From Dehalococcoidia bacterium (GTDB lineage: Bacteria; Chloroflexota; Dehalococcoidia; DSTF01; JACRBR01), in contig JBBDXD010000009.1 in assembly GCA_040902535.1 (NCBI GenBank), positions 62,001-126,000 on the forward strand: a DNA stretch of 64,000 nt. Direction: 5' to 3'. The translations under genes were made by a program, and so were the position numbers. Under the pieces are notes generated by a model. It was not told the DNA's origin. It worked only from the letters and a program-made list of their open reading frames with translations, and ran no database searches. Each line of letters starts with the position of its first letter. Position 1 is the stretch's first letter. Shown one piece after another: positions 1-64,000 of this stretch.

Positions 1-255
1 GATGACGGGCGTTCCACGCAGATCGCTGAGCCTGACCTCCGTCCCGTCGGGCGAGACAGCGACGAAGTCCCGCGCGAGTTGCCCCTGGCGCACGCCGACG
101 CTGTCCTCGATGCCAGGAGGCGTGTCCGCAAGAAGCGCGCGGCGCGTACCGGCGGAGGCGTCGCCGCGTAAGACAAGCGCGTATAGCGCTACGCCTGCGA
201 TCACGAGCAGCGGCGCCGCGAGCGCGAGGCGGCGCCAATCAACGAAGCGGTTCAT
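1..255 (-). CDS. TlpA-like thioredoxin-fold protein, N-terminal part only (runs off the window)
   Basis: Reading the minus strand from ATG at 253-255 gives 85 codons open to the window edge. The protein has a short basic start (MNRFVDWRR), one hydrophobic segment at residues 10-26, then a linker and the text QGQLARDFVAVSPDGTEVRLSDLRGTPVI. That last stretch is the usual opening of AhpC/TSA-TlpA redoxin domains, just before the CxxC active site, which lies outside the window. It is probably a membrane-anchored extracytoplasmic thiol:disulfide reductase or cytochrome-maturation helper. The gene is divergent from the thiamine-transport unit. Exact function is open because the active site is not visible. 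Confidence 0.7.
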   Translation of the reverse strand, partial: MNRFVDWRRLALAAPLLVIAGVALYALVLRGDASAGTRRALLADTPPGIEDSVGVRQGQLARDFVAVSPDGTEVRLSDLRGTPVI

Positions 256-375
256 AGATCATCGTCCGAGCTTAGCAGGGACGTTGGATGCGACGCGCGC
301 GTCGCTTGCGGCACATGCGTGTGTGCGGTTGCTTCGGGCCGCCGACGGGAGTAGGGTACTCACACAACTGCATAA

Positions 376-466
376 CAGGGACGGGAGCCCGGGGAAGCGC
401 CGGGATGAGAGGGCCGCAACAGGCCGACCGTTTGAACCTGCCCGTGTCGCGCCGGGGAGGGACACC
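376..466 (+). promoter_or_regulatory. TPP riboswitch (THI box)
   Basis: The leader of the downstream transporter holds the conserved THI-box words in order: ACGGGAGC near 381, a GC-rich hairpin (CCCGG/CCGGG), GATGAGAGGG around 402-413, a GGCC/GGCC hairpin, ACCGTTTGAACCTG at 426-440, then a short hairpin and GGAGGGA at 455-462. These match the pyrimidine-sensor and pyrophosphate-sensor halves of the thiamine-pyrophosphate aptamer. It lies about 50 nt upstream of the start codon. High TPP should lower expression of the transporter. Whether control is by termination or by RBS masking is not clear from the sequence. Confidence 0.85.
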
Positions 467-517
467 GCATCTCGATTGCCGCTGTGTCCCAGCGGCGTCT
501 GTGATCGAGGTGTACGC

Positions 518-1912
518 ATGACCGCTCCATCCAAAATCGCCGAAGAGACCTTCGAGGAGATTGCGCCCGTGCCAGCGTCCAGGCGGACGTTGGGACCGCT
601 CGACGTCGGCATCCTGTGGGGCGATCTGGGCGTCGGGCTGCTCGTCCTCGTCGCGGGAAGCCTGCTGGTGCCGGCGCTCGGCCTGCCGGCGGCGATCGCC
701 GCGACGGTGGTGGGTAGCATCATCGGCGCGGCGCTGCTCGCGATCACCGGCAAGATCGGCGCCGACACCGGCGTCCCGACGATGGTGGCGCTGCGGCCCG
801 CGCTGGGCATCCGCGGCTCGTACCTGGCGTCTGTCCTGAACATCGGACAACTCGTTGGCTGGGCCGGCCTCGAGTTGATCATCATGGCGCAGGCTTCGCG
901 GGCGCTGAGCGACGAGTTCTTCGGTTTCGAGGGCTATTACTTCTGGATGGCCTTGTTTGCGATCGTTGGCACGGCGTTCGCGGTGGGCGGTCCGATCGTG
1001 ATGATCCGCCAGTTCCTGCAGAAGTTCGGCATATGGATCGTGCTCGCCGCGACGATCTGGCTGACGTACCGGTTGTTTGCCACGTATGACCTGAACGACT
1101 ACTTCGGGCGCGATGGTGCGGGCGGCTTCCCCAATTTCTGGCAGGGCGTCGATATCGCCGTGTCGCTGCCCGTCTCGTGGCTGCCGCTCATTGCTGACTA
1201 CACGCGGTACGCGCGCAGCGGAAACGCGGCGGCGGTGGCGACGTTCTTCAGCTACGCGGTGGCGAACGTCTGGTTCTTCTTCCTGGGCTTCGGGTACGTG
1301 CTGGTGCTGAGTGCAAACCCCGGCAGTCTCATCGGCGCGCTCGTCGATTCGCTCGTGCCGTTGGCGCTCGGCTGGCTCTTCTTGTTCGTGATCCTGGTCG
1401 ATGAGACAGACAACACATTTGCTGACATCTACTCGGCTGCCGTTTCGCTGCAGAATCTCGTCGCCGTGCCGCAACGCATGCTCGCCGTCCTCGTCGGCGT
1501 AGCTGCGTTCGTGCTGGCGGTGAGCGTCGACCTCCTCGGCTACGAGAACTTCCTGCTGCTCATCGGCGGCGTGTTCGTCTCGCTGTTCGGCGTACTCATC
1601 GCCGATTACTTCGTCACCAACCGCGGACAGTACGTGGGCCGCGAACTCTACGCCGAGGGAGGCCGCTACTGGTACTGGAATGGCGTCAATCTCGCGGGGG
1701 TGCTCGCGTGGCTGGCGGGTTTCGTGGTGTACGCGGCGTGCGCGCAGCCACCGGCCCTCGTCGATCACTTCGCATGGATCAGCGATGTGCCGAGCGACCT
1801 GACGAGGATCGGCGGCACGCTCCCGTCGTTCGCCGTGAGCGTCGTCCTCTACCTGCTCCTGACCCGACTGCCGGTTCGGCGACCTGCCGCGGCCGATGCC
1901 GGAGCCGTATGA
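518..1912 (+). CDS. cytX: NCS1-family transporter, likely hydroxymethylpyrimidine/thiamine-precursor permease CytX
   Basis: 464-residue integral membrane protein with about 12 hydrophobic segments and the layout of the nucleobase:cation symporter-1 (CodB-like) family. The opening text GPLDVGILWGDLGVGLLV and the GADTGVPTMVALRPALGIRGS region are typical of the first two transmembrane helices of that family. NCS1 proteins alone could carry cytosine, allantoin or hydantoin. The TPP riboswitch directly upstream points to a thiamine-related substrate, and the NCS1 subgroup known to sit behind TPP riboswitches is CytX (HMP uptake). The ATG at 518 was chosen because it follows the riboswitch; the frame is open further upstream but there it runs through the aptamer and antisense to the redoxin gene. 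Confidence 0.8.
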   Translation: MTAPSKIAEETFEEIAPVPASRRTLGPLDVGILWGDLGVGLLVLVAGSLLVPALGLPAAIAATVVGSIIGAALLAITGKIGADTGVPTMVALRPALGIRGSYLASVLNIGQLVGWAGLELIIMAQASRALSDEFFGFEGYYFWMALFAIVGTAFAVGGPIVMIRQFLQKFGIWIVLAATIWLTYRLFATYDLNDYFGRDGAGGFPNFWQGVDIAVSLPVSWLPLIADYTRYARSGNAAAVATFFSYAVANVWFFFLGFGYVLVLSANPGSLIGALVDSLVPLALGWLFLFVILVDETDNTFADIYSAAVSLQNLVAVPQRMLAVLVGVAAFVLAVSVDLLGYENFLLLIGGVFVSLFGVLIADYFVTNRGQYVGRELYAEGGRYWYWNGVNLAGVLAWLAGFVVYAACAQPPALVDHFAWISDVPSDLTRIGGTLPSFAVSVVLYLLLTRLPVRRPAAADAGAV

Positions 1913-2000
1913 CAGTTTGACATCGCCATGTCCGGCCATACGGCAAACCTGCTAATATCCTTTAGCCGAATCGCGTGCAGGAAGCGCCGGGGGATGCCGC

Positions 2001-3476
2001 ATGGATGTCGCCGTACTGCTTCTCGGAATCATGCTGGGTGCCGGAGCGGGAGCGCTGGGAGCGTGGGCACTGGTCCGTGCGAGGATGGAGCAGCAACTGG
2101 CCGAGGCGGCATCGCGATCATCGGCCGACGTGGCTGTGGCGCTCACGCGGCTCGAAGAGCGCGATCGGCACGTCGTCATCCTGCAAGAACAACTCGGCGT
2201 CGTCCGCGGTGAGGTCGACGCGAAGCGTTCCGACCTGACCGCTCTGCGCGAGGAGCAGGCCGGCCTTGTCGCGCGCGCGGAGGGCGATCGCCGCGCTGCG
2301 GCTGAGAAGCTCGAAATGGCGCAGAGCCTCGTCAGCCAGTCCGAGGCAAAGCTGCGCGAGGCATTCGAGTCGATGTCATCGGACGCCCTGCGACGCAACA
2401 ATCAGTCCTTCCTCGAACTGGCGAAGGAGACGCTCGGCAGCTTTCAGCAGAGTGCCACGGGCGACCTGGAGAAACGGCAGCAGGCGATCGATGCATTGGT
2501 GCGGCCGATCCGCGAGTCGCTCGAGAAGTTCGATACGAAGATCCACGACGTCGAGAAAGCGCGCATTGACGCGTACGCCGGTCTCAAGACGCATCTGACG
2601 ACGCTTGAAGAGTCGCAGCAGATGTTACGCGGCGAGACTGCGAGCCTCGTCAAGGCACTGCGGACGCCGCACGTGCGCGGCCAGTGGGGAGAGATGCAGC
2701 TGCGGCGCGTCGTCGAGATCGCGGGCATGCTCGAATACTGTGACTTCCGGAGCCAGCAGACGCTCCAGACTGAAGACGGCGCCTTGCGACCCGACATGAT
2801 CGTCAACCTTCCCGGCGACAAAACGGTCGTCATCGATGCGAAAACGCCACTGGACGCATACGTTTCGGCGAACCAGACCGACGATGACACCGCGCGCGCC
2901 GAACTCATGCGTACGCATGTGCGGCAGGTACGCGACCATATCTCGAAACTGAGCGATAAGCGCTACTGGTCGCATGTCGACGGCACGCCGGAGTACGTCG
3001 TCATGTTCTTGCCGGGCGAGATGCTGTATACGGCGGCGCTGCAGCACGATCCCGAACTCCTTGAGTTTGCCGCGCGCAAGAACGTGCTCATCGCCAGTCC
3101 GGCGACGCTCATCGCGTACCTGCGAGCGATCGCCCACGGCTGGAGCCAGGAGCGCATCGCGCGAAACGCCGAGCGCATCAGCGAACTGGGCCGGGAACTC
3201 TACGACCGGCTGCAGACGATGGCCGGCCACTTCGACGACCTGCGTCGCAAGCTCGATGGCGCCGTCGAGTCGTACAACCGGGCGATCGGCTCGCTCGAAG
3301 GCCGCGTGATGGTGTCAGCGCGCCGCTTCGGAGAGCTTGGTGTCTCCACGCCGGCGCCGCTCGAGGAACTCGGCGCCATCGATCGGTCGGCGCGCGCGCT
3401 GCAGCCCGGAACAATCCCCGTCGAAGAGGAAGCCGAGCAGGATGCGCTGCCGGAGTTCCTCGCGGCAGAGCGCTAA
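2001..3476 (+). CDS. rmuC: RmuC-family DNA recombination protein
   Basis: 491 residues. An N-terminal hydrophobic anchor (about 1-25) is followed by a long charged coiled-coil stretch (about 30-130), then the RmuC domain with GQWGEMQLRRVVEIAGM, a conserved DGALRPDMIV segment and VIDAKTPLDAY (about residues 230-295). The PD-(D/E)xK-like nuclease fold of the family is predicted from these motifs. RmuC limits inversions at short inverted repeats in E. coli. A TAATAT-like -10 element lies near 1953 in the short leader. The gene appears monocistronic; downstream is a palindromic repeat and the convergent clpP gene. Confidence 0.9.
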   Translation: MDVAVLLLGIMLGAGAGALGAWALVRARMEQQLAEAASRSSADVAVALTRLEERDRHVVILQEQLGVVRGEVDAKRSDLTALREEQAGLVARAEGDRRAAAEKLEMAQSLVSQSEAKLREAFESMSSDALRRNNQSFLELAKETLGSFQQSATGDLEKRQQAIDALVRPIRESLEKFDTKIHDVEKARIDAYAGLKTHLTTLEESQQMLRGETASLVKALRTPHVRGQWGEMQLRRVVEIAGMLEYCDFRSQQTLQTEDGALRPDMIVNLPGDKTVVIDAKTPLDAYVSANQTDDDTARAELMRTHVRQVRDHISKLSDKRYWSHVDGTPEYVVMFLPGEMLYTAALQHDPELLEFAARKNVLIASPATLIAYLRAIAHGWSQERIARNAERISELGRELYDRLQTMAGHFDDLRRKLDGAVESYNRAIGSLEGRVMVSARRFGELGVSTPAPLEELGAIDRSARALQPGTIPVEEEAEQDALPEFLAAER

Positions 3477-3500
3477 CGCCATTCGTGCATCGACTGCATC

Positions 3501-3522
3501 GAGCGCGGGCTTTCAGCCCGCG
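3501..3522. repeat. GCGGGCTTTCAGCCCGC palindromic element (dispersed copy)
   Basis: The palindrome with core GCGGGC-TTTCA-GCCCGC sits between the convergent rmuC and clpP genes. The same core, often preceded by TTCGAG or ATCGAG, recurs four times around gcvH (28294-28950). Here it may double as a bidirectional terminator hairpin, although no T-run follows. Confidence 0.8.
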
Positions 3523-3533
3523 TGCCCGCGCGA

Positions 3534-4160
3534 CTAACGGCGTAATCCCGCGGCGGCCGACGCAGGTTCCCGCGAACGAGGCTGCAAAATCTCGTCGACG
3601 AGGCCGTACTCCTTCGCTGACTCGGGTGACATGAAGAAGTCGCGGTCGTAATCCTTGCGGACCTGCTCGTCAGACTGGCCGGTGTGCTTCACGAGGATGC
3701 CGCGGACGATGTCATTCTCGCGCAATATCTCGTGTGCCTGGATCTCGATGTCGCGCGCCTGGCCGGTGATGCCACCGCCACCGAGCAACGCCTGGTGCAT
3801 GTGCAGCGTCGCGTTCGGCATCGCGTAGCGTTTGCCCGGTGCGCCGGAGCACAGCACCACGGTTCCCATGCTCGCGGCGATACCCATCGCGTACGTGGCG
3901 ACGTCAGGGCGGACAAGTTGCATCGTGTCGTAGATCGCCAGCCCGGCGGTGACGGAGCCGCCGTGGCAGTTGATGTACATGTTGATGTCTTTGTCCGGAT
4001 CCTCGCGCTCAAGGTAGAGGAGCTGCGCGATGACCAGGTTCGCCACCTGGTCATCGATGCCGGTGCCGAGGACGATGATGCGCTCGCGGAGGAGCAACGA
4101 ATAGATATCGAAGGCACGTTCGCCTCGCGCGCTCGTCTCGATGACAGACGGGATCAGCAT
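3534..4160 (-). CDS. clpP: ATP-dependent Clp protease proteolytic subunit
   Basis: 208 residues. It keeps the ClpP catalytic triad: Ser97 in GIAASMG, His122 in HMHQALLGG and an Asp in YDRDFFMS (about 174). The C-terminal [11 protein letters not shown] motif is also standard. The region normally reading NSPGGSV reads NCHGGSV at residues 64-70, so the oxyanion-hole glycines are kept but the two residues before them are changed. The ATG at 4158-4160 follows a good GGAGGCG ribosome-binding site. It overlaps the end of the upstream HTH gene by 7 bases, so the two are probably co-translated. It should form the tetradecameric peptidase chamber with ClpX or ClpC; no Clp ATPase gene is nearby. Confidence 0.92.
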
Positions 4161-4483
4161 GCGATCGCCTCCTGCTCCAATCCGATCGTACGGAGGCTCC
4201 TGCGATGGCCTCGCCCGCGTCCGCGGCGGACGCCCCGCGTGCGCCAACTTCGCAGCAGCGCTGTCGGACGTTCGCGTTCGCGGCTCCACTCCGCAGCCTC
4301 GCCACGGCGGCGCTTGCCGGTGCGGGACAGGATCTCAGATACGTGGAACTTCACGCCGTCCGGGCTGATGCCCAGGTGCTGCGCGATCTGGTCGTTGGTC
4401 AAGCCCTGCCGCACGTACTCGAGCACTTCCTGCTGGCGCGGCGTCAGGACATCGGGAAACGGCGGCCGCCCTCGTCTGCTCAT
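4154..4483 (-). CDS. Small LuxR/GerE-type helix-turn-helix protein
   Basis: 109 residues. Residues about 12-53 ([20 protein letters not shown], then [20 protein letters not shown]) form a complete LuxR-type HTH with the usual recognition helix. There is no receiver or ligand-binding domain. The C-terminal half is arginine-rich and low in recognisable structure. Its stop codon overlaps the clpP start (ATGCTGA), which suggests a two-gene operon and possibly regulation of proteostasis genes. Short stand-alone HTH proteins of this type are frequent in Chloroflexota, from general knowledge. The target genes are unknown. Confidence 0.75.
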
Positions 4484-4580
4484 AGATCGAGGTTAGCAGC
4501 CGGAGGGGCGATTTACACTACCCGCCCGATGCATCGCGTGCATGCGCGACTCGTGATACGGCGGCCGACGCTGCACGCCA

Positions 4581-5144
4581 TCAGGCCGTGCCGCGGAGTC
4601 CCAGCGCCTCGGCGTGTGGTTTCAACGCTTCGATGACCTCGGCGATGTGCTCGTTGAGGTCGGCGCCGAGTTGTGCGGCGCCATTCGTTATGTCGTCTCG
4701 GTTCACTTGCCGCGCGAACGCCTTGTCCTTCATTTTCTTCCGCACCGACGCCGCCTCGACCTCGAAGATGCTCTTGTTGGGCCGCACGAGCGCGACCGCC
4801 GTCACGAACCCCGTCAGCTCGTCTACCGAGAACAACGTCTTCGCCATCGGCGTTTCACGTGGCACGCCCGTGTAGTCAGCGTGGCCCATGATCGCTGTCG
4901 TCACGTCATGCGGATAGCCGCGTTCGACGAGAATCTTGTTGCCTTCGTACGGATGGCCTTCGGCCGTCGGCCAGCGCTCGTAGTCGAAGTCGTGCAGCAG
5001 ACCGGTGATCCCCCAGACATTTTCGTCTTCGCCGTTCTTGCGGGCGAAATGTCTCATCACCCCCTCGACGGCGAGCCCGTGCTTTCTCAGACCATCGGTC
5101 TGTGTGTACTCGCAGAGCAATTCCCACGCCGCGTTTCGATCCAT
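4581..5144 (-). CDS. HD-domain phosphohydrolase family protein
   Basis: 187 residues from the ATG at 5142-5144, preceded by a GAGGTG ribosome-binding site. HGLAVEGVMRHFA, GLLHDFDYERWP (the HD pair) and IMGHADYTG provide the metal-binding His/Asp residues of a compact HD hydrolase. Proteins of this type with the LLHDxDYE motif are usually annotated as HAD- or HD-superfamily hydrolases of unknown substrate. The gene stands alone, divergent from a small membrane protein gene starting at 5194. Nucleotide or phosphoester hydrolysis is likely, but the substrate cannot be assigned. Confidence 0.75.
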   Translation of the reverse strand: MDRNAAWELLCEYTQTDGLRKHGLAVEGVMRHFARKNGEDENVWGITGLLHDFDYERWPTAEGHPYEGNKILVERGYPHDVTTAIMGHADYTGVPRETPMAKTLFSVDELTGFVTAVALVRPNKSIFEVEAASVRKKMKDKAFARQVNRDDITNGAAQLGADLNEHIAEVIEALKPHAEALGLRGTA

Positions 5145-5193
5145 GCCGGCACCTCGTCCGTACGTCCCGCCTCGTATCGATATCATAGGCCCG

Positions 5194-5460
5194 ATGGGCT
5201 ATTACCACGATTCCTCCGGGCCCCCGCCCGAGGACAAGCCGCCCGGATGCCTTGAGACGCTCGTCATCATGCGGGCGGTCTTCGCGGTCATCGTGCCCGT
5301 CCTGATCGCGATGATCGTGCTGGTGGTCGACATCGCGGTGATCTTCGTGCTGTTCACGCGGCACCCTGCGCTGGCGCTGATCCCTGTTGCGTTCACGGTG
5401 ATCGGGATCTGGCTATTCGCTCGCTGGGACCAGCAGCGCTTTCGCCCGCCCGGAGTTTAG
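5194..5460 (+). CDS. Small two-helix membrane protein, unknown function
   Basis: 88 residues starting MGYYHDSSGPPPEDKPPGC. A proline-rich soluble N-terminus is followed by two hydrophobic stretches (about 28-54 and 60-77) and a short basic end. No family is recognised. The ATG at 5194 was chosen because the frame further upstream runs antisense to the HD-domain gene. It ends overlapping by 4 bases with the convergent HAD hydrolase gene. Confidence 0.6.
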   Translation: MGYYHDSSGPPPEDKPPGCLETLVIMRAVFAVIVPVLIAMIVLVVDIAVIFVLFTRHPALALIPVAFTVIGIWLFARWDQQRFRPPGV

Positions 5461-6209
5461 TCAAGCAGGCCCAGCGTACGCATCGCCGGCACTAGCTCCG
5501 ACAGCACACTGATCCGCGCGTGCGGCTCGATGCCGTCTTCACTACGGTCGCCGATCTGAATGCTCCAGATGCCGGCATTGCGTGGGCCGAGGACGTCGAG
5601 GACCGGCTGATCGCCGATGAACGCCGCCTCGCGCGGTTCGACATCGAACGCATCGAGCGCGTGCTCGAAGATCGCCGGTGAGGGCTTCGCGACTTCGACT
5701 TCATCCGAAAACACCGTGTGGTCGAAGTGCTCGAGCAGACCGTGGTCATCCATGATGCGGCGCAGCACGAAGCCCGGCGTGGCGCCGGCGTTCGAGATCA
5801 GGCCGAGGGGCAGGCCGAGTGCCCTGACCTGCAGCAGCGTCTCGACCGCCCCCGGCATGACAGCGGGAGGCGCCAAGAGCGCCGGCGTCAGGATAGCTTC
5901 GTGCATGCGGCGCCAACCCTCATCGTCGAGGGCGCCTGCGAGTCGTGGATCGAGATGGCGCAAGTAGAGGACGGTGCGTCCCTCTGCGCTGAGATCAAGG
6001 CCTTCGGCGTGGATGTGTGCGTGCTCCTCGGCGGCCGCGCGAAAGGCGAGATCGATACGTGACGCGTCGTACTCGAACCCGAGCGCGGCGAGCGCTTCGG
6101 CCGCCATGCGGACGCGGGCAGCGTTCCTTCGTTCCATCGTGGAGACGGCGGCCGAGTCGTCGATGAAGAGCGTGCCCCAGAGGTCGAACAGCATGACGCG
6201 AATCTGCAT
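5457..6209 (-). CDS. HAD-superfamily hydrolase
   Basis: 250 residues with the four HAD motifs: LFDLWGTLF (motif I, nucleophile Asp), LGLISNAG (motif II, Ser), a Lys in VEVAKPSPAIFEHAL (motif III) and AAFIGDQPVLDVLG (motif IV). The helical cap lies between motifs I and II, as in the haloacid dehalogenase/phosphoglycolate phosphatase subgroup. The residue after the second Asp position is Trp (DLWGT rather than DxDGT), so the general acid/base Asp of classic phosphatases is replaced. The substrate is unknown. A strong hairpin terminator separates it from the upstream tatA-like gene. Confidence 0.85.
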   Translation of the reverse strand: MQIRVMLFDLWGTLFIDDSAAVSTMERRNAARVRMAAEALAALGFEYDASRIDLAFRAAAEEHAHIHAEGLDLSAEGRTVLYLRHLDPRLAGALDDEGWRRMHEAILTPALLAPPAVMPGAVETLLQVRALGLPLGLISNAGATPGFVLRRIMDDHGLLEHFDHTVFSDEVEVAKPSPAIFEHALDAFDVEPREAAFIGDQPVLDVLGPRNAGIWSIQIGDRSEDGIEPHARISVLSELVPAMRTLGLLD

Positions 6210-6220
6210 GGTTTCCCCAT

Positions 6221-6251
6221 AACGAAAGCCGCCGGTCGCTGACCGGCGGCT
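6221..6251 (-). terminator. Intrinsic terminator of the TatA-like gene
   Basis: An 11-bp perfect stem (AGCCGCCGGTC with a 3-nt loop) spans 6227-6251. Read on the minus strand it is followed by TTTCGTTAT. It lies directly downstream of the TatA/zinc-ribbon gene and before the HAD gene start. Confidence 0.75.
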
Positions 6252-6278
6252 GATCTTCCTGCGCGCGACGATCGACGG

Positions 6279-6617
6279 TTAGCTGACGCCTGCCGTCATC
6301 GCATGGCCGCACTGGGAGCAGTACTTGGCGCCGCGAGCGTTGGCGGTGCCGCACTCGGTACAGAACGCCTTGTCACTGCCACTGGCGATCGGGCCAGGTG
6401 CGTCGTCAACAGCGGTTGTGCTGCTCACCGTGTCCGATGGCGGCGTGTCGTCACCAGCGGACTCATCGCGCGTGCTCTTGCGAAACTCGCGGATGCCCTT
6501 GCCGACGGCGCCGCCCACTTCGGGCAGACGGCCGACGCCGAAGATGAGCACGACGATCAAAAGGATGAGGGCGAGTTCCCACGGCCCGAACGGACCCAGA
6601 CCTGCGAGTATTGGCAT
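6279..6617 (-). CDS. TatA/E-type twin-arginine translocase protein with C-terminal zinc ribbon
   Basis: 112 residues from the ATG at 6615-6617, preceded by GGGAGGGG. Residues 9-50 are a standard TatA/E unit: PFGPWELALILLIVVLIF as the membrane helix, then FGVGRLPEVGGAVGKGIREF as the amphipathic helix. A Ser/Thr/Asp-rich linker (50-83) leads to CTEC and CSQCGH (Cys86, 89, 100 and 103), a zinc-ribbon module. TatA proteins normally end in an unstructured acidic tail, so the ribbon is an extra domain. The window also encodes a likely Tat substrate (the peptide-binding protein ending at 39945). tatC and tatB are not in the window. Confidence 0.85.
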   Translation of the reverse strand: MPILAGLGPFGPWELALILLIVVLIFGVGRLPEVGGAVGKGIREFRKSTRDESAGDDTPPSDTVSSTTAVDDAPGPIASGSDKAFCTECGTANARGAKYCSQCGHAMTAGVS

Positions 6618-6693
6618 AGTTACCCCTCCCAATGGGACGTAATGCAGCGTATCACCGGCCTCGATTCCGCTGCAAGCCAGCGTGAATCCACGG

Positions 6694-7617
6694 CTATGCC
6701 CGGGTGGTCGCCGCGGGGACCGACTCGCGCAGGAAGTGCCCGATAGCGCGATTGCACTCGTCGGGGCGCTCCTCGAGCAGCAGGTGCGCTGCCCGCTCGA
6801 TGACAGTGAGACGGGCCCGGGGAATGCGCGCGCGGATCTGCTGGGCCATGGAGAGCGGCGCCACGGGATCGTGAGCGCCGTACAGCAGGAGTATGGGCAT
6901 GGTGACGCGCGACAGGTCGACGGCCAGGTCGGACCGTGCGTCCTGCATCATCTTCGTCAGGCCGTACATCGAACCCTTGATGCGCGCCGGCCGCAGGTAC
7001 TCTTCGCGCACCTCCTGCGTAAGGTTCGCTGCGTCGTGGAAACCGTACTTCAGTAGACGGGATGCGGCGACACGCGCCAGCAGCGGCAGCACGGGCAGCA
7101 ACGCGAAGGCGGGCAGCGGCGCTCTGCGCGGGCGACGGTCCGCGGGCATCGCCGCGACGAGGACCAACGCGTCGACCATGGCGGGGTGGCCGGCGGCGAA
7201 GCGCTGCGCAACGGCGCCGCCCATCGAGTGTCCGACGATCACGGCATGGTCGATGCCGAGGCGCTCCAGCAGGCTGTGCAGCATCGCGACCTGGTCCGTG
7301 TGTGAGAGCCCGGCGTTGGCATCGCGCTCGCTGTAGCCGAAGCCCTTGAGGTCGACGGCGATCACGCGATGATTGCGCGCGAAGTACGGAAGCTGGTGCC
7401 GGTACTGGAACGTCTGGCCGCCGAAACCGTGAATGAACACAATCGCCCGCCCGACGCCCTGTTCGACGATATGCACGCCATACCCGTCGATGTCGATGAT
7501 GTGGCCCGGCTTCTCCAACTCCTGCCACTCGAGGTCTTCGCGCAGGCCGCCCCGCCGGAGCAGCGCGGCGCCAGCGGCTATGCCGGCGAGAGCGAAGACA
7601 GTAGTGCGTTTTTTCAT
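6694..7617 (-). CDS. Alpha/beta-hydrolase fold protein
   Basis: 307 residues from the ATG at 7615-7617 (GGAG ribosome-binding site). An N-terminal hydrophobic segment (about 5-19) could be a signal or anchor. The fold signature is complete: FIHGFGG (oxyanion loop), VGHSMGG (nucleophile elbow Ser), YGAHDPVAP (Asp) and ERAAHLLLEERP (His). It resembles the epoxide hydrolase/dehalogenase/lipase-like group. The substrate cannot be read from sequence. It is divergent from lemA-htpX. Confidence 0.85.
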   Translation of the reverse strand: MKKRTTVFALAGIAAGAALLRRGGLREDLEWQELEKPGHIIDIDGYGVHIVEQGVGRAIVFIHGFGGQTFQYRHQLPYFARNHRVIAVDLKGFGYSERDANAGLSHTDQVAMLHSLLERLGIDHAVIVGHSMGGAVAQRFAAGHPAMVDALVLVAAMPADRRPRRAPLPAFALLPVLPLLARVAASRLLKYGFHDAANLTQEVREEYLRPARIKGSMYGLTKMMQDARSDLAVDLSRVTMPILLLYGAHDPVAPLSMAQQIRARIPRARLTVIERAAHLLLEERPDECNRAIGHFLRESVPAATTRA

Positions 7618-7783
7618 CTCCGCCTCCACTGGCGTACCAGAGCAGGTCATTCTGGCTTCGGCCGCCGCGCCGGGCAAGCTCATCCTGCAACGGTGCTCGG
7701 CGCCAGGCCTCACGGCGGACAGCGTTCCCGAATTTGCATGATGCTACAATCGATGCATAGACCTCGGACGAGAGGAGAAGACC

Positions 7784-8365
7784 GTGGCTGTATGGATCAT
7801 CATCGGCGTGGTCGTCGCCGTCATCGTCGTGCTCGCGATCATTCTGGTCGGGATGTACAACGGCCTGGTGCAGGCGCGTCTGCGCGTGAAGGAAGCGTGG
7901 TCGGGCATCGATGTGCAGCTCAAACGGCGCGCATCGCTGATCCCCAACCTTGTCGAGACGGTGAAGGGCTACGCGGCGCATGAACGCGAGACGCTGCAAA
8001 ACGTGACGGAGGCGCGCGCGCAGTTGCAGCAGGCGGGGTCACCCGGGGCCGCGGCCGAGGCGAACAACATGCTCACGCAGACGCTGCGCTCGTTGTTCGC
8101 CGTCGCCGAAGCATACCCCGACTTGAAGGCTAACGAGAACTTCATGCACCTCCAGGAAGAGCTGTCCGATACCGAGGACAAGATCGCCTACTCGCGCCAG
8201 TTCTACAACACCAACGTGCTCTCGTATAACACCAAGACGCAGACCTTTCCTTCGGTGGTCTTTGCCAACATGTTCAACTTCGAACAGGAAGAGTTCTTCG
8301 AGGCGGAAGAAGAGGCGCGCGAGGATGTGCGCGTCAGCTTCACGACGCCCGCCGCGAGCGCATAG
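7784..8365 (+). CDS. lemA: LemA family membrane protein
   Basis: 193 residues. One N-terminal membrane helix ([20 protein letters not shown]) is followed by the LemA signature [22 protein letters not shown] and [17 protein letters not shown], then the helical region ending in a VSFT-type tail. LemA genes are often paired with HtpX-type metalloproteases, and here htpX follows after 6 bases, so they form an operon. A TACAAT element at 7744-7749 may be the -10 promoter box. The family's biochemical role is not settled. Confidence 0.92.
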
Positions 8366-8371
8366 CAGCCC

Positions 8372-9313
8372 ATGGCGAATGTCCAGTCCGTGCCCGGCGA
8401 TGTCGAACAGCCGGTACTGATCTACGACCGCATCTCCGCGAACAAACGCGAGACGTGGTTGATGATGTTCCTCTTCGTCGTGGTATTGGGCGCCTTCGTG
8501 ACCGCGCTGGGCTACGCGATGGGCATCGACCTGATCTTTGCGCCGTTCGCGTTCGTCGGGCTTGCCGCATATGCCCTGTTCAGCTACTACGCCAGTTCGA
8601 GCGTCGCGTTGGGCGTGAGCGGCGCGCGCGAAGTGACCAGGGAGCAGGAGCCGGACCTGGTCCGGATCGTCGAGAACCTGAGCATAGGCTCGGGTCTGCC
8701 GATGCCGAAGGTCTACGTCATCGAAGACAGCGCCCCCAACGCCTTCGCGACGGGACGCGACCCGAAGCACGCGGCCGTCACGGCGACGCGCGGCCTTCTG
8801 GACAAGCTAGACAAGGCCGAAGTCGAAGGCGTCATGGCGCACGAGATGTCGCACATCGGCAACTACGATATCCGCGTGATGACGATCACCGTAGTCCTGG
8901 TCGGGCTGATCGCGCTCCTGGCCGACGTGTTCCTGCGCTGGACGTGGTTCGGGGCGGGACGGCGCAGCAGCAACCGCGACAAGGGCGGCCGCGGCGCGGC
9001 GATCGTCGCGATCGTCGCGATCTTGTTCGCGGTCCTGGCGCCGATCATCGCCAAGTTCATCCAGCTCGCGATTTCGCGGAGGCGCGAGTATCTGGCGGAC
9101 GCATCGGGGGCGCTCCTGTGCCGGAACCCCGACGCTCTGGCCCGCGCGCTCGAGAAGATCTCGTCGGACAAGGAACCCCTGGAGGCAGCCAACAAGGCGA
9201 CGGCGCACATGTACTTCGAGAATCCGCTGAAGGAGCACGCATCTGCGCTGAACAACCTGTTCAGCACCCATCCCCCCGTCGAGGAGCGAATCCGCCTGCT
9301 GCGCGCGATGTAA
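8372..9313 (+). CDS. htpX: HtpX-type zinc metalloprotease
   Basis: 313 residues. The zinc-binding motif HEMSH is at residues 157-161, and the third ligand Glu lies in EYLADASGALL (about 233). Two hydrophobic segments (about 31-75) precede the catalytic domain and two more flank it, as in membrane-embedded M48B proteases. HtpX degrades damaged membrane proteins with the cytosolic face active. The C-terminal THPPVEERIRLLRAM is the family's usual ending. It is co-transcribed with lemA. Confidence 0.93.
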   Translation: MANVQSVPGDVEQPVLIYDRISANKRETWLMMFLFVVVLGAFVTALGYAMGIDLIFAPFAFVGLAAYALFSYYASSSVALGVSGAREVTREQEPDLVRIVENLSIGSGLPMPKVYVIEDSAPNAFATGRDPKHAAVTATRGLLDKLDKAEVEGVMAHEMSHIGNYDIRVMTITVVLVGLIALLADVFLRWTWFGAGRRSSNRDKGGRGAAIVAIVAILFAVLAPIIAKFIQLAISRRREYLADASGALLCRNPDALARALEKISSDKEPLEAANKATAHMYFENPLKEHASALNNLFSTHPPVEERIRLLRAM

Positions 9314-9383
9314 GCACGGATTTGGGCAGGCGCGCCTGTTTGTGCTTTAATATCCGCCGACTCCCCGTCTATGAGGTGCCGCA

Positions 9384-9617
9384 TTGGAATTTGCAGACTT
9401 TATCAATATCGCCCAGATACTCGTCGCGACGATCCTGATGCTCGTCATCCTGCTCCAGGCGAAGGGTTCGGGCATCGGCACGGCGTTGGGCGGTGGCACC
9501 AACAGCAGCTTCCGGACACGACGGGGCGTCGAGAAGACGCTATTCCAGCTGACGATCGTGCTCGCCTTCGTCTTCCTGATCGTCTCGATCTGGGCGGTGC
9601 GCGCGTCGATCGAGTAA
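9384..9617 (+). CDS. secG: Preprotein translocase subunit SecG
   Basis: 77 residues with two membrane helices (about 6-22 and 51-71) joined by the SecG loop KGSGIGTALGGGTNSSFRTRRG. It begins at TTG 9384, preceded by GAGGTG at a proper distance; no ATG or GTG fits. SecG assists SecYE during protein export. A TTTAATAT sequence near 9343-9350 could be its -10 box. The next gene, 30 bases on, encodes a secreted binding protein. Confidence 0.9.
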   Translation: MEFADFINIAQILVATILMLVILLQAKGSGIGTALGGGTNSSFRTRRGVEKTLFQLTIVLAFVFLIVSIWAVRASIE

Positions 9618-9647
9618 GCCCGGGCGCCGGGCCCGGGGCTCCCTGAC

Positions 9648-11288
9648 GTGTTCCTCTCACATACCCGCTGGCCGATCTTTGGCGCGCTCGTCGTGGGCGT
9701 GGCGATGGTCGCGCTGCTCTGGTATTTCGTGCTCGCTAATCCGAAGGGCGAGGCGGTGCCTGCCAGCGGCGGCCATTACGTGGAAGGCGTGACGCGCGCG
9801 CCGGAGCGCATCAACCCCCTGTTCTCGCACGCAAATCCGACGGACGCGGACCTGACGGCGTTGATCTTCAGCGGCCTGGTACGGCTCGGTCCGGATGGGA
9901 CGCCCCTGCCGGATCTCGCCGAGCGCTGGGAGATCACCGGCAACGGTCAGAGCTACGTCTTTTACCTGCGCCGCGGCGTCGCGTGGCAGGACAGCGACAA
10001 CACGCCCCTGACCGCGGAAGACGTCGTGTTCACGTTCCAGGCGATCTCTGACCCGGCGTTCAAAGGCGATCCGGCGCTCGCCCAGCTTATGCAGGGCGTC
10101 GTCGTGACCGCGCGCGATCCGTACACCGTGGAGTTTCGGCTGGAGCAGGCGTATGCGCCCTTCCTGGCGTACATGACCGTCGGGATCGTGCCGAAGTACG
10201 TGCTGGACGGACTCGATGCCAACCAGCTTTACAACGATGAGTTCAACGCAGACCCCGTCGGAAGCGGGCCGTATCGCTTCGCGTCGCGGACGCGCAACAG
10301 CGTCGTGCTCGAGTCAAACCCGACGTACTACCTGGGCCCGCCACGGGTCTCCACGCTCGAGTTTCGCATTTTCCCGGAAGACGATGCGTTGACGGCAGCG
10401 CTGCGGCAGCGTGAGATCGACGGCGCCATGTTACGCCCCGGCACACGCCGCGCGGATCTGGACTTCATCCAGGACACGGGCGCGTACGCGTTGCACGGAC
10501 TCACATCGACCTCAGTCAACATGGTGTTCCTCGATACGCGATCGCCGCTCTTCAGCGATCCGGCCGTGAGAACGGCGCTGCTTCAGGGCATGAGCCGCGA
10601 GACGCTGGTTGAGGAGGTAGCGCTCGGTCAGGGCGAAGTATCGGCGGCGGGCATTCCAACAATGTCGTGGGCGCACACCGAGGTGGAGGTGCCCGAGTTC
10701 AACGCCGGGACGTCTGCCAGCGCGCTCGAGCGCGCCGGCTGGGCGCGCGGCCGCGATGGCGTGCGCCATAAGGACGGCGTGCGGCTTGCGTTCGAGTTGG
10801 TGACCAACAATGACCCGCACAAGATCGCCATCGCCGAGAACGTCGCACGCCAATGGCAATCAATCGACGTCGAAGCGAGGGTCGTCCCTCTCGATGCAAC
10901 CTCGTACATCGATGAGACGCTGCTCCCGCGGGCGTTCACTGCGGCACTGGTGGAGATCGATCCGGGGCCTGATCCGGATCCCTATCCGTTCTGGCATTCG
11001 AGCCAGATCACACCGCTGGGGCGCAACCTCTCGAACTACGCGAATGCGCGGATGGACGACGTACTGGAGCGCGCGCGCCAGACGACCGACGTGCAGCGCC
11101 GGCGCGAACTGTACGAAGTGTTCTCCACCATGTTGATCACGGATCTGCCGGCAGTACCGTTGCACGCACCGGCATACATGTACGTTCAGAGCCAACGTAC
11201 GCAGGGCTTCGCGGCATCGCTGCTGTTTACCAGCGCCTCGCGGTTCGCCAACGTAAACCAGTGGTACGTGAACACGCGGATCGAGTGA
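9648..11288 (+). CDS. Peptide/nickel-type ABC transporter substrate-binding protein (SBP_bac_5)
   Basis: 546 residues from GTG 9648. A hydrophobic N-terminal segment (WPIFGALVVGVAMVALLWYF) acts as signal or anchor; there is no lipobox cysteine. The mature part shows family-5 features: PLFSHANPTDADLTALIFSGL, LTAEDVVFTFQAI and DPVGSGPYRFAS, followed by the two-lobe body. It probably binds oligopeptides or similar solutes outside the cell. No permease or ATPase gene is adjacent, so it is an orphan receptor in this window. A tight GC-rich sequence separates it from secG, with which it may be co-transcribed. Confidence 0.88.
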   Translation: MFLSHTRWPIFGALVVGVAMVALLWYFVLANPKGEAVPASGGHYVEGVTRAPERINPLFSHANPTDADLTALIFSGLVRLGPDGTPLPDLAERWEITGNGQSYVFYLRRGVAWQDSDNTPLTAEDVVFTFQAISDPAFKGDPALAQLMQGVVVTARDPYTVEFRLEQAYAPFLAYMTVGIVPKYVLDGLDANQLYNDEFNADPVGSGPYRFASRTRNSVVLESNPTYYLGPPRVSTLEFRIFPEDDALTAALRQREIDGAMLRPGTRRADLDFIQDTGAYALHGLTSTSVNMVFLDTRSPLFSDPAVRTALLQGMSRETLVEEVALGQGEVSAAGIPTMSWAHTEVEVPEFNAGTSASALERAGWARGRDGVRHKDGVRLAFELVTNNDPHKIAIAENVARQWQSIDVEARVVPLDATSYIDETLLPRAFTAALVEIDPGPDPDPYPFWHSSQITPLGRNLSNYANARMDDVLERARQTTDVQRRRELYEVFSTMLITDLPAVPLHAPAYMYVQSQRTQGFAASLLFTSASRFANVNQWYVNTRIE

Positions 11289-11383
11289 ATTGGCGGCGTC
11301 TGTGGCATTTCGGGCGCGCTCCGCATGTAACGTTCGCAGCGACTCGGTGCTAATTTGATGTGCGACGCTTGGCGCGGCGAACA

Positions 11384-13198
11384 TTAGCGTTCGTTTTGCG
11401 TTCGCTGCAAGCCCAGCTCCGCGAGTTGTGCGGGGTCGACGGGAAGCGGCGCGCCGGTCATCGGATCGCTGGCGCTTTTCGTCTTCGGAAAGGCGATGAC
11501 CTCGCGCAGGTCCGGGTCCTGCGTGAACATCGACACCGCGCGGTCGAGGCCCATGGCGATGCCCCCGTGAGGCGGCGCCCCGTACTCGAACGCTTCGAGC
11601 ATGTGCGAGAACCGCTCCTTCGTCTCTTGCTCCGTCAGGTTGAGCGCGCGGAAGACCGCCTGCTGCATATCGCGACTGTGGATGCGGATGCTGCCGCCGC
11701 CAAGCTCCTGGCCGTTGCACACCAGGTCATGCGACTTGGAGTGCGCGGCGCCAGGGTCATCGGCAAATCCTCTGTCCGCATCCATCGGCGCCGTGAACGG
11801 GTGCGTGACGCTGTAGTAGCGCTCGTCCTCGTCGCTCCATTCGAACATCGGAAACTCGACGATCCACAGGAACTGCAGCGTGCCCGGATCTGCGAGTTGC
11901 AGTTTGTCCGCGAGCGTACGGCGCAGAGCATCGAGCGACGGCTTGACGCGTCCGATGGAACCCGCCTCCTTCGCGGGACGGCCCCCGACGCCGGCGACGA
12001 TCAGCAGCAGGTCGCCTTTCGCGGAGCCGGCTATCTTCCCGAGCGAGCGCACCATGTCGACGCCGATGTGCTTGAGTACGGGTGAACGGATCTCCTCCTC
12101 GGAGGCGCCAGCGGGATCGGCAAGGAACCCGATCGAAACGAGCCCCTTCGCGCCATATGTCTTCACCGTCTCTGTCAGAGCATCGATCTCCTTGCGGCTG
12201 AACGAAGCGCCGCCGGGGACGTTGATGCCTTCGATCGCGCCGTGGCTCTCGACGGCCGACTTGAACACGATGAATTCGGTGCCGCGCACGGCGTTCGTGA
12301 GGTCCACGAGTTCCAGCCCGTAGCGGATGTCCGGCTTGTCGCTGCCGAAGCGCCGCATGGCCTCTTCGTACGTCATGCGCGGGAACGGCGCGGGGATGCT
12401 CAGGTCGGGCCGGACCGCGCGGCCGATCTCGATGTACATCTCTTCGATCAACCCCAGGATGTCGTCCTGCTCGACGAAGCTCATTTCCAGGTCGAGCTGC
12501 GTGAACTCCGGCTGACGGTCGGCGCGCAGGTCTTCGTCGCGGAAACAGCGTGCCATCTGGAAGTAGCGCTCGAAGCCCGCGACCATCAGCAGTTGCTTGA
12601 ACTGCTGCGGGGACTGTGGCAGCGCGTAGAAGTTGCCCGGATGGATGCGGCTGGGCACGAGGTAATCGCGCGAGCCTTCCGGCGTTGGGTTCGCCAGGAT
12701 CGGCGTCTCGATCTCGATAAAGCCGCGCTCCGTGAGGAAACTGCGCATCTTCTGCGTGATCTCTGCGCGCAGCACGATCTTGCTGTGCATGCTCTCGCGG
12801 CGCAGGTCGAGATATCGATACTGCAGCCGCTGGGCGTCGCCGATCTCGGCGTCCTCGTTGATGTAGAACGGCGGCGTCTTGGCCGCGTTCAGGATCTCCG
12901 CCGAGGTAGCGATGACTTCGATCTCGCCGGTAGGCAGTTTCGGGTTCTCGCTGCCGGCGCGCCGCCGCTCGACCCGCCCCTCGATGCGTAGCACGTACTC
13001 GCTGCGCGCTTCGCTGGCGACGGCGTGGGCCTGCGCGGCGTCGGGGTTGACGACAACTTGCACGAGGCCGCGGCTATCGCGCAGATCGAGGAAGATGAGG
13101 CCGCCGTGGTCGCGCCGCCGGTGTACCCAGCCCGCGAGCGTCACGGTCTGGCCGACATCGCTCGCGCGAAGGTCGCCGCAGTAGTGGGTCTTGAGCAC
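11384..13198 (-). CDS. aspS: Aspartyl-tRNA synthetase, probably non-discriminating (Asp/Asn)
   Basis: 604 residues from GTG at 13196-13198 with a GGAGGCGAC ribosome-binding site. The bacterial AspRS order is present: OB-fold anticodon domain (1-105), class II core with YRYLDLRRESM and FRDEDLRADRQPEFTQLDLE, the GAD insertion (about 290-420) and the C-terminal motif 3 region GIAMGLDR. In the anticodon domain His31 (RRRDHGG) and Gly82 occupy the two positions that, from memory, mark non-discriminating bacterial AspRS. That would mean it also charges tRNA-Asn for GatCAB amidation. gatCAB is not in the window. Confidence 0.93.
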   Translation of the reverse strand: MLKTHYCGDLRASDVGQTVTLAGWVHRRRDHGGLIFLDLRDSRGLVQVVVNPDAAQAHAVASEARSEYVLRIEGRVERRRAGSENPKLPTGEIEVIATSAEILNAAKTPPFYINEDAEIGDAQRLQYRYLDLRRESMHSKIVLRAEITQKMRSFLTERGFIEIETPILANPTPEGSRDYLVPSRIHPGNFYALPQSPQQFKQLLMVAGFERYFQMARCFRDEDLRADRQPEFTQLDLEMSFVEQDDILGLIEEMYIEIGRAVRPDLSIPAPFPRMTYEEAMRRFGSDKPDIRYGLELVDLTNAVRGTEFIVFKSAVESHGAIEGINVPGGASFSRKEIDALTETVKTYGAKGLVSIGFLADPAGASEEEIRSPVLKHIGVDMVRSLGKIAGSAKGDLLLIVAGVGGRPAKEAGSIGRVKPSLDALRRTLADKLQLADPGTLQFLWIVEFPMFEWSDEDERYYSVTHPFTAPMDADRGFADDPGAAHSKSHDLVCNGQELGGGSIRIHSRDMQQAVFRALNLTEQETKERFSHMLEAFEYGAPPHGGIAMGLDRAVSMFTQDPDLREVIAFPKTKSASDPMTGAPLPVDPAQLAELGLQRTQNER

Positions 13199-13280
13199 GT
13201 CGCCTCCAGCAGTGGGGATGGATGATGGCGCAGTGTACCGTGCGTGTCGTCGGACAGTCGTCCTGAGCCCGGAGAAAACC

Positions 13281-13778
13281 ATGAATCAGCCACTGGCGGA
13301 CATGCTGCGGTACAACAAATGGGCCAACCAGACGCTCTTCGAAGCGTGTCGCGCACTGAGCGACGAGCAACTCGACGCCGCGATCGACTGGACTTCGGGC
13401 ACGATACGGGCTTTGCTCCTGCACCTCGCGGGCGGCCAGCAGACCTTCGTGCTGCGGACGCAGGGCCGCCAGCACGCAGGCGAGTTGAATCGCTGGAGCG
13501 TATGGCCCGGGTTTGACGCCGTACTCGACGTCCTGAGTCGATCCAGCGACGAGTTGATCGCGATCGCAGAAAAAGCGGATGGCGAAGCGACGGCCGACCT
13601 TGCGTGGCAGGGGAAGGTGTTCCGCTTCCCGAAAAACTTCTTCCTTGTGCACGCCATGGAACACGGCGTCGAACATCGCACCGAGATCAAGCTCGCGCTT
13701 GCCAGCATGGGCGTCGAGACGCCCGACCTCGATGGGTGGCACTGGGCCGCTGCTGCGGGGCTGAGCAGCGAAGTCTGA
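13281..13778 (+). CDS. DinB-family protein
   Basis: 165 residues starting MNQPLADMLRYNKWANQTLFEACRAL, the usual first helix of DinB/YfiT four-helix-bundle proteins. The three metal-ligand histidines fit LLLHLAGGQQ (about 50), HAMEHGVEHRTE (about 128-134) and its neighbour. Bacterial DinB proteins are putative metal-dependent thiol transferases or stress proteins. It is divergent from aspS with an 82-base gap. The substrate is unknown. Confidence 0.8.
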   Translation: MNQPLADMLRYNKWANQTLFEACRALSDEQLDAAIDWTSGTIRALLLHLAGGQQTFVLRTQGRQHAGELNRWSVWPGFDAVLDVLSRSSDELIAIAEKADGEATADLAWQGKVFRFPKNFFLVHAMEHGVEHRTEIKLALASMGVETPDLDGWHWAAAAGLSSEV

Positions 13779-13793
13779 ATCCGCCGGCGCCGG

Positions 13794-14456
13794 TTATGGC
13801 TCCGTTTGGGCTGTGCCCGTCGCGGCGGCACCTCCCGTCGTGCCCATCAGCATCAGGACTCCCGCGACGAGCGCCCATACGGGCAGCGCAAGCATCGGAA
13901 CGAAGATCACCGCGAACAGCAAAACGATCGCGGCGAGCACGCCGAGCCATCCGAACCAAACTGGAAGAATGCGCTCGCGCAGCACCGCTGCCGATACGAC
14001 GGCGATGAGCAATGCCGCCGACAACCCACCCCAGATGAGCAAACTGCCGTAGCCGATGCCATCGAGGAAGCGAGCGACGCCCGGATCGACGGGATCGTCG
14101 TCGAACAGTGCGCTCGCGCCGACTGCGGCGATGCCGATGCCCCCTGCGAACAGCGCAACAGCCGTCATGACGGCCGCGCCGAGCGTCAACGACGTGTAGG
14201 TCGCTGCGTCTCTGCGAGCGGCGCGCAGCAAGGGCAGCAGTCCGAGACCGGTGAACAGCATGAGGGTCAACGCCGCGCCGCTGAACAGGTAGGCCGAGAT
14301 GAGTTGTTGCCACTGATTGCCGCTGTCCTCGTACCACGCGACGATCTCGGCGTCCGAGTCGGTACCGCCCGGCGGCTCACCTGTCGTAATCGCGGCAGCG
14401 ACGAGAAGCACAGCGAAGACGATGCCCGCGATCCCGCCTAGTTTGATCATGCTCAT
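13794..14456 (-). CDS. Multi-pass membrane protein of unknown function
   Basis: 220 residues with about six hydrophobic helices. The N-terminus (MSMIKLGGIAGIVFAVLLVAA) is followed by an extracytoplasmic acidic loop EPPGGTDSDAEIVAWYED. This arrangement resembles small Actinobacteria/Chloroflexota membrane proteins of the DUF4386 type, but the match is only by general look. The tail is Gly/Ala/Thr-rich. It is convergent with the DinB-like gene. Confidence 0.65.
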   Translation of the reverse strand: MSMIKLGGIAGIVFAVLLVAAAITTGEPPGGTDSDAEIVAWYEDSGNQWQQLISAYLFSGAALTLMLFTGLGLLPLLRAARRDAATYTSLTLGAAVMTAVALFAGGIGIAAVGASALFDDDPVDPGVARFLDGIGYGSLLIWGGLSAALLIAVVSAAVLRERILPVWFGWLGVLAAIVLLFAVIFVPMLALPVWALVAGVLMLMGTTGGAAATGTAQTEP

Positions 14457-14771
14457 CTGGCCCCCTCGCTTTCTCAGGGGCGATGATAGGCCCCGCCGTA
14501 ACGTTTGTGAAGATCATTGGGGGGGCGCAGCACATCCGGCCGCGGATTGGCGGGGGGAACGTCGGACCCGGGAACGCGGCGGTAAGTGGACGGATGGGCC
14601 GCTTCTGGCGAGGTTCGCGGGGCTGCCGGGCACGTTGGTGGCGACGATGCGACGAGCCTCTTGCAACCGATCGCGATCAATGGCACACTCATGTCTCCAT
14701 AGACGATACTGATACACGCCGTCTCATCGGGTTGTATCGCGGCCCGTCGGCCGAGAATAGGGCGAGTTTAC
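14457..14771. other. Intergenic region without recognised gene
   Basis: The 315 bases between the divergent membrane-protein and LysR genes hold no convincing ORF or structured RNA. The 14509-14640 part is G-rich on the plus strand. The last 80 bases would carry the LysR promoter and probably its operator, but no clear T-N11-A box could be singled out. Confidence 0.5.
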
Positions 14772-15692
14772 GTGGACCTCGGGCAGGTCGAAGCGTTCGT
14801 ACAGGTCGCGCAGCATCGCAGTTTCAGCAAGGCTGCCGATGCGCTCTTCCTCACACAGCCGTCGGTCACAGCGCGCATTCAGTCCCTGGAACGCGATCTC
14901 GGCGAAGCGCTGTTCGAGCGCAACGGCCGCGGCGTGCGGCTCACGGAGATGGGAACGGCGTTTCTTCCGTATGCGCGCCGCGCGCTGAAGGCCCTGCAAG
15001 AGGGCCGCGACGCGATCAACGGCATGCGCAACCTCGACATCGGCACGTTGAAGCTTGGTTCGGCGCTGACGGTGAGTACGTACGTGCTCCCGAAGATCCT
15101 GAAGAGCTACTGCACGATGTACCCCGGCGTCGAGGTGAGCGTGCACACCGGGCGTTCGGAGCAGGTGCTGCAGATGGTGCTCTCCGATGACGTCCACTGC
15201 GCGCTGGAGCGCACCGTGCAGCATCCAGACATCACGACCGTGCCGCTGTACGAAGACGACCTGGTGCTCGTCGCGGCGCCTGAGCACCGCTTCGCGCACG
15301 TCGGCGCCGCGACAATCGAGGAGATCGGCCGCGAGCCGCTAATCCTGTTCGACCGCGGTTCGAGCTACAACGCGCTGATCCAGGGGGTCTTCCGGCAACA
15401 CGCGATCGTGCCGGAGACGTTCATGGAACTGGACACGATCGAAGCGACGAAGAAGATGGTCGAAGAAGACCTGGGCATCGCGCTATTGCCGAAGGTGTCG
15501 ATCGAACGCGAACTGGACCTGGGGCGTTTGCGGATCGTCGACGTCTCGAACGCGGCGCTGCCCAGGCGCCAGATTTCGCTGATCTACCGCAAGAATCGCA
15601 AGTACACGCGCGCCGTGCAGGCGTTTTTCTCACTGCTGGCCGAGTCGTATAGCGCCACGATCCCCGACGGGGCGCTGGTGGGCGTGGCGTAG
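14772..15692 (+). CDS. LysR-family transcriptional regulator
   Basis: 306 residues from GTG 14772. Residues 1-60 are the winged HTH: VEAFVQVAQHRSFSKAADAL, then FLTQPSVTARIQSLERDLG, then LFERNGRGVRLTEMG. The rest is the two-lobed periplasmic-binding-protein-like effector domain (about 90-295), including TLKLGSALTVSTYVLP and a KKMVEEDLGIALLP segment. The pattern is closest to the CysB/CbbR/GltC type. No biosynthetic gene is divergently paired with it, so the regulon cannot be guessed. Confidence 0.88.
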   Translation: MDLGQVEAFVQVAQHRSFSKAADALFLTQPSVTARIQSLERDLGEALFERNGRGVRLTEMGTAFLPYARRALKALQEGRDAINGMRNLDIGTLKLGSALTVSTYVLPKILKSYCTMYPGVEVSVHTGRSEQVLQMVLSDDVHCALERTVQHPDITTVPLYEDDLVLVAAPEHRFAHVGAATIEEIGREPLILFDRGSSYNALIQGVFRQHAIVPETFMELDTIEATKKMVEEDLGIALLPKVSIERELDLGRLRIVDVSNAALPRRQISLIYRKNRKYTRAVQAFFSLLAESYSATIPDGALVGVA

Positions 15693-15706
15693 GCACCTCG
15701 TGCTAA

Positions 15707-15811
15707 CCCGCGCCAGAGCAGAGTACGGACGGACCCCTCGATGACCAGGCGCTGGTCGTCGACGTGCGCGACAAGCGGCTCTCGGTGCTGACGGGATGCG
15801 GCCCAGGCTAA
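15707..15811 (+). pseudogene. C-terminal remnant of a metallo-beta-lactamase-fold hydrolase
   Basis: The plus strand reads PLDDQALVVDVRDKRLSVLT then GCGPG and a stop at 15809-15811. The text DDQALVVDV..LxVLTGCGHAG is the conserved zinc-site strand of MBL-fold hydrolases related to the tetrahydromethanopterin-synthesis-type family. Here the following His is lost, and only about 34 codons remain, with no start codon. It is squeezed between the LysR gene and the convergent nfo gene, overlapping the latter's stop. Confidence 0.55.
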
Positions 15812-16677
15812 GCTTTCACACCGGCCGCGGCGCGGATCTCCTTGAGGCGGTCGATGTTCGGCTTGTCCGGCCCCTTGCCTGCCCCGTCGATCTTGTAGCC
15901 CGGCACTTCGAGCAGCAGCGGTACCTCGGCCACCGCCGGATGCGAGAGCAGCGCCGCGAAGCCCTCGCGGCCGATTTTGCCGTCGCCGATGTTTTCGTGC
16001 AGGTCACGGCCGGCGCCGAGCGCAGCCTTCGAGTCGTTGCAGTGGATCGCAGCGAGGTTCTGGAGGCCGATCTCGCGGTCGAATTCTTCAAGCGCAGCGG
16101 CGACACCCGCGGCATTGCTCAGATCGTAGCCTGAGGCGAACGCATGGCAGGTGTCCAGGCACACCTTGGCGCGCGGGTGGTCGATGCGCTTGATGATGGC
16201 GCCAAGCTCCCCGAACTTCGAGCCGATGACGCCGCCCTGACCCGCTGAGTTCTCGAAGATCATCCAGGTGTCTTCCGGCGTTTCGCCGAGCACGCGCCTC
16301 GCCGCTTCGCAGATCTGTTCGAAGACGCTCTCGATGCCGACGCCCTTGTGGCTCCCGGTGTGAAAGACCACGCCGCGCGCGCCAATGCGTCCGGCGATGT
16401 TCAGGCTGCTTCGCAGCGTGCTGGCCGACGTCTTGAAGATCTTCGCGTCGGCGCTCGCCAGGTTCATCAGGTACTTGCCGTGGATGAACAGCGGCGCCAG
16501 CCCGGACGCAATCATGCGCGCGCGGAACTCGTCGACCTGCGCATCCTCGAGGCGTGCGGTGCCCCATTGTTGTGGCGCCGATTCGAAGATCTGCAGGCAC
16601 TCGGCGCCGATCGCCTCGGCGCGGTCGAAACCGGTCACAAGGCCGCCGGCTGTCGAGACGTGGGCGCCGATCTTCAT
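15808..16677 (-). CDS. nfo: Endonuclease IV (AP endonuclease)
   Basis: 289 residues from the ATG at 16675-16677. The TIM-barrel AP endonuclease signature is clear: MKIGAHVSTAGG, FESAPQQWG, FIHGKYLMNLAS, VFHTGSHKG, MIFENSAGQG, VCLDTCHAFASGYD, IHCNDSKAALGAGRDLHENI and LLLEVPGY. These carry the His/Glu/Asp ligands of the trinuclear zinc site. It incises abasic sites in base-excision repair. The start overlaps the end of the upstream HMA-domain gene by 4 bases (ATGA). Confidence 0.95.
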   Translation of the reverse strand: MKIGAHVSTAGGLVTGFDRAEAIGAECLQIFESAPQQWGTARLEDAQVDEFRARMIASGLAPLFIHGKYLMNLASADAKIFKTSASTLRSSLNIAGRIGARGVVFHTGSHKGVGIESVFEQICEAARRVLGETPEDTWMIFENSAGQGGVIGSKFGELGAIIKRIDHPRAKVCLDTCHAFASGYDLSNAAGVAAALEEFDREIGLQNLAAIHCNDSKAALGAGRDLHENIGDGKIGREGFAALLSHPAVAEVPLLLEVPGYKIDGAGKGPDKPNIDRLKEIRAAAGVKA

Positions 16678-17000
16678 GACGGCGTCTTCGCGTGCCGTGG
16701 CCGGCGCGCACGGGCGATGCGCTCGATGATGCGTCGGATGCCGCGTCCGGCGACCATCGACGTGACGGCGTGCTCGTAGGCTTCCGCACTGGCCGGCGCG
16801 CCGACCACCGTAGCGACACCCGAGTCGAGATCGACGCTGACGTGCCGCACGCCTTCGATGCGCTCCAGGCCTTGCCGGGTACGGACGGCGCACACCTTGT
16901 CGCAGACCAGGCCCTCGACCTGGATCAGCGTGACATCTCCGTCACGCGAGAGGACGCGTGTCGTGGGATTCGTGAGCAATCGACGCCAGAGGATCCGCAT
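16674..17000 (-). CDS. Heavy-metal-associated (HMA) domain protein
   Basis: 108 residues from the ATG at 16998-17000. The middle section, VEGLVCDKVCAVRTRQGLERIEGV followed by HVSVDLDSGVATVVG, is an HMA fold (beta-alpha-beta). Its metal loop is CDKVC, spaced CxxxC instead of the usual CxxC. The N-terminus is basic (MRILWRRLL) and the C-terminus is Arg-rich (RRIIERIARARRPRH). It overlaps nfo by 4 bases, so they are co-translated. Metal binding is likely but not certain because of the changed cysteine spacing. Confidence 0.72.
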   Translation of the reverse strand: MRILWRRLLTNPTTRVLSRDGDVTLIQVEGLVCDKVCAVRTRQGLERIEGVRHVSVDLDSGVATVVGAPASAEAYEHAVTSMVAGRGIRRIIERIARARRPRHAKTPS

Positions 17001-17108
17001 GCTTCGATCGTACCTCAGGCCGTGCCCGGCGGCGACGCAGGAAGCGGCCTTTCGAGCGAATCGACGGCCCGATCCCAAAGTCGCGGCGATCGGATAACCT
17101 GCGGCATT

Positions 17109-18806
17109 ATGTCCAAGGTTCTACGCGTAGACGCCCGCCACCAGCGGGTCACCGAGGAGCAGGCGCCCGAGGCGTGGCGGCTGCTCGGGGGCCGCGCGCT
17201 CACCTCGCACATCATCGCCGAAGAGGTCGACGCATCCATCGACCCGCTCTCGGACGAAGCGAAGCTCGTCTTCGCGCCCGGACTGCTCGGCGGCACGGCG
17301 ATCACGACCTCGGGCCGCACCTCGTTCGGCGCGAAGAGCCCGCTGATGGACGGGCTCAAGGAATCGAACGTGGGCGGCGTGCTCGGGCACAAACTGGCGA
17401 AGCTCGGTATCAAAGCCGTCATCGTCGAAGGCGCGCCCGTCGACGGCCAGATGCACGTCCTGTACATCGGCGCCGATGCCTCATGGCGGTTCGAGCGTGC
17501 GGACGAATTCCGCGGACTCGGGACCTACGAGACATCGCAGCGCCTGCTCGATGGCGCTTCCAGTAAGACGCGCGCCGTCGTCAGCATCGGCCCGGCGGGT
17601 GAAATGCGGATGCGGGCTGCATCGATAGCCGTCAACGATCCGGAGGGGCGCCCGACACGCCACGCCGCGCGCGGTGGCCTCGGCGCGCTGATGGGGGCGA
17701 AGGGACTCAAGGCGATCGTCATCGATGATGACGGCGCAAAGAACGTGGACGCGGCGGAGCCGGCGGCGTTCCGCGAAGCGATGCTCGCGTTCTCAAAGAT
17801 CGTGCTCGACGATCCGCGCACGCACAATCTCTCGCGTACCGGCACCGCCGGCGTGATCAAGTTCGTCAACCGCGACAACGTGCACTCGCTGCCGACGCGC
17901 AACCATCGACTCGGCACGATGGCCACCGGCGATGCCATCGGCGGGCAACGTATCGCTGAACTCGGCGAAGAGCGCGGCGGCAAGATGCTGCCGTGTATGG
18001 CGGGCTGCATCATCAAGTGCGCGATCCTCTTCAACGACGCGCGCGGCGAGCACGTAACGTCGGCGCTGGAGTTCGAGACGATCGCACTGCTCGGCAGCAA
18101 CCTGGAGATCGACGACGTCGACGCCGTAGCGCAGATGGACCGCCTCTGCGACGACCTCGGGCTCGACACGATCGAGATGGGTAACGCGTTTGGCGTCGCG
18201 ATGGAAGCCGGCGTGCTGCAATGGGGCGACTGGCGCGGCGTCATCCGTACGTTCGAGGAGGACGTGCGCCATGGCACGCCGCTAGGCCGCACGCTCGGCG
18301 ACGGCACGCAGCGCACCGCGCACGCGTACGGCATCGACCGGGTGCCAACAATCAAGGGGCAGGGGCTGCCGGCGTGGGAGCCACGGACGCTGAAGGCGAT
18401 GGGCATCACCTACGCCACGAGCCCGCAGGGCGCCGACCACACCGCCGGACTCGTCACCGCGCGCGGCGTCACGCACGAGACCCTGCTGAAGCAGTCGCGG
18501 CACGAGCAACTCGTGATGGCAGCGGTGGATTCGGTCGGCTTGTGCCAGTTCTCGAACCCGGTCGAAGCGGACATGGCGAAGTTCGTGAGCGCGATGTACG
18601 GCGTGCAATGGACGCAAGCGGACGCGCTGGCACTCGCGACGCGGGTGCTGATCACGGAGCGTGATTTCAACCGGCGTGCGGGCTTCGGGCGGGACGCGGA
18701 GTACGTCGCGGCGTTCCTGCGCAGCGAGCCGCTGCACACGTCCGAAGGCGACATGGTGTTCGACGTAGACGACGCGATCATCGACGACTTCTGGGACTTC
18801 GAGTAG
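17109..18806 (+). CDS. Aldehyde:ferredoxin oxidoreductase family protein
   Basis: 565 residues from ATG 17109. The N-terminal domain (1-210) has LLGGRALTSHII, TSGRTSFGAKSP and the pterin-binding region RHAARGGLGALMGAKGLKAI. The [4Fe-4S] ligands are Cys296, Cys300 and Cys304 (CMAGCIIKC, spacing CxxxCxxxC) and the distal Cys in DSVGLCQFS (about 479). Family members oxidise aldehydes to acids with a tungsten or molybdenum bis-pterin cofactor and pass electrons to ferredoxin. The altered Cys spacing marks a subfamily apart from Pyrococcus AOR. No ferredoxin or cofactor genes are adjacent, and the substrate is unknown. Confidence 0.88.
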   Translation: MSKVLRVDARHQRVTEEQAPEAWRLLGGRALTSHIIAEEVDASIDPLSDEAKLVFAPGLLGGTAITTSGRTSFGAKSPLMDGLKESNVGGVLGHKLAKLGIKAVIVEGAPVDGQMHVLYIGADASWRFERADEFRGLGTYETSQRLLDGASSKTRAVVSIGPAGEMRMRAASIAVNDPEGRPTRHAARGGLGALMGAKGLKAIVIDDDGAKNVDAAEPAAFREAMLAFSKIVLDDPRTHNLSRTGTAGVIKFVNRDNVHSLPTRNHRLGTMATGDAIGGQRIAELGEERGGKMLPCMAGCIIKCAILFNDARGEHVTSALEFETIALLGSNLEIDDVDAVAQMDRLCDDLGLDTIEMGNAFGVAMEAGVLQWGDWRGVIRTFEEDVRHGTPLGRTLGDGTQRTAHAYGIDRVPTIKGQGLPAWEPRTLKAMGITYATSPQGADHTAGLVTARGVTHETLLKQSRHEQLVMAAVDSVGLCQFSNPVEADMAKFVSAMYGVQWTQADALALATRVLITERDFNRRAGFGRDAEYVAAFLRSEPLHTSEGDMVFDVDDAIIDDFWDFE

Positions 18807-18904
18807 GGTTCCCCGCCATTATTAACGCTTACAGAGCATGCCGTTCGTGACCTTGCGGAAGAGCGTACGGCGTCGGCGTGAACCTGCGAGTCGCCGCATG
18901 AGCG

Positions 18905-18934
18905 TTGCCGGGCTCACCCTCCACTGGTTATGAT
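18905..18934 (+). promoter_or_regulatory. Candidate promoter for infC-rpmI-rplT
   Basis: TTGCCG at 18905-18910 and TATGAT at 18929-18934 are separated by 18 bases, a reasonable sigma-70-type pair. They precede the infC start by about 45 bases. Called by eye only. Confidence 0.4.
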
Positions 18935-18978
18935 CTCCCGAATCGAACGCCTGCCCCGTACTCGCGAAGGACACTGCC

Positions 18979-19629
18979 ATAGCTAAAGACCTGCGCATCA
19001 ACGAGAAAATCCGCGTCCGCGAAGTCCTCGTCATCGACGATGACGGCAACAAGCTCGGTGTGATCCCGATCCAGCAGGCGCTGGACATGGCCCGCGAACG
19101 GGGCGTCGACCTCGTCGAAGTGGCCCCCAACTCCAACCCGCCCGTCTGCCGCATCCTCGACTACGGCAAGTTCAAGTACGAGCAGGCCAAGAAGGAGCGC
19201 GACGCCCACAAGCACCAGCGCCAGGTGACCGTGCGCGAGGTGCGCTTCAAGACGAAGATCGGCCAGCACGACCTCGACTTCAAGGCGAAGGTGATCGGCA
19301 AGCTGCTCAAAGCTGGCGACAAGGTCAAGGTCTCGGTATTGTTCCGCGGCCGTGAGATCACCCACCCCGAGATCGGCCGCGATCTGCTCCAGCGCGTCGC
19401 GAAGAAGATCGTCGAGGAGGAGGGGGCGGCGACCATGGAGAAGCACATCTCCATGGAGGGGCGCTTCATGACGATGATCCTGGCGCCCGTCGTCGCGAAG
19501 GCGCCGGCGAAGCCCAAGGAGCCGCGCGCGCCGCGGCCGCAGGCCGAGCAGCCGGAGGCCCAGGCCCAGCCGCAGGAAGAAACCCAGATGGCGGCCGCGC
19601 TCAAGGCGGCGGGCGCCGCAGCAGAGTAG
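18979..19629 (+). CDS. infC: Translation initiation factor IF-3, with apparent AUA start codon
   Basis: 216 residues. The in-frame reading from ATA 18979 gives (M)[20 protein letters not shown], the conserved IF-3 N-terminus. The first ATG/GTG in frame (GTG 19060) would delete 27 conserved residues. AAGGA at 18967-18971 lies 7 bases before the ATA, and the frame is closed at TGA 18931. infC is well known for rare starts (AUU in E. coli) that allow IF-3 to repress itself. The body shows the N-domain, the KFKYEQAKK linker and the C-domain with [19 protein letters not shown]-terminal Ala/Pro/Gln tail of about 45 residues extends the usual length. Confidence 0.9.
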
Positions 19630-19635
19630 AGACCG

Positions 19636-19833
19636 ATGCCAAAGCTGAAGACGCACAAGGGCGCCGCGCGGCGCATCAAGATCACCGGCTCGGGCAAGTA
19701 CACGAGCCGCAAGGGCAGCATCAGCCACCGCAAGACGCGCAAGTCGAAGCAGGCGAACGCCGCCGGCGACGAGATGTTCGTCGTGTCGCGCCCCAACCAG
19801 CGGATGCTGCGGAAGCTGCTGCCCTACCACTAG
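19636..19833 (+). CDS. rpmI: 50S ribosomal protein L35
   Basis: 65 residues starting [20 protein letters not shown], with the basic middle [12 protein letters not shown] and the ending [10 protein letters not shown], all standard for bL35. It follows infC by 6 bases in the classic infC-rpmI-rplT order. A UUC-loop hairpin (TCCGCC/GGCGGA) starts right at its stop codon. Confidence 0.96.
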
Positions 19834-19973
19834 TCCGCCTTCGGCGGACACAACAGACAACAGAGAACAGACAACAGAAGCAGACAACAGAAGGCGGGAA
19901 TGAACGTAACGATCCAAAGCCCGGACATCACGCAGCGCATCGCGACCTCTGTTGTCTGTTGTGTGTTGTCTGC
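19834..19973 (+). repeat. rpmI-rplT spacer: CAGACAACAG direct repeats and complementary inverted copies
   Basis: A perfect hairpin at 19834-19848 is followed by three CAGACAACAG copies (19854-19863, 19868-19877, 19881-19890). About 60 bases further on are reverse-complement copies (CTGTTGTCTG at 19949-19958 and TGTTGTCTG at 19964-19972). In RNA these could pair into a long imperfect stem just before the rplT ribosome-binding site at about 19982-19989. The base composition (A/C-rich, then T/G-rich) is unlike the surrounding genes. Confidence 0.75.
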
Positions 19974-19994
19974 GCTAGCTCCGGAGGAGCTTCC

Positions 19995-20348
19995 ATGCCG
20001 AGGGTGAAGCGCGGCGTCACGACCCGCGCGCGACACAAGAAGATCCTGCAGCTGACGAAGGGCCACAAGGGCCAGCGTCACCGCGTCTTCCGGCGCGCCA
20101 ACGAGTCGATGCTGCACGCGCTCGACTACGCCTACGTGCATCGGCGCGAGCGCAAGGGCGACTTCCGCAAGCTCTGGATCGCGCGCATCAACGCCGCGGC
20201 GCGGCTCAACGGCACGACGTACAGCCGCCTCATCGACGGCCTCGCCAAGGCCGGCGTCGCGGTCGACCGCAAGATCCTTGCGGACCTGGCGGTACACCAG
20301 CCGCAGGCCTTCGCCGCGCTCGCGCAGAAGGCCACGCCGGCGCAGTAG
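19995..20348 (+). CDS. rplT: 50S ribosomal protein L20
   Basis: 117 residues from ATG 19995, with GGAGGAGCT upstream. [46 protein letters not shown]-type text and the C-terminal [22 protein letters not shown] match bL20. In many bacteria L20 represses its own operon by binding the mRNA upstream of rpmI; here the unusual structured spacer lies directly upstream of rplT itself. Confidence 0.96.
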
Positions 20349-20358
20349 CGCCTGGATC

Positions 20359-20646
20359 ATGCAAGAACACACGATCGTGCTGTACTCACAGGGCTTCTGC
20401 GAGTTTTCGGAGATGGTGCGCCTGCACCTCGAGTCGCGCGGCCAGAAGTACACCGAGCGCGACGTCGACATCGATCCGTCCGCCCGCGAGGACATGATGA
20501 AGCTCGGCGCTACCGGTACGCCGGTCACCGTGATCGACGACGAGGCCGTCATCGGCTTCGACGACGCCGTGATCGACCAGCTGCTCGGCTTCACGCCCTA
20601 CAACCCTCCGGAGCACCTGGACGGGCCGACGCTCGAAGATCGATAG
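20359..20646 (+). CDS. Glutaredoxin-like protein, CxxS active site
   Basis: 95 residues from ATG 20359, 10 bases after rplT. The sequence IVLYSQGFCEFSEMVRLHLE shows a thioredoxin-fold strand followed by the motif CEFS, a monothiol-type site in place of CPYC. The cis-Pro element is TGTPVTVID and the final helix DDAVIDQLLG fits NrdH/glutaredoxin proteins. It may bind glutathione-like thiols or an Fe-S cluster, but this is inference. Confidence 0.75.
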   Translation: MQEHTIVLYSQGFCEFSEMVRLHLESRGQKYTERDVDIDPSAREDMMKLGATGTPVTVIDDEAVIGFDDAVIDQLLGFTPYNPPEHLDGPTLEDR

Positions 20647-20732
20647 CCAGCGTCGCGCCACCACCGACGGGGCGTTGCACACACCGCCAAGCGGCGCGAC
20701 AATTGCGCCCCTGAGCTTTGCGGAGGACGCCC

Positions 20733-22571
20733 ATGCTGCCAACGCCCGACCTGTCACACGATGCACCGTGGAAGCGCCGGTTCCGCGCCTGGACGGTGGC
20801 GGGTGCCGCCGTCGCCTCGCGAGAACCGACGCGTGGCATTGCGATCACCAACAAGACCGGCGTCTACCAGGTGTACGCGTGGGACGTGCGTACGGGTGAT
20901 CTCCGCCAGCTCACGTTCAAGCCTTCGGGGAAACCGACCGCATCGCTGAGCCCCGATGGCCGCTTCGTCTACTACCTGGACGATGAACAGGGCAACGAAC
21001 TTGGCCATCTCGTGCGCGCGCCGTTCGAGGGCGGGGAGCCCATCGACTTGACGCCAGACCTGCCGCAGTACGCACTATCCGCAACGGCCATCAGCCGCGA
21101 TGCGCGCACGCTCGCCTTTACGACCGCGACGCGAGACGGCTTTCATACGTACGTCTGCCCGCTCTCGGCCGACTGTGACGTCGGCGAGCGCCGACCGTTG
21201 TTCCACACGCGACGACTCATGCGGGGACTGAACCTGTCGAACGACGGGGCGGTCGCCGTGCTGGGGCTCACCGAGCGCAGCGGCAGCACGGACACGGACC
21301 TCGTTGCTATCGACACGGCGACCGGAGAGCGCATCGGCGAGTTGTACGACGAGGGCGCGACGCTCGCCGCGGTGCGCTTTTCGCGCGTCCCTGGTGACGA
21401 GCGGCTGCTCTGCTCGACGACGCGCAGCAACAACATCAGGCCGTTGATCTGGAACCCGCGGCCCGGCGAGCGCATCGACTATGAGTTCCCAGAACTGAGT
21501 GGCGCCGTATCACCCGCCGACTGGTCCGGCGATGCCGAACGCGTCTTACTGATGCAGATCGATCAAGCGGTACAGCATCTGGCTGTGTACGACCTGGGTG
21601 CGGGCGCGCTCATCATGCTCGATCACCCGCCGGGCACGATCGCCAGCGCCCACTTCGCTGAGCATGACGAGATCTTCGCGCACATCCAGGATTCGACCAC
21701 GCCCGGCAGGCTCGTCGCGCTGGACGCAGGCACCGGAACACAGAACCGCGTCGTGCTGACGGGCGAAGACGCACCGCCGGGCACGCCGTGGCGATCGATC
21801 ACATACTCCTCGACCGCAGGCGCGCAGATCCAGGCATGGCTCGCGACGCCCGATGGCCCCGGTCCCTTTCCGACGATCCTCCACATGCACGGCGGCCCCG
21901 ACGCGGTGCAAACGAACCTCTTCGTGCCGTCGGTACAGGCGTGGCTCGACCATGGCTTCGCGATCCTCGATATCAACTATCGCGGCTCGGTGACGTTCGG
22001 GCGCGAGTTCCAGCAATGCATCCGCGGTGATCTCGGCCACTGGGAGGTCGATGATATTGCCGCGGCGCACGCGTCGCTCATCGCGAGCGGCATCGCGAAG
22101 GAAGGGCAGATCTTCCTGAATGGCGGCTCGTACGGCGGCTATCTGACGCTGATGGGTCTCGGCAAGCTGCCCGGACTGTTTGCCGGCGGCATGGCCATCG
22201 TCGCGATCGCCGACTGGACGCTGATGTTCGAGGATCAGGCGGAGACGCTGCGCCGCTACCAGGCCGCGCTGTTCGGTGGCACGCCCGATGAGTTGCCGGA
22301 GCAGCATGCGGCAAGTTCGCCGATCACCTACGCGTCGAACATCAGCGCTCCGCTGCTCGTGATCCAGGGAGCGAACGACACGCGATGCCCGCCGCGGCAG
22401 ATGAAGGTGTATGAAGAGAAGCTCCTCGAATTGGGTAAGGACGTGCAGCTGCGCTGGTTCGAGGCGGGGCACGGGTCCTACGCAACGGAGCAGAACATCG
22501 AGCATCAGGAACTCATGCTCCAGTTCGCATACCGGGTGTTGCAGTCTCAGTCCGAGGCCGTTTCTGTCTAG
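20733..22571 (+). CDS. S9-family prolyl oligopeptidase-like serine peptidase
   Basis: 612 residues from ATG 20733, chosen for the GGAGG just before it. Residues about 30-340 form a WD/TolB-like beta-propeller with repeats such as SLSPDGRFVYYLDDEQ. The C-terminal alpha/beta-hydrolase domain has HMHGGPDA (oxyanion), LNGGSYGGYL (catalytic Ser), QGANDTRCPP (Asp) and FEAGHGS (His). It resembles acylaminoacyl-peptidase or dipeptidyl-peptidase type enzymes that trim peptides. There is no signal peptide, so it is probably cytoplasmic. It ends overlapping by 4 bases with the convergent pheT. Confidence 0.88.
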   Translation: MLPTPDLSHDAPWKRRFRAWTVAGAAVASREPTRGIAITNKTGVYQVYAWDVRTGDLRQLTFKPSGKPTASLSPDGRFVYYLDDEQGNELGHLVRAPFEGGEPIDLTPDLPQYALSATAISRDARTLAFTTATRDGFHTYVCPLSADCDVGERRPLFHTRRLMRGLNLSNDGAVAVLGLTERSGSTDTDLVAIDTATGERIGELYDEGATLAAVRFSRVPGDERLLCSTTRSNNIRPLIWNPRPGERIDYEFPELSGAVSPADWSGDAERVLLMQIDQAVQHLAVYDLGAGALIMLDHPPGTIASAHFAEHDEIFAHIQDSTTPGRLVALDAGTGTQNRVVLTGEDAPPGTPWRSITYSSTAGAQIQAWLATPDGPGPFPTILHMHGGPDAVQTNLFVPSVQAWLDHGFAILDINYRGSVTFGREFQQCIRGDLGHWEVDDIAAAHASLIASGIAKEGQIFLNGGSYGGYLTLMGLGKLPGLFAGGMAIVAIADWTLMFEDQAETLRRYQAALFGGTPDELPEQHAASSPITYASNISAPLLVIQGANDTRCPPRQMKVYEEKLLELGKDVQLRWFEAGHGSYATEQNIEHQELMLQFAYRVLQSQSEAVSV

Positions 22572-25012
22572 CCGCGCAGTTCCGCGCCGAATTCTCGTTT
22601 GAGCCGCTCAAGCAGTTTGCGCTGGGCCTTCGCAACTTCGTCGTCTGTCAGCGTGTGATCCTCCGACTGGTACACGAGGTCGAACGCCACTGACTTTTTT
22701 CCGGCCGGCACCTGATCCCCGCGATACACGTCGAAGATGCGCGCCGAGCGCACGAGTTGCGCGCTCTCCATCACGCGCTGCATCGCGCCCGCCGGCACGT
22801 CTTCATCGACGATCAGCGCGATATCCTGCTCCACCGCCGGGAATCGAGAGATCCGCTGCATGCGTTTTCGACGTCCCGCGAACGGCAGCACGTCGTCGAG
22901 GACGATGTCGAACAGGTAGACATCCTGCTGAATGTCAAACCCCGCAGCGACATCCGGGTGCACCTGCGCCAGCACGCCGACGCGGTGACCGCCGACGCGC
23001 ACCTCGGCACTGCGACCGGGCGCCATCGCGTACTCCGTCACGGGGACGTACTCCGCATCCACGTTTACGCCATCGAACAACGCTTCGACGTACGCCTTCG
23101 CGTCGAAGAAGTCGACGCTATGGTCGGACGGGCGGCCCCAACGGTCGGGGCGCCGGCCGCTGACCACGCCCGTGATGTGCTCGCGCTCGTCGGGTAACGC
23201 GTCGGCGCCCGGGTATGCGTCTACCTGCTCGGCACGTGATTCTGGGCGCTGATAGGTACGCGCCGCCTCGAAGATCGCGATCTCGCCCTTGTCGAACCGC
23301 AGGTTGGCTGCGAGCGTCTGCAACAGTGACGGCCGAAGCGTCGGACGCAGGTATTCGTGTTCAGCGCTGATCGGGTTCACCATTCGGTACGGCGGGTGGA
23401 TCGCGAGGTCTTCCTTCGGTGTCAGTTTCGCGATGGCACCGAGCGTCGTGAGCGCATACGTGATGACTTCCTGCATCCCGGCCGCGGCGAGCACGTCCCG
23501 CGCGCGTTCGCGTAGGTCGCGAAGCGGCGTTTCAATCGGCGCCGGCAAGCTGCCAGCCAGCGGCTCGGCGGGGATCTCGTCATAGCCGATGATCCGTGCC
23601 ACTTCCTCGACGACATCGTCAGCGATGTGCACGTCTGAGCGCCAGTACGGCACGCGCACCACGTATCGGTCGGGCGGCACCCAGCGCGCGGAAAACCCGA
23701 GCGATGTCAGGACGCTGCGCACTTTCGACGTCGGCGGGTCGATGCCAAGCACGGTCGCCAGCCGCGCGCGCGTCAGTTCGACGCGGATCTCCCGCGTCTT
23801 GCCGGGATAGGCATCGATATTCCCGACGCGGGCGCGCCCGCCGCAAACCTCGACGAGCAGCTTCGTCGCTCGCTTGGCTGCGACGAGCGCCAGTTCAGGC
23901 GCGAGGCCCTTCTCGAACCGCGCCGACGCTTCCGTGCGCACCTTCAAGGCGGCGCTGGTGCGTCGTATGTTCGGACCGGCGAAGTTTGCGACTTCCAGCA
24001 AGATGTTGGTAGTGCCCTCGGTGACTTCGCTGTCGATACCGCCGATGACGCCGGCAAGCGCCACGGGGCCGCGCTCGTCGGCAATCACCAGCATGTCCGC
24101 CGTCAGCGTGCGAGTTTCGCCGTCGAGCGTCGTGAATCGCTCGCCGGCATCTGCGCGCCGGACGATGATGTGGTGATTGGCGACGCGGTCGTAGTCGAAC
24201 GCGTGCATCGGCTGCCCCAGCTCCAGCATCACGTAGTTGGTAACATCGACAACGCTGTTGATCGGCCGTTGGCCCACCGCTATCAGTCGCTCCTGCAGCC
24301 AGGCGGGCGACGGGCCGATCTTCACACCCTCGACGACCGTGGCGATGTAGCGACGGCACAGATCCGCGTCCGCGATGTCGACGGCGGCAGATCCCTTGAT
24401 CGCACCGCCCTCGGCTTCGTACTCGAGCGAAGGCTCGCGCACGCTCTCGCCGGTGAGCGCGGCGACTTCTCGCGCGATGCCGACGACGGAAAGCCAGTCG
24501 GGGCGGTTCGAGGTCAACGACAGCTCGAATATCGTGTCGCCGATCACGTCGGCGAGTCGCTTGCCGAGCGGCGTATCCGGCGGCAATTCCAGGATGCCCT
24601 CGTGCGCGTCGGAGATGTTCAGCTCGTATTCGCTGAGCACCATGCCTGCGGACTCGACGCCGCGGATCTTCGCGGGTTTGAGCACGCCGGTTTTTCCGCT
24701 GTGCCCGTCGCGCACCTTCGCGCCAACCACGCCAAACGCGATTTTCTGGCCGACGGCGAGATTCGGCGCGCCGCACACCACGCGATGCGTCTCTTCGGCT
24801 CCGAGCGTGACCGTCGCGAGACGCAGGCGGTCGGCGTTCGGGTGCGGGTCCACCGCGAGCACGCTGCCAACGCGGATCTCGTCGCCCCAGTCGCCGCCGC
24901 TGCGCTCGATACGGTCGACCTCGATGCCGCCGATGGTCAGGCGTTCGGCCAGTTCCCCCGGCGACAACCGCAGGTCGACGTACTCGGCGAGCCAGTTGAG
25001 AGAAAGACGCAT
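22568..25012 (-). CDS. pheT: Phenylalanyl-tRNA synthetase beta subunit
   Basis: 814 residues starting MRLSLNWLAEYVDLRLSPGE. Domains in order: N-terminal B1 and tRNA-binding OB (about 40-150, with VDPHPNADRLRLATV), B3/B4 editing domain (about 215-385), B5 (about 405-475), the catalytic-like B6/B7 core with IFEAARTY, and the C-terminal FDX-ACB anticodon domain (about 715-812, with SRFPAVEQDIALIVD). It pairs with PheS as an alpha2-beta2 enzyme. It lies 9 bases after pheS. Confidence 0.95.
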   Translation of the reverse strand: MRLSLNWLAEYVDLRLSPGELAERLTIGGIEVDRIERSGGDWGDEIRVGSVLAVDPHPNADRLRLATVTLGAEETHRVVCGAPNLAVGQKIAFGVVGAKVRDGHSGKTGVLKPAKIRGVESAGMVLSEYELNISDAHEGILELPPDTPLGKRLADVIGDTIFELSLTSNRPDWLSVVGIAREVAALTGESVREPSLEYEAEGGAIKGSAAVDIADADLCRRYIATVVEGVKIGPSPAWLQERLIAVGQRPINSVVDVTNYVMLELGQPMHAFDYDRVANHHIIVRRADAGERFTTLDGETRTLTADMLVIADERGPVALAGVIGGIDSEVTEGTTNILLEVANFAGPNIRRTSAALKVRTEASARFEKGLAPELALVAAKRATKLLVEVCGGRARVGNIDAYPGKTREIRVELTRARLATVLGIDPPTSKVRSVLTSLGFSARWVPPDRYVVRVPYWRSDVHIADDVVEEVARIIGYDEIPAEPLAGSLPAPIETPLRDLRERARDVLAAAGMQEVITYALTTLGAIAKLTPKEDLAIHPPYRMVNPISAEHEYLRPTLRPSLLQTLAANLRFDKGEIAIFEAARTYQRPESRAEQVDAYPGADALPDEREHITGVVSGRRPDRWGRPSDHSVDFFDAKAYVEALFDGVNVDAEYVPVTEYAMAPGRSAEVRVGGHRVGVLAQVHPDVAAGFDIQQDVYLFDIVLDDVLPFAGRRKRMQRISRFPAVEQDIALIVDEDVPAGAMQRVMESAQLVRSARIFDVYRGDQVPAGKKSVAFDLVYQSEDHTLTDDEVAKAQRKLLERLKREFGAELRG

Positions 25013-25021
25013 CGAACTCTT

Positions 25022-26065
25022 CTAGGCGAGCTGACGCAGCAAGCGCAGGTCGTTCTGGTACCAGTAGCGGATGTCATCGACCCCGTAGAGTTGCATCGCC
25101 AGGCGCTCAACGCCCATCCCGGCCGCAAAGCCCGTGTACTTCTGCGAGTCGATGCCCATATTCTCCAGGATCTCCGGATGCACCATGCCCGCGCCGAGCA
25201 TCTCGATCCAGCCGGTCTGGTGGCAGGTCTGGCAACCGGCGCCCGCGCACGCGAAGCAGTCCATCAGCACCTGCGCGCCGGGTTCGACGAACGGGAAGTA
25301 CGTCGCGACCAGCCGGATCCGGCGTTCGCCCCCGAACAAGCGGCGAAACAGCTCGAGCAGCGTCCCCTTCAGATGCGTCATCGAAAGCCCTTCGTCGACG
25401 GCGAGGACCTCGACCTGCGTCATCTGCCACTCATGCGTCGTGTCCGTCTGCTCGTAGCGATACGCGCGGCCCGGGACCGCGATGCGGATCGGCGGCTTGT
25501 ACTGCTCCATGAAGCGGATTTGCGCCGGCGACGTATGCGTGCGGAGCAGCATCGGCCGGTGGCCGTTGACCTGCTCGTCTACCCACATGGTGTCCCACAT
25601 ATCGCGCGCCGGATGATCTGCCGGGATGCGCAGCGCGTCGAAATTGTAGAACTCGAGCTCAACCTCAGGCCCTTCGACGATCGAGAAGCCCATCGAGCGG
25701 AAGGCATCGCTGATGCGCCGCACGAGCTGCGTGACCGGATGCAGGCCGCCCTTCGGGCGCGGCCGCGCCGGCAACGTCACGTCGATCGTGCCGGTTTCGA
25801 GCGATGCGGCGAGCTGCACAGTCCGAATCTCCTCGGACCGCGCCGCGAAGCGCCCTTCCAGTTCGTCCTTGAGCGCATTGGCGGCGGCGCCGATCTGCTT
25901 TCGCTCGTCGATCGAAAGTTCCGCGAGTCTACGCAGCACGCCGGTGAGCCGCCCCTTCCGCCCGAGGTACTCGATCCGCCACGCGTCGAGCGCGGCGAGA
26001 TCAAAAGCGATGGCGAGCGACGAAAGCGCATCGTCGCGGAGCTGCTGGACGGTCTCGGCCGGCAT
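25022..26065 (-). CDS. pheS: Phenylalanyl-tRNA synthetase alpha subunit
   Basis: 347 residues from the ATG at 26063-26065, chosen because GGGGAGG precedes it. An upstream ATG at 26096-26098 has a weaker site. The N-terminal coiled coil (about 1-90) is followed by the class II core: GLHPVTQLVRRISDAF, motif 2 around RAYRYEQTDTTHEWQMTQVE and motif 3 GFAAGMGVERLAMQLYGVDD. A CFACAGAGCQTC cluster provides four cysteines of a likely zinc site, seen in many bacterial PheS. It forms an operon with pheT. Confidence 0.95.
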   Translation of the reverse strand: MPAETVQQLRDDALSSLAIAFDLAALDAWRIEYLGRKGRLTGVLRRLAELSIDERKQIGAAANALKDELEGRFAARSEEIRTVQLAASLETGTIDVTLPARPRPKGGLHPVTQLVRRISDAFRSMGFSIVEGPEVELEFYNFDALRIPADHPARDMWDTMWVDEQVNGHRPMLLRTHTSPAQIRFMEQYKPPIRIAVPGRAYRYEQTDTTHEWQMTQVEVLAVDEGLSMTHLKGTLLELFRRLFGGERRIRLVATYFPFVEPGAQVLMDCFACAGAGCQTCHQTGWIEMLGAGMVHPEILENMGIDSQKYTGFAAGMGVERLAMQLYGVDDIRYWYQNDLRLLRQLA

Positions 26066-26303
26066 GGGCCTCCCCTGCAGGTTGGTGATGCGCGGCATTA
26101 TAGGCGCCGTCCGTTGAAAGCGCGAAGCGGGCCCGTGGGTGCGCGGAGGGGAGCCTGGCGGCCTGCGGGCGCATGTCCGAGATGCCTTGGAGCGCGGGCA
26201 GACGGCCAACGCTGCAACCTTGAGACCAACTGGCGCACGCGTACGACGGAGGAGGAGCGCCCAACCGGCCTTAACGCTCTCCCCAAAAGTCACGGCCGCA
26301 GAG

Positions 26304-26888
26304 TTATTGCAGGTTGACGATCGTGTCGAGGTGCGCGCCGCCCGGCATCGTGCGCTTGATCGTCAGGTATGCACCACTGGGAGGCCGCACTTCGATCAGG
26401 AACTTGCGCCCGCTGGCCAGCGGCGGGTAAATCGAAGAAACGTCGATCAGGACCGCCGCCAGCTCGCCCGTCTCGAGCAGATGGTCGCCGTCCCCGACGG
26501 TCCAGGTGACGGTGTACGGCAACTCGCGTATCGCGTTCGCCTCGTCGATAAAGCTGACTACCGTGCGGTCCAGCGGCGCCAGGGGATCGAGATTCACCCC
26601 GTCATCGCCGCCGATCGCGAGCGCGACGTCGATCGAGATGGCGTTCGCTTCCTGCCCGTCGGTGATGGCGACCACAGGGCCGCGGATCTCCAGGCCGTTT
26701 ACGGAGCGCGAGAGCGCATCGTTGAGCGTCCGCTCGACCTGCCCGCTGCTGGTGAGGCCCGTCGTCAGGACCACACCGCCGAAGGCCGACCCGACGACCA
26801 GAAATCCCGACGTGATGAGGATCATCTCGAGCGCCGAGACACCAGACTGGCTTTTGAGGAGGCGGAGACCACGTCGTATACGGCTCAT
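26304..26888 (-). CDS. Archaellin-like protein (archaeal flagellin/type IV pilin fold)
   Basis: 194 residues from the ATG at 26886-26888. The basic leader MSRIRRGLRLLKSQSG ends at Gly16. The predicted cleavage is before VSALE, with Glu at +5, followed by an unbroken hydrophobic helix to about residue 45: a class III (type IV pilin) signal. The body matches archaellins in order: TTGLTSSGQVERTLNDALSR, LEIRGPVVAI, a strand region with NAISIDVALAIGG, then LLETGELAAVLIDV and FLIEVRPPSGAYLTIKRTMP. No arl/fla motor genes lie beside it. It is divergent from gcvT. No strong ribosome-binding site is seen, so the start is uncertain; an ATG at 26961-26963 is an alternative. Confidence 0.8.
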   Translation of the reverse strand: MSRIRRGLRLLKSQSGVSALEMILITSGFLVVGSAFGGVVLTTGLTSSGQVERTLNDALSRSVNGLEIRGPVVAITDGQEANAISIDVALAIGGDDGVNLDPLAPLDRTVVSFIDEANAIRELPYTVTWTVGDGDHLLETGELAAVLIDVSSIYPPLASGRKFLIEVRPPSGAYLTIKRTMPGGAHLDTIVNLQ

Positions 26889-27109
26889 ACAGAAGCCAAC
26901 GGAGGGATCGCCGCGCCCGTTGCCGGCTGCTTGACGCGGGCGCGTCAAGTAACGAGGTGGCATGAAGGCTCACCGGCGGCCCGGCGGCGACCTGCCCGAA
27001 ACCCTGCGGGCCTGCTCCTGCTGCGCGCGAAACGGTCCTCCGCGACCGATCGGCGAACGACCGGCAGCCTCAGATCATAAGAATCCTCCGACGTACGGAC
27101 GCGTCTCGA

Positions 27110-27115
27110 TACAAT
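27110..27115 (+). promoter_or_regulatory. TACAAT -10-like box before gcvT
   Basis: TACAAT lies 11 bases before the gcvT start codon. The same hexamer occurs close to the starts of lemA (7744), alaS (49474) and the MFS gene (60138), which suggests very short leaders. No clear -35 could be paired with it. Confidence 0.35.
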
Positions 27116-27126
27116 GACTCCGCGAC

Positions 27127-28260
27127 ATGTCCGAATCCCAGACCTCCGCTCTTCGAAAAACTGCCCTCTTCGACCTGCACGAGCGGCAGGGAGCGCGCAT
27201 CGTCCCGTTTTCCGGCTGGGCGATGCCTGTCCAGTACAGGGGCATCGTCGAGGAGCATCACGCAGTGCGACGGCGCGCGGGCGTATTCGACGTGTCGCAC
27301 ATGGGCCGGCTCTTCGCCGTCGGCTCGGACGCGGCGCGGCTGCTTCGGCGCGCCGTGACGTACGACGTGACGAAGCTGCCGGAGGGGCGCGGCCATTACA
27401 CGCTTCTCTGCACGCCCGAAGGCGGCATCATCGACGATCCCTACGTCTATCGCCTCGATGCGCAGCGGTTCCTCGTCGTCGGCAACGCCGCCAACGCTGA
27501 GCACGACGCGACGCACGTCGCCTCGCTCGTCGCGAACGGCATGGATGTCGAATTGCTCGACCGGCAGGAGCAGACGGTGATGCTGGCGGTGCAGGGGCCA
27601 GCGGCGAGCGGTTATCTCTCGCGGGTCATCGGACCGGAAGTGGCGGCGATGGAGAAGCGCGCGTGTACGGAGCTGCCGTTCATGCAGTACAAGCTCTTCG
27701 TGTCGCGCACCGGCTACACGGGTGAAGACGGTTTCGAACTGGTCACGTCTCCCGAAGCGGGGCGGGCACTCTGGCGACAACTGCTCGCGGAGGGCGTGGA
27801 GCCATGCGGGCTCGGCGCGCGTGACACGCTGCGGCTCGAAGCCGCGCTGCCGCTCTGGGGCAACGACATCGACACGACGACGAATCCCTACGAGGCGGGA
27901 CTCGGATGGCTCGTGAGCCTGCGTGACGGCGCGGACTTCATCGGGCGGGGCGCGCTCGAACAGATCAAGCGGGATGGCGTCACGCAGAGGCTATCGCACC
28001 TCCGCGCGAACGGCCGCGGCGTGATCCGGGACACGTATCCGGTGATGAAGGACCGCAAGCAAGTGGCGATCGTCGCGAGCGGCGGCTTTTCGCCGACGCT
28101 GGGCGTGAGCATCGCGATGGCGTACCTCCCGCTCGACCTGACTCCCGAAGGCACCACGCTCGACATCGACGTGCGCGGTCGCATGGTGCCGGTCGAAGTC
28201 GTGCCGCGGCCGTTCATCGGCGGTTCGGCGAAGGCCAGGAAGACGAAGGGCGCCGCATAA
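27127..28260 (+). CDS. gcvT: Glycine cleavage system T protein (aminomethyltransferase)
   Basis: 377 residues. LRKTALFDLHERQGARIVPF, the VFDVSHMGR segment, SRTGYTGEDGFEL and GARDTLRLEAALPLWGND are the standard GcvT folate-binding motifs. The C-terminal barrel includes GGFSPTLGVSIAMAYLP. It transfers the aminomethyl group from lipoyl-GcvH to tetrahydrofolate, releasing ammonia. It is the first gene of gcvT-H-PA-PB, separated from gcvH by a palindromic repeat array. Confidence 0.95.
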   Translation: MSESQTSALRKTALFDLHERQGARIVPFSGWAMPVQYRGIVEEHHAVRRRAGVFDVSHMGRLFAVGSDAARLLRRAVTYDVTKLPEGRGHYTLLCTPEGGIIDDPYVYRLDAQRFLVVGNAANAEHDATHVASLVANGMDVELLDRQEQTVMLAVQGPAASGYLSRVIGPEVAAMEKRACTELPFMQYKLFVSRTGYTGEDGFELVTSPEAGRALWRQLLAEGVEPCGLGARDTLRLEAALPLWGNDIDTTTNPYEAGLGWLVSLRDGADFIGRGALEQIKRDGVTQRLSHLRANGRGVIRDTYPVMKDRKQVAIVASGGFSPTLGVSIAMAYLPLDLTPEGTTLDIDVRGRMVPVEVVPRPFIGGSAKARKTKGAA

Positions 28261-28293
28261 CACCTAAGGTGGCAACCTTCACAAACACCGTAG

Positions 28294-28426
28294 GGCGGGC
28301 TTTCAGCCCGCCAAAGTGGAGCAAGCATGACGAGTCCGGAGATATTCGAGCGCGGGCTTTCAGCCCGCCAAAGTGGAGCGAGCATGACGAGTCCGGAGAT
28401 GTTCGAGCGCGGGCTTTCAGCCCGCG
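28294..28426. repeat. 57-bp tandem repeat array built on GCGGGCTTTCAGCCCGC
   Basis: Three palindrome copies begin at 28295, 28352 and 28409, exactly 57 bases apart. The linkers between them (AAAGTGGAGC.AGCATGACGA and GTCCGGAGAT.TTCGAG) are also repeated nearly identically. The period is a multiple of three, so long stop-free frames arise on both strands; they are not considered genes. The array occupies most of the gcvT-gcvH spacer. Confidence 0.9.
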
Positions 28427-28490
28427 CGGACCACCGAGAATCACGCGATCTCGATATTTATTCGTTCGCAAGAACCTGGTCGGAGTGAGC

Positions 28491-28898
28491 ATGGCGAGTC
28501 CAGCGGACCGGCGGTACTCGAAGGAACATGAGTGGGTGAGGCTCGACGGCGATTCGGCGCGCGTCGGCATCACGGACTACGCCCAGAATCAACTCGGCGA
28601 CATCGTGTACGTGGATCTGCCCGAGGCGGGTGCGAACATTGCCCAATTCGAGAAAATGGGGGAGATCGAGTCGGTGAAAGCCGTCTCGGATTTGTACTCG
28701 CCGATCTCGGGCGAAGTAATCAGTGTCAACCAGGGCGTCGTCGAGAAACCGGAGACGGTGAACAGCGACCCGCACGGCGAAGGCTGGCTGATCGAAGTGC
28801 GCATGGCTGATGCGTCGGAGCCGGACAAACTCATGAGCGCCGAAGAGTACGATGCCTTCATCGAAGCAGAACAGCGCGACGAATCGATCGGCCCGTAA
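28491..28898 (+). CDS. gcvH: Glycine cleavage system H protein
   Basis: 135 residues from ATG 28491, with GGAG upstream. RRYSKEHEWVRLDGD, the GITDYAQNQLGDIVYVDLPE segment and GEIESVKAVSDLYSP are standard; the Lys in ESVKAVS is the lipoylation site (about residue 65). The frame is open upstream through the repeat array, but only the ATG start gives a family-length protein. It shuttles aminomethyl and electrons between the P, T and L proteins. Confidence 0.95.
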   Translation: MASPADRRYSKEHEWVRLDGDSARVGITDYAQNQLGDIVYVDLPEAGANIAQFEKMGEIESVKAVSDLYSPISGEVISVNQGVVEKPETVNSDPHGEGWLIEVRMADASEPDKLMSAEEYDAFIEAEQRDESIGP

Positions 28899-28931
28899 CG
28901 ACGCGAGCCCGAGCGTTCACCATCATTCGAG

Positions 28932-28950
28932 CGCGGGCTTTCAGCCCGCG
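28932..28950. repeat. GCGGGCTTTCAGCCCGC palindromic element (copy after gcvH)
   Basis: Another copy of the same palindrome, preceded by ATTCGAG as in the array upstream of gcvH. It leads directly into the second repeat array. Confidence 0.85.
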
Positions 28951-29200
28951 CGGCATAACAGGAGGAGCGCCGAATTACAGCACGCAGGTAATATCGCGAT
29001 CGTAGAGACGTAGCTTTAGCTGCGTCCGGCGCGCGCGGCATAACAGAAGGAGCACCGAATTCCAGCACACACGTGATAACGCGACCGTAGGGACGTAGCT
29101 TTAGCTGCGTCCGGCGCGCGGGCATAACAGAAGGAGCACCGAACTACAGAACACACGTCATATCGCGATCGTGGGGACGTAGCTTTAGCTGCGTCCGGAA
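28951..29200. repeat. About 85-bp tandem repeats with GACGTAGCTTTAGCTGCGTC palindrome
   Basis: Three diverged units begin near 28951, 29037 and 29121. Each reads CATAACAG.AGGAGC.CCGAA, a variable part with ATATCGCGATCG-like text, and the palindrome core (29007, 29092 and 29176; periods 85 and 84). Together with the preceding palindrome they fill almost the whole 374-base gcvH-gcvPA gap. No ORF is accepted there. Confidence 0.88.
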
Positions 29201-29272
29201 GAGGCAGCGCAGCAGGAACCAACCACCACCACAGCGAAGGAGCGCATCGACGGGCAGGGAGGGCGCGATATC

Positions 29273-30661
29273 GTGACACTGGACGTTAGACCAAGACCAG
29301 ACGATGCGAGGGCGGGGCGCTCTCGAACAACGACAGAGGTCATACCGCCAGAAGTGCAACACCCTTACATCCCGCTTACCGACGACGACCGCAACGAGAT
29401 GCTCGCGAAGATCGGCGCGGCGTCGACCGATGAGCTGTTCGAAGACATCCCTGCGGCGTACCGCAAGCCGGCGCTCGACCTTCCCGACCCGCTCTCCGAG
29501 CTGGAACTGATCGACGAAATGCAGGCGCTTGCGTCGCAGAACCGCTCGGCGGGCGAGTACGCGTGCTTCCTGGGCGCGGGCGCCTACCGCCACTTCCGGC
29601 CGTCGCTCGTCGATGAACTGGTCATGCGCGGCGAATTCCTGACGAGCTATACGCCGTACCAGCCGGAGGTCAGCCAGGGCACGCTGCAGACCATCTTCGA
29701 GTTCCAGTCGGTGGTTTGTGAGCTGACCGGCATGGACGTCGCGAACGCCGGCATGTACGACGGCGCATCGGCGCTCGCGGAGGCCTGCCTGATGGCGTGC
29801 GCCGTCACGGGCCGCCGTCGCGTAGCGATATCAGAGCGCGTTCACCCGAACTGGCTCGCCGTCGTGCAGGGCTACGCCCACGGGCGCGGCATCGAAGTCG
29901 ATGTGCAGCCTCACGGCGCCTTCGCTGTGAACGAAGAGCATGCGTGCCTCGCCGTCGCGCAGCCGGACTTCTACGGCCGCATGTCGCCCGATGCCGCGGC
30001 GTGGGGCGAAGCAGCGCACGCCGCGGGCGCGCTGTACGTCGTCGCCGCCGATCCGATCAGCCTGGCGATGTTCCGTCCGCCCTCGGACTACGGCGCAGAC
30101 ATCGTCGTCGCCGAGGGCCAATCGCTGGGCGTGCCGTTGTCATACGGTGGTCCGTACGTCGGCTTGTTCGCCTGCCGCGAGAAGTTCGTGCGCCAGATGC
30201 CTGGCCGTATCGCCGGCCAGACGAAGGACCTCGATGGCCGCACCGGCTACGTGCTGACGCTGCAGACGCGCGAGCAGCACATCCGCCGCGAGCGCGCCAC
30301 GAGCAACATCTGCACGAGCACGCAGCTCGTCGCGCTGGCGACGACCGTGTACGCGCAGACGCTCGGGCCGCGCGGCCTCCGTCGCGTCGCTGAGCTCTGC
30401 TACGAGAAGGCGCACTACGCCGCCGGCCGCATCGCGCACCTCGAAGGCTACACCGTCGAACGCGACGAGCCGTTCTTCCACGAGTTCGTCGTCCGCGCGA
30501 CGAAGCCCGTCGCCGAAATCAGCCGCGCGCTGCTCGGTCGCGGCATTATCGGCGGACTCGACCTGCGCGATCCCATGCTCAACCGCATGCTGATCTGCGT
30601 GACCGAGATGAACAGTCGCGCCGAGATCGACGCCATGGTGGAGGCGTTGGCCGATGCCTGA
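29273..30661 (+). CDS. gcvPA: Glycine dehydrogenase (decarboxylating) subunit 1
   Basis: 462 residues from GTG 29273, chosen for GGGAGGG upstream; a GTG at 29354 would give a shorter start nearer the family norm. Key segments: HPYIPLTDDDRNEMLAKIG, FLGAGAYRHFRPSLVDEL, TSYTPYQPEVSQGTLQTIFE and LSYGGPYVGLFA. It forms the alpha2-beta2 P-protein with GcvPB and lacks the PLP lysine. The stop overlaps gcvPB by 8 bases. Confidence 0.94.
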   Translation: MTLDVRPRPDDARAGRSRTTTEVIPPEVQHPYIPLTDDDRNEMLAKIGAASTDELFEDIPAAYRKPALDLPDPLSELELIDEMQALASQNRSAGEYACFLGAGAYRHFRPSLVDELVMRGEFLTSYTPYQPEVSQGTLQTIFEFQSVVCELTGMDVANAGMYDGASALAEACLMACAVTGRRRVAISERVHPNWLAVVQGYAHGRGIEVDVQPHGAFAVNEEHACLAVAQPDFYGRMSPDAAAWGEAAHAAGALYVVAADPISLAMFRPPSDYGADIVVAEGQSLGVPLSYGGPYVGLFACREKFVRQMPGRIAGQTKDLDGRTGYVLTLQTREQHIRRERATSNICTSTQLVALATTVYAQTLGPRGLRRVAELCYEKAHYAAGRIAHLEGYTVERDEPFFHEFVVRATKPVAEISRALLGRGIIGGLDLRDPMLNRMLICVTEMNSRAEIDAMVEALADA

Positions 30662-32159
30662 GACGCACAAGACGCAACCCGAAAACGAACCGCTGGCGAT
30701 CGCGCTCTCGAGGCCGGGGCGCATTGGCGTAGCGCTGCCCGCATCCGACGTACCCGCGTCGCCCGATGCGCCGCCGCGCGAACTGCTGCGCGACGAGTTA
30801 CGCCTGCCCGAACTGTCGCAGCTCGACGTCGTGCGCCACTTTACGCGCCTGTCGCAGCTCAACTGGTCGATCGATACGCATATGTACCCGCTCGGCTCGT
30901 GCACGATGAAGCTCAACCCCAAGGTCAACGACGCCGTCGCATCGATGTCCGGGTTCGCGCAATCGCATCCCATGCAGCCCGACGAAGACGCGCAGGGCGC
31001 GCTCGCCGTCATGCACGGGCTGCAAGATCAACTCGCCGAGATCACCGGGATGGCCGGCACCTCGCTGGCGCCGATGGCTGGCGCGCAGGGCGAACTGGCG
31101 GGCATCCTCGTCATCAAGGCGTACCTGGATTCGCTCGGCAACCATCGCCCGCGCATCCTCGTGCCGGACTCCGCGCACGGCACCAACCCGGCGACCGCAT
31201 CGATGGCCGGCTTCGAGGTCGTCGCGGTGAAGTCACGCGACGACGGCGACATGGACCTCGACGACCTGCGCCGCGCACTCGAAGAGCATGGCCACGCCGT
31301 CGGCGCGCTGATGATCACGCTGCCAAGCACGCTCGGCCTGTTCGACCGCAACATCGTCCAGATCGCGGAAATGGTGCATGCGCACGGCGGCCTCATGTAC
31401 GGCGACGGGGCGAACCTCAACGCGATGCTCGGACAGGTGAAGCCCGGCGACCTCGGCTTCGACGTGATGCACATCAACCTGCACAAGACCTTCAGCACGC
31501 CGCACGGCGGCGGCGGCCCGGGCGCGGGGCCGATCGCCGTAAAGGAGCACCTGCTGCCGTTCCTGCCAACGCCGCACGTACGTCTAGCGCCTCACCCCCT
31601 GCCCCCCTCTCCATCGAGTGGAGAGGGGGAAGCGGAACGCTACGTGCTCGCCGAGCCGGAGCAGAGCATCGGCCGGCTGGGCGCGTTCCACGGCAACTTC
31701 GGTGTGCTCGTGCGCGCCTACGCCTACATCCGCAGCCTCGGCGCCGACGGCCTGCGCACGATCAGCGAGGCCGCGGTGCTCAACGCGAACTACGTGCAGT
31801 CACGCCTGCGCGACGCGTACGACCTGGCGCACGACCGCCGCTGCATGCACGAAGTGGTGTTCTCCGGCCGCAAGCAGAAGTCGCAGGGTGCGAAGACGCT
31901 CGATATCGCCAAGCGGATGATCGACTACGGCTACCATCCGCCGACGATCTACTTCCCGCTCGTCGTCGACGAAGCGATGATGGTCGAGCCGACCGAGAGC
32001 GAGTCGAAAGAGACGCTGGACGCCTTCTGCGATGCCATGCTCAAGATCGCCGAAGAAGCCGCCACCCAGCCCGAACTCCTGCACGAAGCCCCCCACCACG
32101 CCCCGCTCCGCCGGCTTGATGAGGCGACCGCCGCCCGCAAACCGGTGCTGCGGTGGTGA
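30654..32159 (+). CDS. gcvPB: Glycine dehydrogenase (decarboxylating) subunit 2
   Basis: 501 residues. SIDTHMYPLGSCTMKLNPKV, AGAQGELAGILVIKAY, DSAHGTNPATASMAGFEVV and the PLP-lysine motif INLHKTFSTPHGGGGPGAGP (Lys about 281) mark the catalytic subunit. Residues about 312-327 (HPLPPSPSSGEGEAE) are not part of the family; they are coded by a palindromic element inserted in frame, just after LPTP. The remainder continues normally with QSIGRLGAFHGNFGVLVRAY. The insertion lies in a surface-like loop between conserved blocks, so the enzyme is probably still active. Confidence 0.94.
   Translation: MPETHKTQPENEPLAIALSRPGRIGVALPASDVPASPDAPPRELLRDELRLPELSQLDVVRHFTRLSQLNWSIDTHMYPLGSCTMKLNPKVNDAVASMSGFAQSHPMQPDEDAQGALAVMHGLQDQLAEITGMAGTSLAPMAGAQGELAGILVIKAYLDSLGNHRPRILVPDSAHGTNPATASMAGFEVVAVKSRDDGDMDLDDLRRALEEHGHAVGALMITLPSTLGLFDRNIVQIAEMVHAHGGLMYGDGANLNAMLGQVKPGDLGFDVMHINLHKTFSTPHGGGGPGAGPIAVKEHLLPFLPTPHVRLAPHPLPPSPSSGEGEAERYVLAEPEQSIGRLGAFHGNFGVLVRAYAYIRSLGADGLRTISEAAVLNANYVQSRLRDAYDLAHDRRCMHEVVFSGRKQKSQGAKTLDIAKRMIDYGYHPPTIYFPLVVDEAMMVEPTESESKETLDAFCDAMLKIAEEAATQPELLHEAPHHAPLRRLDEATAARKPVLRW
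31591..31631. repeat. Palindromic element inserted in frame in gcvPB
   Basis: CTCACCCCCTGCC leads into an 11-bp perfect stem (CCCCCTCTCCA at 31603-31613, TGGAGAGGGGG at 31619-31629) with a 5-base loop. The word CTCACCCCCTGCC...GGAGAGGGG resembles intergenic REP/MITE-like palindromes common in bacterial genomes. Here it is read through as coding sequence. Confidence 0.8.
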
Positions 32160-32187
32160 GGGCGCTGCGAACGACGTAGTCGCGCTT

Positions 32188-32270
32188 CGCTACTGCCGCG
32201 TCTCCGCCCGCTCGATGATCAGCGCGTACGCCGGCGCATCCGCGACCGGCCGATGCTCCGTGCCCGCGCG
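32188..32270 (-). pseudogene. Duplicated 3' fragment of the cupin gene
   Basis: The minus strand encodes EHRPVADAPAYALIIERAET then RQ and a stop, nearly identical to the end of the cupin protein at 33153-33479. About 75 bases are alike at roughly 88% by eye. There is no start codon and homology stops at 32270. The two copies flank the protease/DUF5678-like pair. Confidence 0.75.
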
Positions 32271-32304
32271 GCTCAAGAATGCCTGTGCCGCGTGTATCGG
32301 CGCG

Positions 32305-32772
32305 TCACGACGGCCCCGTCAGCGTAAGACCTTCGACTCCATCGAATGATGTTACGTAGTGCCTCAGGACGTCTCGACCAAGCAAGGACTCGTTGATCTG
32401 ATTACCGGCATGCGGTTCCGCGATGTACAGCTTGAAGTCGTGATAGCTGACGCTCTTATCGACGTGCATCAGGAAGATCGATGCATCCACGGAGTAATGC
32501 GGCATCCCGTGCCCGGCGCCGCCCACGCTCAGCGTCGGACGCCCTCGGATCCACTGCCATTGGTCCGCGGTCGTGATGAGGCGCTCGCTGTCCTGGGGAT
32601 GCAGCACTGTCATGTCGGCGCCCGTATCGACGAGGAACGAAACGACAATCGGCGACGACCCAGGCAGATCGGGCACCCAGATCACTACGTCGAGTAAGGG
32701 CACAGGCGGGTGGTTAGGGGTGTAGGGGCGTGAGACGCCGGGATGGGTAAGGGCGAAGTAGCCTCTGATCAC
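32305..32772 (-). CDS. Retropepsin-like aspartic protease family protein
   Basis: 155 residues from GTG at 32770-32772, immediately after the TGA of the upstream gene. VSFLVDTGADMTVLHPQD carries the aspartyl-protease DTGA motif (Asp about residue 49), and SLLGRDVLRHY is the usual second conserved block of single-domain retropepsin-like proteins. It would work as a homodimer. The adjacency to a DUF5678-like gene is a recurring bacterial pairing from general knowledge. Substrate is unknown. Confidence 0.75.
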   Translation of the reverse strand: MIRGYFALTHPGVSRPYTPNHPPVPLLDVVIWVPDLPGSSPIVVSFLVDTGADMTVLHPQDSERLITTADQWQWIRGRPTLSVGGAGHGMPHYSVDASIFLMHVDKSVSYHDFKLYIAEPHAGNQINESLLGRDVLRHYVTSFDGVEGLTLTGPS

Positions 32773-33042
32773 TCAGAACAGGACGTTCGCACGCTCGCGG
32801 CGGATTTGATCGATCGCGATCACTCCGAGTGGCCACGCTCGCTTCGTCGCTTCCGCGAGCACCTCCTCGATCGTCGCTCCTAGGACGAGCTCGCCCTCGT
32901 ATGAGGCTACCCAGTCGCCTTCATGAGACTCGACAAGTTGTTCCCAGGACTCTTCGATCCTGTGATAGTTCGAGTGCGTCTGCTGGATCATCTCCGCCAC
33001 GCGCTCCGGACTTATGCCTTCCGGGAGCTTCTCGTCCTTCAT
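32773..33042 (-). CDS. DUF5678-like small protein
   Basis: 89 residues, MKDEKLPEGISPERVAEMIQ at the start. The segment GDWVASYEGELVLGATIEEVLAEA resembles the DUF5678 core (a short beta-beta-alpha unit). The C-terminus ends IRRERANVLF. It is coupled without a gap to the retropepsin-like gene downstream. Function is unknown; a regulatory or targeting role for the protease is only a guess. Confidence 0.65.
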   Translation of the reverse strand: MKDEKLPEGISPERVAEMIQQTHSNYHRIEESWEQLVESHEGDWVASYEGELVLGATIEEVLAEATKRAWPLGVIAIDQIRRERANVLF

Positions 33043-33114
33043 AAGCGCCTCCCACCCGGCTTCTACTCATCCCGGGATTACTCAATTATAAGGCTAGAGA
33101 CGCTTCACTGCCGC

Positions 33115-33144
33115 ACTGACAGACTGAGAGACTGACCGACTGAC
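33115..33144. repeat. Short GACTGA-type tandem repeat
   Basis: Four diverged 8-base units (ACTGAC AG, ACTGAG AG, ACTGAC CG, ACTGAC GA) lie at the boundary between the DUF5678-like gene promoter side and the cupin gene end. It may mark a recombination or slippage site at the cassette edge. Confidence 0.6.
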
Positions 33145-33152
33145 GAACTTCG

Positions 33153-33479
33153 CTAGTCCCCGTACTGCCGCGTCTCCGCGCACTCGATGATCAGCGCGTA
33201 GGCCGGCGCATCGGCGACCGGCCGGTGCTCGATGCCCGCGCGCACCACATAGAGATCGCCCGCCGCGAGCGAGACGTCGCCCGCACTGCGCTGCTCGATG
33301 CGGAACGCGCCCTGCCAGCACAGGAACGCCTCGTCCTGCGCGTGCGTGTGCCACGAGAAAGCGCCGTCGAGCCTTGCTAGCCGCACGACCGTCTCGTCGA
33401 CGCGGGCAAGATCCTGCGGCTGCCACGCTTCGGTGAGCGCGGCGACGCACGACGGGATCGAGATCGGCGCATCGCTCAC
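33153..33479 (-). CDS. Cupin-domain protein
   Basis: 108 residues from GTG at 33477-33479, overlapping the CoA-transferase stop by 4 bases. GAFSWHTHAQDEAFLCWQGAF carries the His-x-His and Glu metal ligands of cupin motif 1; DLYVVRAGIEHRPVAD is motif 2. It is a single-domain cupin of the type used as isomerases, dioxygenase-like or sensor proteins. Its 3' end is duplicated at 32188-32270. The substrate is unknown. Confidence 0.85.
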   Translation of the reverse strand: MSDAPISIPSCVAALTEAWQPQDLARVDETVVRLARLDGAFSWHTHAQDEAFLCWQGAFRIEQRSAGDVSLAAGDLYVVRAGIEHRPVADAPAYALIIECAETRQYGD

Positions 33480-35818
33480 AACTCCGCCTGCACGACGACG
33501 CCGTCGCTGAGCAGCGCGTCGATCCGCGCGTGGCCGATGCCCAGCGCGCGCAGGCATTCGACGGAGTGCTCGCCGAGCACGGGCGCGCGACGCTGCAGGT
33601 GCATCGACATCGCGTCCCAGTGGATCACTTCGCCCGTCTGCTGCACGCGGCCCCATCGCGGGTGCTCGGCTTCCCACCAGAGGTTGTTGGCGCGCGTGTG
33701 CGGGTCGTCGAACAACTGCTCGACGGTCACGCACGGCACGACGGGCACGCCGAGCGCAAGCAGCACCTCCAACCAGTGCGCGACCGTGCACTCACGCAAC
33801 TTCCCCGCGACAGCCTCGGCAAGCGGACCATCGAGCGGCTGAGCAAGCAATCCGCCATCGCTCGACTTTGCTTTTTGCCGTTTGCTGTTTGCCGTCGCGA
33901 TTCCTAACGCCTCAACTAGCGCCGCCGCATGCTCCTCCGTCGAGCACGCAAGCATCACGTACCCGTCCGCAGCCGGATGCACGCGATACAGCGCGTGCCG
34001 CCCCGCAAGGTCGCGGCCGCCGGGCGGTTCCGGCTGCTTGCCCTCGTAGAACAGGAACTCGCCGGCCTGCATCGTGAACGCGCTGTCCGCCAGCGACGTC
34101 TGCACGCGGTCCCCGACGCCCGTGCGCTCGCGCGCGATGAGCGCCAATATCATGCCGTACGCCGCCGAAAGCGCCGTGCCGTAGTCGCACGTCGGCAGTT
34201 GCAGGTACACCGGCTCGCCGCCGGGCTCGCCCTGCGCGCGCATGAAACCGCCGCGCGCCTGGATCATCGGGTCAAAGCCCGGCAGATGCGCGTACGGGCC
34301 GCTACTGCCATAGCCGGTGACCGAACAGTGCACGATGCGTGGGTTGCGCGCGTGCAGCGCCTCCCAGCCGATGCCCAGGCGGTCCATGACGCCCGCGCGC
34401 AGGTTGTCGAGCACGACGTCTGCGCGCTCCGCAAGGTCGAGGAAGAGATCGCGTCCCTCAGGTCGCTTCAAATCGATGCACAGGCCGCGCTTGCTGCGGT
34501 TCGAGCCGAGAAACGCCAGCCCGGACGAACGCCAGCCGTCGCCCTCGGGCGCTTCGATCTTGATCACGTCCGCGCCCAGGTCGGCGAGCATCATTGACGC
34601 ATTGGCGCCGGCAATGAAGCCTCCCATGTCGAGCACCGTGATGTGTTCGAGCGGATACCGGCGCGGAGAAGCATCCTTTGCGACGAGAGGTGCCTGCGAA
34701 CGCGACGCGATCTCGTCGAACTCTCGATCGTGCTCGCCCGGTAACGGTGCAGGACCGCGGACGGCGCCCGGCGAGAATTTCAGTGACACCGGGACTCCCA
34801 TCTGCCCCGTCGCGCCGAGCACCGGGTCGTGCACGTCGACAATCGAGCCGTTGTGATGCACCTGCGGGTCTTGCGCCCATTCCTCGCGCGAAAGCACGGG
34901 CGCGCGCGGCACGTCAGCCTCTTCGAGCAGGCGCATCGCCTCGTCGCGCGTCAGGTGCGCGAACGCGCCGGACACGTGCCGCGCAAGTTCGCGCCGATCG
35001 TCCATGTTGGCGATGCCCATCGGCGCGCCGGCGAAGCGCGGATCGACGAGACAATCGTCGAGGCCGGCGGCGATCGCCAGTTTCGCCCAGAACGGCGGCG
35101 TCAGCGCCCCGGCGAAGAACCAGTCGTCCGAAGCTTCGACAAGGCGATACGTCGGGATCGGCCCGCGTGGGTCTTGCTGGCCGGCGAGCCGTGTCACGCC
35201 CTCAGCGCGCAGCCAGGCGATCGTCTCCATCGCGAAGCAGGCCGCCACTGCCGACAGCTCGAAGCGATCGCCCTCCCCGCTTTGCGAACGCGCGTACAAC
35301 GACGCCGCAATAGCGACCGCCGCCACGACGGCGTGCGCGTAGCCGGCTATCGGGATCGTCACGTAGACCGGAGGCGGTTCGTAGCGAAACTGCGCATCGC
35401 TGATGCCAGAGACCGCCTGTATGAGTGCTTCGTCAGGCGGCAGATGCGCCCACGGCCCTTTCGAGCCGTACGCGGGGAGGTACCCGGCGACCAGCCCCGG
35501 ATTGAGCGTGCGCAGCGCAGACGCATCGAAACCTAGATTCGCGTCACGGCCCGGCGCCCAATCGTGCAGGAAGACATCTGCCGAGCTAATTAGCCGTCGC
35601 AGTTTCTCCCGGTCGGCGTCCGTATCAAGATCGAGCGTGACGCTGCGCTTGCTGCGGTTGAGGACGTGGAATCGTGGCTGGGCGCGCATCGGGTCGCCGC
35701 CAAGACGTTCGATCTTGATGACGTCGGCGCCGTGGTCGGCGAGCAGCATCGACGCGAGCGCGCCGCCCGTGCTCTCAGTGGCGTCGATGATGCGGATGCC
35801 GTCGAGCGATGAAGTCAT
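33476..35818 (-). CDS. Fused double CaiB/BaiF (family III) CoA-transferase
   Basis: 780 residues from the ATG at 35816-35818: two family III CoA-transferase domains in one chain (about 5-380 and 390-780). Each starts with a nucleotide-binding-like block (ASMLLADHGADVIKIERLGG and ASMMLADLGADVIKIEAPEG). At the catalytic position the second half has LPTCDYGTAL (Asp about 545), while the first half has IPIAGYAHAV, with Gly in place of Asp. A stretch in the second half (about 642-654, ATANSKRQKAKSS) is a low-complexity insertion. Separate CaiB proteins work as interlocked homodimers, so the fusion may form a half-site pseudo-dimer. Downstream is a cupin gene, upstream larA. Confidence 0.88.
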   Translation of the reverse strand: MTSSLDGIRIIDATESTGGALASMLLADHGADVIKIERLGGDPMRAQPRFHVLNRSKRSVTLDLDTDADREKLRRLISSADVFLHDWAPGRDANLGFDASALRTLNPGLVAGYLPAYGSKGPWAHLPPDEALIQAVSGISDAQFRYEPPPVYVTIPIAGYAHAVVAAVAIAASLYARSQSGEGDRFELSAVAACFAMETIAWLRAEGVTRLAGQQDPRGPIPTYRLVEASDDWFFAGALTPPFWAKLAIAAGLDDCLVDPRFAGAPMGIANMDDRRELARHVSGAFAHLTRDEAMRLLEEADVPRAPVLSREEWAQDPQVHHNGSIVDVHDPVLGATGQMGVPVSLKFSPGAVRGPAPLPGEHDREFDEIASRSQAPLVAKDASPRRYPLEHITVLDMGGFIAGANASMMLADLGADVIKIEAPEGDGWRSSGLAFLGSNRSKRGLCIDLKRPEGRDLFLDLAERADVVLDNLRAGVMDRLGIGWEALHARNPRIVHCSVTGYGSSGPYAHLPGFDPMIQARGGFMRAQGEPGGEPVYLQLPTCDYGTALSAAYGMILALIARERTGVGDRVQTSLADSAFTMQAGEFLFYEGKQPEPPGGRDLAGRHALYRVHPAADGYVMLACSTEEHAAALVEALGIATANSKRQKAKSSDGGLLAQPLDGPLAEAVAGKLRECTVAHWLEVLLALGVPVVPCVTVEQLFDDPHTRANNLWWEAEHPRWGRVQQTGEVIHWDAMSMHLQRRAPVLGEHSVECLRALGIGHARIDALLSDGVVVQAEL

Positions 35819-35912
35819 GGTGTTGTGTACGGCGTGCGACAAGTGCGGTCAAGCACACGCGACGTTGGCCGGCTGCCGGATCCCTGGGTCTATCACCCAA
35901 AGGAAGGGCCGG

Positions 35913-37187
35913 TTAAGCGAGGACCGGAACCGTCAACTGGCCGTACGGGAGCACGCAGACGGAGGGCTCGCGGCCCAGCGATACGCGTCTGTCTTCGATG
36001 AGGTGCGCCAGTGTCGCGTCGACGTCCGGCGCGTAGCGCAGGTGCACCGATTCGACCGTATCGCGGTCGAGCGCCGAGTGGAGCCACACGTCACATCGGG
36101 CCTGCACCATCGCCTGCACCTGTACCTGCCACTGGTCGTACGTCGTGTGAGGAGACTGCTCGATGCGCTTGAGCAACGCATGCGGCGACGCTTCGCTGAA
36201 GATGAGATCGCCATACTCGGCGGCGCCCAGGCCCTCGCGGCATTCCGCAACGAGCAGGATCGCGCCCCCGGGAGCGCACGCCTGTGCGGCAACCGACATG
36301 CCCTTGACCGACTGGTACAACACGAGGTCCGCGGGATACCCCATGTTCGTCGCGACGACGATGTCGAAGAGGTGCGGGATCGGCCGTACCGCCTGGCGCG
36401 CCGCCTGCGCGATCGCCGCCTCATGCGCAGCGACGAGACCGCCCGCGAAGACGCCGGTGAGGTGCTTGCGCTCGTCAAGCGTAACGTTGAGCGTGAACGA
36501 CGGACTGGTCCTCAGCGCCGCATCGCGCATCTCTTCGAAGATCGGGTTGCCTTCGGTGGTGCACCACGTGGCCTTCGGGTGACCGATCATGCGCGCGTCG
36601 TGGTTCGGCATGATCGACTCGGCGCCGCAGATGCCCGGAAGCATCGCCTTTCCACCGCCCGAATATCCGGCGAACAGGTGCGGCTCCACGAAACCGGTAA
36701 GGATGCGCAGGTGCGCTTGCATGTACTCCCGATTCACCCAGACGTCGACGCCGCGCGGGCTCTTGAACAGGAAGTCATGCGCCGAGCGGTCACGCGCATC
36801 GTGGTCAACGACGCGGTACCGCGCGAGGATATCCCCGCCGAGCATCCGCTCCAACTCGTCGGCGCGCGATGGACGGTGCAGGCCGGTGCCGATGACGATC
36901 GTGATGTCGCCGCACGCGACGCCTGACGCTTCGAGCGTCTCCAGCATCGGCGGCAGGATGATCGCATTCGGCACCGGCCGAGTGATGTCTGAAACGACGA
37001 TTGCGGCCTTCTGGCCGGGCCTCGCGACCTCAGCCAGTGGTGGCGATCCGATCGGCCGCGCGATCGCCCGGCGCACGCCCTCTCTCGGATCGGCGAGCGG
37101 CGGCGTACGCTCCGGTACCAGCACGAGCGCGCCATCGGGTACGTGCGCGTCGATGCCAGCCTCACCGTACGGGAGATGGACGTCCAT
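35913..37187 (-). CDS. larA: LarA-type nickel-pincer racemase family protein
   Basis: 424 residues. SDITRPVP, GTGLHRPS (His104), FVEPHLFAGYSGGGKAMLPG (His170, Lys180) and NHDARMIGHPKA (His196) reproduce the four catalytic residues of lactate racemase at a constant offset of 4 from the characterised enzyme. The usual SGGRK is SGGGK. LarA homologues racemise or epimerise 2-hydroxy acids using the nickel-pincer nucleotide; substrate cannot be fixed here. larB, larC and larE are not in the window. It may be co-transcribed with the CoA-transferase and cupin genes downstream. Confidence 0.87.
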   Translation of the reverse strand: MDVHLPYGEAGIDAHVPDGALVLVPERTPPLADPREGVRRAIARPIGSPPLAEVARPGQKAAIVVSDITRPVPNAIILPPMLETLEASGVACGDITIVIGTGLHRPSRADELERMLGGDILARYRVVDHDARDRSAHDFLFKSPRGVDVWVNREYMQAHLRILTGFVEPHLFAGYSGGGKAMLPGICGAESIMPNHDARMIGHPKATWCTTEGNPIFEEMRDAALRTSPSFTLNVTLDERKHLTGVFAGGLVAAHEAAIAQAARQAVRPIPHLFDIVVATNMGYPADLVLYQSVKGMSVAAQACAPGGAILLVAECREGLGAAEYGDLIFSEASPHALLKRIEQSPHTTYDQWQVQVQAMVQARCDVWLHSALDRDTVESVHLRYAPDVDATLAHLIEDRRVSLGREPSVCVLPYGQLTVPVLA

Positions 37188-37206
37188 GCGCGGATCGTAG
37201 CAGACG

Positions 37207-37941
37207 TCAGATCTCGACGAACGCCGCGCCTTGCGTCAGCAAAATAAACATCGCGCCCGCCGCGATGAATGGCGCGTACGGGATCGGGTCGCGTCGATCG
37301 CGGATGCGGGTGACCAGCAGGATCACGGCGATGACGCCGCCGCCGATCGCGGTCAGGAGCAGCGCGCTGATACCAAACGAGAGACCCAGCCCGAAACCCG
37401 TGAAAAACGCAAGCTTCACATCGCCCATGCCCATGCCGCCGCGCGTCAGAATCGACATCAGCAGGAACGTACCACCGACGAGCGCACCGCCGACAAGCAC
37501 GTTGGCACGATTGGCGTCCGGCATCACCAGACCTATGGTGACCGCGGCGATGATCGCCGGATACGTCACGACATTGGGCACCCGGTAGGCGAGCAAGTCC
37601 GTCCCGGTGCAGACGATCAGCACGGCAGCGTACGCCGCGACGATCGCCACGTGCAGGGGCTCCGACTCGTACTGGTGGCCGGCGAGCGCGAATAGGAGCG
37701 CGGTGACGCCGACGACGATCGTCCGGCGATACATCGATGCTGACGTAAGTGCGCGCGGCATCGCCAGGGCGCCCGCCTCGCTGCCGAGTGCGAGACGATG
37801 CGGTGATTCTTCGTCCAGCGGCGATTCGTCGTCTTCGTCGGCGTCGGCACGCTCGTATGGCTCGCGCGACAGGCGCGCGATCGCCTCATCGAGCCCAAAG
37901 CCCGCAAGCACGCCCACGATCGCCATGATCATTACGGTCAC
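37207..37941 (-). CDS. A24-family prepilin peptidase without the cysteine methylase motif
   Basis: 244 residues. The catalytic aspartates lie in TGTDLLAYRVPNVVTYP (about 113) and GGMGMGDVKLAF (about 173), surrounded by about six membrane helices. PilD-type enzymes carry an N-terminal CxxC...CxxC methyltransferase region; here it is replaced by an acidic, probably disordered loop (YERADADEDDESPLDEESPH). It should cleave type IV pilin or archaellin signal peptides. It lies 19 bases upstream of larA and about 10 kb from the archaellin-like gene. Confidence 0.87.
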   Translation of the reverse strand: MTVMIMAIVGVLAGFGLDEAIARLSREPYERADADEDDESPLDEESPHRLALGSEAGALAMPRALTSASMYRRTIVVGVTALLFALAGHQYESEPLHVAIVAAYAAVLIVCTGTDLLAYRVPNVVTYPAIIAAVTIGLVMPDANRANVLVGGALVGGTFLLMSILTRGGMGMGDVKLAFFTGFGLGLSFGISALLLTAIGGGVIAVILLVTRIRDRRDPIPYAPFIAAGAMFILLTQGAAFVEI

Positions 37942-38115
37942 GCGTTGAACCTCGATCCAATCATCGGCCGCGGCGGCTGCCTTCGGTGTAGGGGCTTCCC
38001 GTAGGCGGACGTCTGGCGAAACGATGATAGCGGGTTGCCGCCTGCGGCCTTGACAGCAAACCCGGGCGGGCCGTGATGTGGAGAGGCTCGCCGCCGTCCG
38101 CCACTCGCAAGAACG

Positions 38116-39945
38116 TTAGGCCTGGCGGCGTCGCCACGCCGGATGCGACGTGTCGAGCCACGTGTTGGCGAGCTTATAGTCGCTGCCATACGAGATGGGG
38201 TGGTTGGCGTTGCGGACGTAACCCCACGAGAGTCTTCGCGAGACGGGGGCACAGTATTCGAGCCGCGCGTTCACCTTGCCAAGCAAGTAGTCCTGGATAT
38301 CGACGCCCTGTTCCCGCCGCGCCTCGTAGTCGAACTCGCCGCGCGTCTTGTCGAGCATCGCGTCGAGCGTGGAATCCTGCAGGCGGTACGTGTTCATCGG
38401 CTGACCGCTGCGGAACTGACCGTACAACCAGTCGTCCAGGTCAACACCGCCGTCCTCCATGGCGAACGTGAAGTGCACGACGCCCTCCGTCGCACCGTCA
38501 ATGTTGCGCCCAAGCGCGGAAGCGATCACAGCATAGCCACTGTCATCGACGATCGTGCTGACGCGCGCACCGAGCACATCTGTAAGCTGACGCTGCACGA
38601 GCGCGACCGCGCGCTCCGCGATGATCTTCGGCACACCCGAGAAGAAGATCTTCAACTCGGTGTCTGAGTCCTCGCCGAGCGCGGCCTGCCAGAGTTGGCG
38701 CGCTTGCTGGACGTCTTCGTCGCGCAGCGTCGGGTCCGTCCGGTATCCCGGTTGCCGCAAGAGTTCCTCCTCGGGGACAGCCCACCGGTCCATGACGGGC
38801 GCCACCGCCGCAGTCAGCCGGGCCGAAGGGCGCCCGTCCATCGGTGCGAACATGATGTCGGCGAGCGCGCGCCGGTCGATAGCGAGGTGCACCGCGCGGC
38901 GCGCCCGGTCGTCCTTGAATGGCGCGCGATCGAGCAGGAGACGGCTCGCCAGGAACCCGCCGGCATCCGTCTCTTCGAGTTGAATGTCCGCAAGATTCGT
39001 CTTGTGCTCGTGGTCCAGGACTGCCGGGTCGAGGAATGACGTCGCGTCGATGGCGAGGCGCTCGAACCAGACGCGCTGGAACGTGTCCTCCTGCGGCGAA
39101 TAGAACGCCTGGTACGCATCGAGGAACGGGCGGTCCTTCCCGACGCCGTGCGGGTCGTCGTCGCGCGCGAACCATTGGGGATTCCGAACGAGACGGACGG
39201 CCTGCTGCGGCTCAAACGATTCGAGCATGAAGGGGCCGGTGCCGATCATCGCGAGCGGGCTGGCCGCTTCGTCGGTGGCCTGATCGATGGTCTCGTGCGC
39301 AAGGATGTAGGCGTGTTGTCCGGCCAGGAAGTCCAGGAACGGCGCCACCGGCTCTTTGAGCTGAATGACGACAGTGTTCTGGTCGCGCGCTGCGACCGAG
39401 TCGATCGCACTCCATTTGTGCTTGCGAAAGAATCGATTCGCCTTTGGGCTGTTCAGCTTCATCTGGCGCTCGAAGCTATAAGCTACGTCCTTCGCTTCGA
39501 GATTCCTGCCCGTGACATGCGGATGCAAATATCTGAAGTGCGCCGCGTCATGAAACCGCACACCGTCGCGCAGCTTGATGATGTAGGTCAGTTCATCAGG
39601 TTGTTCCGGCATGCCGTCCGCAAGGTCGGGCGACAACGTGCCGGCGCGTTCGTCCTCGTACTTGTAGAGCTTGCTGAAGACGGCGGAGTGGACGTTCGCA
39701 ACGGGCCCCATCAGCGTGAGGTGCGGGTCGAGCGTGTCCTGCACCGTCGCATCGAAATTGTAGACGCGCAGCACGCCGCCGCGTGATGCGACGGGCGCCA
39801 CGGACGGCGCCGCTGTCGCCGGCGATGCCGGCGCAGGTCGCGCCTTACCGTCACCGCAGCCGACGCCAACATACGCGGCGGCACCCGCGGCGAGTGCGCC
39901 CGTCGTTCCGAGAAAGCGCCGGCGCGTGACGCGTCGGCTGTTCAT
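38116..39945 (-). CDS. Tat-exported peptide-type ABC substrate-binding protein
   Basis: 609 residues from the ATG at 39943-39945; an ATG at 39967-39969 is an alternative. The leader MNSRRVTRRRFLGTTGALAA is a twin-arginine signal, and YVGVGC may be a lipobox. The mature protein is a family-5 solute-binding protein (VRFHDAAHFRYLHP, then GRNLEAKDVAYSFERQM, IGTGPFMLESFEP and DDRARRAVHLAIDRR). It is longer than the sibling at 9648-11288. No permease or ATPase genes are adjacent. Confidence 0.87.
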   Translation of the reverse strand: MNSRRVTRRRFLGTTGALAAGAAAYVGVGCGDGKARPAPASPATAAPSVAPVASRGGVLRVYNFDATVQDTLDPHLTLMGPVANVHSAVFSKLYKYEDERAGTLSPDLADGMPEQPDELTYIIKLRDGVRFHDAAHFRYLHPHVTGRNLEAKDVAYSFERQMKLNSPKANRFFRKHKWSAIDSVAARDQNTVVIQLKEPVAPFLDFLAGQHAYILAHETIDQATDEAASPLAMIGTGPFMLESFEPQQAVRLVRNPQWFARDDDPHGVGKDRPFLDAYQAFYSPQEDTFQRVWFERLAIDATSFLDPAVLDHEHKTNLADIQLEETDAGGFLASRLLLDRAPFKDDRARRAVHLAIDRRALADIMFAPMDGRPSARLTAAVAPVMDRWAVPEEELLRQPGYRTDPTLRDEDVQQARQLWQAALGEDSDTELKIFFSGVPKIIAERAVALVQRQLTDVLGARVSTIVDDSGYAVIASALGRNIDGATEGVVHFTFAMEDGGVDLDDWLYGQFRSGQPMNTYRLQDSTLDAMLDKTRGEFDYEARREQGVDIQDYLLGKVNARLEYCAPVSRRLSWGYVRNANHPISYGSDYKLANTWLDTSHPAWRRRQA

Positions 39946-40045
39946 GCCGCGAAGATCTCGCGCTTCCATGCGCACGATGATACGGCGTTGTGTGGATAGC
40001 ATGCCGCCCGATGGTAAGCCGCCCCGATCGGCGCCTGGACTGCGA

Positions 40046-42385
40046 TCACGCCGAGACTTTCGCCAGCTCGGGCTCCCCCAGCGAGTCGATGTCGCCCTTC
40101 CATGTGCAGTTCGTGCACTTGGCCGTCCCCTTCGCTGCGACGACGATGAGGCCCTCGCAACTCGGGCAGGGCTGCTTCAGAGGCCGTGACCAGCTTGTGA
40201 AATCGCAGTTCGGATAGTTTGCGCAGGAGTAGAAGGTGCGCCCGCGCTTGCTCTTCTTCTCGACCAACTCACCGCCGTCCTTCGGGCACACGACGCCGAT
40301 CTTCTTCAGCAGCGGGCGCGATCCTTTGCACTCCGGGTAGCGTGAGCACGCCAGGAACTGCCCGAAGCGCCCGCGCTTGATGACCATCGGCGAGGCGCAC
40401 TCGTCGCATTTCTCATCCGGGACTTCCTGCGCCTGGGCTTCGCCATCGAGCGGGCGCGTGTTCTTGCACTCGGGGAAGCCGGAGCAGGCGAGAAATTGTC
40501 CGAAGCGGCCCCACCGCTTGATCATCGGCTTTCCGCACTTTTCGCAGATCTCTTCCGTCTCTTCTTCGACGCGCGGCGCTTCGGCTGCGGCCTCGAGATC
40601 CCGAGCGAGCGGATCGTAAAACTCCTTCACGACCGGCGGCCATTTACGCTCGCCGCTCGCAACCTCGTCGAGCTCATCTTCCATGCGCGCGGTAAAGCTC
40701 AGATCGACGATGTCCGGGAACCGCTCCACCATGATGTCGGCGACGACGAAACCAAGCTCTGTCGGCCTCAGCGCGCGGCCTTCCTTCTTCGCGTAGCCGC
40801 GATCCTGGATCGTCGACATGATCGGCGCGTACGTCGAAGGCCGGCCAATGCCGTTCTCCTCGAGCGCCTTCACGAGCGTCGCCTCGGTGTAGCGAGGTGG
40901 CGGTTCGGTGAAGTGCTGGGCGGGCGTCACCGCAAGCATGCGCAGCGCTTCGTTGTCGTCAAGCGCGGGCAGCGACTTCTCCTGGTCCTCATCCGTCTCC
41001 GTATCCCGCCCTTCGATGTACACCTGGCGAAAGCCGGGGAAGCGCAGGTGGCTCGCCGAGGCCCGAAGCCCGTACGGTTGCGCGGGCGCGTCCACGCGCG
41101 CATCAATCTCCACGCTCATCTGGTCGAAGACTGCATCGGCCATCTGGCTCGCCAGGAAGCGCTGCCAGACAAGCGTGTACAACTTGAACTGATCGGATGA
41201 CAACGACTTCTTCAACGCCGCCGGCTCGCGTGTCACCGACGTCGGGCGGATCGCTTCGTGCGCTTCCTGGGCGCCCTTTGACTTCGTCTTGTAGAACCGC
41301 GGCTTATCAGGGTAGAAGTCCCCGCCGTACTTTTGCGTGATGAAGCCACGCGCCTCGTCTCTTGCCACCTGCGCGACGTTCAAGGAGTCCGTACGCATAT
41401 AGGTGATGAGGCCGACCTGCCCCTGGCCCGGAATATCGAGCCCTTCGTACAGCTGCTGGGCAACCGCCATCGTGCGCTTGGCGGAGAAGCCATAGCGCCG
41501 CGACGCTTCCTGCTGCAGTGTGCTTGTCGTAAAGGGCGGTGAAGGGCGGCGGACCTGCTGTCGCCGCTTGACTTCTCGCACCTGGTAGGAAGCACGCCGC
41601 AAGTCCGCCGCTACTGCCTCGGCGCGTTGTCCGTTATCGATCTCCGCCTTCTTTTCGCCGGGCAGGGCGACCAGGCGCGCCTGGAATCCCTGCTCATCGG
41701 CATCATCTTGCCTTGCGAGGTCGGTGTCGATCGTCCAGTACTCTTGCGGCTTAAATGCTTCGATCTCGCGCTCGCGGTCAACGACCATGCGCAGAGCGAC
41801 GGATTGGACGCGACCGGCGCTCAGCCCGCGGTGGATCTTGCGCCAGAGGTAAGGGCTTATCTTGTATCCGACCAGCCGATCCAGCACGCGGCGCGCCTGC
41901 TGCGCATCGACCAGCCGCATGTCAATGGTGCGGGGGTTCTTAAAGGCCTCTTCGACCGCGTGCTTGGTGATCTCGTGAAATTCGACGCGCTGGTAACGGC
42001 CGCGGTCCACGGCGTCGTTCGCGGAAGTCGTCGCGGATGCGTCATCATCAGACTTCCGTTTGCTCTTGCCGGGATCCTCGAGCGCCTCGAGCAGATGCCA
42101 TGAGATAGCCTCGCCCTCGCGGTCGGGGTCAGTCGCCAGGTAGACGGTCGTCGCCTTCTTCGCCGCCTCCCTGAGCGCCTTGACGACGTCCTTCTTGTCC
42201 TTGGGCACGATATAGCTGGGAGTGAACTCGTTCTCGACGTCGACGCCAAGGCGGGACTTCGGAAGGTCGCGGACGTGCCCGACGGAAGCGCGGACCTCGT
42301 ACTGCTTGCCGAGGATGTTGCCCAGGGTCCTGGCCTTGGCCGGTGATTCTACGATCACCAGGTTCTTTTCTTTTGCCTTTGCCAT
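40046..42385 (-). CDS. topA: DNA topoisomerase I
   Basis: 779 residues from the ATG at 42383-42385 with AGGAGATT upstream. Toprim (about 8-145: LVIVESPAKARTLGN, ATDPDREGEAISWH), the catalytic Tyr in GLITYMRTDSLN (about 330) and RPTS text mark a type IA enzyme. The C-terminus carries several zinc ribbons, including CEKCGKP...CSGFPEC and CDECASP...CSRYPEC, then CPKDGG...CANYPNC and a final CPSC...CTNC. It relaxes negative supercoils. Confidence 0.95.
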   Translation of the reverse strand: MAKAKEKNLVIVESPAKARTLGNILGKQYEVRASVGHVRDLPKSRLGVDVENEFTPSYIVPKDKKDVVKALREAAKKATTVYLATDPDREGEAISWHLLEALEDPGKSKRKSDDDASATTSANDAVDRGRYQRVEFHEITKHAVEEAFKNPRTIDMRLVDAQQARRVLDRLVGYKISPYLWRKIHRGLSAGRVQSVALRMVVDREREIEAFKPQEYWTIDTDLARQDDADEQGFQARLVALPGEKKAEIDNGQRAEAVAADLRRASYQVREVKRRQQVRRPSPPFTTSTLQQEASRRYGFSAKRTMAVAQQLYEGLDIPGQGQVGLITYMRTDSLNVAQVARDEARGFITQKYGGDFYPDKPRFYKTKSKGAQEAHEAIRPTSVTREPAALKKSLSSDQFKLYTLVWQRFLASQMADAVFDQMSVEIDARVDAPAQPYGLRASASHLRFPGFRQVYIEGRDTETDEDQEKSLPALDDNEALRMLAVTPAQHFTEPPPRYTEATLVKALEENGIGRPSTYAPIMSTIQDRGYAKKEGRALRPTELGFVVADIMVERFPDIVDLSFTARMEDELDEVASGERKWPPVVKEFYDPLARDLEAAAEAPRVEEETEEICEKCGKPMIKRWGRFGQFLACSGFPECKNTRPLDGEAQAQEVPDEKCDECASPMVIKRGRFGQFLACSRYPECKGSRPLLKKIGVVCPKDGGELVEKKSKRGRTFYSCANYPNCDFTSWSRPLKQPCPSCEGLIVVAAKGTAKCTNCTWKGDIDSLGEPELAKVSA

Positions 42386-42785
42386 AATCTCCTGCGCCCG
42401 CCAACGGGACGGCCCCGGAACGTTATACCGGAGCACTCTACCGGCACAACAGGTTCTTCGGTTCGGGACGGGTGGGTCTGAATACGGGCGACCTGGGAGA
42501 CGAATCGCGCCTCAAGCCGGTTTGTTGGCTTCCACGCAGGGACCCGCCCGGCACTCCCACCCTAACAGAATTGTCAAGCGAGACAGCGTAACGGGCTGTC
42601 ACGCCGGGGTCTTTAAATCTGTGAACCAATCGCGCCCACACGAGGCGCGGCGATGTTTGAGCGTTGCGCGGAATGGAGTAAGATCGGTTCGAGGGTAGTG
42701 TTCGCGACGAGCGGCGGTGCCCCGACGGCCTTGGTGGCTGTGGGGAGTTCGGGGGTGCCGCATCTGCGGTGGGAGGGTAGCTATC
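42386..42785 (+). promoter_or_regulatory. 400-base intergenic region with candidate promoter
   Basis: No ORF is accepted between topA and the small gene at 42786. TTGAGC (42657-42662) and TAAGAT (42679-42684), 16 bases apart, form a plausible promoter for that gene. A GACAGC/GCTGTC hairpin lies at 42582-42600. The leader of about 100 bases after the -10 box is G-rich and could fold, but no known riboswitch was recognised. Confidence 0.4.
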
Positions 42786-42998
42786 CTGGCACAAGGTACG
42801 AAGGTCCGTCTCAAGGAAGAACTCTTCAGCTATAGCCGCCCGCATCTTCTCTTTCACGCACGCCAGGGTGATGTCGGCGTGGTCTCACCGCCGTCCAAGC
42901 AGTCACCCGCCATGGCGAAGCTCTACACCATCGTGCACTTCGAGCAGTGCGGTCACGACCACCGCTTGCTCGATGATGAGCTTGAAGTCGTGAAGTAG
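42786..42998 (+). CDS. Small protein of unknown function, CTG start proposed
   Basis: 70 residues if begun at CTG 42786, 9 bases after GGGAGG. It reads (M)AQGTKVRLKEELFSYSRPHL then LFHARQGDVGVVSPP and VHFEQCGHDHRLLDDELEVV. The internal KVRLKEE...GDVGVV...VDDDELEVV layout looks like a small beta-barrel (KOW/SH3-like) protein, but no family is certain. No ATG or GTG fits near the ribosome-binding site; ATG 42912 would leave only 28 codons. Confidence 0.5.
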   Translation: MAQGTKVRLKEELFSYSRPHLLFHARQGDVGVVSPPSKQSPAMAKLYTIVHFEQCGHDHRLLDDELEVVK

Positions 42999-43002
42999 CG
43001 AC

Positions 43003-44115
43003 TTACGCGCGCGGAGCCGCGACATCGCGCGTCTTGACGTAGTTCATGCGCCCCACCTGCCGCACCGCCCCCTTCAGCTCGAGCATGGCGAGCGCGCTCG
43101 TGACCGCGGCTATCGGCAACCCGCATTGCCGTCTCACTTCATCGATGTGTACCGGTTCGGTGCCCAACACGCGGAGCAGCACCGCCTCGGTATCGTCGGC
43201 CGGAATGATCTCGGCCATCTCCATTTGGTGTGCGGCCATGGTCAGGTTCAGTTCCGCCAATATGTCCTGGACGTCGAGCGTGAGCTTGGCTTCGCCGTCC
43301 TGGATGAGCTTGTTGGTGCCACGTGAATTCGGCGAATACATGCTGCCGGGCACGGCGAACACTTCTCGGTTTTGCTCCAGCGCCTGCCGCGCCGTGATCA
43401 AGGCGCCGCTCTTCGTGTCGCCCTCCACGACAAGCACGCCCAGCGAGATGCCGCTGAGGATGCGGTTTCGGCGCGGGAAGAACTCGCTGCGGGGCTGCGT
43501 GCCGATCGCATAATCGCTGAGCATGGCCCCCTGCTCGACGATCTGCTCGGCGAGTTTCTTGTGCTCTGGCGGATACACCATGTCGAGTCCGCAGGCCAGC
43601 ACGGCGACCGTGCGGCCGCCCGCTTCGAGCGCGCCGCGGTGCGCGATCGCGTCAACGCCGCGCGCCAGGCCGCTGACGACGGTCACCTGGTTCGCCGCGA
43701 GCCCGCGCGACATTTCTTCGGCGACCTGGCGGCCATAGACGCTGACGCGTCGCGTGCCCACTACCGCGACCGACCACTCGTCCGCCGGTGCCAGCGCCCC
43801 GCGGACGAAGAGCACAGGAGGGCGGTCGTACACCTCCTGTAGTTGGCGCGGATATCCCGCGTCGTGCCAGGTGATAGCGCCAACACCGTGCTTGTGCAGC
43901 AGTTCGAGTTCGTCGTCGGGATTTATGCTGTCACGCGCCGTCACCAGGGCAGAGACGGTGCCGGCGTCCAGGCCGGCGGCCTTCAGCTCGCCTGCGGAAG
44001 CCGTCCAGGCCTGCTCCAGGCGGCCGAAGTGCGCTTCGAGCTGCCCGACGCGCACCCGTCCGATACGGGACACGCGACTGAGCGCAATCCAGTACTTACG
44101 TTCTAGTTCGTCCAT
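43003..44115 (-). CDS. dprA: DNA-processing protein DprA
   Basis: 370 residues from the ATG at 44113-44115. An N-terminal helix-hairpin region is followed by the Rossmann-like core: VAVVGTRRVSVYGRQVAEEM, the SGLARGVDAIAHRGALEAGG segment, AVLACGLDMVYPPEH, FFPRRNRILSGIS and GTNKLIQDGE. A winged helix (about 305-365) closes the protein. DprA loads RecA onto incoming single strands in natural transformation. No other competence genes are near. Confidence 0.93.
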   Translation of the reverse strand: MDELERKYWIALSRVSRIGRVRVGQLEAHFGRLEQAWTASAGELKAAGLDAGTVSALVTARDSINPDDELELLHKHGVGAITWHDAGYPRQLQEVYDRPPVLFVRGALAPADEWSVAVVGTRRVSVYGRQVAEEMSRGLAANQVTVVSGLARGVDAIAHRGALEAGGRTVAVLACGLDMVYPPEHKKLAEQIVEQGAMLSDYAIGTQPRSEFFPRRNRILSGISLGVLVVEGDTKSGALITARQALEQNREVFAVPGSMYSPNSRGTNKLIQDGEAKLTLDVQDILAELNLTMAAHQMEMAEIIPADDTEAVLLRVLGTEPVHIDEVRRQCGLPIAAVTSALAMLELKGAVRQVGRMNYVKTRDVAAPRA

Positions 44116-44206
44116 GAGGCGCGAGTATCGCAGAGTCCGCTGTGAAATGGAAGAGGGCGGTCGAAAGGAGTAGAATTGCGGGCTGCAGGGCGACCGAGGA
44201 GACACC

Positions 44207-44830
44207 ATGCGCGTCAACCTGCTTCTGTTCCTGCTGTGTTCAAGCTGTCTTCTGACATTCGCGGCTTGTCGCAGTGGCGACCCATCAACCGAGCCAACCC
44301 CGACTCGCGGCGGCCCGAACATCGGAGATTCCCTTCAGCCGCGAGGTAGTCCGCTGGCCTTTCGCTCGTGCGCGGAGGGGTGGGGCTGGCAGCGACCAAG
44401 CGTCGACGACCAGCGCCGGTATCTTGCGTCCCTGGGTGGCGAGTTCCATGAGTTCGCGTCCGACCCCGGAGCGCTCTTCGCCGGAGCGTACATCGCCACC
44501 GATCCTACGCGCAGCGAGAATGAGTGGCACTACGGACTTTTCTGGGCGCGAGTCCAGGACGTGGACAACGAACGCTACGCGTTGGCGCGTTCCGGACTGT
44601 GGGCCGCGACACCGAACACCGCCGGCTGCAATCGCCATATCGCCGCCATCTCGCTCGTGATCGATTACGACGTGCTGGAGATGCACTTCGACGGCGAGAT
44701 CGTGTGGTTTACGGCGCGCGCATCGCCGGGGCACTTCGAGTTCGTCGAGTACCTGCTGCCGGAAAGAAACACGGTCGGCTTCACGCTGTTGGCGGAGGAC
44801 GGTACATGGCTGGATGCCTGCTGCAACTAA
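44207..44830 (+). CDS. Lipoprotein of unknown function
   Basis: 207 residues. MRVNLLLFLLCSSCLLTFAA followed by Cys21 is a lipoprotein signal with lipobox LTFAAC. A Pro/Thr-rich linker leads to a compact domain with WHYGLFWARVQDVDNERYAL and a C-terminal DACCN. The pattern does not match a family I know. It is divergent from dprA and convergent with the glycosyltransferase gene. Confidence 0.6.
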   Translation: MRVNLLLFLLCSSCLLTFAACRSGDPSTEPTPTRGGPNIGDSLQPRGSPLAFRSCAEGWGWQRPSVDDQRRYLASLGGEFHEFASDPGALFAGAYIATDPTRSENEWHYGLFWARVQDVDNERYALARSGLWAATPNTAGCNRHIAAISLVIDYDVLEMHFDGEIVWFTARASPGHFEFVEYLLPERNTVGFTLLAEDGTWLDACCN

Positions 44831-44848
44831 GCCAAGTTCACCCAGAGA

Positions 44849-46408
44849 TCAGTTGTGGACCATGCCTGCGGCAGGTTGCGGCGTGAGCCGTCCGCTTGCC
44901 GTTGAGAGGCGATAGAGCCGCCAATCGCCCTGCGCTCGCAGCAGTTCGTAGCGGCGTGAGATGAACTCATCGAGCGCGTCGAAGGGCGCGTACGCACCAT
45001 CCGACGTCACCATGTACACCGGCGGTGACGCCTGAACGTCCCTGAGGATCTCGTCGCGGGCGCCGGGCATCACGTGCCCGAAGAACGAGGCGTAGTACCG
45101 CGTCGGGTTCGTCGCCCCCGATGCCGCGTAGACCCACGAAAGCTCTGACCACGTGAACAGCGTATTCCCCGCCCCGTCTTGCTCGATGTAGCGGGCGATG
45201 TCGGCGACGGTGATCGCCCTGCCGTCGAACTCGTAGATATACGCATCTTCGTCCATGTCGCCCCACCGATACGACGCAAACGTTTGGTAATACCAGTCGA
45301 CATCGAGGTGCCGCCGGTTGCGAAGATCATCCCAGAACTGCGCGTACAGGATCGCCGCGACGAGCAGCCCCGTCACCACCAGCGCGATCCTTCCGAGGTC
45401 GTCGCGCTCCACGGGCAGCGGACTCGAAACGGCCAGCAGCACCGCGGCCGGCGCCACCTGCTGCAGATAATGCGGGAACGTAAACGGACTCGCCGTCGCG
45501 CCCGCAATGGCGAACGCAAACCAGAGCATCGGGAGGTGCGCTACGCCAACGTCGCCGCCGAGCCTCTGACGCCGCACGAGATACGCGCCGACGATCAGCG
45601 CGGGAAGATAGCCCGCGACGCGCATGAGCGGCCCTTTATCGTCGCTGAGATCCCAGTAGACGTTTTGCGCGCCCGCCATCGCATATACGTACTCGTCGAG
45701 CGCGCCGACCGCCGTGAACAACGCCAGGAGTAGCGCCTGAGGCGTCGCGACGCCGGCGCCGAACGCCACCAACGCCCGCAATGGCCGCTCCTGTGTCAGC
45801 CAGAGCATCGCCCCGACCGCCGCCGCATCGAACACGGCAACCTGCTTGTACGAGATAGCGAAGCTCATCATGACGCCGGCGGCGGCGTACCACGAGACAC
45901 GCCGCCCTTCACTTCGCCCGTCTGCGAGCACGAAGAGCAGCACGCCCAGCGTCGCCGGCAGGATCATGTACGTTTCGGTCAGCGCCAGGTTGCCTTCGAG
46001 GACCGGCGTGCACAGGACAAGCGCGAACGCCGCGCTGGCAATCAGCGATCGCCACGGCCCGTACAACCGCAGTGCGATCGCCATCACCGCCGCCTGCGTC
46101 ATGATCACGACCATGGCCGTCGCGATGTGCAGAGGCATCACACCTGTCGTGCCGGATACGAGCTGGATCAACGCGTACGTCGCGAAGATCAATGGCGGCT
46201 TGTTGTCCCATGCCTCTGCGTACAGCGTGCGGCCGTCGAGCATGTTCTGCGCGATGCCGGCGAAGATCCCCTCGTCGCCATACCAGCGCGGCTCGAAGAA
46301 CGACGGATAGCGCAACGCGAACGCGAGGATCAGCGTCGCCGCGGCCAGCACGAAATATACGGCTGCGCCGCGCGGTGTCAGGCCAGCCAGCGGACCCTCT
46401 TGTTCCAT
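44849..46408 (-). CDS. GT39/ArnT-like membrane glycosyltransferase
   Basis: 519 residues with about ten membrane helices. The first loop reads FEPRWYGDEGIFAGIAQNML and AEAWDNKPPLIF: the acidic catalytic pair and the DNKPP motif are typical of the PMT/ArnT superfamily that uses lipid-linked sugars. A soluble C-terminal extracytoplasmic domain (about 385-519) follows. It may mannosylate or otherwise decorate proteins or lipids. Neighbours give no further hint. Confidence 0.82.
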   Translation of the reverse strand: MEQEGPLAGLTPRGAAVYFVLAAATLILAFALRYPSFFEPRWYGDEGIFAGIAQNMLDGRTLYAEAWDNKPPLIFATYALIQLVSGTTGVMPLHIATAMVVIMTQAAVMAIALRLYGPWRSLIASAAFALVLCTPVLEGNLALTETYMILPATLGVLLFVLADGRSEGRRVSWYAAAGVMMSFAISYKQVAVFDAAAVGAMLWLTQERPLRALVAFGAGVATPQALLLALFTAVGALDEYVYAMAGAQNVYWDLSDDKGPLMRVAGYLPALIVGAYLVRRQRLGGDVGVAHLPMLWFAFAIAGATASPFTFPHYLQQVAPAAVLLAVSSPLPVERDDLGRIALVVTGLLVAAILYAQFWDDLRNRRHLDVDWYYQTFASYRWGDMDEDAYIYEFDGRAITVADIARYIEQDGAGNTLFTWSELSWVYAASGATNPTRYYASFFGHVMPGARDEILRDVQASPPVYMVTSDGAYAPFDALDEFISRRYELLRAQGDWRLYRLSTASGRLTPQPAAGMVHN

Positions 46409-46463
46409 GCGTCCGATCTTACGGAAGAACGCGGGTTCGGGCTTGTCGTCCCGGGCGCGGGAC

Positions 46464-47711
46464 CTACGGAGCCGTAACAGGGTTGCTGGACTCGACGCGC
46501 TTCGTGGCTCGGACCTTCTTGATCCTGCGGCCGAGCACGCTCAGCACGCGGAGCGTGAGCCCGTCGACCCGGACCTCGTCGCCCGCGGAGGGCACCTTCC
46601 CGAGATGGTGATACACGAAGCCGCCGACGGTATCGTAGTCCTCGTCATCATCGGGCTCGAAGCCGAATAACTCTCGTAACGCGTCTATGCTCACGCGCGC
46701 GTCCAGAATGGCTTCTGTGTCGGTGACCCGTTCTATGGGCGCTTCCTCGCGGTCGTACTCGTCCTGGATCTCGCCGACGATCTCTTCGAGCAAGTCTTCG
46801 ATCGTGACGAGCCCCGCCGTGCCGCCGTACTCGTCGACGACAACGGCGATGTGGACCTTGCTCTGCCGCAACTCGCCGAGCAGTTCGCCGACACGCTTGG
46901 ACTCCGGAATGAAGTACGGGGGACGGGCGATCTCCTTCAGCGAGGGCTTGCGCCCCTCCGTCAGGCAGCGCAACAAGTCCTTGGCGTAGATGATGCCGAC
47001 AACGTTGTCGATCGTCTCGTCGTACAGTGGAATGCGGCTGAAGCCCTTCGCGACGATCACACGCAACGCGTCGTCGATCGTCTGGTCGAGATCGAGACCG
47101 ACGACGTCGATACGGGGCGCCATGATCTCCCGCACCGTCGTCTCTTCCATATCGATGATCCCCTGGATCATCTGGCGTTCTTCCTCTTCAATCTCGTCGT
47201 CGCCGGTATCGATCTCGGCGAGCCGCAGGATCTCTTCGGTCTCGTGCTCCTCGTCGTCCTCGTCGTTCCCACCGACAACAGTGCGCAAGCTGCGATCGAT
47301 CGCCCAGGCGATCGGGCCGAACACGGTCCGAAAGACGTTGATCACAGGCACGAAGCGAATGCCCCACGGCTCCGGGTCCTGCGCGACGATCAATCGCGGC
47401 AACCCATCAAGCAACGCGAGGATTAAGACGCCGACGGTTGCGACGAGCGCGAAGACGCCCCACGAGTGTTCGGTCTCTCGGGAAACAAGGAAGATCGCCA
47501 ATCCCGTCGCGACGACGACTGCGAGGTTCCGTACGAATGCGAGCACTGCCAGCACGGACGCGCGCTCATCGACGAAGTTGTGCAAGCGTTCGGCGCGACG
47601 CACGCCCCTCCCGGCCATGGACTTCAGGCGCGCGCGGCTCACGGCGGCGACGCAGGCTTCCGCGGCCGCCACGATGACGAGCAACGCCAGTGCAAGTGTC
47701 AGGAAGATCAC
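46464..47711 (-). CDS. CNNM/CorC (HlyC) family membrane protein with CBS domains
   Basis: 415 residues. The N-terminal DUF21/CNNM part (about 1-150) carries membrane segments; it is followed by EEERQMIQGIIDMEETTVRE, a CBS pair (about 190-315, with AVVVDEYGGTAGLVTIEDLL) and the CorC_HlyC C-terminal domain (about 330-405). Such proteins are linked to Mg2+/Co2+ efflux or export. It is 10 bases downstream of glmU in the same direction, so they may share an mRNA. Confidence 0.9.
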   Translation of the reverse strand: MIFLTLALALLVIVAAAEACVAAVSRARLKSMAGRGVRRAERLHNFVDERASVLAVLAFVRNLAVVVATGLAIFLVSRETEHSWGVFALVATVGVLILALLDGLPRLIVAQDPEPWGIRFVPVINVFRTVFGPIAWAIDRSLRTVVGGNDEDDEEHETEEILRLAEIDTGDDEIEEEERQMIQGIIDMEETTVREIMAPRIDVVGLDLDQTIDDALRVIVAKGFSRIPLYDETIDNVVGIIYAKDLLRCLTEGRKPSLKEIARPPYFIPESKRVGELLGELRQSKVHIAVVVDEYGGTAGLVTIEDLLEEIVGEIQDEYDREEAPIERVTDTEAILDARVSIDALRELFGFEPDDDEDYDTVGGFVYHHLGKVPSAGDEVRVDGLTLRVLSVLGRRIKKVRATKRVESSNPVTAP

Positions 47712-47721
47712 GCCCAGGGTA

Positions 47722-49098
47722 CTATCGCTGTCCAGAGTCGGACTCCTCCTGTTCCTGGCCGATCGCGCGAATCCTCGCGGGCGCGCCGATGGCCATCATG
47801 CCGTCCGGCACGTCGCGAGTCACCACGGATCCCGCGCTCGTGCGCGCGCCCTTCCCAATGCGCACCGGCGCCACAAGCATCGTATCGCTGCCGATGAATG
47901 CGCCGTCGCCGATGATCGTGCGGTGCTTGCGCTCACCGTCGTAGTTGGCGGTGATTGTGCCTGCACCGATGTTCACGTCGTCGCCGACCTCCGCATCGCC
48001 GATGTAACTGTGATGCCCCATCTTTGTGCGCTTGCCGAGGCGTGTATGCTTGACTTCGGCGTAGTTGCCGACGTGCGCATCCTCACAGATGTGCGATCCC
48101 GGCCGGAGATGACTGTACGGTCCCACGTCGACGTGTCTCTCGAGCGTTGACTCTTCGATCATAGACTCGCGGACCGTGCAGTCATCGCCGATCACGGAAT
48201 CTCGCACATGAGCGCCGGGGCCAAGGACGCAGTCTGTTCCCACCGCCGTCTGTCCGACGATATGCGTGTTCGCTCCGAGGACCGTGTCGGCGCCGATCGT
48301 CACCCCCGCATCGATAAACGTCGAAGGCGGGTCGAGGAGCGTGACACCCGCAAGCATGTGCGTGCGGCGGATGCGGCCGCGGAGCGTCGCCTCCGCTTCG
48401 GCGAGTTGCACGCGGTCGTTGATGCCGCGCACCTCCGCCGGGTCGTCAGCGATGACGGCGATGCCAGCATTGCCTTCGGCGTGCGCCATCGAGGCAAGCG
48501 CGGTCAGATAGCGCTCACCGTTCGGCGCGGCGGTGATGCGACTCAAGTGCGACCACAGCCAATCCGCGCGGACGGCGTACTGACCGGAGTTGATGAACCG
48601 CGGTTCATCGCGGTCCACACCTTCGACGGCCTTCGTCTCGATGACGCTGACGATGCGGTCGCCGGCCATCTCGAGGACGCCGTACTGCTCGACCGGCACC
48701 TGGGCAGTGAGTAGCGCGAGATCCGCGTCGGCGAGCGCGCCGAGAAGGCGACGCAGCGTCTCCGGCAGCACCAGCGGTACGTCGCCGTTCATGATCAGCA
48801 CGCTCTCGGCCGCGCCGGCGGCGTCACGTGCTGATTCAACCGCGTGACCGGTGCCGAGAGCTTCGCCCTGCACGGCGAACCGCACGTCATCGCCCGCCGC
48901 GGCACGCACGACATCGGCTTCGGCGCCGGCCCCCACAACGACGACCACATCCTGGACGCCCGCCGCACGCGCCGCATCTACGACGTGGCGCACCACGGGG
49001 CGTCCCGCCAGCGGATGCGCGACCTTCGGGAGACGCGAGCGCATGCGCGTGCCGTGTCCGGCGGCAAGCACGATCGCCAGCTGCGGCGATGCCGTCAT
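47722..49098 (-). CDS. glmU: Bifunctional GlmU: GlcNAc-1-P uridyltransferase / GlcN-1-P acetyltransferase
   Basis: 458 residues. The N-terminal pyrophosphorylase domain starts AIVLAAGHGTRMRSRLPKVA and includes GHAVESARDAA and IMNGDVPLV. The C-terminal left-handed beta-helix (about 255-450) has hexapeptide repeats and LGKRTKMGHHSYIGDAEVGD, plus GTITANYDGERKHRT with the acetyltransferase site. It makes UDP-GlcNAc for peptidoglycan and surface polymers. Confidence 0.95.
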   Translation of the reverse strand: MTASPQLAIVLAAGHGTRMRSRLPKVAHPLAGRPVVRHVVDAARAAGVQDVVVVVGAGAEADVVRAAAGDDVRFAVQGEALGTGHAVESARDAAGAAESVLIMNGDVPLVLPETLRRLLGALADADLALLTAQVPVEQYGVLEMAGDRIVSVIETKAVEGVDRDEPRFINSGQYAVRADWLWSHLSRITAAPNGERYLTALASMAHAEGNAGIAVIADDPAEVRGINDRVQLAEAEATLRGRIRRTHMLAGVTLLDPPSTFIDAGVTIGADTVLGANTHIVGQTAVGTDCVLGPGAHVRDSVIGDDCTVRESMIEESTLERHVDVGPYSHLRPGSHICEDAHVGNYAEVKHTRLGKRTKMGHHSYIGDAEVGDDVNIGAGTITANYDGERKHRTIIGDGAFIGSDTMLVAPVRIGKGARTSAGSVVTRDVPDGMMAIGAPARIRAIGQEQEESDSGQR

Positions 49099-49486
49099 CG
49101 CCGCGCCTGCGCAGACGCGCGCGTCAGACGGGCCACGACGCTATTCCGCTTCAATGGGTGAGTTGAGGACTGGGGAGGTTCGTCTGAGTTTGTAATCAAT
49201 CCGGGGTCTGCCGCCCGCTGCCCCACCGGCGCAGCTTCATGGGCGAATCTCGACCGTACGCGGATCGTAGCGACGAGCGCTCGAAGGTGTCAAGGCACTG
49301 GGAAGCGGATACCGGGGCCGTGAATCAAGATTCAGTTGACAACCGAAGACAGGGTGATCACAAATCGGCGGAGGATGGCGACTTCGACGGCTCTAACCGG
49401 TGCAGAGTGCGCGCCCCGCAATGTGGCCCCGAGTTAGCCGCTGTCACGAAGCGTCGGTGCGGACCCCTTCCGCTACAATTCCGCCG
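49099..49486 (+). promoter_or_regulatory. 388-base intergenic region with alaS upstream signals
   Basis: The gap between divergent glmU and alaS has no credible ORF. A TTGACA hexamer at 49336-49341 has no good -10 partner. TACAAT at 49474-49479 lies 7 bases before the alaS ATG. No T-box specifier or antiterminator motif was found. Confidence 0.35.
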
Positions 49487-52192
49487 ATGGACGCAGATCA
49501 GGTTCGCGAGACATTCATCGACTTCATGGTGCAGCGCGGCCACAAGCCGATTCCCAGCGCGTCGCTGGTTCCGCACGGGGATCCCACGCTCCTGTTCACC
49601 AGCGCCGGCATGGTGCCCTTCAAGCCGTACTTCATGGGTCTCGCCGAGCCGCCGGCGCCGCGCATGGCGACGGTGCAGAAGTGCTTCCGCACGACGGATA
49701 TCGAGGACGTCGGCGACTACAGCCACCTCACATTCTTCGAAATGCTGGGCAATTTCAGCATCGGCGACTACTTCAAGAAAGAAGCGATCGCTTGGGCCTG
49801 GGAACTCCTGACGAAGGGCTTCAAATTCCCCGCCGACAAGCTGCACGTGACGATTTTCACCACGGACGATGAAGCGCACGATCACTGGCGCGACATCGGC
49901 CTGCCGGAAGAGCGCATTTATCGATTCGATGAAGAGTTCAACTACTGGTTTAGCGGCGACGTCGGGCCGTGCGGGCCGAACAGCGAGATATTCATCGACC
50001 GCGGACCGCGCGAAACGTGCGAGCGCTGCCGCGCTGGAGCGTGTACACCGAACCTGGAGCCCGATTGCGGCCGCTTCCTGGAGATCTGGAACCTCGTCTT
50101 CATGACGCTCTACCAGCCCGAGGACGGTACGCGCACAGAGTTGCCGCACACGAACATCGACACCGGCTCCGGACTTGAGCGCGTCACGTGCGCCATACAG
50201 GGCAAGGACACGGTCTACCAGACGGACTTGTTCGTGCCCATCCTTGCGCGTATCGAAGCGCTCACAACCACGTCGTATGGCGAAAGCGAAGCGGCGGATC
50301 TGGCGATGCGTATCGTCGCGGATCATGCTCGCGCGGCGACATTCTTGATCACCGACGGCGTCATGCCTTCAAACGACGGGCGCGGCTACGTCCTGCGTCG
50401 CATTTTGCGCCGCGCGGTCTACGTGCTCACGCAGCTCTCGGGGCCGCGGGAAGACACCTTGCTCGACAAGGTCGCAGAGTCCGTGATCGCGAAGATGGAG
50501 CGCGCCTATCCCGATCTCCGGGTTCGGGCGGAATTCGTCAGGCGCCTGCTTGCGACCGAGGAAACGAAGTTCCGGCAGACCATCGAGCGCGGCCGGGCAC
50601 ATCTTGACGGCGTCATGAAAAACGCAGCTTCCACGAAGATGATCGATGGCAAGCAGGCGTTCGCGCTCTACGACACGTACGGCTACCCGCTGGAGCTGAC
50701 GCAGGAGATCGCCGCGCGTGAAGGCTACGCAATCGATGTGGCGGGATTTCAAACCGAGATGAAAGCGCAGCGTGCGCGCGCCCGCGCTGCTGCCAAATTC
50801 GACGTCGAGGCGGACCGGCTCGCGGCGTACACCGAACTGGCGCATATTCGCACGAAGTTCGTCGGATACGACCGCACCGAGCACGAGACGACCGTAGCCG
50901 GCATCATTGGCGAGCGCGGCGTGCAAGACGCAGTCGAAGCCGGCGACGCCGTCGAGATCGTGCTCATGGAGACGCCCTTCTACGCGGAGGGCGGCGGCCA
51001 GGCCGGTGATACCGGCGTCATCGTCGCGCCGGGCGGGCGTGTCGTTGTGGAGGACACGCAGGCGGCGGCGGAAGGACTCGTCGTGCACCGCGGTCGCGTC
51101 GAGGAGGGGCGTGTCGCCGTAAACGATGCGGTGCGCGCGCTGGTCGACGTCGAAAAGCGGCGCGCGAGCCAGCGCAACCACACCGCGACGCATCTGCTGC
51201 ACGCTGCACTGCGCGAAGTGCTGGGCACGCACGTTGTGCAGTCCGGCTCGCTCGTCGCACCGGACCGCCTGCGGTTCGACTTTACGCACATCGAGGCGAC
51301 GAAACCGGAAGAGCTGATGGCCGTGCAACGCCTGGTGAACGAGAAGGTACGCAGCGACATCGACGTGCACTGGGAGATCCAGAGCTACGATGAGGCGCTC
51401 AGCGGTGGCGCCATGGCGCTCTTCGGCGAGAAGTATGCCGACGCAGTGCGCGTCGTCGGCATTTGCGAACCCGCCGTACATGAGCACGACGCTCCTTCGC
51501 CGCCCCAGGACCATCGTGGGCAAGAAACCCGCTGCTTCTCGAAGGAGTTATGCGGCGGCACCCATGTCCACCGCACCGGCGAGATCGGGACGTTCGTGAT
51601 CCTCAGCGAAGGCAGCGTCAGTTCAGGCGTGCGGCGCATCGAAGCGGTAACGGGCGCACTCGCCGACGAATACGTCATGGCACTGCAGACCGGCATGAAT
51701 GCGCTGGCGCGCCGGCTCAACACAACGCCCAACCAGCTCGAGGAGCGCATCGAAGCGCTGGAGGCCGACCTGGATGCCGAGCGCAAGCGGACACAGCAGC
51801 TCTCGCGCCAGGCGGGTCGCGCGGAGGTCGATACGCTGATCGAAGCCGTGGAGCGCGTCGATGGCACCTCGCTCGTCGTCGCCCGCGTGCCTGCCGACAG
51901 CGTCGAGGCGATGCGCGAAATGGGCGACCTGCTGCGAGACAAGCTGGGAAGCGCGGTCATCGTGCTGGGGTCGGTGGTCGGTGAGAAGCCGAGCTTTTTG
52001 GCGATGGTGACAAAGGACTTGTCGGGGCGCGTGCACGCGGGCAACCTGATCAAGAGGATGGCACCCGTAGCAGGCGGCGGCGGTGGCGGGCCTGCCGACA
52101 TGGCGCAGGGCGGCGGCAAGGATCCGGCAAAGCTCGATGACGCTCTCGGCGTGGCGCGCGACCTTGCGAGGGAGAGCCTCGCCGGGAAGTAG
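49487..52192 (+). CDS. alaS: Alanyl-tRNA synthetase
   Basis: 901 residues from ATG 49487. The class II core (1-260) has SLVPHGDPTLLFTSAGMVPF, the EMLGNFSIGDYFKKEAI segment and NIDTGSGLERVTCAIQG. The editing domain shows HTATHLLHAALREVL with Zn ligands, and KELCGGTHVHRTGEIG. The C-Ala region follows a coiled coil and ends with a Gly-rich GGGGGGPADMAQGGG tail. A stretch of about 24 residues before KELCGG (CEPAVHEHDAPSPPQDHRG) is longer than usual. It begins a run of genes translated with tight spacing (alaS-ruvX-mltG). Confidence 0.95.
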   Translation: MDADQVRETFIDFMVQRGHKPIPSASLVPHGDPTLLFTSAGMVPFKPYFMGLAEPPAPRMATVQKCFRTTDIEDVGDYSHLTFFEMLGNFSIGDYFKKEAIAWAWELLTKGFKFPADKLHVTIFTTDDEAHDHWRDIGLPEERIYRFDEEFNYWFSGDVGPCGPNSEIFIDRGPRETCERCRAGACTPNLEPDCGRFLEIWNLVFMTLYQPEDGTRTELPHTNIDTGSGLERVTCAIQGKDTVYQTDLFVPILARIEALTTTSYGESEAADLAMRIVADHARAATFLITDGVMPSNDGRGYVLRRILRRAVYVLTQLSGPREDTLLDKVAESVIAKMERAYPDLRVRAEFVRRLLATEETKFRQTIERGRAHLDGVMKNAASTKMIDGKQAFALYDTYGYPLELTQEIAAREGYAIDVAGFQTEMKAQRARARAAAKFDVEADRLAAYTELAHIRTKFVGYDRTEHETTVAGIIGERGVQDAVEAGDAVEIVLMETPFYAEGGGQAGDTGVIVAPGGRVVVEDTQAAAEGLVVHRGRVEEGRVAVNDAVRALVDVEKRRASQRNHTATHLLHAALREVLGTHVVQSGSLVAPDRLRFDFTHIEATKPEELMAVQRLVNEKVRSDIDVHWEIQSYDEALSGGAMALFGEKYADAVRVVGICEPAVHEHDAPSPPQDHRGQETRCFSKELCGGTHVHRTGEIGTFVILSEGSVSSGVRRIEAVTGALADEYVMALQTGMNALARRLNTTPNQLEERIEALEADLDAERKRTQQLSRQAGRAEVDTLIEAVERVDGTSLVVARVPADSVEAMREMGDLLRDKLGSAVIVLGSVVGEKPSFLAMVTKDLSGRVHAGNLIKRMAPVAGGGGGGPADMAQGGGKDPAKLDDALGVARDLARESLAGK

Positions 52193-52645
52193 ATGGGGTC
52201 CGGCGGGCGGCTGCTCGGGCTGGACGTGGGCGAGCGCCGGATCGGCGTCGCCGTGAGCGAAGGAGCGATCGCGGTGCCCCTGGCAATCATCGAGCACACG
52301 AATCGCGCGAGCGACATCGCCCGCATCGTCGACATCGCGCAGCGCGAGCGTGTCGAGACGATCGTGATCGGCCTTCCGATCAGCCTCTCCGGCGAGGAGC
52401 ACGAACAGGCGCGGCTCACGCGTAAGTTCGGCGATCAACTGGCCGAACAGACCCCAGTGCCGGTCACGTTTCACGACGAGCGCTATTCGAGCGTCCAGGC
52501 AGCCGGAGCGACCGATGCGATGTTACCGTCGAAACCAGCACGGCGACCGCGGGTCACGCCCAGGGATCGGCGCCGTCATCTCGACGACCGTGCGGCGGCG
52601 GTGATCTTGCAGTCCTACCTTGATGCGAGGGAGAAGGCGGAGTGA
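52193..52645 (+). CDS. ruvX: YqgF/RuvX-type nuclease
   Basis: 150 residues starting immediately after the alaS stop. LLGLDVGERRIGVAVSEGA (first Asp), VIGLPISLSGEEHEQA, TFHDERYSS (Glu) and LDDRAAAVILQSYLD (second Asp) give the RNase-H-like active site. The family helps mature 16S rRNA and may act on branched DNA. The middle is slightly Arg/Pro-rich (KPARRPRVTPRDRRR). alaS-ruvX adjacency is common in bacteria. Confidence 0.9.
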   Translation: MGSGGRLLGLDVGERRIGVAVSEGAIAVPLAIIEHTNRASDIARIVDIAQRERVETIVIGLPISLSGEEHEQARLTRKFGDQLAEQTPVPVTFHDERYSSVQAAGATDAMLPSKPARRPRVTPRDRRRHLDDRAAAVILQSYLDAREKAE

Positions 52646-53706
52646 CGCAGTATCGGACGGCATGGGCCGCCGTCATCATCATGCTGATCGTGGTGATCGC
52701 GAGCGGGGCGTGGTTGATTTCGCGCACGCCCGGCGCCATCTTCGACGAGGACGACGTGCCGCGTGTCGATGCCATCGAGTCGGGCGGCGACCCGTTGCTG
52801 TTCACCGTCAACGAGGGCGATAGCGCAGCCGCGATCGGCGACGAACTGGAAGCGCAGGGCATCGTCCGCAGCGCGCTCCTATTCGAGGTGCTCGTCGCGC
52901 TGAACGGCGTCGGCAGCGACCTCGAAGCAGGAGAATACGAACTTGACCGCGGCATGACGGCCATCGAAGTCGTGCACCGGATCGCCGAAGGCAAGACGGC
53001 TTCGCGCGTCCTCACCGTGCCGGAGGGGTTGCGCATCGAAGAGATCGGCGAACTGCTCGAGGTCAACGGGATCACGACGAAGGATGCGTTCCTCGCCGCG
53101 CTCGTGAAATCTGAGTACTCCGAGCCGTTCCTTCAGCAGATCGCGACCGATGACCTCCAGGGCTACGTCTTTCCCGCCGGATACGAGTTCGGCCGATCCA
53201 CGACGGCCGAACAGGTCGCCGCAACGATGCTCCGCGGGTTCCAAACCAACGTCTTCGATGAAGTGAGCCGCGAAGGCCAGGCTATGACGTTTCACGACGT
53301 CGTGACGCTCGCATCGATCGTGGAGCGAGAGGCGGCCACCGCCGAAGAGCGCCCGATCATCGCCAGCGTGTTCCTCAACCGCCTGCGCCTGGGCATTCCG
53401 CTGCAGGCCGACCCGACGGTGCAGTTCGCCGTCGCTGCAGATCCGGCGAGCGTCGAACAGTACGGGTACTGGAAGCGCGAACTTACGCTCGACGACCTTA
53501 AGATCGATTCTCCCTACAATACGTACGTGTACGGCGGCCTTCCCCCGGGCCCGATCGCGAACCCCGGGCTCGACTCCGTACTGGCGGTCATACGTCCTGC
53601 GAGCACCGAGTACCTCTTCTTCGTCGCGAAGGCCGATGACGGCACGCACGTCTTCGCCGAGACGCTGGAGGAACACGAAGCCAACGTCCAGATGTATCAG
53701 CGCTAG
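52642..53706 (+). CDS. mltG: Endolytic murein transglycosylase MltG
   Basis: 354 residues from GTG 52642, which overlaps the ruvX stop by 4 bases. One N-terminal membrane helix (WAAVIIMLIVVIASGAWLI), a LysM-like part (about 50-110), then the YceG domain: LQGYVFPAGYEFGRSTTAEQ, the VTLASIVEREA motif with catalytic Glu (about 228) and LQADPTVQFAV ... SPYNTYVYGGLPPGPIANPG. It cuts nascent glycan strands near the membrane. Confidence 0.93.
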   Translation: MTQYRTAWAAVIIMLIVVIASGAWLISRTPGAIFDEDDVPRVDAIESGGDPLLFTVNEGDSAAAIGDELEAQGIVRSALLFEVLVALNGVGSDLEAGEYELDRGMTAIEVVHRIAEGKTASRVLTVPEGLRIEEIGELLEVNGITTKDAFLAALVKSEYSEPFLQQIATDDLQGYVFPAGYEFGRSTTAEQVAATMLRGFQTNVFDEVSREGQAMTFHDVVTLASIVEREAATAEERPIIASVFLNRLRLGIPLQADPTVQFAVAADPASVEQYGYWKRELTLDDLKIDSPYNTYVYGGLPPGPIANPGLDSVLAVIRPASTEYLFFVAKADDGTHVFAETLEEHEANVQMYQR

Positions 53707-53719
53707 GGGAGCCAGCAAC

Positions 53720-54580
53720 GTGACGAAGCGCGCGGGGGTCATCGGTCACCCGGTCGGGCATTCGATCAGCCCGTCCGTCTACGGCGCCGCATTCAAGGCC
53801 GCGGGCATCGACGCCACCTACGAGGCGTGGGACACGCCGCCCGATACGCTTGAAGGGCGCGTAAACGCGCTTCGCGGTTCCGACTTTTATGGCGCGAACG
53901 TAACGATCCCGCACAAGGTCGCGATCGGGCAGTTCCTCGATGGCATGAGCGACGTCGCGACGAAGTCCGGCGCCGTCAACGCGGTGGTCCACGACGGCGA
54001 CCGGCTCATCGGAGACAACACGGATGTCACCGGCTTTGCGCGCTCCCTGCGAGAGGATGCGGGCTTCGACGCAAAGGGCAAGCGTGCGATGCTGCTCGGA
54101 TCGGGTGGCGCTGCTCGAGCCGTGGCGCTCGCGCTGATCGAAGCGCATGCGTCTGTGGTCTACGTCGTAGGTCGCCAGCCCAAGAAGATCGACCGCCTCG
54201 TGCTCGACCTCAAGCCGCTCACGCCTACGGGCACTACCGTGAGCTGGGCGTACTGGGGCGACGGTTCTTACCTCAACATGCTCGGCGGCGAAGCCGACCT
54301 CGTCGTCAACTGCACGCCCGTCGGCATGAGCGAGACGGACACCGCAGGGGAGAGCCCCGTACCCGCTGACCTGATGCAGCCGAAGACGCTCTTTTTCGAC
54401 CTTGTCTATAACCCTGTCGAGACGCCGTTCGTTGCCGCTGCAAAGTCGCGCGGCGCAAGGGCGTGTTCCGGTATGGGGATGCTCGTCTACCAGGCGGCCG
54501 AAACGTTCAAGCTCTGGACAGGACAGACCGCCGATACAAACGCGATGTTCGCAGCCGCCAGGACCTCGCTCGGCGCCTGA
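53720..54580 (+). CDS. aroE: Shikimate dehydrogenase
   Basis: 286 residues from GTG 53720 with GGGGAG upstream. VIGHPVGHSISPSVYGAAFK (shikimate binding), NVTIPHKVAI (catalytic Lys), GAVNAVV, DNTDVTGF (Asp) and the NADP loop LLGSGGAARAVALAL are all present. It reduces 3-dehydroshikimate to shikimate. It opens the aro segment (aroE-unknown-aroC-aroK-aroB). Confidence 0.94.
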   Translation: MTKRAGVIGHPVGHSISPSVYGAAFKAAGIDATYEAWDTPPDTLEGRVNALRGSDFYGANVTIPHKVAIGQFLDGMSDVATKSGAVNAVVHDGDRLIGDNTDVTGFARSLREDAGFDAKGKRAMLLGSGGAARAVALALIEAHASVVYVVGRQPKKIDRLVLDLKPLTPTGTTVSWAYWGDGSYLNMLGGEADLVVNCTPVGMSETDTAGESPVPADLMQPKTLFFDLVYNPVETPFVAAAKSRGARACSGMGMLVYQAAETFKLWTGQTADTNAMFAAARTSLGA

Positions 54581-54606
54581 CTCCCCGCTCGGGGCATAAT
54601 GGACGC

Positions 54607-55299
54607 ATGAATCTGCCGGTCGTGCTCGCCGTCTCGGACTGGGGTCTCGCGTTTGGCAGTATCCTCGTGCTCCTGTTGTTCCTGGTCATCGGGTACGTCG
54701 TCGTCCAGGGGACGCGCGTGCAACTCGCCTGGCGTCAGCGCGTCGACGAGGGCGACGTCGACGCGATTCAGACGCTCGTCGGAGACGAGGTGGCGCGATG
54801 GAAGGCGGCTCGCATGCCGAAGGGCATGGAGCCTTCGGTCTGGCACGGCGTGCAGGGTGCGGAACTGCTCGAGGTGACGCCCGACAGCTTCCGGCTCAGC
54901 GCCTCGGCCGAAGGTCAATACGCCCTCGCCAGCGGCGAACGGCGCCAGGTGAGCAGCGCCTTGCGTGAAGGCATGAAGCTCACCGCCCAGCTCGCCGACA
55001 TGGCGTTCTACGATATCCCCAACGTGATGCTGCCGTACGTCCAGATCGACATTTACAGCACCTTCCGCGACGAGCACGGATCTTCCCAGCAGTGCATTCT
55101 CTCGACACTCGCGGAACGCAGCGTTGCCGCGGAACTCGAATGGGACAGCATGGATGCGGAAGAGGTCGTGCGAGCGTTCGGCGGGCGGTACGCTCTCGAT
55201 GATCGGGGCAACCCGCTTCCCATCCAGCCGGACAAGCCACGGACGAACGGCATTCCGTCGGCGTTTTATGAGCCCGGCGACAGCAAGGTCGAGGACTGA
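54607..55299 (+). CDS. Membrane-anchored protein of unknown function in the aro cluster
   Basis: 230 residues from ATG 54607. One N-terminal helix (LAFGSILVLLLFLVIGYVVV) is followed by a soluble domain with VWHGVQGAELLEVTPDSFRL and DIPNVMLPYVQIDIYSTFRD. The C-terminus is Pro-rich. No family is recognised. It lies between aroE and aroC with no gap to aroC, so co-transcription is likely although a metabolic role is not implied. Confidence 0.7.
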   Translation: MNLPVVLAVSDWGLAFGSILVLLLFLVIGYVVVQGTRVQLAWRQRVDEGDVDAIQTLVGDEVARWKAARMPKGMEPSVWHGVQGAELLEVTPDSFRLSASAEGQYALASGERRQVSSALREGMKLTAQLADMAFYDIPNVMLPYVQIDIYSTFRDEHGSSQQCILSTLAERSVAAELEWDSMDAEEVVRAFGGRYALDDRGNPLPIQPDKPRTNGIPSAFYEPGDSKVED

Positions 55300-56469
55300 G
55301 TGCTGCGCTTTCTGACTTCAGGTGAGTCTCACGGCAAGGGCCTGACGACCGTGATCGAAGGCATCCCGGCCGGCCTCGCGCTGTCGGAAGACTTCATCGC
55401 TGTCGACTTGAAACGGCGACAGGGAGGCTACGGTCGCGGCCGCCGCCAGCGGATCGAGCAGGACCGCGCGGAGATCATGGCGGGCGTCCGGCACGGCGAG
55501 ACGCTGGGCAGCCCGATCGCGCTCTTCGTGCAGAACCGCGACTGGGCGAACTGGACCGACGCCATGGCGATTGAGGCGATCGACAAGGAGATCGAGAAGG
55601 TTACGCGGCTGCGGCCCGGACACGCCGACCTCGCCGGTACGGTCAAGTACGACTTCGACGACGTCCGTCCGATCCTCGAGCGCGCGAGCGCTCGCGAGAC
55701 GGCCGCGCGCGTCGCGGTGGGCGGCGTCTGCAAGCGCTTCCTCGAGGAGTTTGGTTTCCGGTTCTACAGCCACACCGTGCAGATTGGCACCGTCTCGGCC
55801 GACGTGCCCGAGGATATTGATTGGGCCGCGGTCGAAGAGTCGCCCGTACGCTGCGCCGACGCGGCCGCCGCCGAGCGCATGGTCGCGGCGATTGATGATG
55901 CCCGCAACGCCGGCGACACGCTCGGCGGCGTCGTCGAAGGCCGCGTCACTGGCGTACCGATCGGACTCGGCAGTCACATCCAGTGGGATCGCAAGGTCGA
56001 TGGCCGTCTTGCGCAGGCGCTCATGAGCATCCACAGCGTCAAGGGAGTCGAGATCGGCGGCGGATTCGGACTCACGCGTCTGACAGGCTCCAACGTGCAC
56101 GACGTGATACTGCCGCGCGAACGCTGGACCTCGGGCATGTGGGAGCGGGAAACCAACAACGCCGGCGGTACCGAGGGCGGCATCACCGACGGCCAGGACA
56201 TCGTAGTGCGGATCGCGCTCAAGCCAATCGCCACCCTGCCCCGCTCGCTGCCTTCCGCCGACCTCCGCACAGGAGAGGAGATCGCAGCGCATTACGAACG
56301 CAGCGATGTATGCGTCGTGCCGGCCGCGGGCGTCATCGTGGAGGCGATGTGCGCCATCGTGCTCGCAGGCGCCGCGCTCGAGAAATTCGGCGGCGACAAC
56401 ATGCGCGAAACACTGCGCAACTTCCGCACGTACCAGGAGACGACCGGACCGCGTGACCTGCGCGAGTGA
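55300..56469 (+). CDS. aroC: Chorismate synthase
   Basis: 389 residues from GTG 55300 directly after the previous stop. FLTSGESHGKGLTTVIEGIP, RRQGGYGRGRRQRIEQD, GHADLAGTVKYDFDDVRPIL-type text, ERASARETAARVAVGGV and GGTEGGITDGQDIVVRIALK are the family's FMN- and EPSP-binding motifs. It removes phosphate from 5-enolpyruvylshikimate-3-phosphate with reduced FMN. Confidence 0.95.
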   Translation: MLRFLTSGESHGKGLTTVIEGIPAGLALSEDFIAVDLKRRQGGYGRGRRQRIEQDRAEIMAGVRHGETLGSPIALFVQNRDWANWTDAMAIEAIDKEIEKVTRLRPGHADLAGTVKYDFDDVRPILERASARETAARVAVGGVCKRFLEEFGFRFYSHTVQIGTVSADVPEDIDWAAVEESPVRCADAAAAERMVAAIDDARNAGDTLGGVVEGRVTGVPIGLGSHIQWDRKVDGRLAQALMSIHSVKGVEIGGGFGLTRLTGSNVHDVILPRERWTSGMWERETNNAGGTEGGITDGQDIVVRIALKPIATLPRSLPSADLRTGEEIAAHYERSDVCVVPAAGVIVEAMCAIVLAGAALEKFGGDNMRETLRNFRTYQETTGPRDLRE

Positions 56470-56661
56470 GAATCAGCCGGCGCGACGGTTCGCACGCGAC
56501 GGGTTCGGGGCCGTCACCTGCGCCGGGAACGCCTACCCGACGTAACGCGGGCTCTGGTGCTTACGACGCGTTGTCCTCGGTGGATGGCGCTCTCGGTTGC
56601 CGTTAGTCATCGGCCTCGACAGCCGGACGCCTGACCATCTCCGACCTTGTACTCTTAGAGC

Positions 56662-57207
56662 ATGAAAGATCAGGTCTGGCTCATTGGATTCATGGGTACG
56701 GGCAAGTCGCGCGTGTCGCGGCCTCTTGCCGCCGCCCTCGAGTGGGATCGCGTCGACATCGATGCTCTCATTGAGCAGGAAGCGGGGGAAGGCGTGCGGG
56801 CGATCTTCGCCAGGGGCGGAGAGGGCGCATTCCGCGCGCTCGAGGAGAAGACCATTGAGCGCGTCGCCGAGATGTCCAACGTCGTCGTCGCGACCGGCGG
56901 CGGTGCGGTCACTTCCGACGTGAACCGCGAAGCGATGCACAGGCGAGGATTCGTCGTATGTCTGGACGCGCGCGTCCAGACGATCGCCGATCGGCTGCTT
57001 ACGTCGGATGCGCACGTATCGGAACGGCCGCTGCTCAAGGGTGATGACCCGGTTGGGAAGATCTCATCCTTGAAAGCCGAGCGCGAGGCGCTTTACCGTC
57101 AGGCGGACTTCATCGTCCAGACCGATGACATGTCACCCGATCAGATCACGCATCAGATCCTGCTGGCGTTCCGCGAGCAAGCGGCGGTACCCGGTAGCGC
57201 CCCGTGA
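56662..57207 (+). CDS. aroK: Shikimate kinase
   Basis: 181 residues. WLIGFMGTGKSRVSRPLAAAL is the P-loop (Walker A), VDIDALIEQEAGEGVRAIFA binds shikimate, VATGGGAV is the Walker-B-like loop, and RPLL gives the LID Arg. It follows a 192-base gap after aroC in which no ORF or clear promoter is evident. Its stop overlaps aroB by 4 bases. Confidence 0.93.
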   Translation: MKDQVWLIGFMGTGKSRVSRPLAAALEWDRVDIDALIEQEAGEGVRAIFARGGEGAFRALEEKTIERVAEMSNVVVATGGGAVTSDVNREAMHRRGFVVCLDARVQTIADRLLTSDAHVSERPLLKGDDPVGKISSLKAEREALYRQADFIVQTDDMSPDQITHQILLAFREQAAVPGSAP

Positions 57208-58283
57208 TCGAGGTGACGGCAACTGCCGGGCGCTACGCGGTCCACTGTCGCTGGGGAGCGCTGGATGATCTCGGCGCCCTCATGCGCGACGCCGGGCTTG
57301 CAGGCTCGGCGTTCGTCATATCCGACGATTGCGTGGCGCCGTTGTTCGGCGAGCGAGCGCTCGCGTCGCTGCGCGGCGCTGGCTTCGATGCGGACATCTC
57401 GGCGTTCAAGGCCGGCGAAGCAAGCAAGAGCCTCGAAACCGCGCGTGAGATGTACGACTGGCTTATCGAGCGGCGGGCAGAGCGCGGATCGACGATCGTG
57501 GCGCTGGGCGGAGGCGTCGTCGGTGACCTCGCCGGCTTCGTGGCGGCGACCTATCTGCGTGGCGTGCCGTTCGTGCAAGCCCCCACATCGCTGCTGGCGA
57601 TGGTCGATGCATCGATCGGCGGCAAGGTGGGAGTCGATCACCCGCGCGGCAAGAATCTGATCGGTGCGTTCTACCCGCCCCGCCTGGCCGTGCAGGACAC
57701 GAGCCTGCTGGCGTCGCTACCTCCCAGGATGCTGCGAGAGGGCTTCGCTGAGGTGATCAAGCACGGGCTGATCATGGACCCGCCGATGCTCGACGTGCTG
57801 GAGCAGGGCGCCGACCGTCTGCTCGCTCTCGAGCCCGAACTGATCACCAACGTCGTCGCGCGGAACGCCGCACTGAAGGGAAGCGTTGTGTCCGAGGACG
57901 AGCGCGAGAGCAGCCGTCGCACCATGCTCAACTACGGCCACACCCTCGGTCACGCCATCGAGGTGGTGACGGGGTACGCGCGCGTGCTGCACGGCGAAGC
58001 GATTAGCGTCGGCATGATGGCCGCCGCCGAGATCGGACGGCGCCTCGGCATCACGCCGGCGCACGTCGGGCAGCGTCAGGCACGTCTCTTCGAGCGTTTC
58101 GAACTGCCCGTGCGCATGCCGGGCGTCGATGTCGATGCCGTCATCGCTGCGACAGCGCTCGACAAGAAGGTCGCATCGAAAACAGTGCGCTGGGTGCTGC
58201 TCGAAGACTTCGGCCGGCCGATCCTGCGGGCGGACGTACCTGCTGACGTGGTGCGAAGCGCGGTCCAGGAGATTCTTATCTAG
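57204..58283 (+). CDS. aroB: 3-dehydroquinate synthase
   Basis: 359 residues from GTG 57204. VALGGGVVGDLAGFVAATYL, RGVPFVQAPTSLLAMVDASI and GGKVGVDHPRGKNLIGAFYP are typical. The Zn ligands are in EVIKHGL, NYGHTLGHAIE and LHGEAISVGM. It cyclises DAHP to 3-dehydroquinate using NAD. aroF/G (DAHP synthase), aroD and aroA are not in the window. Confidence 0.95.
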   Translation: MIEVTATAGRYAVHCRWGALDDLGALMRDAGLAGSAFVISDDCVAPLFGERALASLRGAGFDADISAFKAGEASKSLETAREMYDWLIERRAERGSTIVALGGGVVGDLAGFVAATYLRGVPFVQAPTSLLAMVDASIGGKVGVDHPRGKNLIGAFYPPRLAVQDTSLLASLPPRMLREGFAEVIKHGLIMDPPMLDVLEQGADRLLALEPELITNVVARNAALKGSVVSEDERESSRRTMLNYGHTLGHAIEVVTGYARVLHGEAISVGMMAAAEIGRRLGITPAHVGQRQARLFERFELPVRMPGVDVDAVIAATALDKKVASKTVRWVLLEDFGRPILRADVPADVVRSAVQEILI

Positions 58284-58366
58284 CACTCCTACGCGACGGG
58301 CCTGGTGTGATCCACCGCGACGCTGCGCCAACGCTCCCTGCATCTTCGCAGCCTCGCAACCTTCGC

Positions 58367-58392
58367 ACGCTCGTGAAGGCGAGCGTTTCGTT
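58367..58392 (+). terminator. Candidate intrinsic terminator after aroB
   Basis: ACGCTCG and CGAGCGT form a 7-bp stem with a 6-base loop, followed by TTCGTTAT. It is weaker than the tatA terminator but has the same T-rich end, and lies between aroB and the next gene. Confidence 0.5.
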
Positions 58393-58437
58393 ATCCGCCC
58401 GTTCCTAGACTGCATGCAGAGCAGAAAGGAGCGCGAC

Positions 58438-58848
58438 GTGGCAGACGAACGGGAACGCGACGTTGAACGCACATCGGATCTGCACAGGCGAGAGAAGGAA
58501 GACATCGAACGCGACGGCCCATCGCCGTACGATGAGGCTTCTCCCCACATGCCGGCCGATCGCGTCATCACGAAGGGCCAGCCCGAAAAGCCTGGACCGG
58601 CCGGCGCAGAACTCGACGCGGTCGATGAGCACGTACCCTCCGACGACGATCTGCTGCAGACTGGCCAGATCGATCGTGGCGGCGAAGTCGTCTCGGGCGG
58701 CACCGGCGGCATGAGCGGCTCGCTCGAAGACGAAGAAGCGCTCGAAGCGAACGACGAGAGCGGCACGCTCGGCGGCGAGGGCCTACACCGCCGGCTCCAA
58801 CAGCAGGCGACCGAAGAGGACATGTTGGGCGACGAGGAGGATGGATGA
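58438..58848 (+). CDS. Hydrophilic acidic protein of unknown function
   Basis: 136 residues from GTG 58438 with AGGAG upstream. The sequence is highly charged with no hydrophobic segment (ADERERDVERTSDLHRREKE at the start, then DDDLLQTGQIDRGGEVVSGG). It is predicted to be mostly disordered. It ends EEDMLGDEEDG and overlaps the next small gene by 4 bases. The style resembles small stress/desiccation-associated proteins, but no family is claimed. Confidence 0.6.
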   Translation: MADERERDVERTSDLHRREKEDIERDGPSPYDEASPHMPADRVITKGQPEKPGPAGAELDAVDEHVPSDDDLLQTGQIDRGGEVVSGGTGGMSGSLEDEEALEANDESGTLGGEGLHRRLQQQATEEDMLGDEEDG

Positions 58849-59084
58849 GCGATCATCACGGGCGGCGCCCGCACGACCGGTCCACCGGCGCTGTCGATAA
58901 AGATCGAGCGGATCCGGGCAGCAAGATGGACCGCGAACTACGCAACACCGATTCCACCGGCGTCAACGATCGTGATCGGCGCGGCATGGGGCGGCAGGCG
59001 GTTGAGCAACAGGAACGAGAGCAGGACTTCGACCAGATCGACCGCGACCTATCGGCGGACAGCGCCGTGGACGACGACAGCTAA
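58845..59084 (+). CDS. Small hydrophilic protein of unknown function
   Basis: 79 residues, MSDHHGRRPHDRSTGAVDKD then many Asp/Arg/Gln. No hydrophobic core or known motif. It overlaps the preceding gene (ATGA), so the two are translationally coupled, and it overlaps by 4 bases the convergent tsaD. Probably disordered like its partner. Confidence 0.55.
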   Translation: MSDHHGRRPHDRSTGAVDKDRADPGSKMDRELRNTDSTGVNDRDRRGMGRQAVEQQEREQDFDQIDRDLSADSAVDDDS

Positions 59085-60100
59085 CTCGCGAATCGCATCC
59101 CCGGATCGGGGTCGAGATCGAGTCCCGCCCGCAGCGCCTCACCGCGGAAGTGCGCGCATGCCGCGATCATAGCCCCGTTGTCCGTGCAAAGTACGGGCGG
59201 CGGCGCGAAGACCGGCACCGGCGACCGCGCGATGAGTGCATCGCGCAGCGGGCCGTTCGCGGCGACGCCGCCTGACAACAGCAGGCTTCGCGCGCCTTCG
59301 CGTGTCGCCGCTTGTGCCGCTTTCTTCGACAGCACGTCAACCACCGACTCCTGAAACGCCGACGCGATCTCTGGTACCGATGGCGGTTCACCGCGTTCGC
59401 CCCGGACAACATGAAGCACCGCGGTCTTGAGGCCGCTGAAGCTGAAGTCGTCGCTGCCCTTCAGCCACGCGCGCGGAAAGCGCAACGTGCTCGTCCGCTC
59501 CGATGCGCGTGCCGTCCGTTCGATCGCCGGGCCGCCTGGAAAACCGAGCCCGAGCAGGCGCCCCACCTTGTCGAACGCCTCGCCGGCAGCATCATCGCGC
59601 GTGCGCCCGAGACGCAGGTAGTCGCCGTGGCCGCGCATCAGCACAAGATCGGTGTGACCGCCCGACACGATCAGCCCGACCGCCGGAAGCGTTGGTTCCG
59701 CGTACTCGCGCCCGTCGACCTCGATCCAGTTCGCGTACAGGTGCGCCTCGAGATGATTGACGGCAAGCAGTGGCAAGTCGTGCGCCCACGCGAGCGCCTT
59801 TGCGGTGTTGACGCCGACGAGCAGCGCGCCCGAAAGGCCGGGCCCGGCCGTCACAGCGACGGCCGAAAGGTCGCGCCACCCGGCGCCTGCCTCCGCAAGT
59901 GCAGCGTCGACCACCTGCAAGATCACTTCCAGGTGGTGGCGCGATGCGACTTCTGGCACGACGCCGCCGTACTCCGCGTGCAGGTGGAACTGGGATGCGA
60001 TGACGTTGGACCGCAGGTGACGGCCATCCTCCACAACGGCCGCCGCCGTCTCGTCACAAGAAGTTTCGATGCCGAGGATGAGCTGCCCCATGGGCGACAT
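59081..60100 (-). CDS. tsaD: tRNA N6-threonylcarbamoyladenosine transferase TsaD
   Basis: 339 residues. GIETSCDETAAAVVEDGRHL, the metal-site block HAEYGGVVPEVASRHHLEVI (His-x3-His), AVTAGPGLSGALLVGV, NHLEAHLYA and SGGHTDLVLM are the Kae1/TsaD signature, with LSGGVAANGPLRDAL near the end. It adds threonylcarbamoyl to A37 of ANN-decoding tRNAs. ATG 60100 or 60091 are both possible starts; neither has a clear ribosome-binding site. Confidence 0.95.
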   Translation of the reverse strand: MSPMGQLILGIETSCDETAAAVVEDGRHLRSNVIASQFHLHAEYGGVVPEVASRHHLEVILQVVDAALAEAGAGWRDLSAVAVTAGPGLSGALLVGVNTAKALAWAHDLPLLAVNHLEAHLYANWIEVDGREYAEPTLPAVGLIVSGGHTDLVLMRGHGDYLRLGRTRDDAAGEAFDKVGRLLGLGFPGGPAIERTARASERTSTLRFPRAWLKGSDDFSFSGLKTAVLHVVRGERGEPPSVPEIASAFQESVVDVLSKKAAQAATREGARSLLLSGGVAANGPLRDALIARSPVPVFAPPPVLCTDNGAMIAACAHFRGEALRAGLDLDPDPGMRFAS

Positions 60101-60141
60101 TGAAGCACGCGACGGCGCGGCGCGCCCACATCGCGGCTACA

Positions 60142-61527
60142 ATGCCGCGCGATGATCATGTGCGGTCGTTGGACCTCGGCCCGAACTTCGTCGCCCCGCA
60201 GGTGCGCCGCGGTGTCGAGCCGCGCATTCAACCTGTGAGCAGGTTCGACGGCCTCTGGCGAAATCCCGACTTCGTGCGGCTCTGGGCTGCGCAGACGGTC
60301 TCCGTCTTCGGCTCCCTCATCACACGCACGGCGATCCCGTTCACGGCGATCTTGCTGCTCGATGCTTCCGCCCTTGAAGTTGCGTTCCTGACGATGTGCA
60401 GCGTGTTGCCCGGCGTCCTCGTCGGGCTGCACGCGGGTGTCTGGGTCGATCGCCTGCCCCGCCGCCCCGTCATGATCGCCGCCGATATCGGCCGCTTCGC
60501 GCTTCTGCTTACGGTGCCCGTCGCGCACTGGCTCGATGAGCTGCACATGGAGCACCTCTACGCCGTCGCGCTCTCGACTGGCGTGCTGACCATGTTCTTC
60601 GACGTCGCGTATCGCACGTACCTGCCGTCGATCGTCCCGCGCCAGGAATTGATGGACGGCAACGCGAAGCTCACCGCTTCGGAGAGCGTGGCGGAGTTCA
60701 GTGCGTTCAGCGTCGCGGGCTGGTTGGTGCAGATCTTCAGCGGCCCCGCGGCGCTGCTCGTCGACGCGGTGACGTTCGTGCTGTCGGCCCTATCGCTGAA
60801 CGCGATCCAGCGCGATGAACCGCATCGCGCCGCGCCGGAGGTGCAGCCGTCGGTGCGGGAAGAAGCGCTCGAGGGGCTGCGCACGGTGTGGCGCGATCGC
60901 ATCCTGCGCGGGCTTACCGGCGCGACGGTCTGCTGGTCGCTCGGCCTGGGCATGTTCGGCGCCGTGTACATGCTTTTCGTCACGCGCGGACTCGGCTTTA
61001 ACCCCGGCGTGCTGGGCGTGATCTTCGGCATCGGCGGGATCAGCGCGTTGGCCGGCGCGTTGCTCGCGGAACGAAGCGCGCGACGGTGGGGCGTCGGACC
61101 ATCGATGGTCGCGGGGCTCGCCGGCATGGGCGTATCGATGCTGTTCATTCCCATGGCACATGGCGCCGGGCTCGCCGCCGCATCGCTGCTCATTGCGCAG
61201 CAGGTGTTCGGCGATGGCATGTTCACCGTCTACCAGGTCAGCGACACGACGACGCGGCAATCGATCACGCCGGAGCACATGCTCGGCCGCGTCAACGCGT
61301 TCATGCGCATGCTCGAGCTGGGGCTCACGCTCACCGGGCTGCTGCTCGGCGGGCTCATCGGCGAGTGGCTCGGGTTGCGTACGGCGCTGACCATCGGCGC
61401 CGTGCTGACGATCGGTGCGGGCGCGGCGCTGCTCCTGTCGCCGGCACGCGGCGTGATGCGGTTACCGGCGCCGACGTGGCCGCTGGACGCAGCAGAGCCG
61501 GACGTCGCGCTGCCGCACGTGACGTGA
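60142..61527 (+). CDS. MFS exporter (EntS/MFS_3-like)
   Basis: 461 residues from ATG 60142. After a short soluble start, FDGLWRNPDFVRLWAAQTVS leads into about 12 membrane helices, with VDRLPRRPVMIAADIGRF as the MFS motif-A-like loop. The layout and the central REEALEGLRTVWRDRILRGL loop fit the EntS/macrolide-efflux MFS_3 group. The substrate is unknown. A TACAAT box at 60138 overlaps this ATG; if it is the real -10, GTG 60160 would be the start. Confidence 0.85.
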   Translation: MPRDDHVRSLDLGPNFVAPQVRRGVEPRIQPVSRFDGLWRNPDFVRLWAAQTVSVFGSLITRTAIPFTAILLLDASALEVAFLTMCSVLPGVLVGLHAGVWVDRLPRRPVMIAADIGRFALLLTVPVAHWLDELHMEHLYAVALSTGVLTMFFDVAYRTYLPSIVPRQELMDGNAKLTASESVAEFSAFSVAGWLVQIFSGPAALLVDAVTFVLSALSLNAIQRDEPHRAAPEVQPSVREEALEGLRTVWRDRILRGLTGATVCWSLGLGMFGAVYMLFVTRGLGFNPGVLGVIFGIGGISALAGALLAERSARRWGVGPSMVAGLAGMGVSMLFIPMAHGAGLAAASLLIAQQVFGDGMFTVYQVSDTTTRQSITPEHMLGRVNAFMRMLELGLTLTGLLLGGLIGEWLGLRTALTIGAVLTIGAGAALLLSPARGVMRLPAPTWPLDAAEPDVALPHVT

Positions 61528-61537
61528 ACCCTAAGGT

Positions 61538-61726
61538 TCACCGCCCGTCTTCAAGCTCTTCCTTGCCGAACTCCTGGAGATGGCACTTGAGTGCCGACTT
61601 CGTGTACGCGAGGGCTTCGTCAAACGTATCACCCTGCCCGATGACGACGCCGTTCACGCCCAACGGGTATCCCACGTGACCGTCAGGGTGCTTTTCGATG
61701 ACGATCTTGATCTGGTGAGGCTCCAT
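61538..61726 (-). CDS. HicB-like small protein without adjacent HicA
   Basis: 62 residues: IKIVIEKHPDGHVGYPLGVN, then GVVIGQGDTFDEALAYTKSA and LKCHLQEFG. This is the partial RNase-H-like fold of the HicB/UPF0150 antitoxin family. There is no HTH or Arc extension and no HicA toxin gene on either side (dapA lies 38 bases downstream). It may be a stand-alone family member rather than part of a toxin-antitoxin pair. Confidence 0.75.
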   Translation of the reverse strand: MEPHQIKIVIEKHPDGHVGYPLGVNGVVIGQGDTFDEALAYTKSALKCHLQEFGKEELEDGR

Positions 61727-61764
61727 TGGGACTCCGATCCCAAACGCGAGAGATTACACGAAGT

Positions 61765-62661
61765 CTAAACAGGCAGCGGCAGGTCGATCGTGTGGCGGCG
61801 CAACTCCGCTTCGATGCGGGCGGCGGAAGCTTCGTCTGGCTCGCACATTGGTAGCCGGTAGCCACCGACGCTGAAGCCAATGCTGTTGAGCGCGTGCTTC
61901 AGCGGGATCGGGTTCGTCTGGCAGAAGAGCGCATCGAGCAACGGCAGCAACCGCCGGTGGATCGTCGCGGCTTCGTCGGTACGGCCATCGACGAGATGGC
62001 GCACCATCGTTGCAAGCTGCCGGCCCACCAGGTGCGACGCGACGCTGATCACGCCGTAGCCGCCGAGCGTCATGATGCCGAACGTGTCTTCGTCGTTGCC
62101 GGACCAGATGCGGAAGCCCGGCGCCGCGTCTTCGACGATGCGCGCGATCTGCGCCATGTCGCCGCTGGACTCCTTGACGCCGGCGATGTTGGCGATGCGA
62201 GAGACGCGGGCCTGCGTGTCTGCGGTCATGTTCACGCTCGTGCGTCCGGGGATGTTGTAGAAGATGCACGGCAGCTCGACCGCTTCGGCGATGGCTGCGA
62301 AGTGGCGGTACATCCCCTCCTGCGAGGGCTTGTTGTAGTACGGCACGGTGAGCAGCAGCGCATCGACGCCGGTGCGCTGCGCCTCAAGGCTCAGGTCGAT
62401 GCTGTCCTCGGTGCAGTTGTCGCCTGAGCCGGCGATCACCGCGGCGCGGTCGCCCAGCGCCTCCTTCACCTCGGTGAAGAGGCGAAGCTTCTCTGGCGGC
62501 TTGAGCGTGGGCGCCTCCCCCGTCGTGCCGCAGACCACGATCGACTCGCTGCCTGAATCGATGAGCGCGACGGCAAGCCGCCGCGCCTGCGCGTAGTCGA
62601 CAGCGCCGTCCGCGGTGAACGGCGTCACCATGGCGGTGATGAGACGACCGGGTTCGATCAT
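61765..62661 (-). CDS. dapA: 4-hydroxy-tetrahydrodipicolinate synthase
   Basis: 298 residues from the ATG at 62659-62661 with GAGGAG upstream. CGTTGEAPTLKPPEKLRLF, VPYYNKPSQEGMYRHFAAIA (with the Tyr pair), FYNIPGRTSVNM and the Schiff-base Lys in IAGVKESSGD mark the DapA/NAL superfamily; the asd gene 61 bases upstream supports dapA. It condenses pyruvate with aspartate semialdehyde. Confidence 0.92.
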   Translation of the reverse strand: MIEPGRLITAMVTPFTADGAVDYAQARRLAVALIDSGSESIVVCGTTGEAPTLKPPEKLRLFTEVKEALGDRAAVIAGSGDNCTEDSIDLSLEAQRTGVDALLLTVPYYNKPSQEGMYRHFAAIAEAVELPCIFYNIPGRTSVNMTADTQARVSRIANIAGVKESSGDMAQIARIVEDAAPGFRIWSGNDEDTFGIMTLGGYGVISVASHLVGRQLATMVRHLVDGRTDEAATIHRRLLPLLDALFCQTNPIPLKHALNSIGFSVGGYRLPMCEPDEASAARIEAELRRHTIDLPLPV

Positions 62662-62722
62662 GATTGTCTCCTCTCGCATCGACATCCCGGTCGACGCGAA
62701 AGACCTGCGGGCGAGCGCGGCG

Positions 62723-63739
62723 TTACACCAGCCCGCGCTCGATCATCGTTTCGGCGATCTGGATCGCGTTGAGAGCGGCGCCCTTCCGCAGGTTGTCCGT
62801 CGAAATCCACATCGCGATGCCGTTCGGGTTCGATGCGTCCTGCCGAATACGGCCCACGTACACGGCGTCCTTGCCCGCCGCATCGATCGGCGTCGGATAG
62901 ACGGCGTTCGATGGATCGTCCTGGACGACCACGCCCGGCGCATCGCGCAGCAGGTCCCGCACTTCCTGCGGGGATATCGGCCGGTCGAACTCCACATGCG
63001 CAGCGACGGAATGACTGATGAAGACCGGCACGCGCACGCAGGTCGCGGACAGCGCAAGATCAGGCTCGTGCATGATCTTCCGGGTCTCCGCCATCATCTT
63101 CCATTCTTCTTTCGTGTAGCCGCTGTCCATGAAGTTGTCGATGTGCGGCAGCACGTTGAATGCTATCTGGTGCGGATACACGTCGTGGCGCATCTCGCCG
63201 CCCGACGCCCAGGCGCGTGACTGCTGGTCCAACTCGCCGACCGCCGACGTGCCGGTGCCCGCTACGGACTGGTAGGTGTCGGCGATGACGCGCTTCACGC
63301 GGTTGACCTTGTGCAGCGGCCAGAGGCACATCACGAGCGGCGTCGTCGAGCAGTTGGGGATCGCGAGGATCCCGTGATGGTCCATGACGTCGTCGGCGTT
63401 GACTTCGGGCACGACGAGCGGCACTCCGGGGTCCTGCCGCCAGACGCTCGAATCGTCGATCGCGATGGCGCCGGCGTCGCGGGCCGCCGGACAGTACTCC
63501 TTCGAGGCGGCGCTGGAGGCCGATACGAAGACGAAGTCGGCGCCCTTGAACGAATCGGCGTTGGTCGCCTCGACGACGATCTCACCTTCGCCAAACGGGA
63601 TGCGCTTACCCGCCGAGCGCTCGGTCGCGAGGAGCTTGAGCGACTTCAGGGGGAAGGCGCGCTCCGCTGCGATCTTGAGGAACTCCGCCCCGACGATGCC
63701 CGTGGCACCGACGACGGCGACGTTGTAGCGCTTCGACAT
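62723..63739 (-). CDS. asd: Aspartate-semialdehyde dehydrogenase
   Basis: 338 residues. VAVVGATGIVGAEFLKIAAE is the NADP-binding start, VFVSASSAASKEYCP follows, IPNCSTTPLVMCLWPLHKVN contains the catalytic Cys (about 131), and the C-terminal SHSVAAHVEFDRPISPQEVR is typical. It converts aspartyl phosphate to the semialdehyde used by DapA. asd-dapA form a short operon; dapB and lysC are not in the window. Confidence 0.95.
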   Translation of the reverse strand: MSKRYNVAVVGATGIVGAEFLKIAAERAFPLKSLKLLATERSAGKRIPFGEGEIVVEATNADSFKGADFVFVSASSAASKEYCPAARDAGAIAIDDSSVWRQDPGVPLVVPEVNADDVMDHHGILAIPNCSTTPLVMCLWPLHKVNRVKRVIADTYQSVAGTGTSAVGELDQQSRAWASGGEMRHDVYPHQIAFNVLPHIDNFMDSGYTKEEWKMMAETRKIMHEPDLALSATCVRVPVFISHSVAAHVEFDRPISPQEVRDLLRDAPGVVVQDDPSNAVYPTPIDAAGKDAVYVGRIRQDASNPNGIAMWISTDNLRKGAALNAIQIAETMIERGLV

Positions 63740-64000
63740 GGCTTCGATGCTCTCCGCTTCGGGGTGTTATGTGATGCGTCAGAGTACCCGCTCGGCTTGG
63801 CCGGAACCAAACACCGTCGGCCGCGTGTCCGATCCACTTGATTGTTTTCGTTTTGGATTTTTCACTTTGCGGCTATCTGGATTCGATCTAAGCCAATCTT
63901 GATTGTGTCGTTTTGATTGTGGCCTCCAAATGTTGATCTCGGCGCGGCGGCGAGGCGTCCGACGGATGGGGCGCGGGTACGGTCATGCCCCATCATATGC
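63740..64000. other. Intergenic tail, unusually AT-rich stretch at about 63835-63935
   Basis: No gene is seen. From about 63835 to 63935 the sequence is much richer in A+T than the rest of the window and has runs such as GATTGTTTTCGTTTTGG and GGATTTTTCACTTTG. It could contain the asd promoter (minus strand) or a terminator of a gene beyond the edge. No reliable boxes were assigned. Confidence 0.4.

Follow-up and report, generated by a model that had tools for sequence, protein, structure and literature searches.

A 64,000-nucleotide stretch of a Dehalococcoidia assembly, here called the window, contains between pheST and gcvT a minus-strand gene for an archaellin-like protein, hereafter the stray archaellin (Table 1). 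Its open reading frame is intact and extends over 194 residues from an ATG at 26888 to a stop codon at 26304; this start is supported by the MSR... start conserved in two relatives. The third-position GC content of the gene was 0.81, like that of the neighboring genes. A consensus scan of the region detected no sigma-70-like site and one terminator-like site, which was within chance expectation, and no Rfam family was found in 25500-27700.

The stray archaellin matched Pfam Arch_flagellin (PF01917) over residues 25-178 with 44.8 bits (E 2.2e-11; curated cut-off, 29.5 bits), and three relatives of the protein scored 48.0-51.3 bits. In the Pfam scan at E<=1, Arch_flagellin was the sole family above the cut-off, and the matches included no model for TadE, Flp, or PilA. 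A bacterial pilin identity was therefore rejected, in agreement with an earlier note on this DNA that had placed the protein with archaellins and not with TadE- or PilA-type pilins. A PDB search with a profile of the stray archaellin and its three relatives returned the filament protein 9i5h (E 2.5e-23, residues 17-182), followed by the methanogen flagellin 7txi. We take 9i5h to be ArlB of Litorilinea aerophila, a Chloroflexota archaellin, because its chain starts with ITALETAII, which fits Ile29, the first residue of the published structure, and was solved as an 86-chain filament. The Arch_flagellin score and the full-length alignment to a solved archaellin exclude a chance match. The alignment places GDGDHLLETGEL at the position of the metal site of L. 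aerophila ArlB, which consists of D121, D127, E131, and E134 (PMC12488501). An AlphaFold model made from four input sequences had a pLDDT of 34 and a pTM of 0.29, too low to interpret; homology to 9i5h supports the prediction of a beta-sandwich archaellin head.

Table 1. Positions in the window of the stray archaellin gene, its parts, and the prepilin peptidase gene
Feature	Position	Strand	Basis
Stand-alone divergent archaellin paralog, 194 aa, intact ORF with stop	26304..26888	-	ORF, Arch_flagellin, 9i5h alignment
Class III-type leader MSRIRRGLRLLKSQSG, predicted to be cleaved after Gly16	26841..26888	-	Sequence; four-member alignment
N-terminal polymerization helix region, mature residues 1-50, diverged	26691..26840	-	34% identity to class consensus
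C-terminal archaellin head domain	26307..26690	-	40% mean identity to family shaft archaellins; aligned to 9i5h
LEIRGPVVAI block	26664..26693	-	Alignment; GPV common to 4/4 orphan-clade members
GDGDHLLETGEL, at position of published metal site	26460..26495	-	Alignment with 9i5h
LIEVRPPSGAYLTIKRTMP block, counterpart of shaft archaellins' FTLEVKPPSGSYLVISRTTP	26343..26399	-	Alignment
Prepilin peptidase (Peptidase_A24)	37207..37941	-	Sole one found in genome

The N-terminus reads MSRIRRGLRLLKSQSG, followed after the expected cleavage site by VSALE, and thus comprises a basic leader, Gly at -1, Glu at +5, and then a hydrophobic helix. These features, as well as the LEIRGPVVAI and LIEVRPPSGAYLTIKRTMP blocks, are all present as the earlier note had described them. 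Its class III signal holds at the level of residues, G16 and E21 being invariant in all four orphan proteins (the stray archaellin and its three relatives), but not at the level of models: the class III signal model PF04021 gave 11.0 bits, below its cut-off of 23.7, and the NCBIfam archaellin N-terminal model TIGR02537 gave no match even at E 10. On these two results the N-terminus is atypical. TIGR02537 is, however, no strict criterion for an archaellin, since an arlB product of the same genome (L010:488-1198) also falls under the cut-off with 14.4 bits. A gene for an A24 prepilin peptidase lies about 10 kb away in the same window, and its product is presumed to be the processing enzyme because no other prepilin peptidase was found in the genome.

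The genome, a Chloroflexota (Dehalococcoidia) assembly, carries a set of archaellum genes, and its close relatives are also Chloroflexota/Dehalococcoidia assemblies. The earlier note's statement that some Chloroflexota have archaella agrees with the literature: for Chloroflexota archaella, which Dehalococcoidia also have, both a structure at 2.7 A and motility data are published (PMC12488501). In a whole-assembly search, six further Arch_flagellin matches were found, all on contig C14. Four consecutive arlB genes and an ArlG-like gene occupy 40.6-45.1 kb of this contig, in the order four arlB, CDE-like, ArlG-like, ArlF-like, ArlJ, and amidase genes; the CDE-like gene was named by its position and its conserved place in relatives. 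A fifth arlB (G000:C14:1363-1983(-), L008) lies off the main cluster near the contig end, beside ftsH. Contig C18 carries adjacent genes for ArlH and ArlI, the latter scoring 629 bits with the NCBIfam archaellum ATPase model, above its equivalog cut-off of 550. The genome-wide search for arl genes thus bore out the suggestion that the motor of the stray archaellin, encoded on contig C9, is located elsewhere, and the alternative that the archaellin fold is used without a motor is not needed to account for the locus. Since the fifth arlB also lies apart, co-location with the archaellum genes is no strict criterion for an ArlB.

Several other features of the archaellum genes and their surroundings were recorded. 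The genes are split between G000:C14:40.5-48.7 kb (L010) and arlH-arlI at G000:C18:162.5-165.1 kb (L055); arlHI lies outside the examined arl loci in G001, G002, G004, and G006 as well, and close by in G003. The fifth arlB has a matching clade with a normal helix in G001, G002, G004, G006, and G007. In several family genomes, arlJ is followed by a gene of unknown function and one for an N-acetylmuramoyl-L-alanine amidase (L010:7254-8678(+) for the two), and the amidase is a candidate for the passage of the archaellum through peptidoglycan. Besides ArlI, four more T2SSE-family ATPases were above the cut-off in the genome. Two Flp-like pilin candidates (G000:C9:47143-47605(-), outside the window) had 29.7 and 27.6 bits, below the Pfam cut-off of 32.2. 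An NCBIfam RimP match of 19.2 bits (cut-off, 150) was discarded as noise.

The stray archaellin and its three relatives, all from one other genus of the same family, form a clade with a support of 100/99 (99/99 in a reduced sequence set), which was found in 4 of the 393 genomes of the class. With a profile of these orphan proteins, the four members scored 307-343 bits, whereas no other archaellin of the 393 genomes exceeded 173 bits. The members share GPV, P-x-(I/L)-A-(A/S)-G, and, near the C-terminal end, P-(G/A)-G-x-x-L. Orthology of the stray archaellin with the other three is probable from these sequences but not proven, because the branches are long and a tree with the stray archaellin outside the clade had an AU p of 0.055. 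A recent duplication from the genome's own arlB set was rejected as the origin of the gene (AU p 7e-06). A scan of genome contigs yielded only the three relatives, and viral contigs scanned with an archaellin alignment gave no match.

The orphan gene is intact in all four genomes, which, like the others in this analysis, are assemblies of uncultured organisms. Between G006 and G007, dN and dS were 0.047 and 0.18 by NG86 and 0.041 and 0.51 by YN00, respectively; dN/dS is thus well below 1, indicating purifying selection for function, at least in this pair. Within the class sample, orphan genes occur only in genomes that also have archaella. The gene is absent from G001 (97% complete) and G003 (96%), two archaellum-bearing lineages within the family, and is therefore not essential for an archaellum; its absence from G002 and G005 is weak evidence, as their completeness is low.

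The position of the gene differs between the genera. The earlier note had stated that it stands alone beside gcvT, which is correct for this genome. In the other genus, the orphan gene is located 3' to the gene for a secreted peptidase, and in G006 the distance to arlJ is about 9 kb. The gcvT-H-P order is conserved in relatives without an adjoining pheS or archaellin gene. The gcvT neighborhood is thus peculiar to this genome and uninformative, and a functional gcvT/pheS neighborhood was dropped as a candidate. A search of this genome for an archaellin remnant at the position used by the other genus revealed none. No platform genes are linked to the stray gene or lie beside the orphan genes of the relatives, and a search with one pattern detected no sigma-28-like site upstream of the orphan genes or the arlB genes. 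A 22-base element, GTTGATCTNNGTGANCCCCGCC, occurs just upstream of the three relatives' orphan genes (L101:5961-5982, L102:5961-5982, and L103:5963-5984) and was not found in the window with up to three mismatches allowed.

The helix and the head of the protein have diverged to different degrees. Helix identity to the class consensus was compared across 51 archaellins from this and other families of the class; it was 34-42% in the four orphans and 63-98% in the other 47, with a gap between the two ranges. The shaft archaellins of the family share, on average, 88% identity among themselves in mature residues 1-50 and 54% in the head; the corresponding means for the stray archaellin against these proteins were 32% and 40%. 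The head value is of the order of the shaft archaellins' own. The orphan proteins retain the Gly/Glu processing site, a GVVL..G hinge stretch, and a GDGDxLLExGEL-type metal motif, and the metal and processing residues are invariant across all four. As judged from these alignments, the changed part of the stray archaellin is the helix, which all other archaellins of the class conserve best; the earlier note had missed this change. Its 34% identity to the consensus, compared with 63-98% in the others, led us not to class it as a shaft ArlB.

Chloroflexota archaella, multiple archaellins, and stand-alone archaellins in archaea are already known (for the last, PMC4858521). Neither the archaellins of this bacterium nor a stand-alone gene is therefore new, both kinds having been published; going by sequence, the unusual feature is the protein itself, with its typical head and altered polymerization helix. 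Our literature search found no Chloroflexota archaellin paralog that is encoded outside the archaellum genes and has a replaced polymerization helix. The stray archaellin, whose residues 17-182 align with 9i5h, resembles L. aerophila ArlB in its predicted head, metal motif, and Gly/Glu class III site; it differs in that its gene stands alone and in lacking the ETAIILIAFVVVA..FAF...SERGKE helix pattern, which is found in L. aerophila ArlB and other archaellins. The stand-alone archaellins of archaea likewise have the archaellin gene and the machinery in separate loci, but they are described as duplications, and the available portion of that report (PMC4858521) mentions no divergence of the helix. 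For several archaea, it has been proposed that minor archaellins form the base of the filament or a structure at its end (PMC8821640). Among these, ArlB3 of Methanococcus and Methanocaldococcus is comparable as a paralog of the major archaellins with a proposed base or terminal location (PMC8821640), although the genes for such minor archaellins of archaea usually belong to the arl operon, whereas the stray archaellin is bacterial and encoded away from the archaellum genes.

We tentatively propose, with somewhat less than even confidence, that the stray archaellin is a minor archaellin, a diverged ArlB paralog that may be placed at the base of the filament, in a hook-like position, or at its tip. 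Its leader would be cut after Gly16, presumably by the A24 peptidase, and the processed protein would be inserted by the ArlI/ArlJ platform, the genes for which are on other contigs, so as to sit at one of these two ends instead of all along the shaft. Export by the archaellum route is suggested by the retained processing site and the presence of platform genes. A special end position is suggested because the head is, by sequence, that of a standard archaellin but the helix no longer matches the invariant shaft helix; as the shaft core is built of these N-terminal helices (PMC12488501), the change speaks against a shaft position. On the other side, the same divergence would be just as compatible with another filament, or with none at all. 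Even in archaea, little is understood of what minor archaellins do, and a base or tip protein of bacterial archaella would, if the proposal is true, show how a machine acquired from archaea is refitted to the bacterial envelope. The combination of a normal archaellin head and a shaft-incompatible helix in one protein would then make it a sharp test case.

Alternatively, the stray archaellin could belong to the shaft after all, in place of or mixed with the other archaellins, and serve in certain conditions to stabilize or change the filament. Comparable cases are the strongly divergent FlaB1/FlaB2 pair of Halorubrum and ArlB1/ArlB2 of Methanocaldococcus villosus, which alternate. Both co-assembly of divergent archaellins and filaments made by one of them alone are known (PMC7349177, PMC8821640), and the head, metal motif, and processing site are all retained; however, the helix that packs the core is at least 63% conserved in the 47 other archaellins and 34-42% in the orphans, and we consider such a role unlikely.

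It is quite unlikely that the protein does not polymerize and is instead held in the membrane by its helix, with an envelope, stator-accessory, or adhesive function. ArlF and ArlG provide the model, being published as neofunctionalized ArlB duplicates that have lost the class III signal (PMC13319060), and a second, membrane-anchored archaellin-head-like family in six family genomes suggests that the lineage undergoes conversions of this kind. The stray archaellin would share with ArlF and ArlG an origin from ArlB through duplication and change of function (PMC13319060), but differs from them in retaining the Gly and Glu, which are invariant in the four orphans.

Assembly of the protein into a separate filament or pseudopilus without a motor, on another type IV platform such as a Tad-type one, would be compatible with the gene lying outside the arl locus, with a helix differing from that of shaft archaellins, and with the four additional T2SSE-family ATPases and the two sub-cut-off Flp-like candidates on the same contig. 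The lack of a linked platform gene here or adjoining one in the relatives and the restriction of the orphan gene to genomes with archaella make this assignment quite unlikely. More broadly, we are doubtful, and think it improbable, that the archaea-derived archaellin fold has been recruited again for a separate surface protein or non-motile appendage that has an assembly helix of its own and does not depend on the archaellum motor. A functionless duplicate in decay, which the long branch, the presence in only part of the family, and the varying position between genera might suggest, is very unlikely given the intact gene in four genomes, the invariant metal and processing residues, and the G006-G007 dN/dS.

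The anchored archaellin-head-like proteins are about 160-170 aa long, with an N-terminal membrane anchor and a WLxGNGDxxxDxGE motif and without a class III site. They are encoded in this genome at G000:C22:259972-260478(+) (L056:6973-7479) and in the relatives at L083, L084, L085, L086, and L087, downstream of yebC and the gene at the ruvC position in 5 of the 6 genomes. The protein of this genome scored 15.8 bits against Arch_flagellin, below the cut-off. Together with the orphans, these proteins suggest that archaellin diversification continued after transfer to bacteria. Separately, an archaellin-like head following a lipoprotein-type signal (MILSSAAC) is split over two frames at G003:C5:146851-147430(-) (L082); the cause may be a sequencing error or gene breakage, or the two parts may be separate open reading frames.
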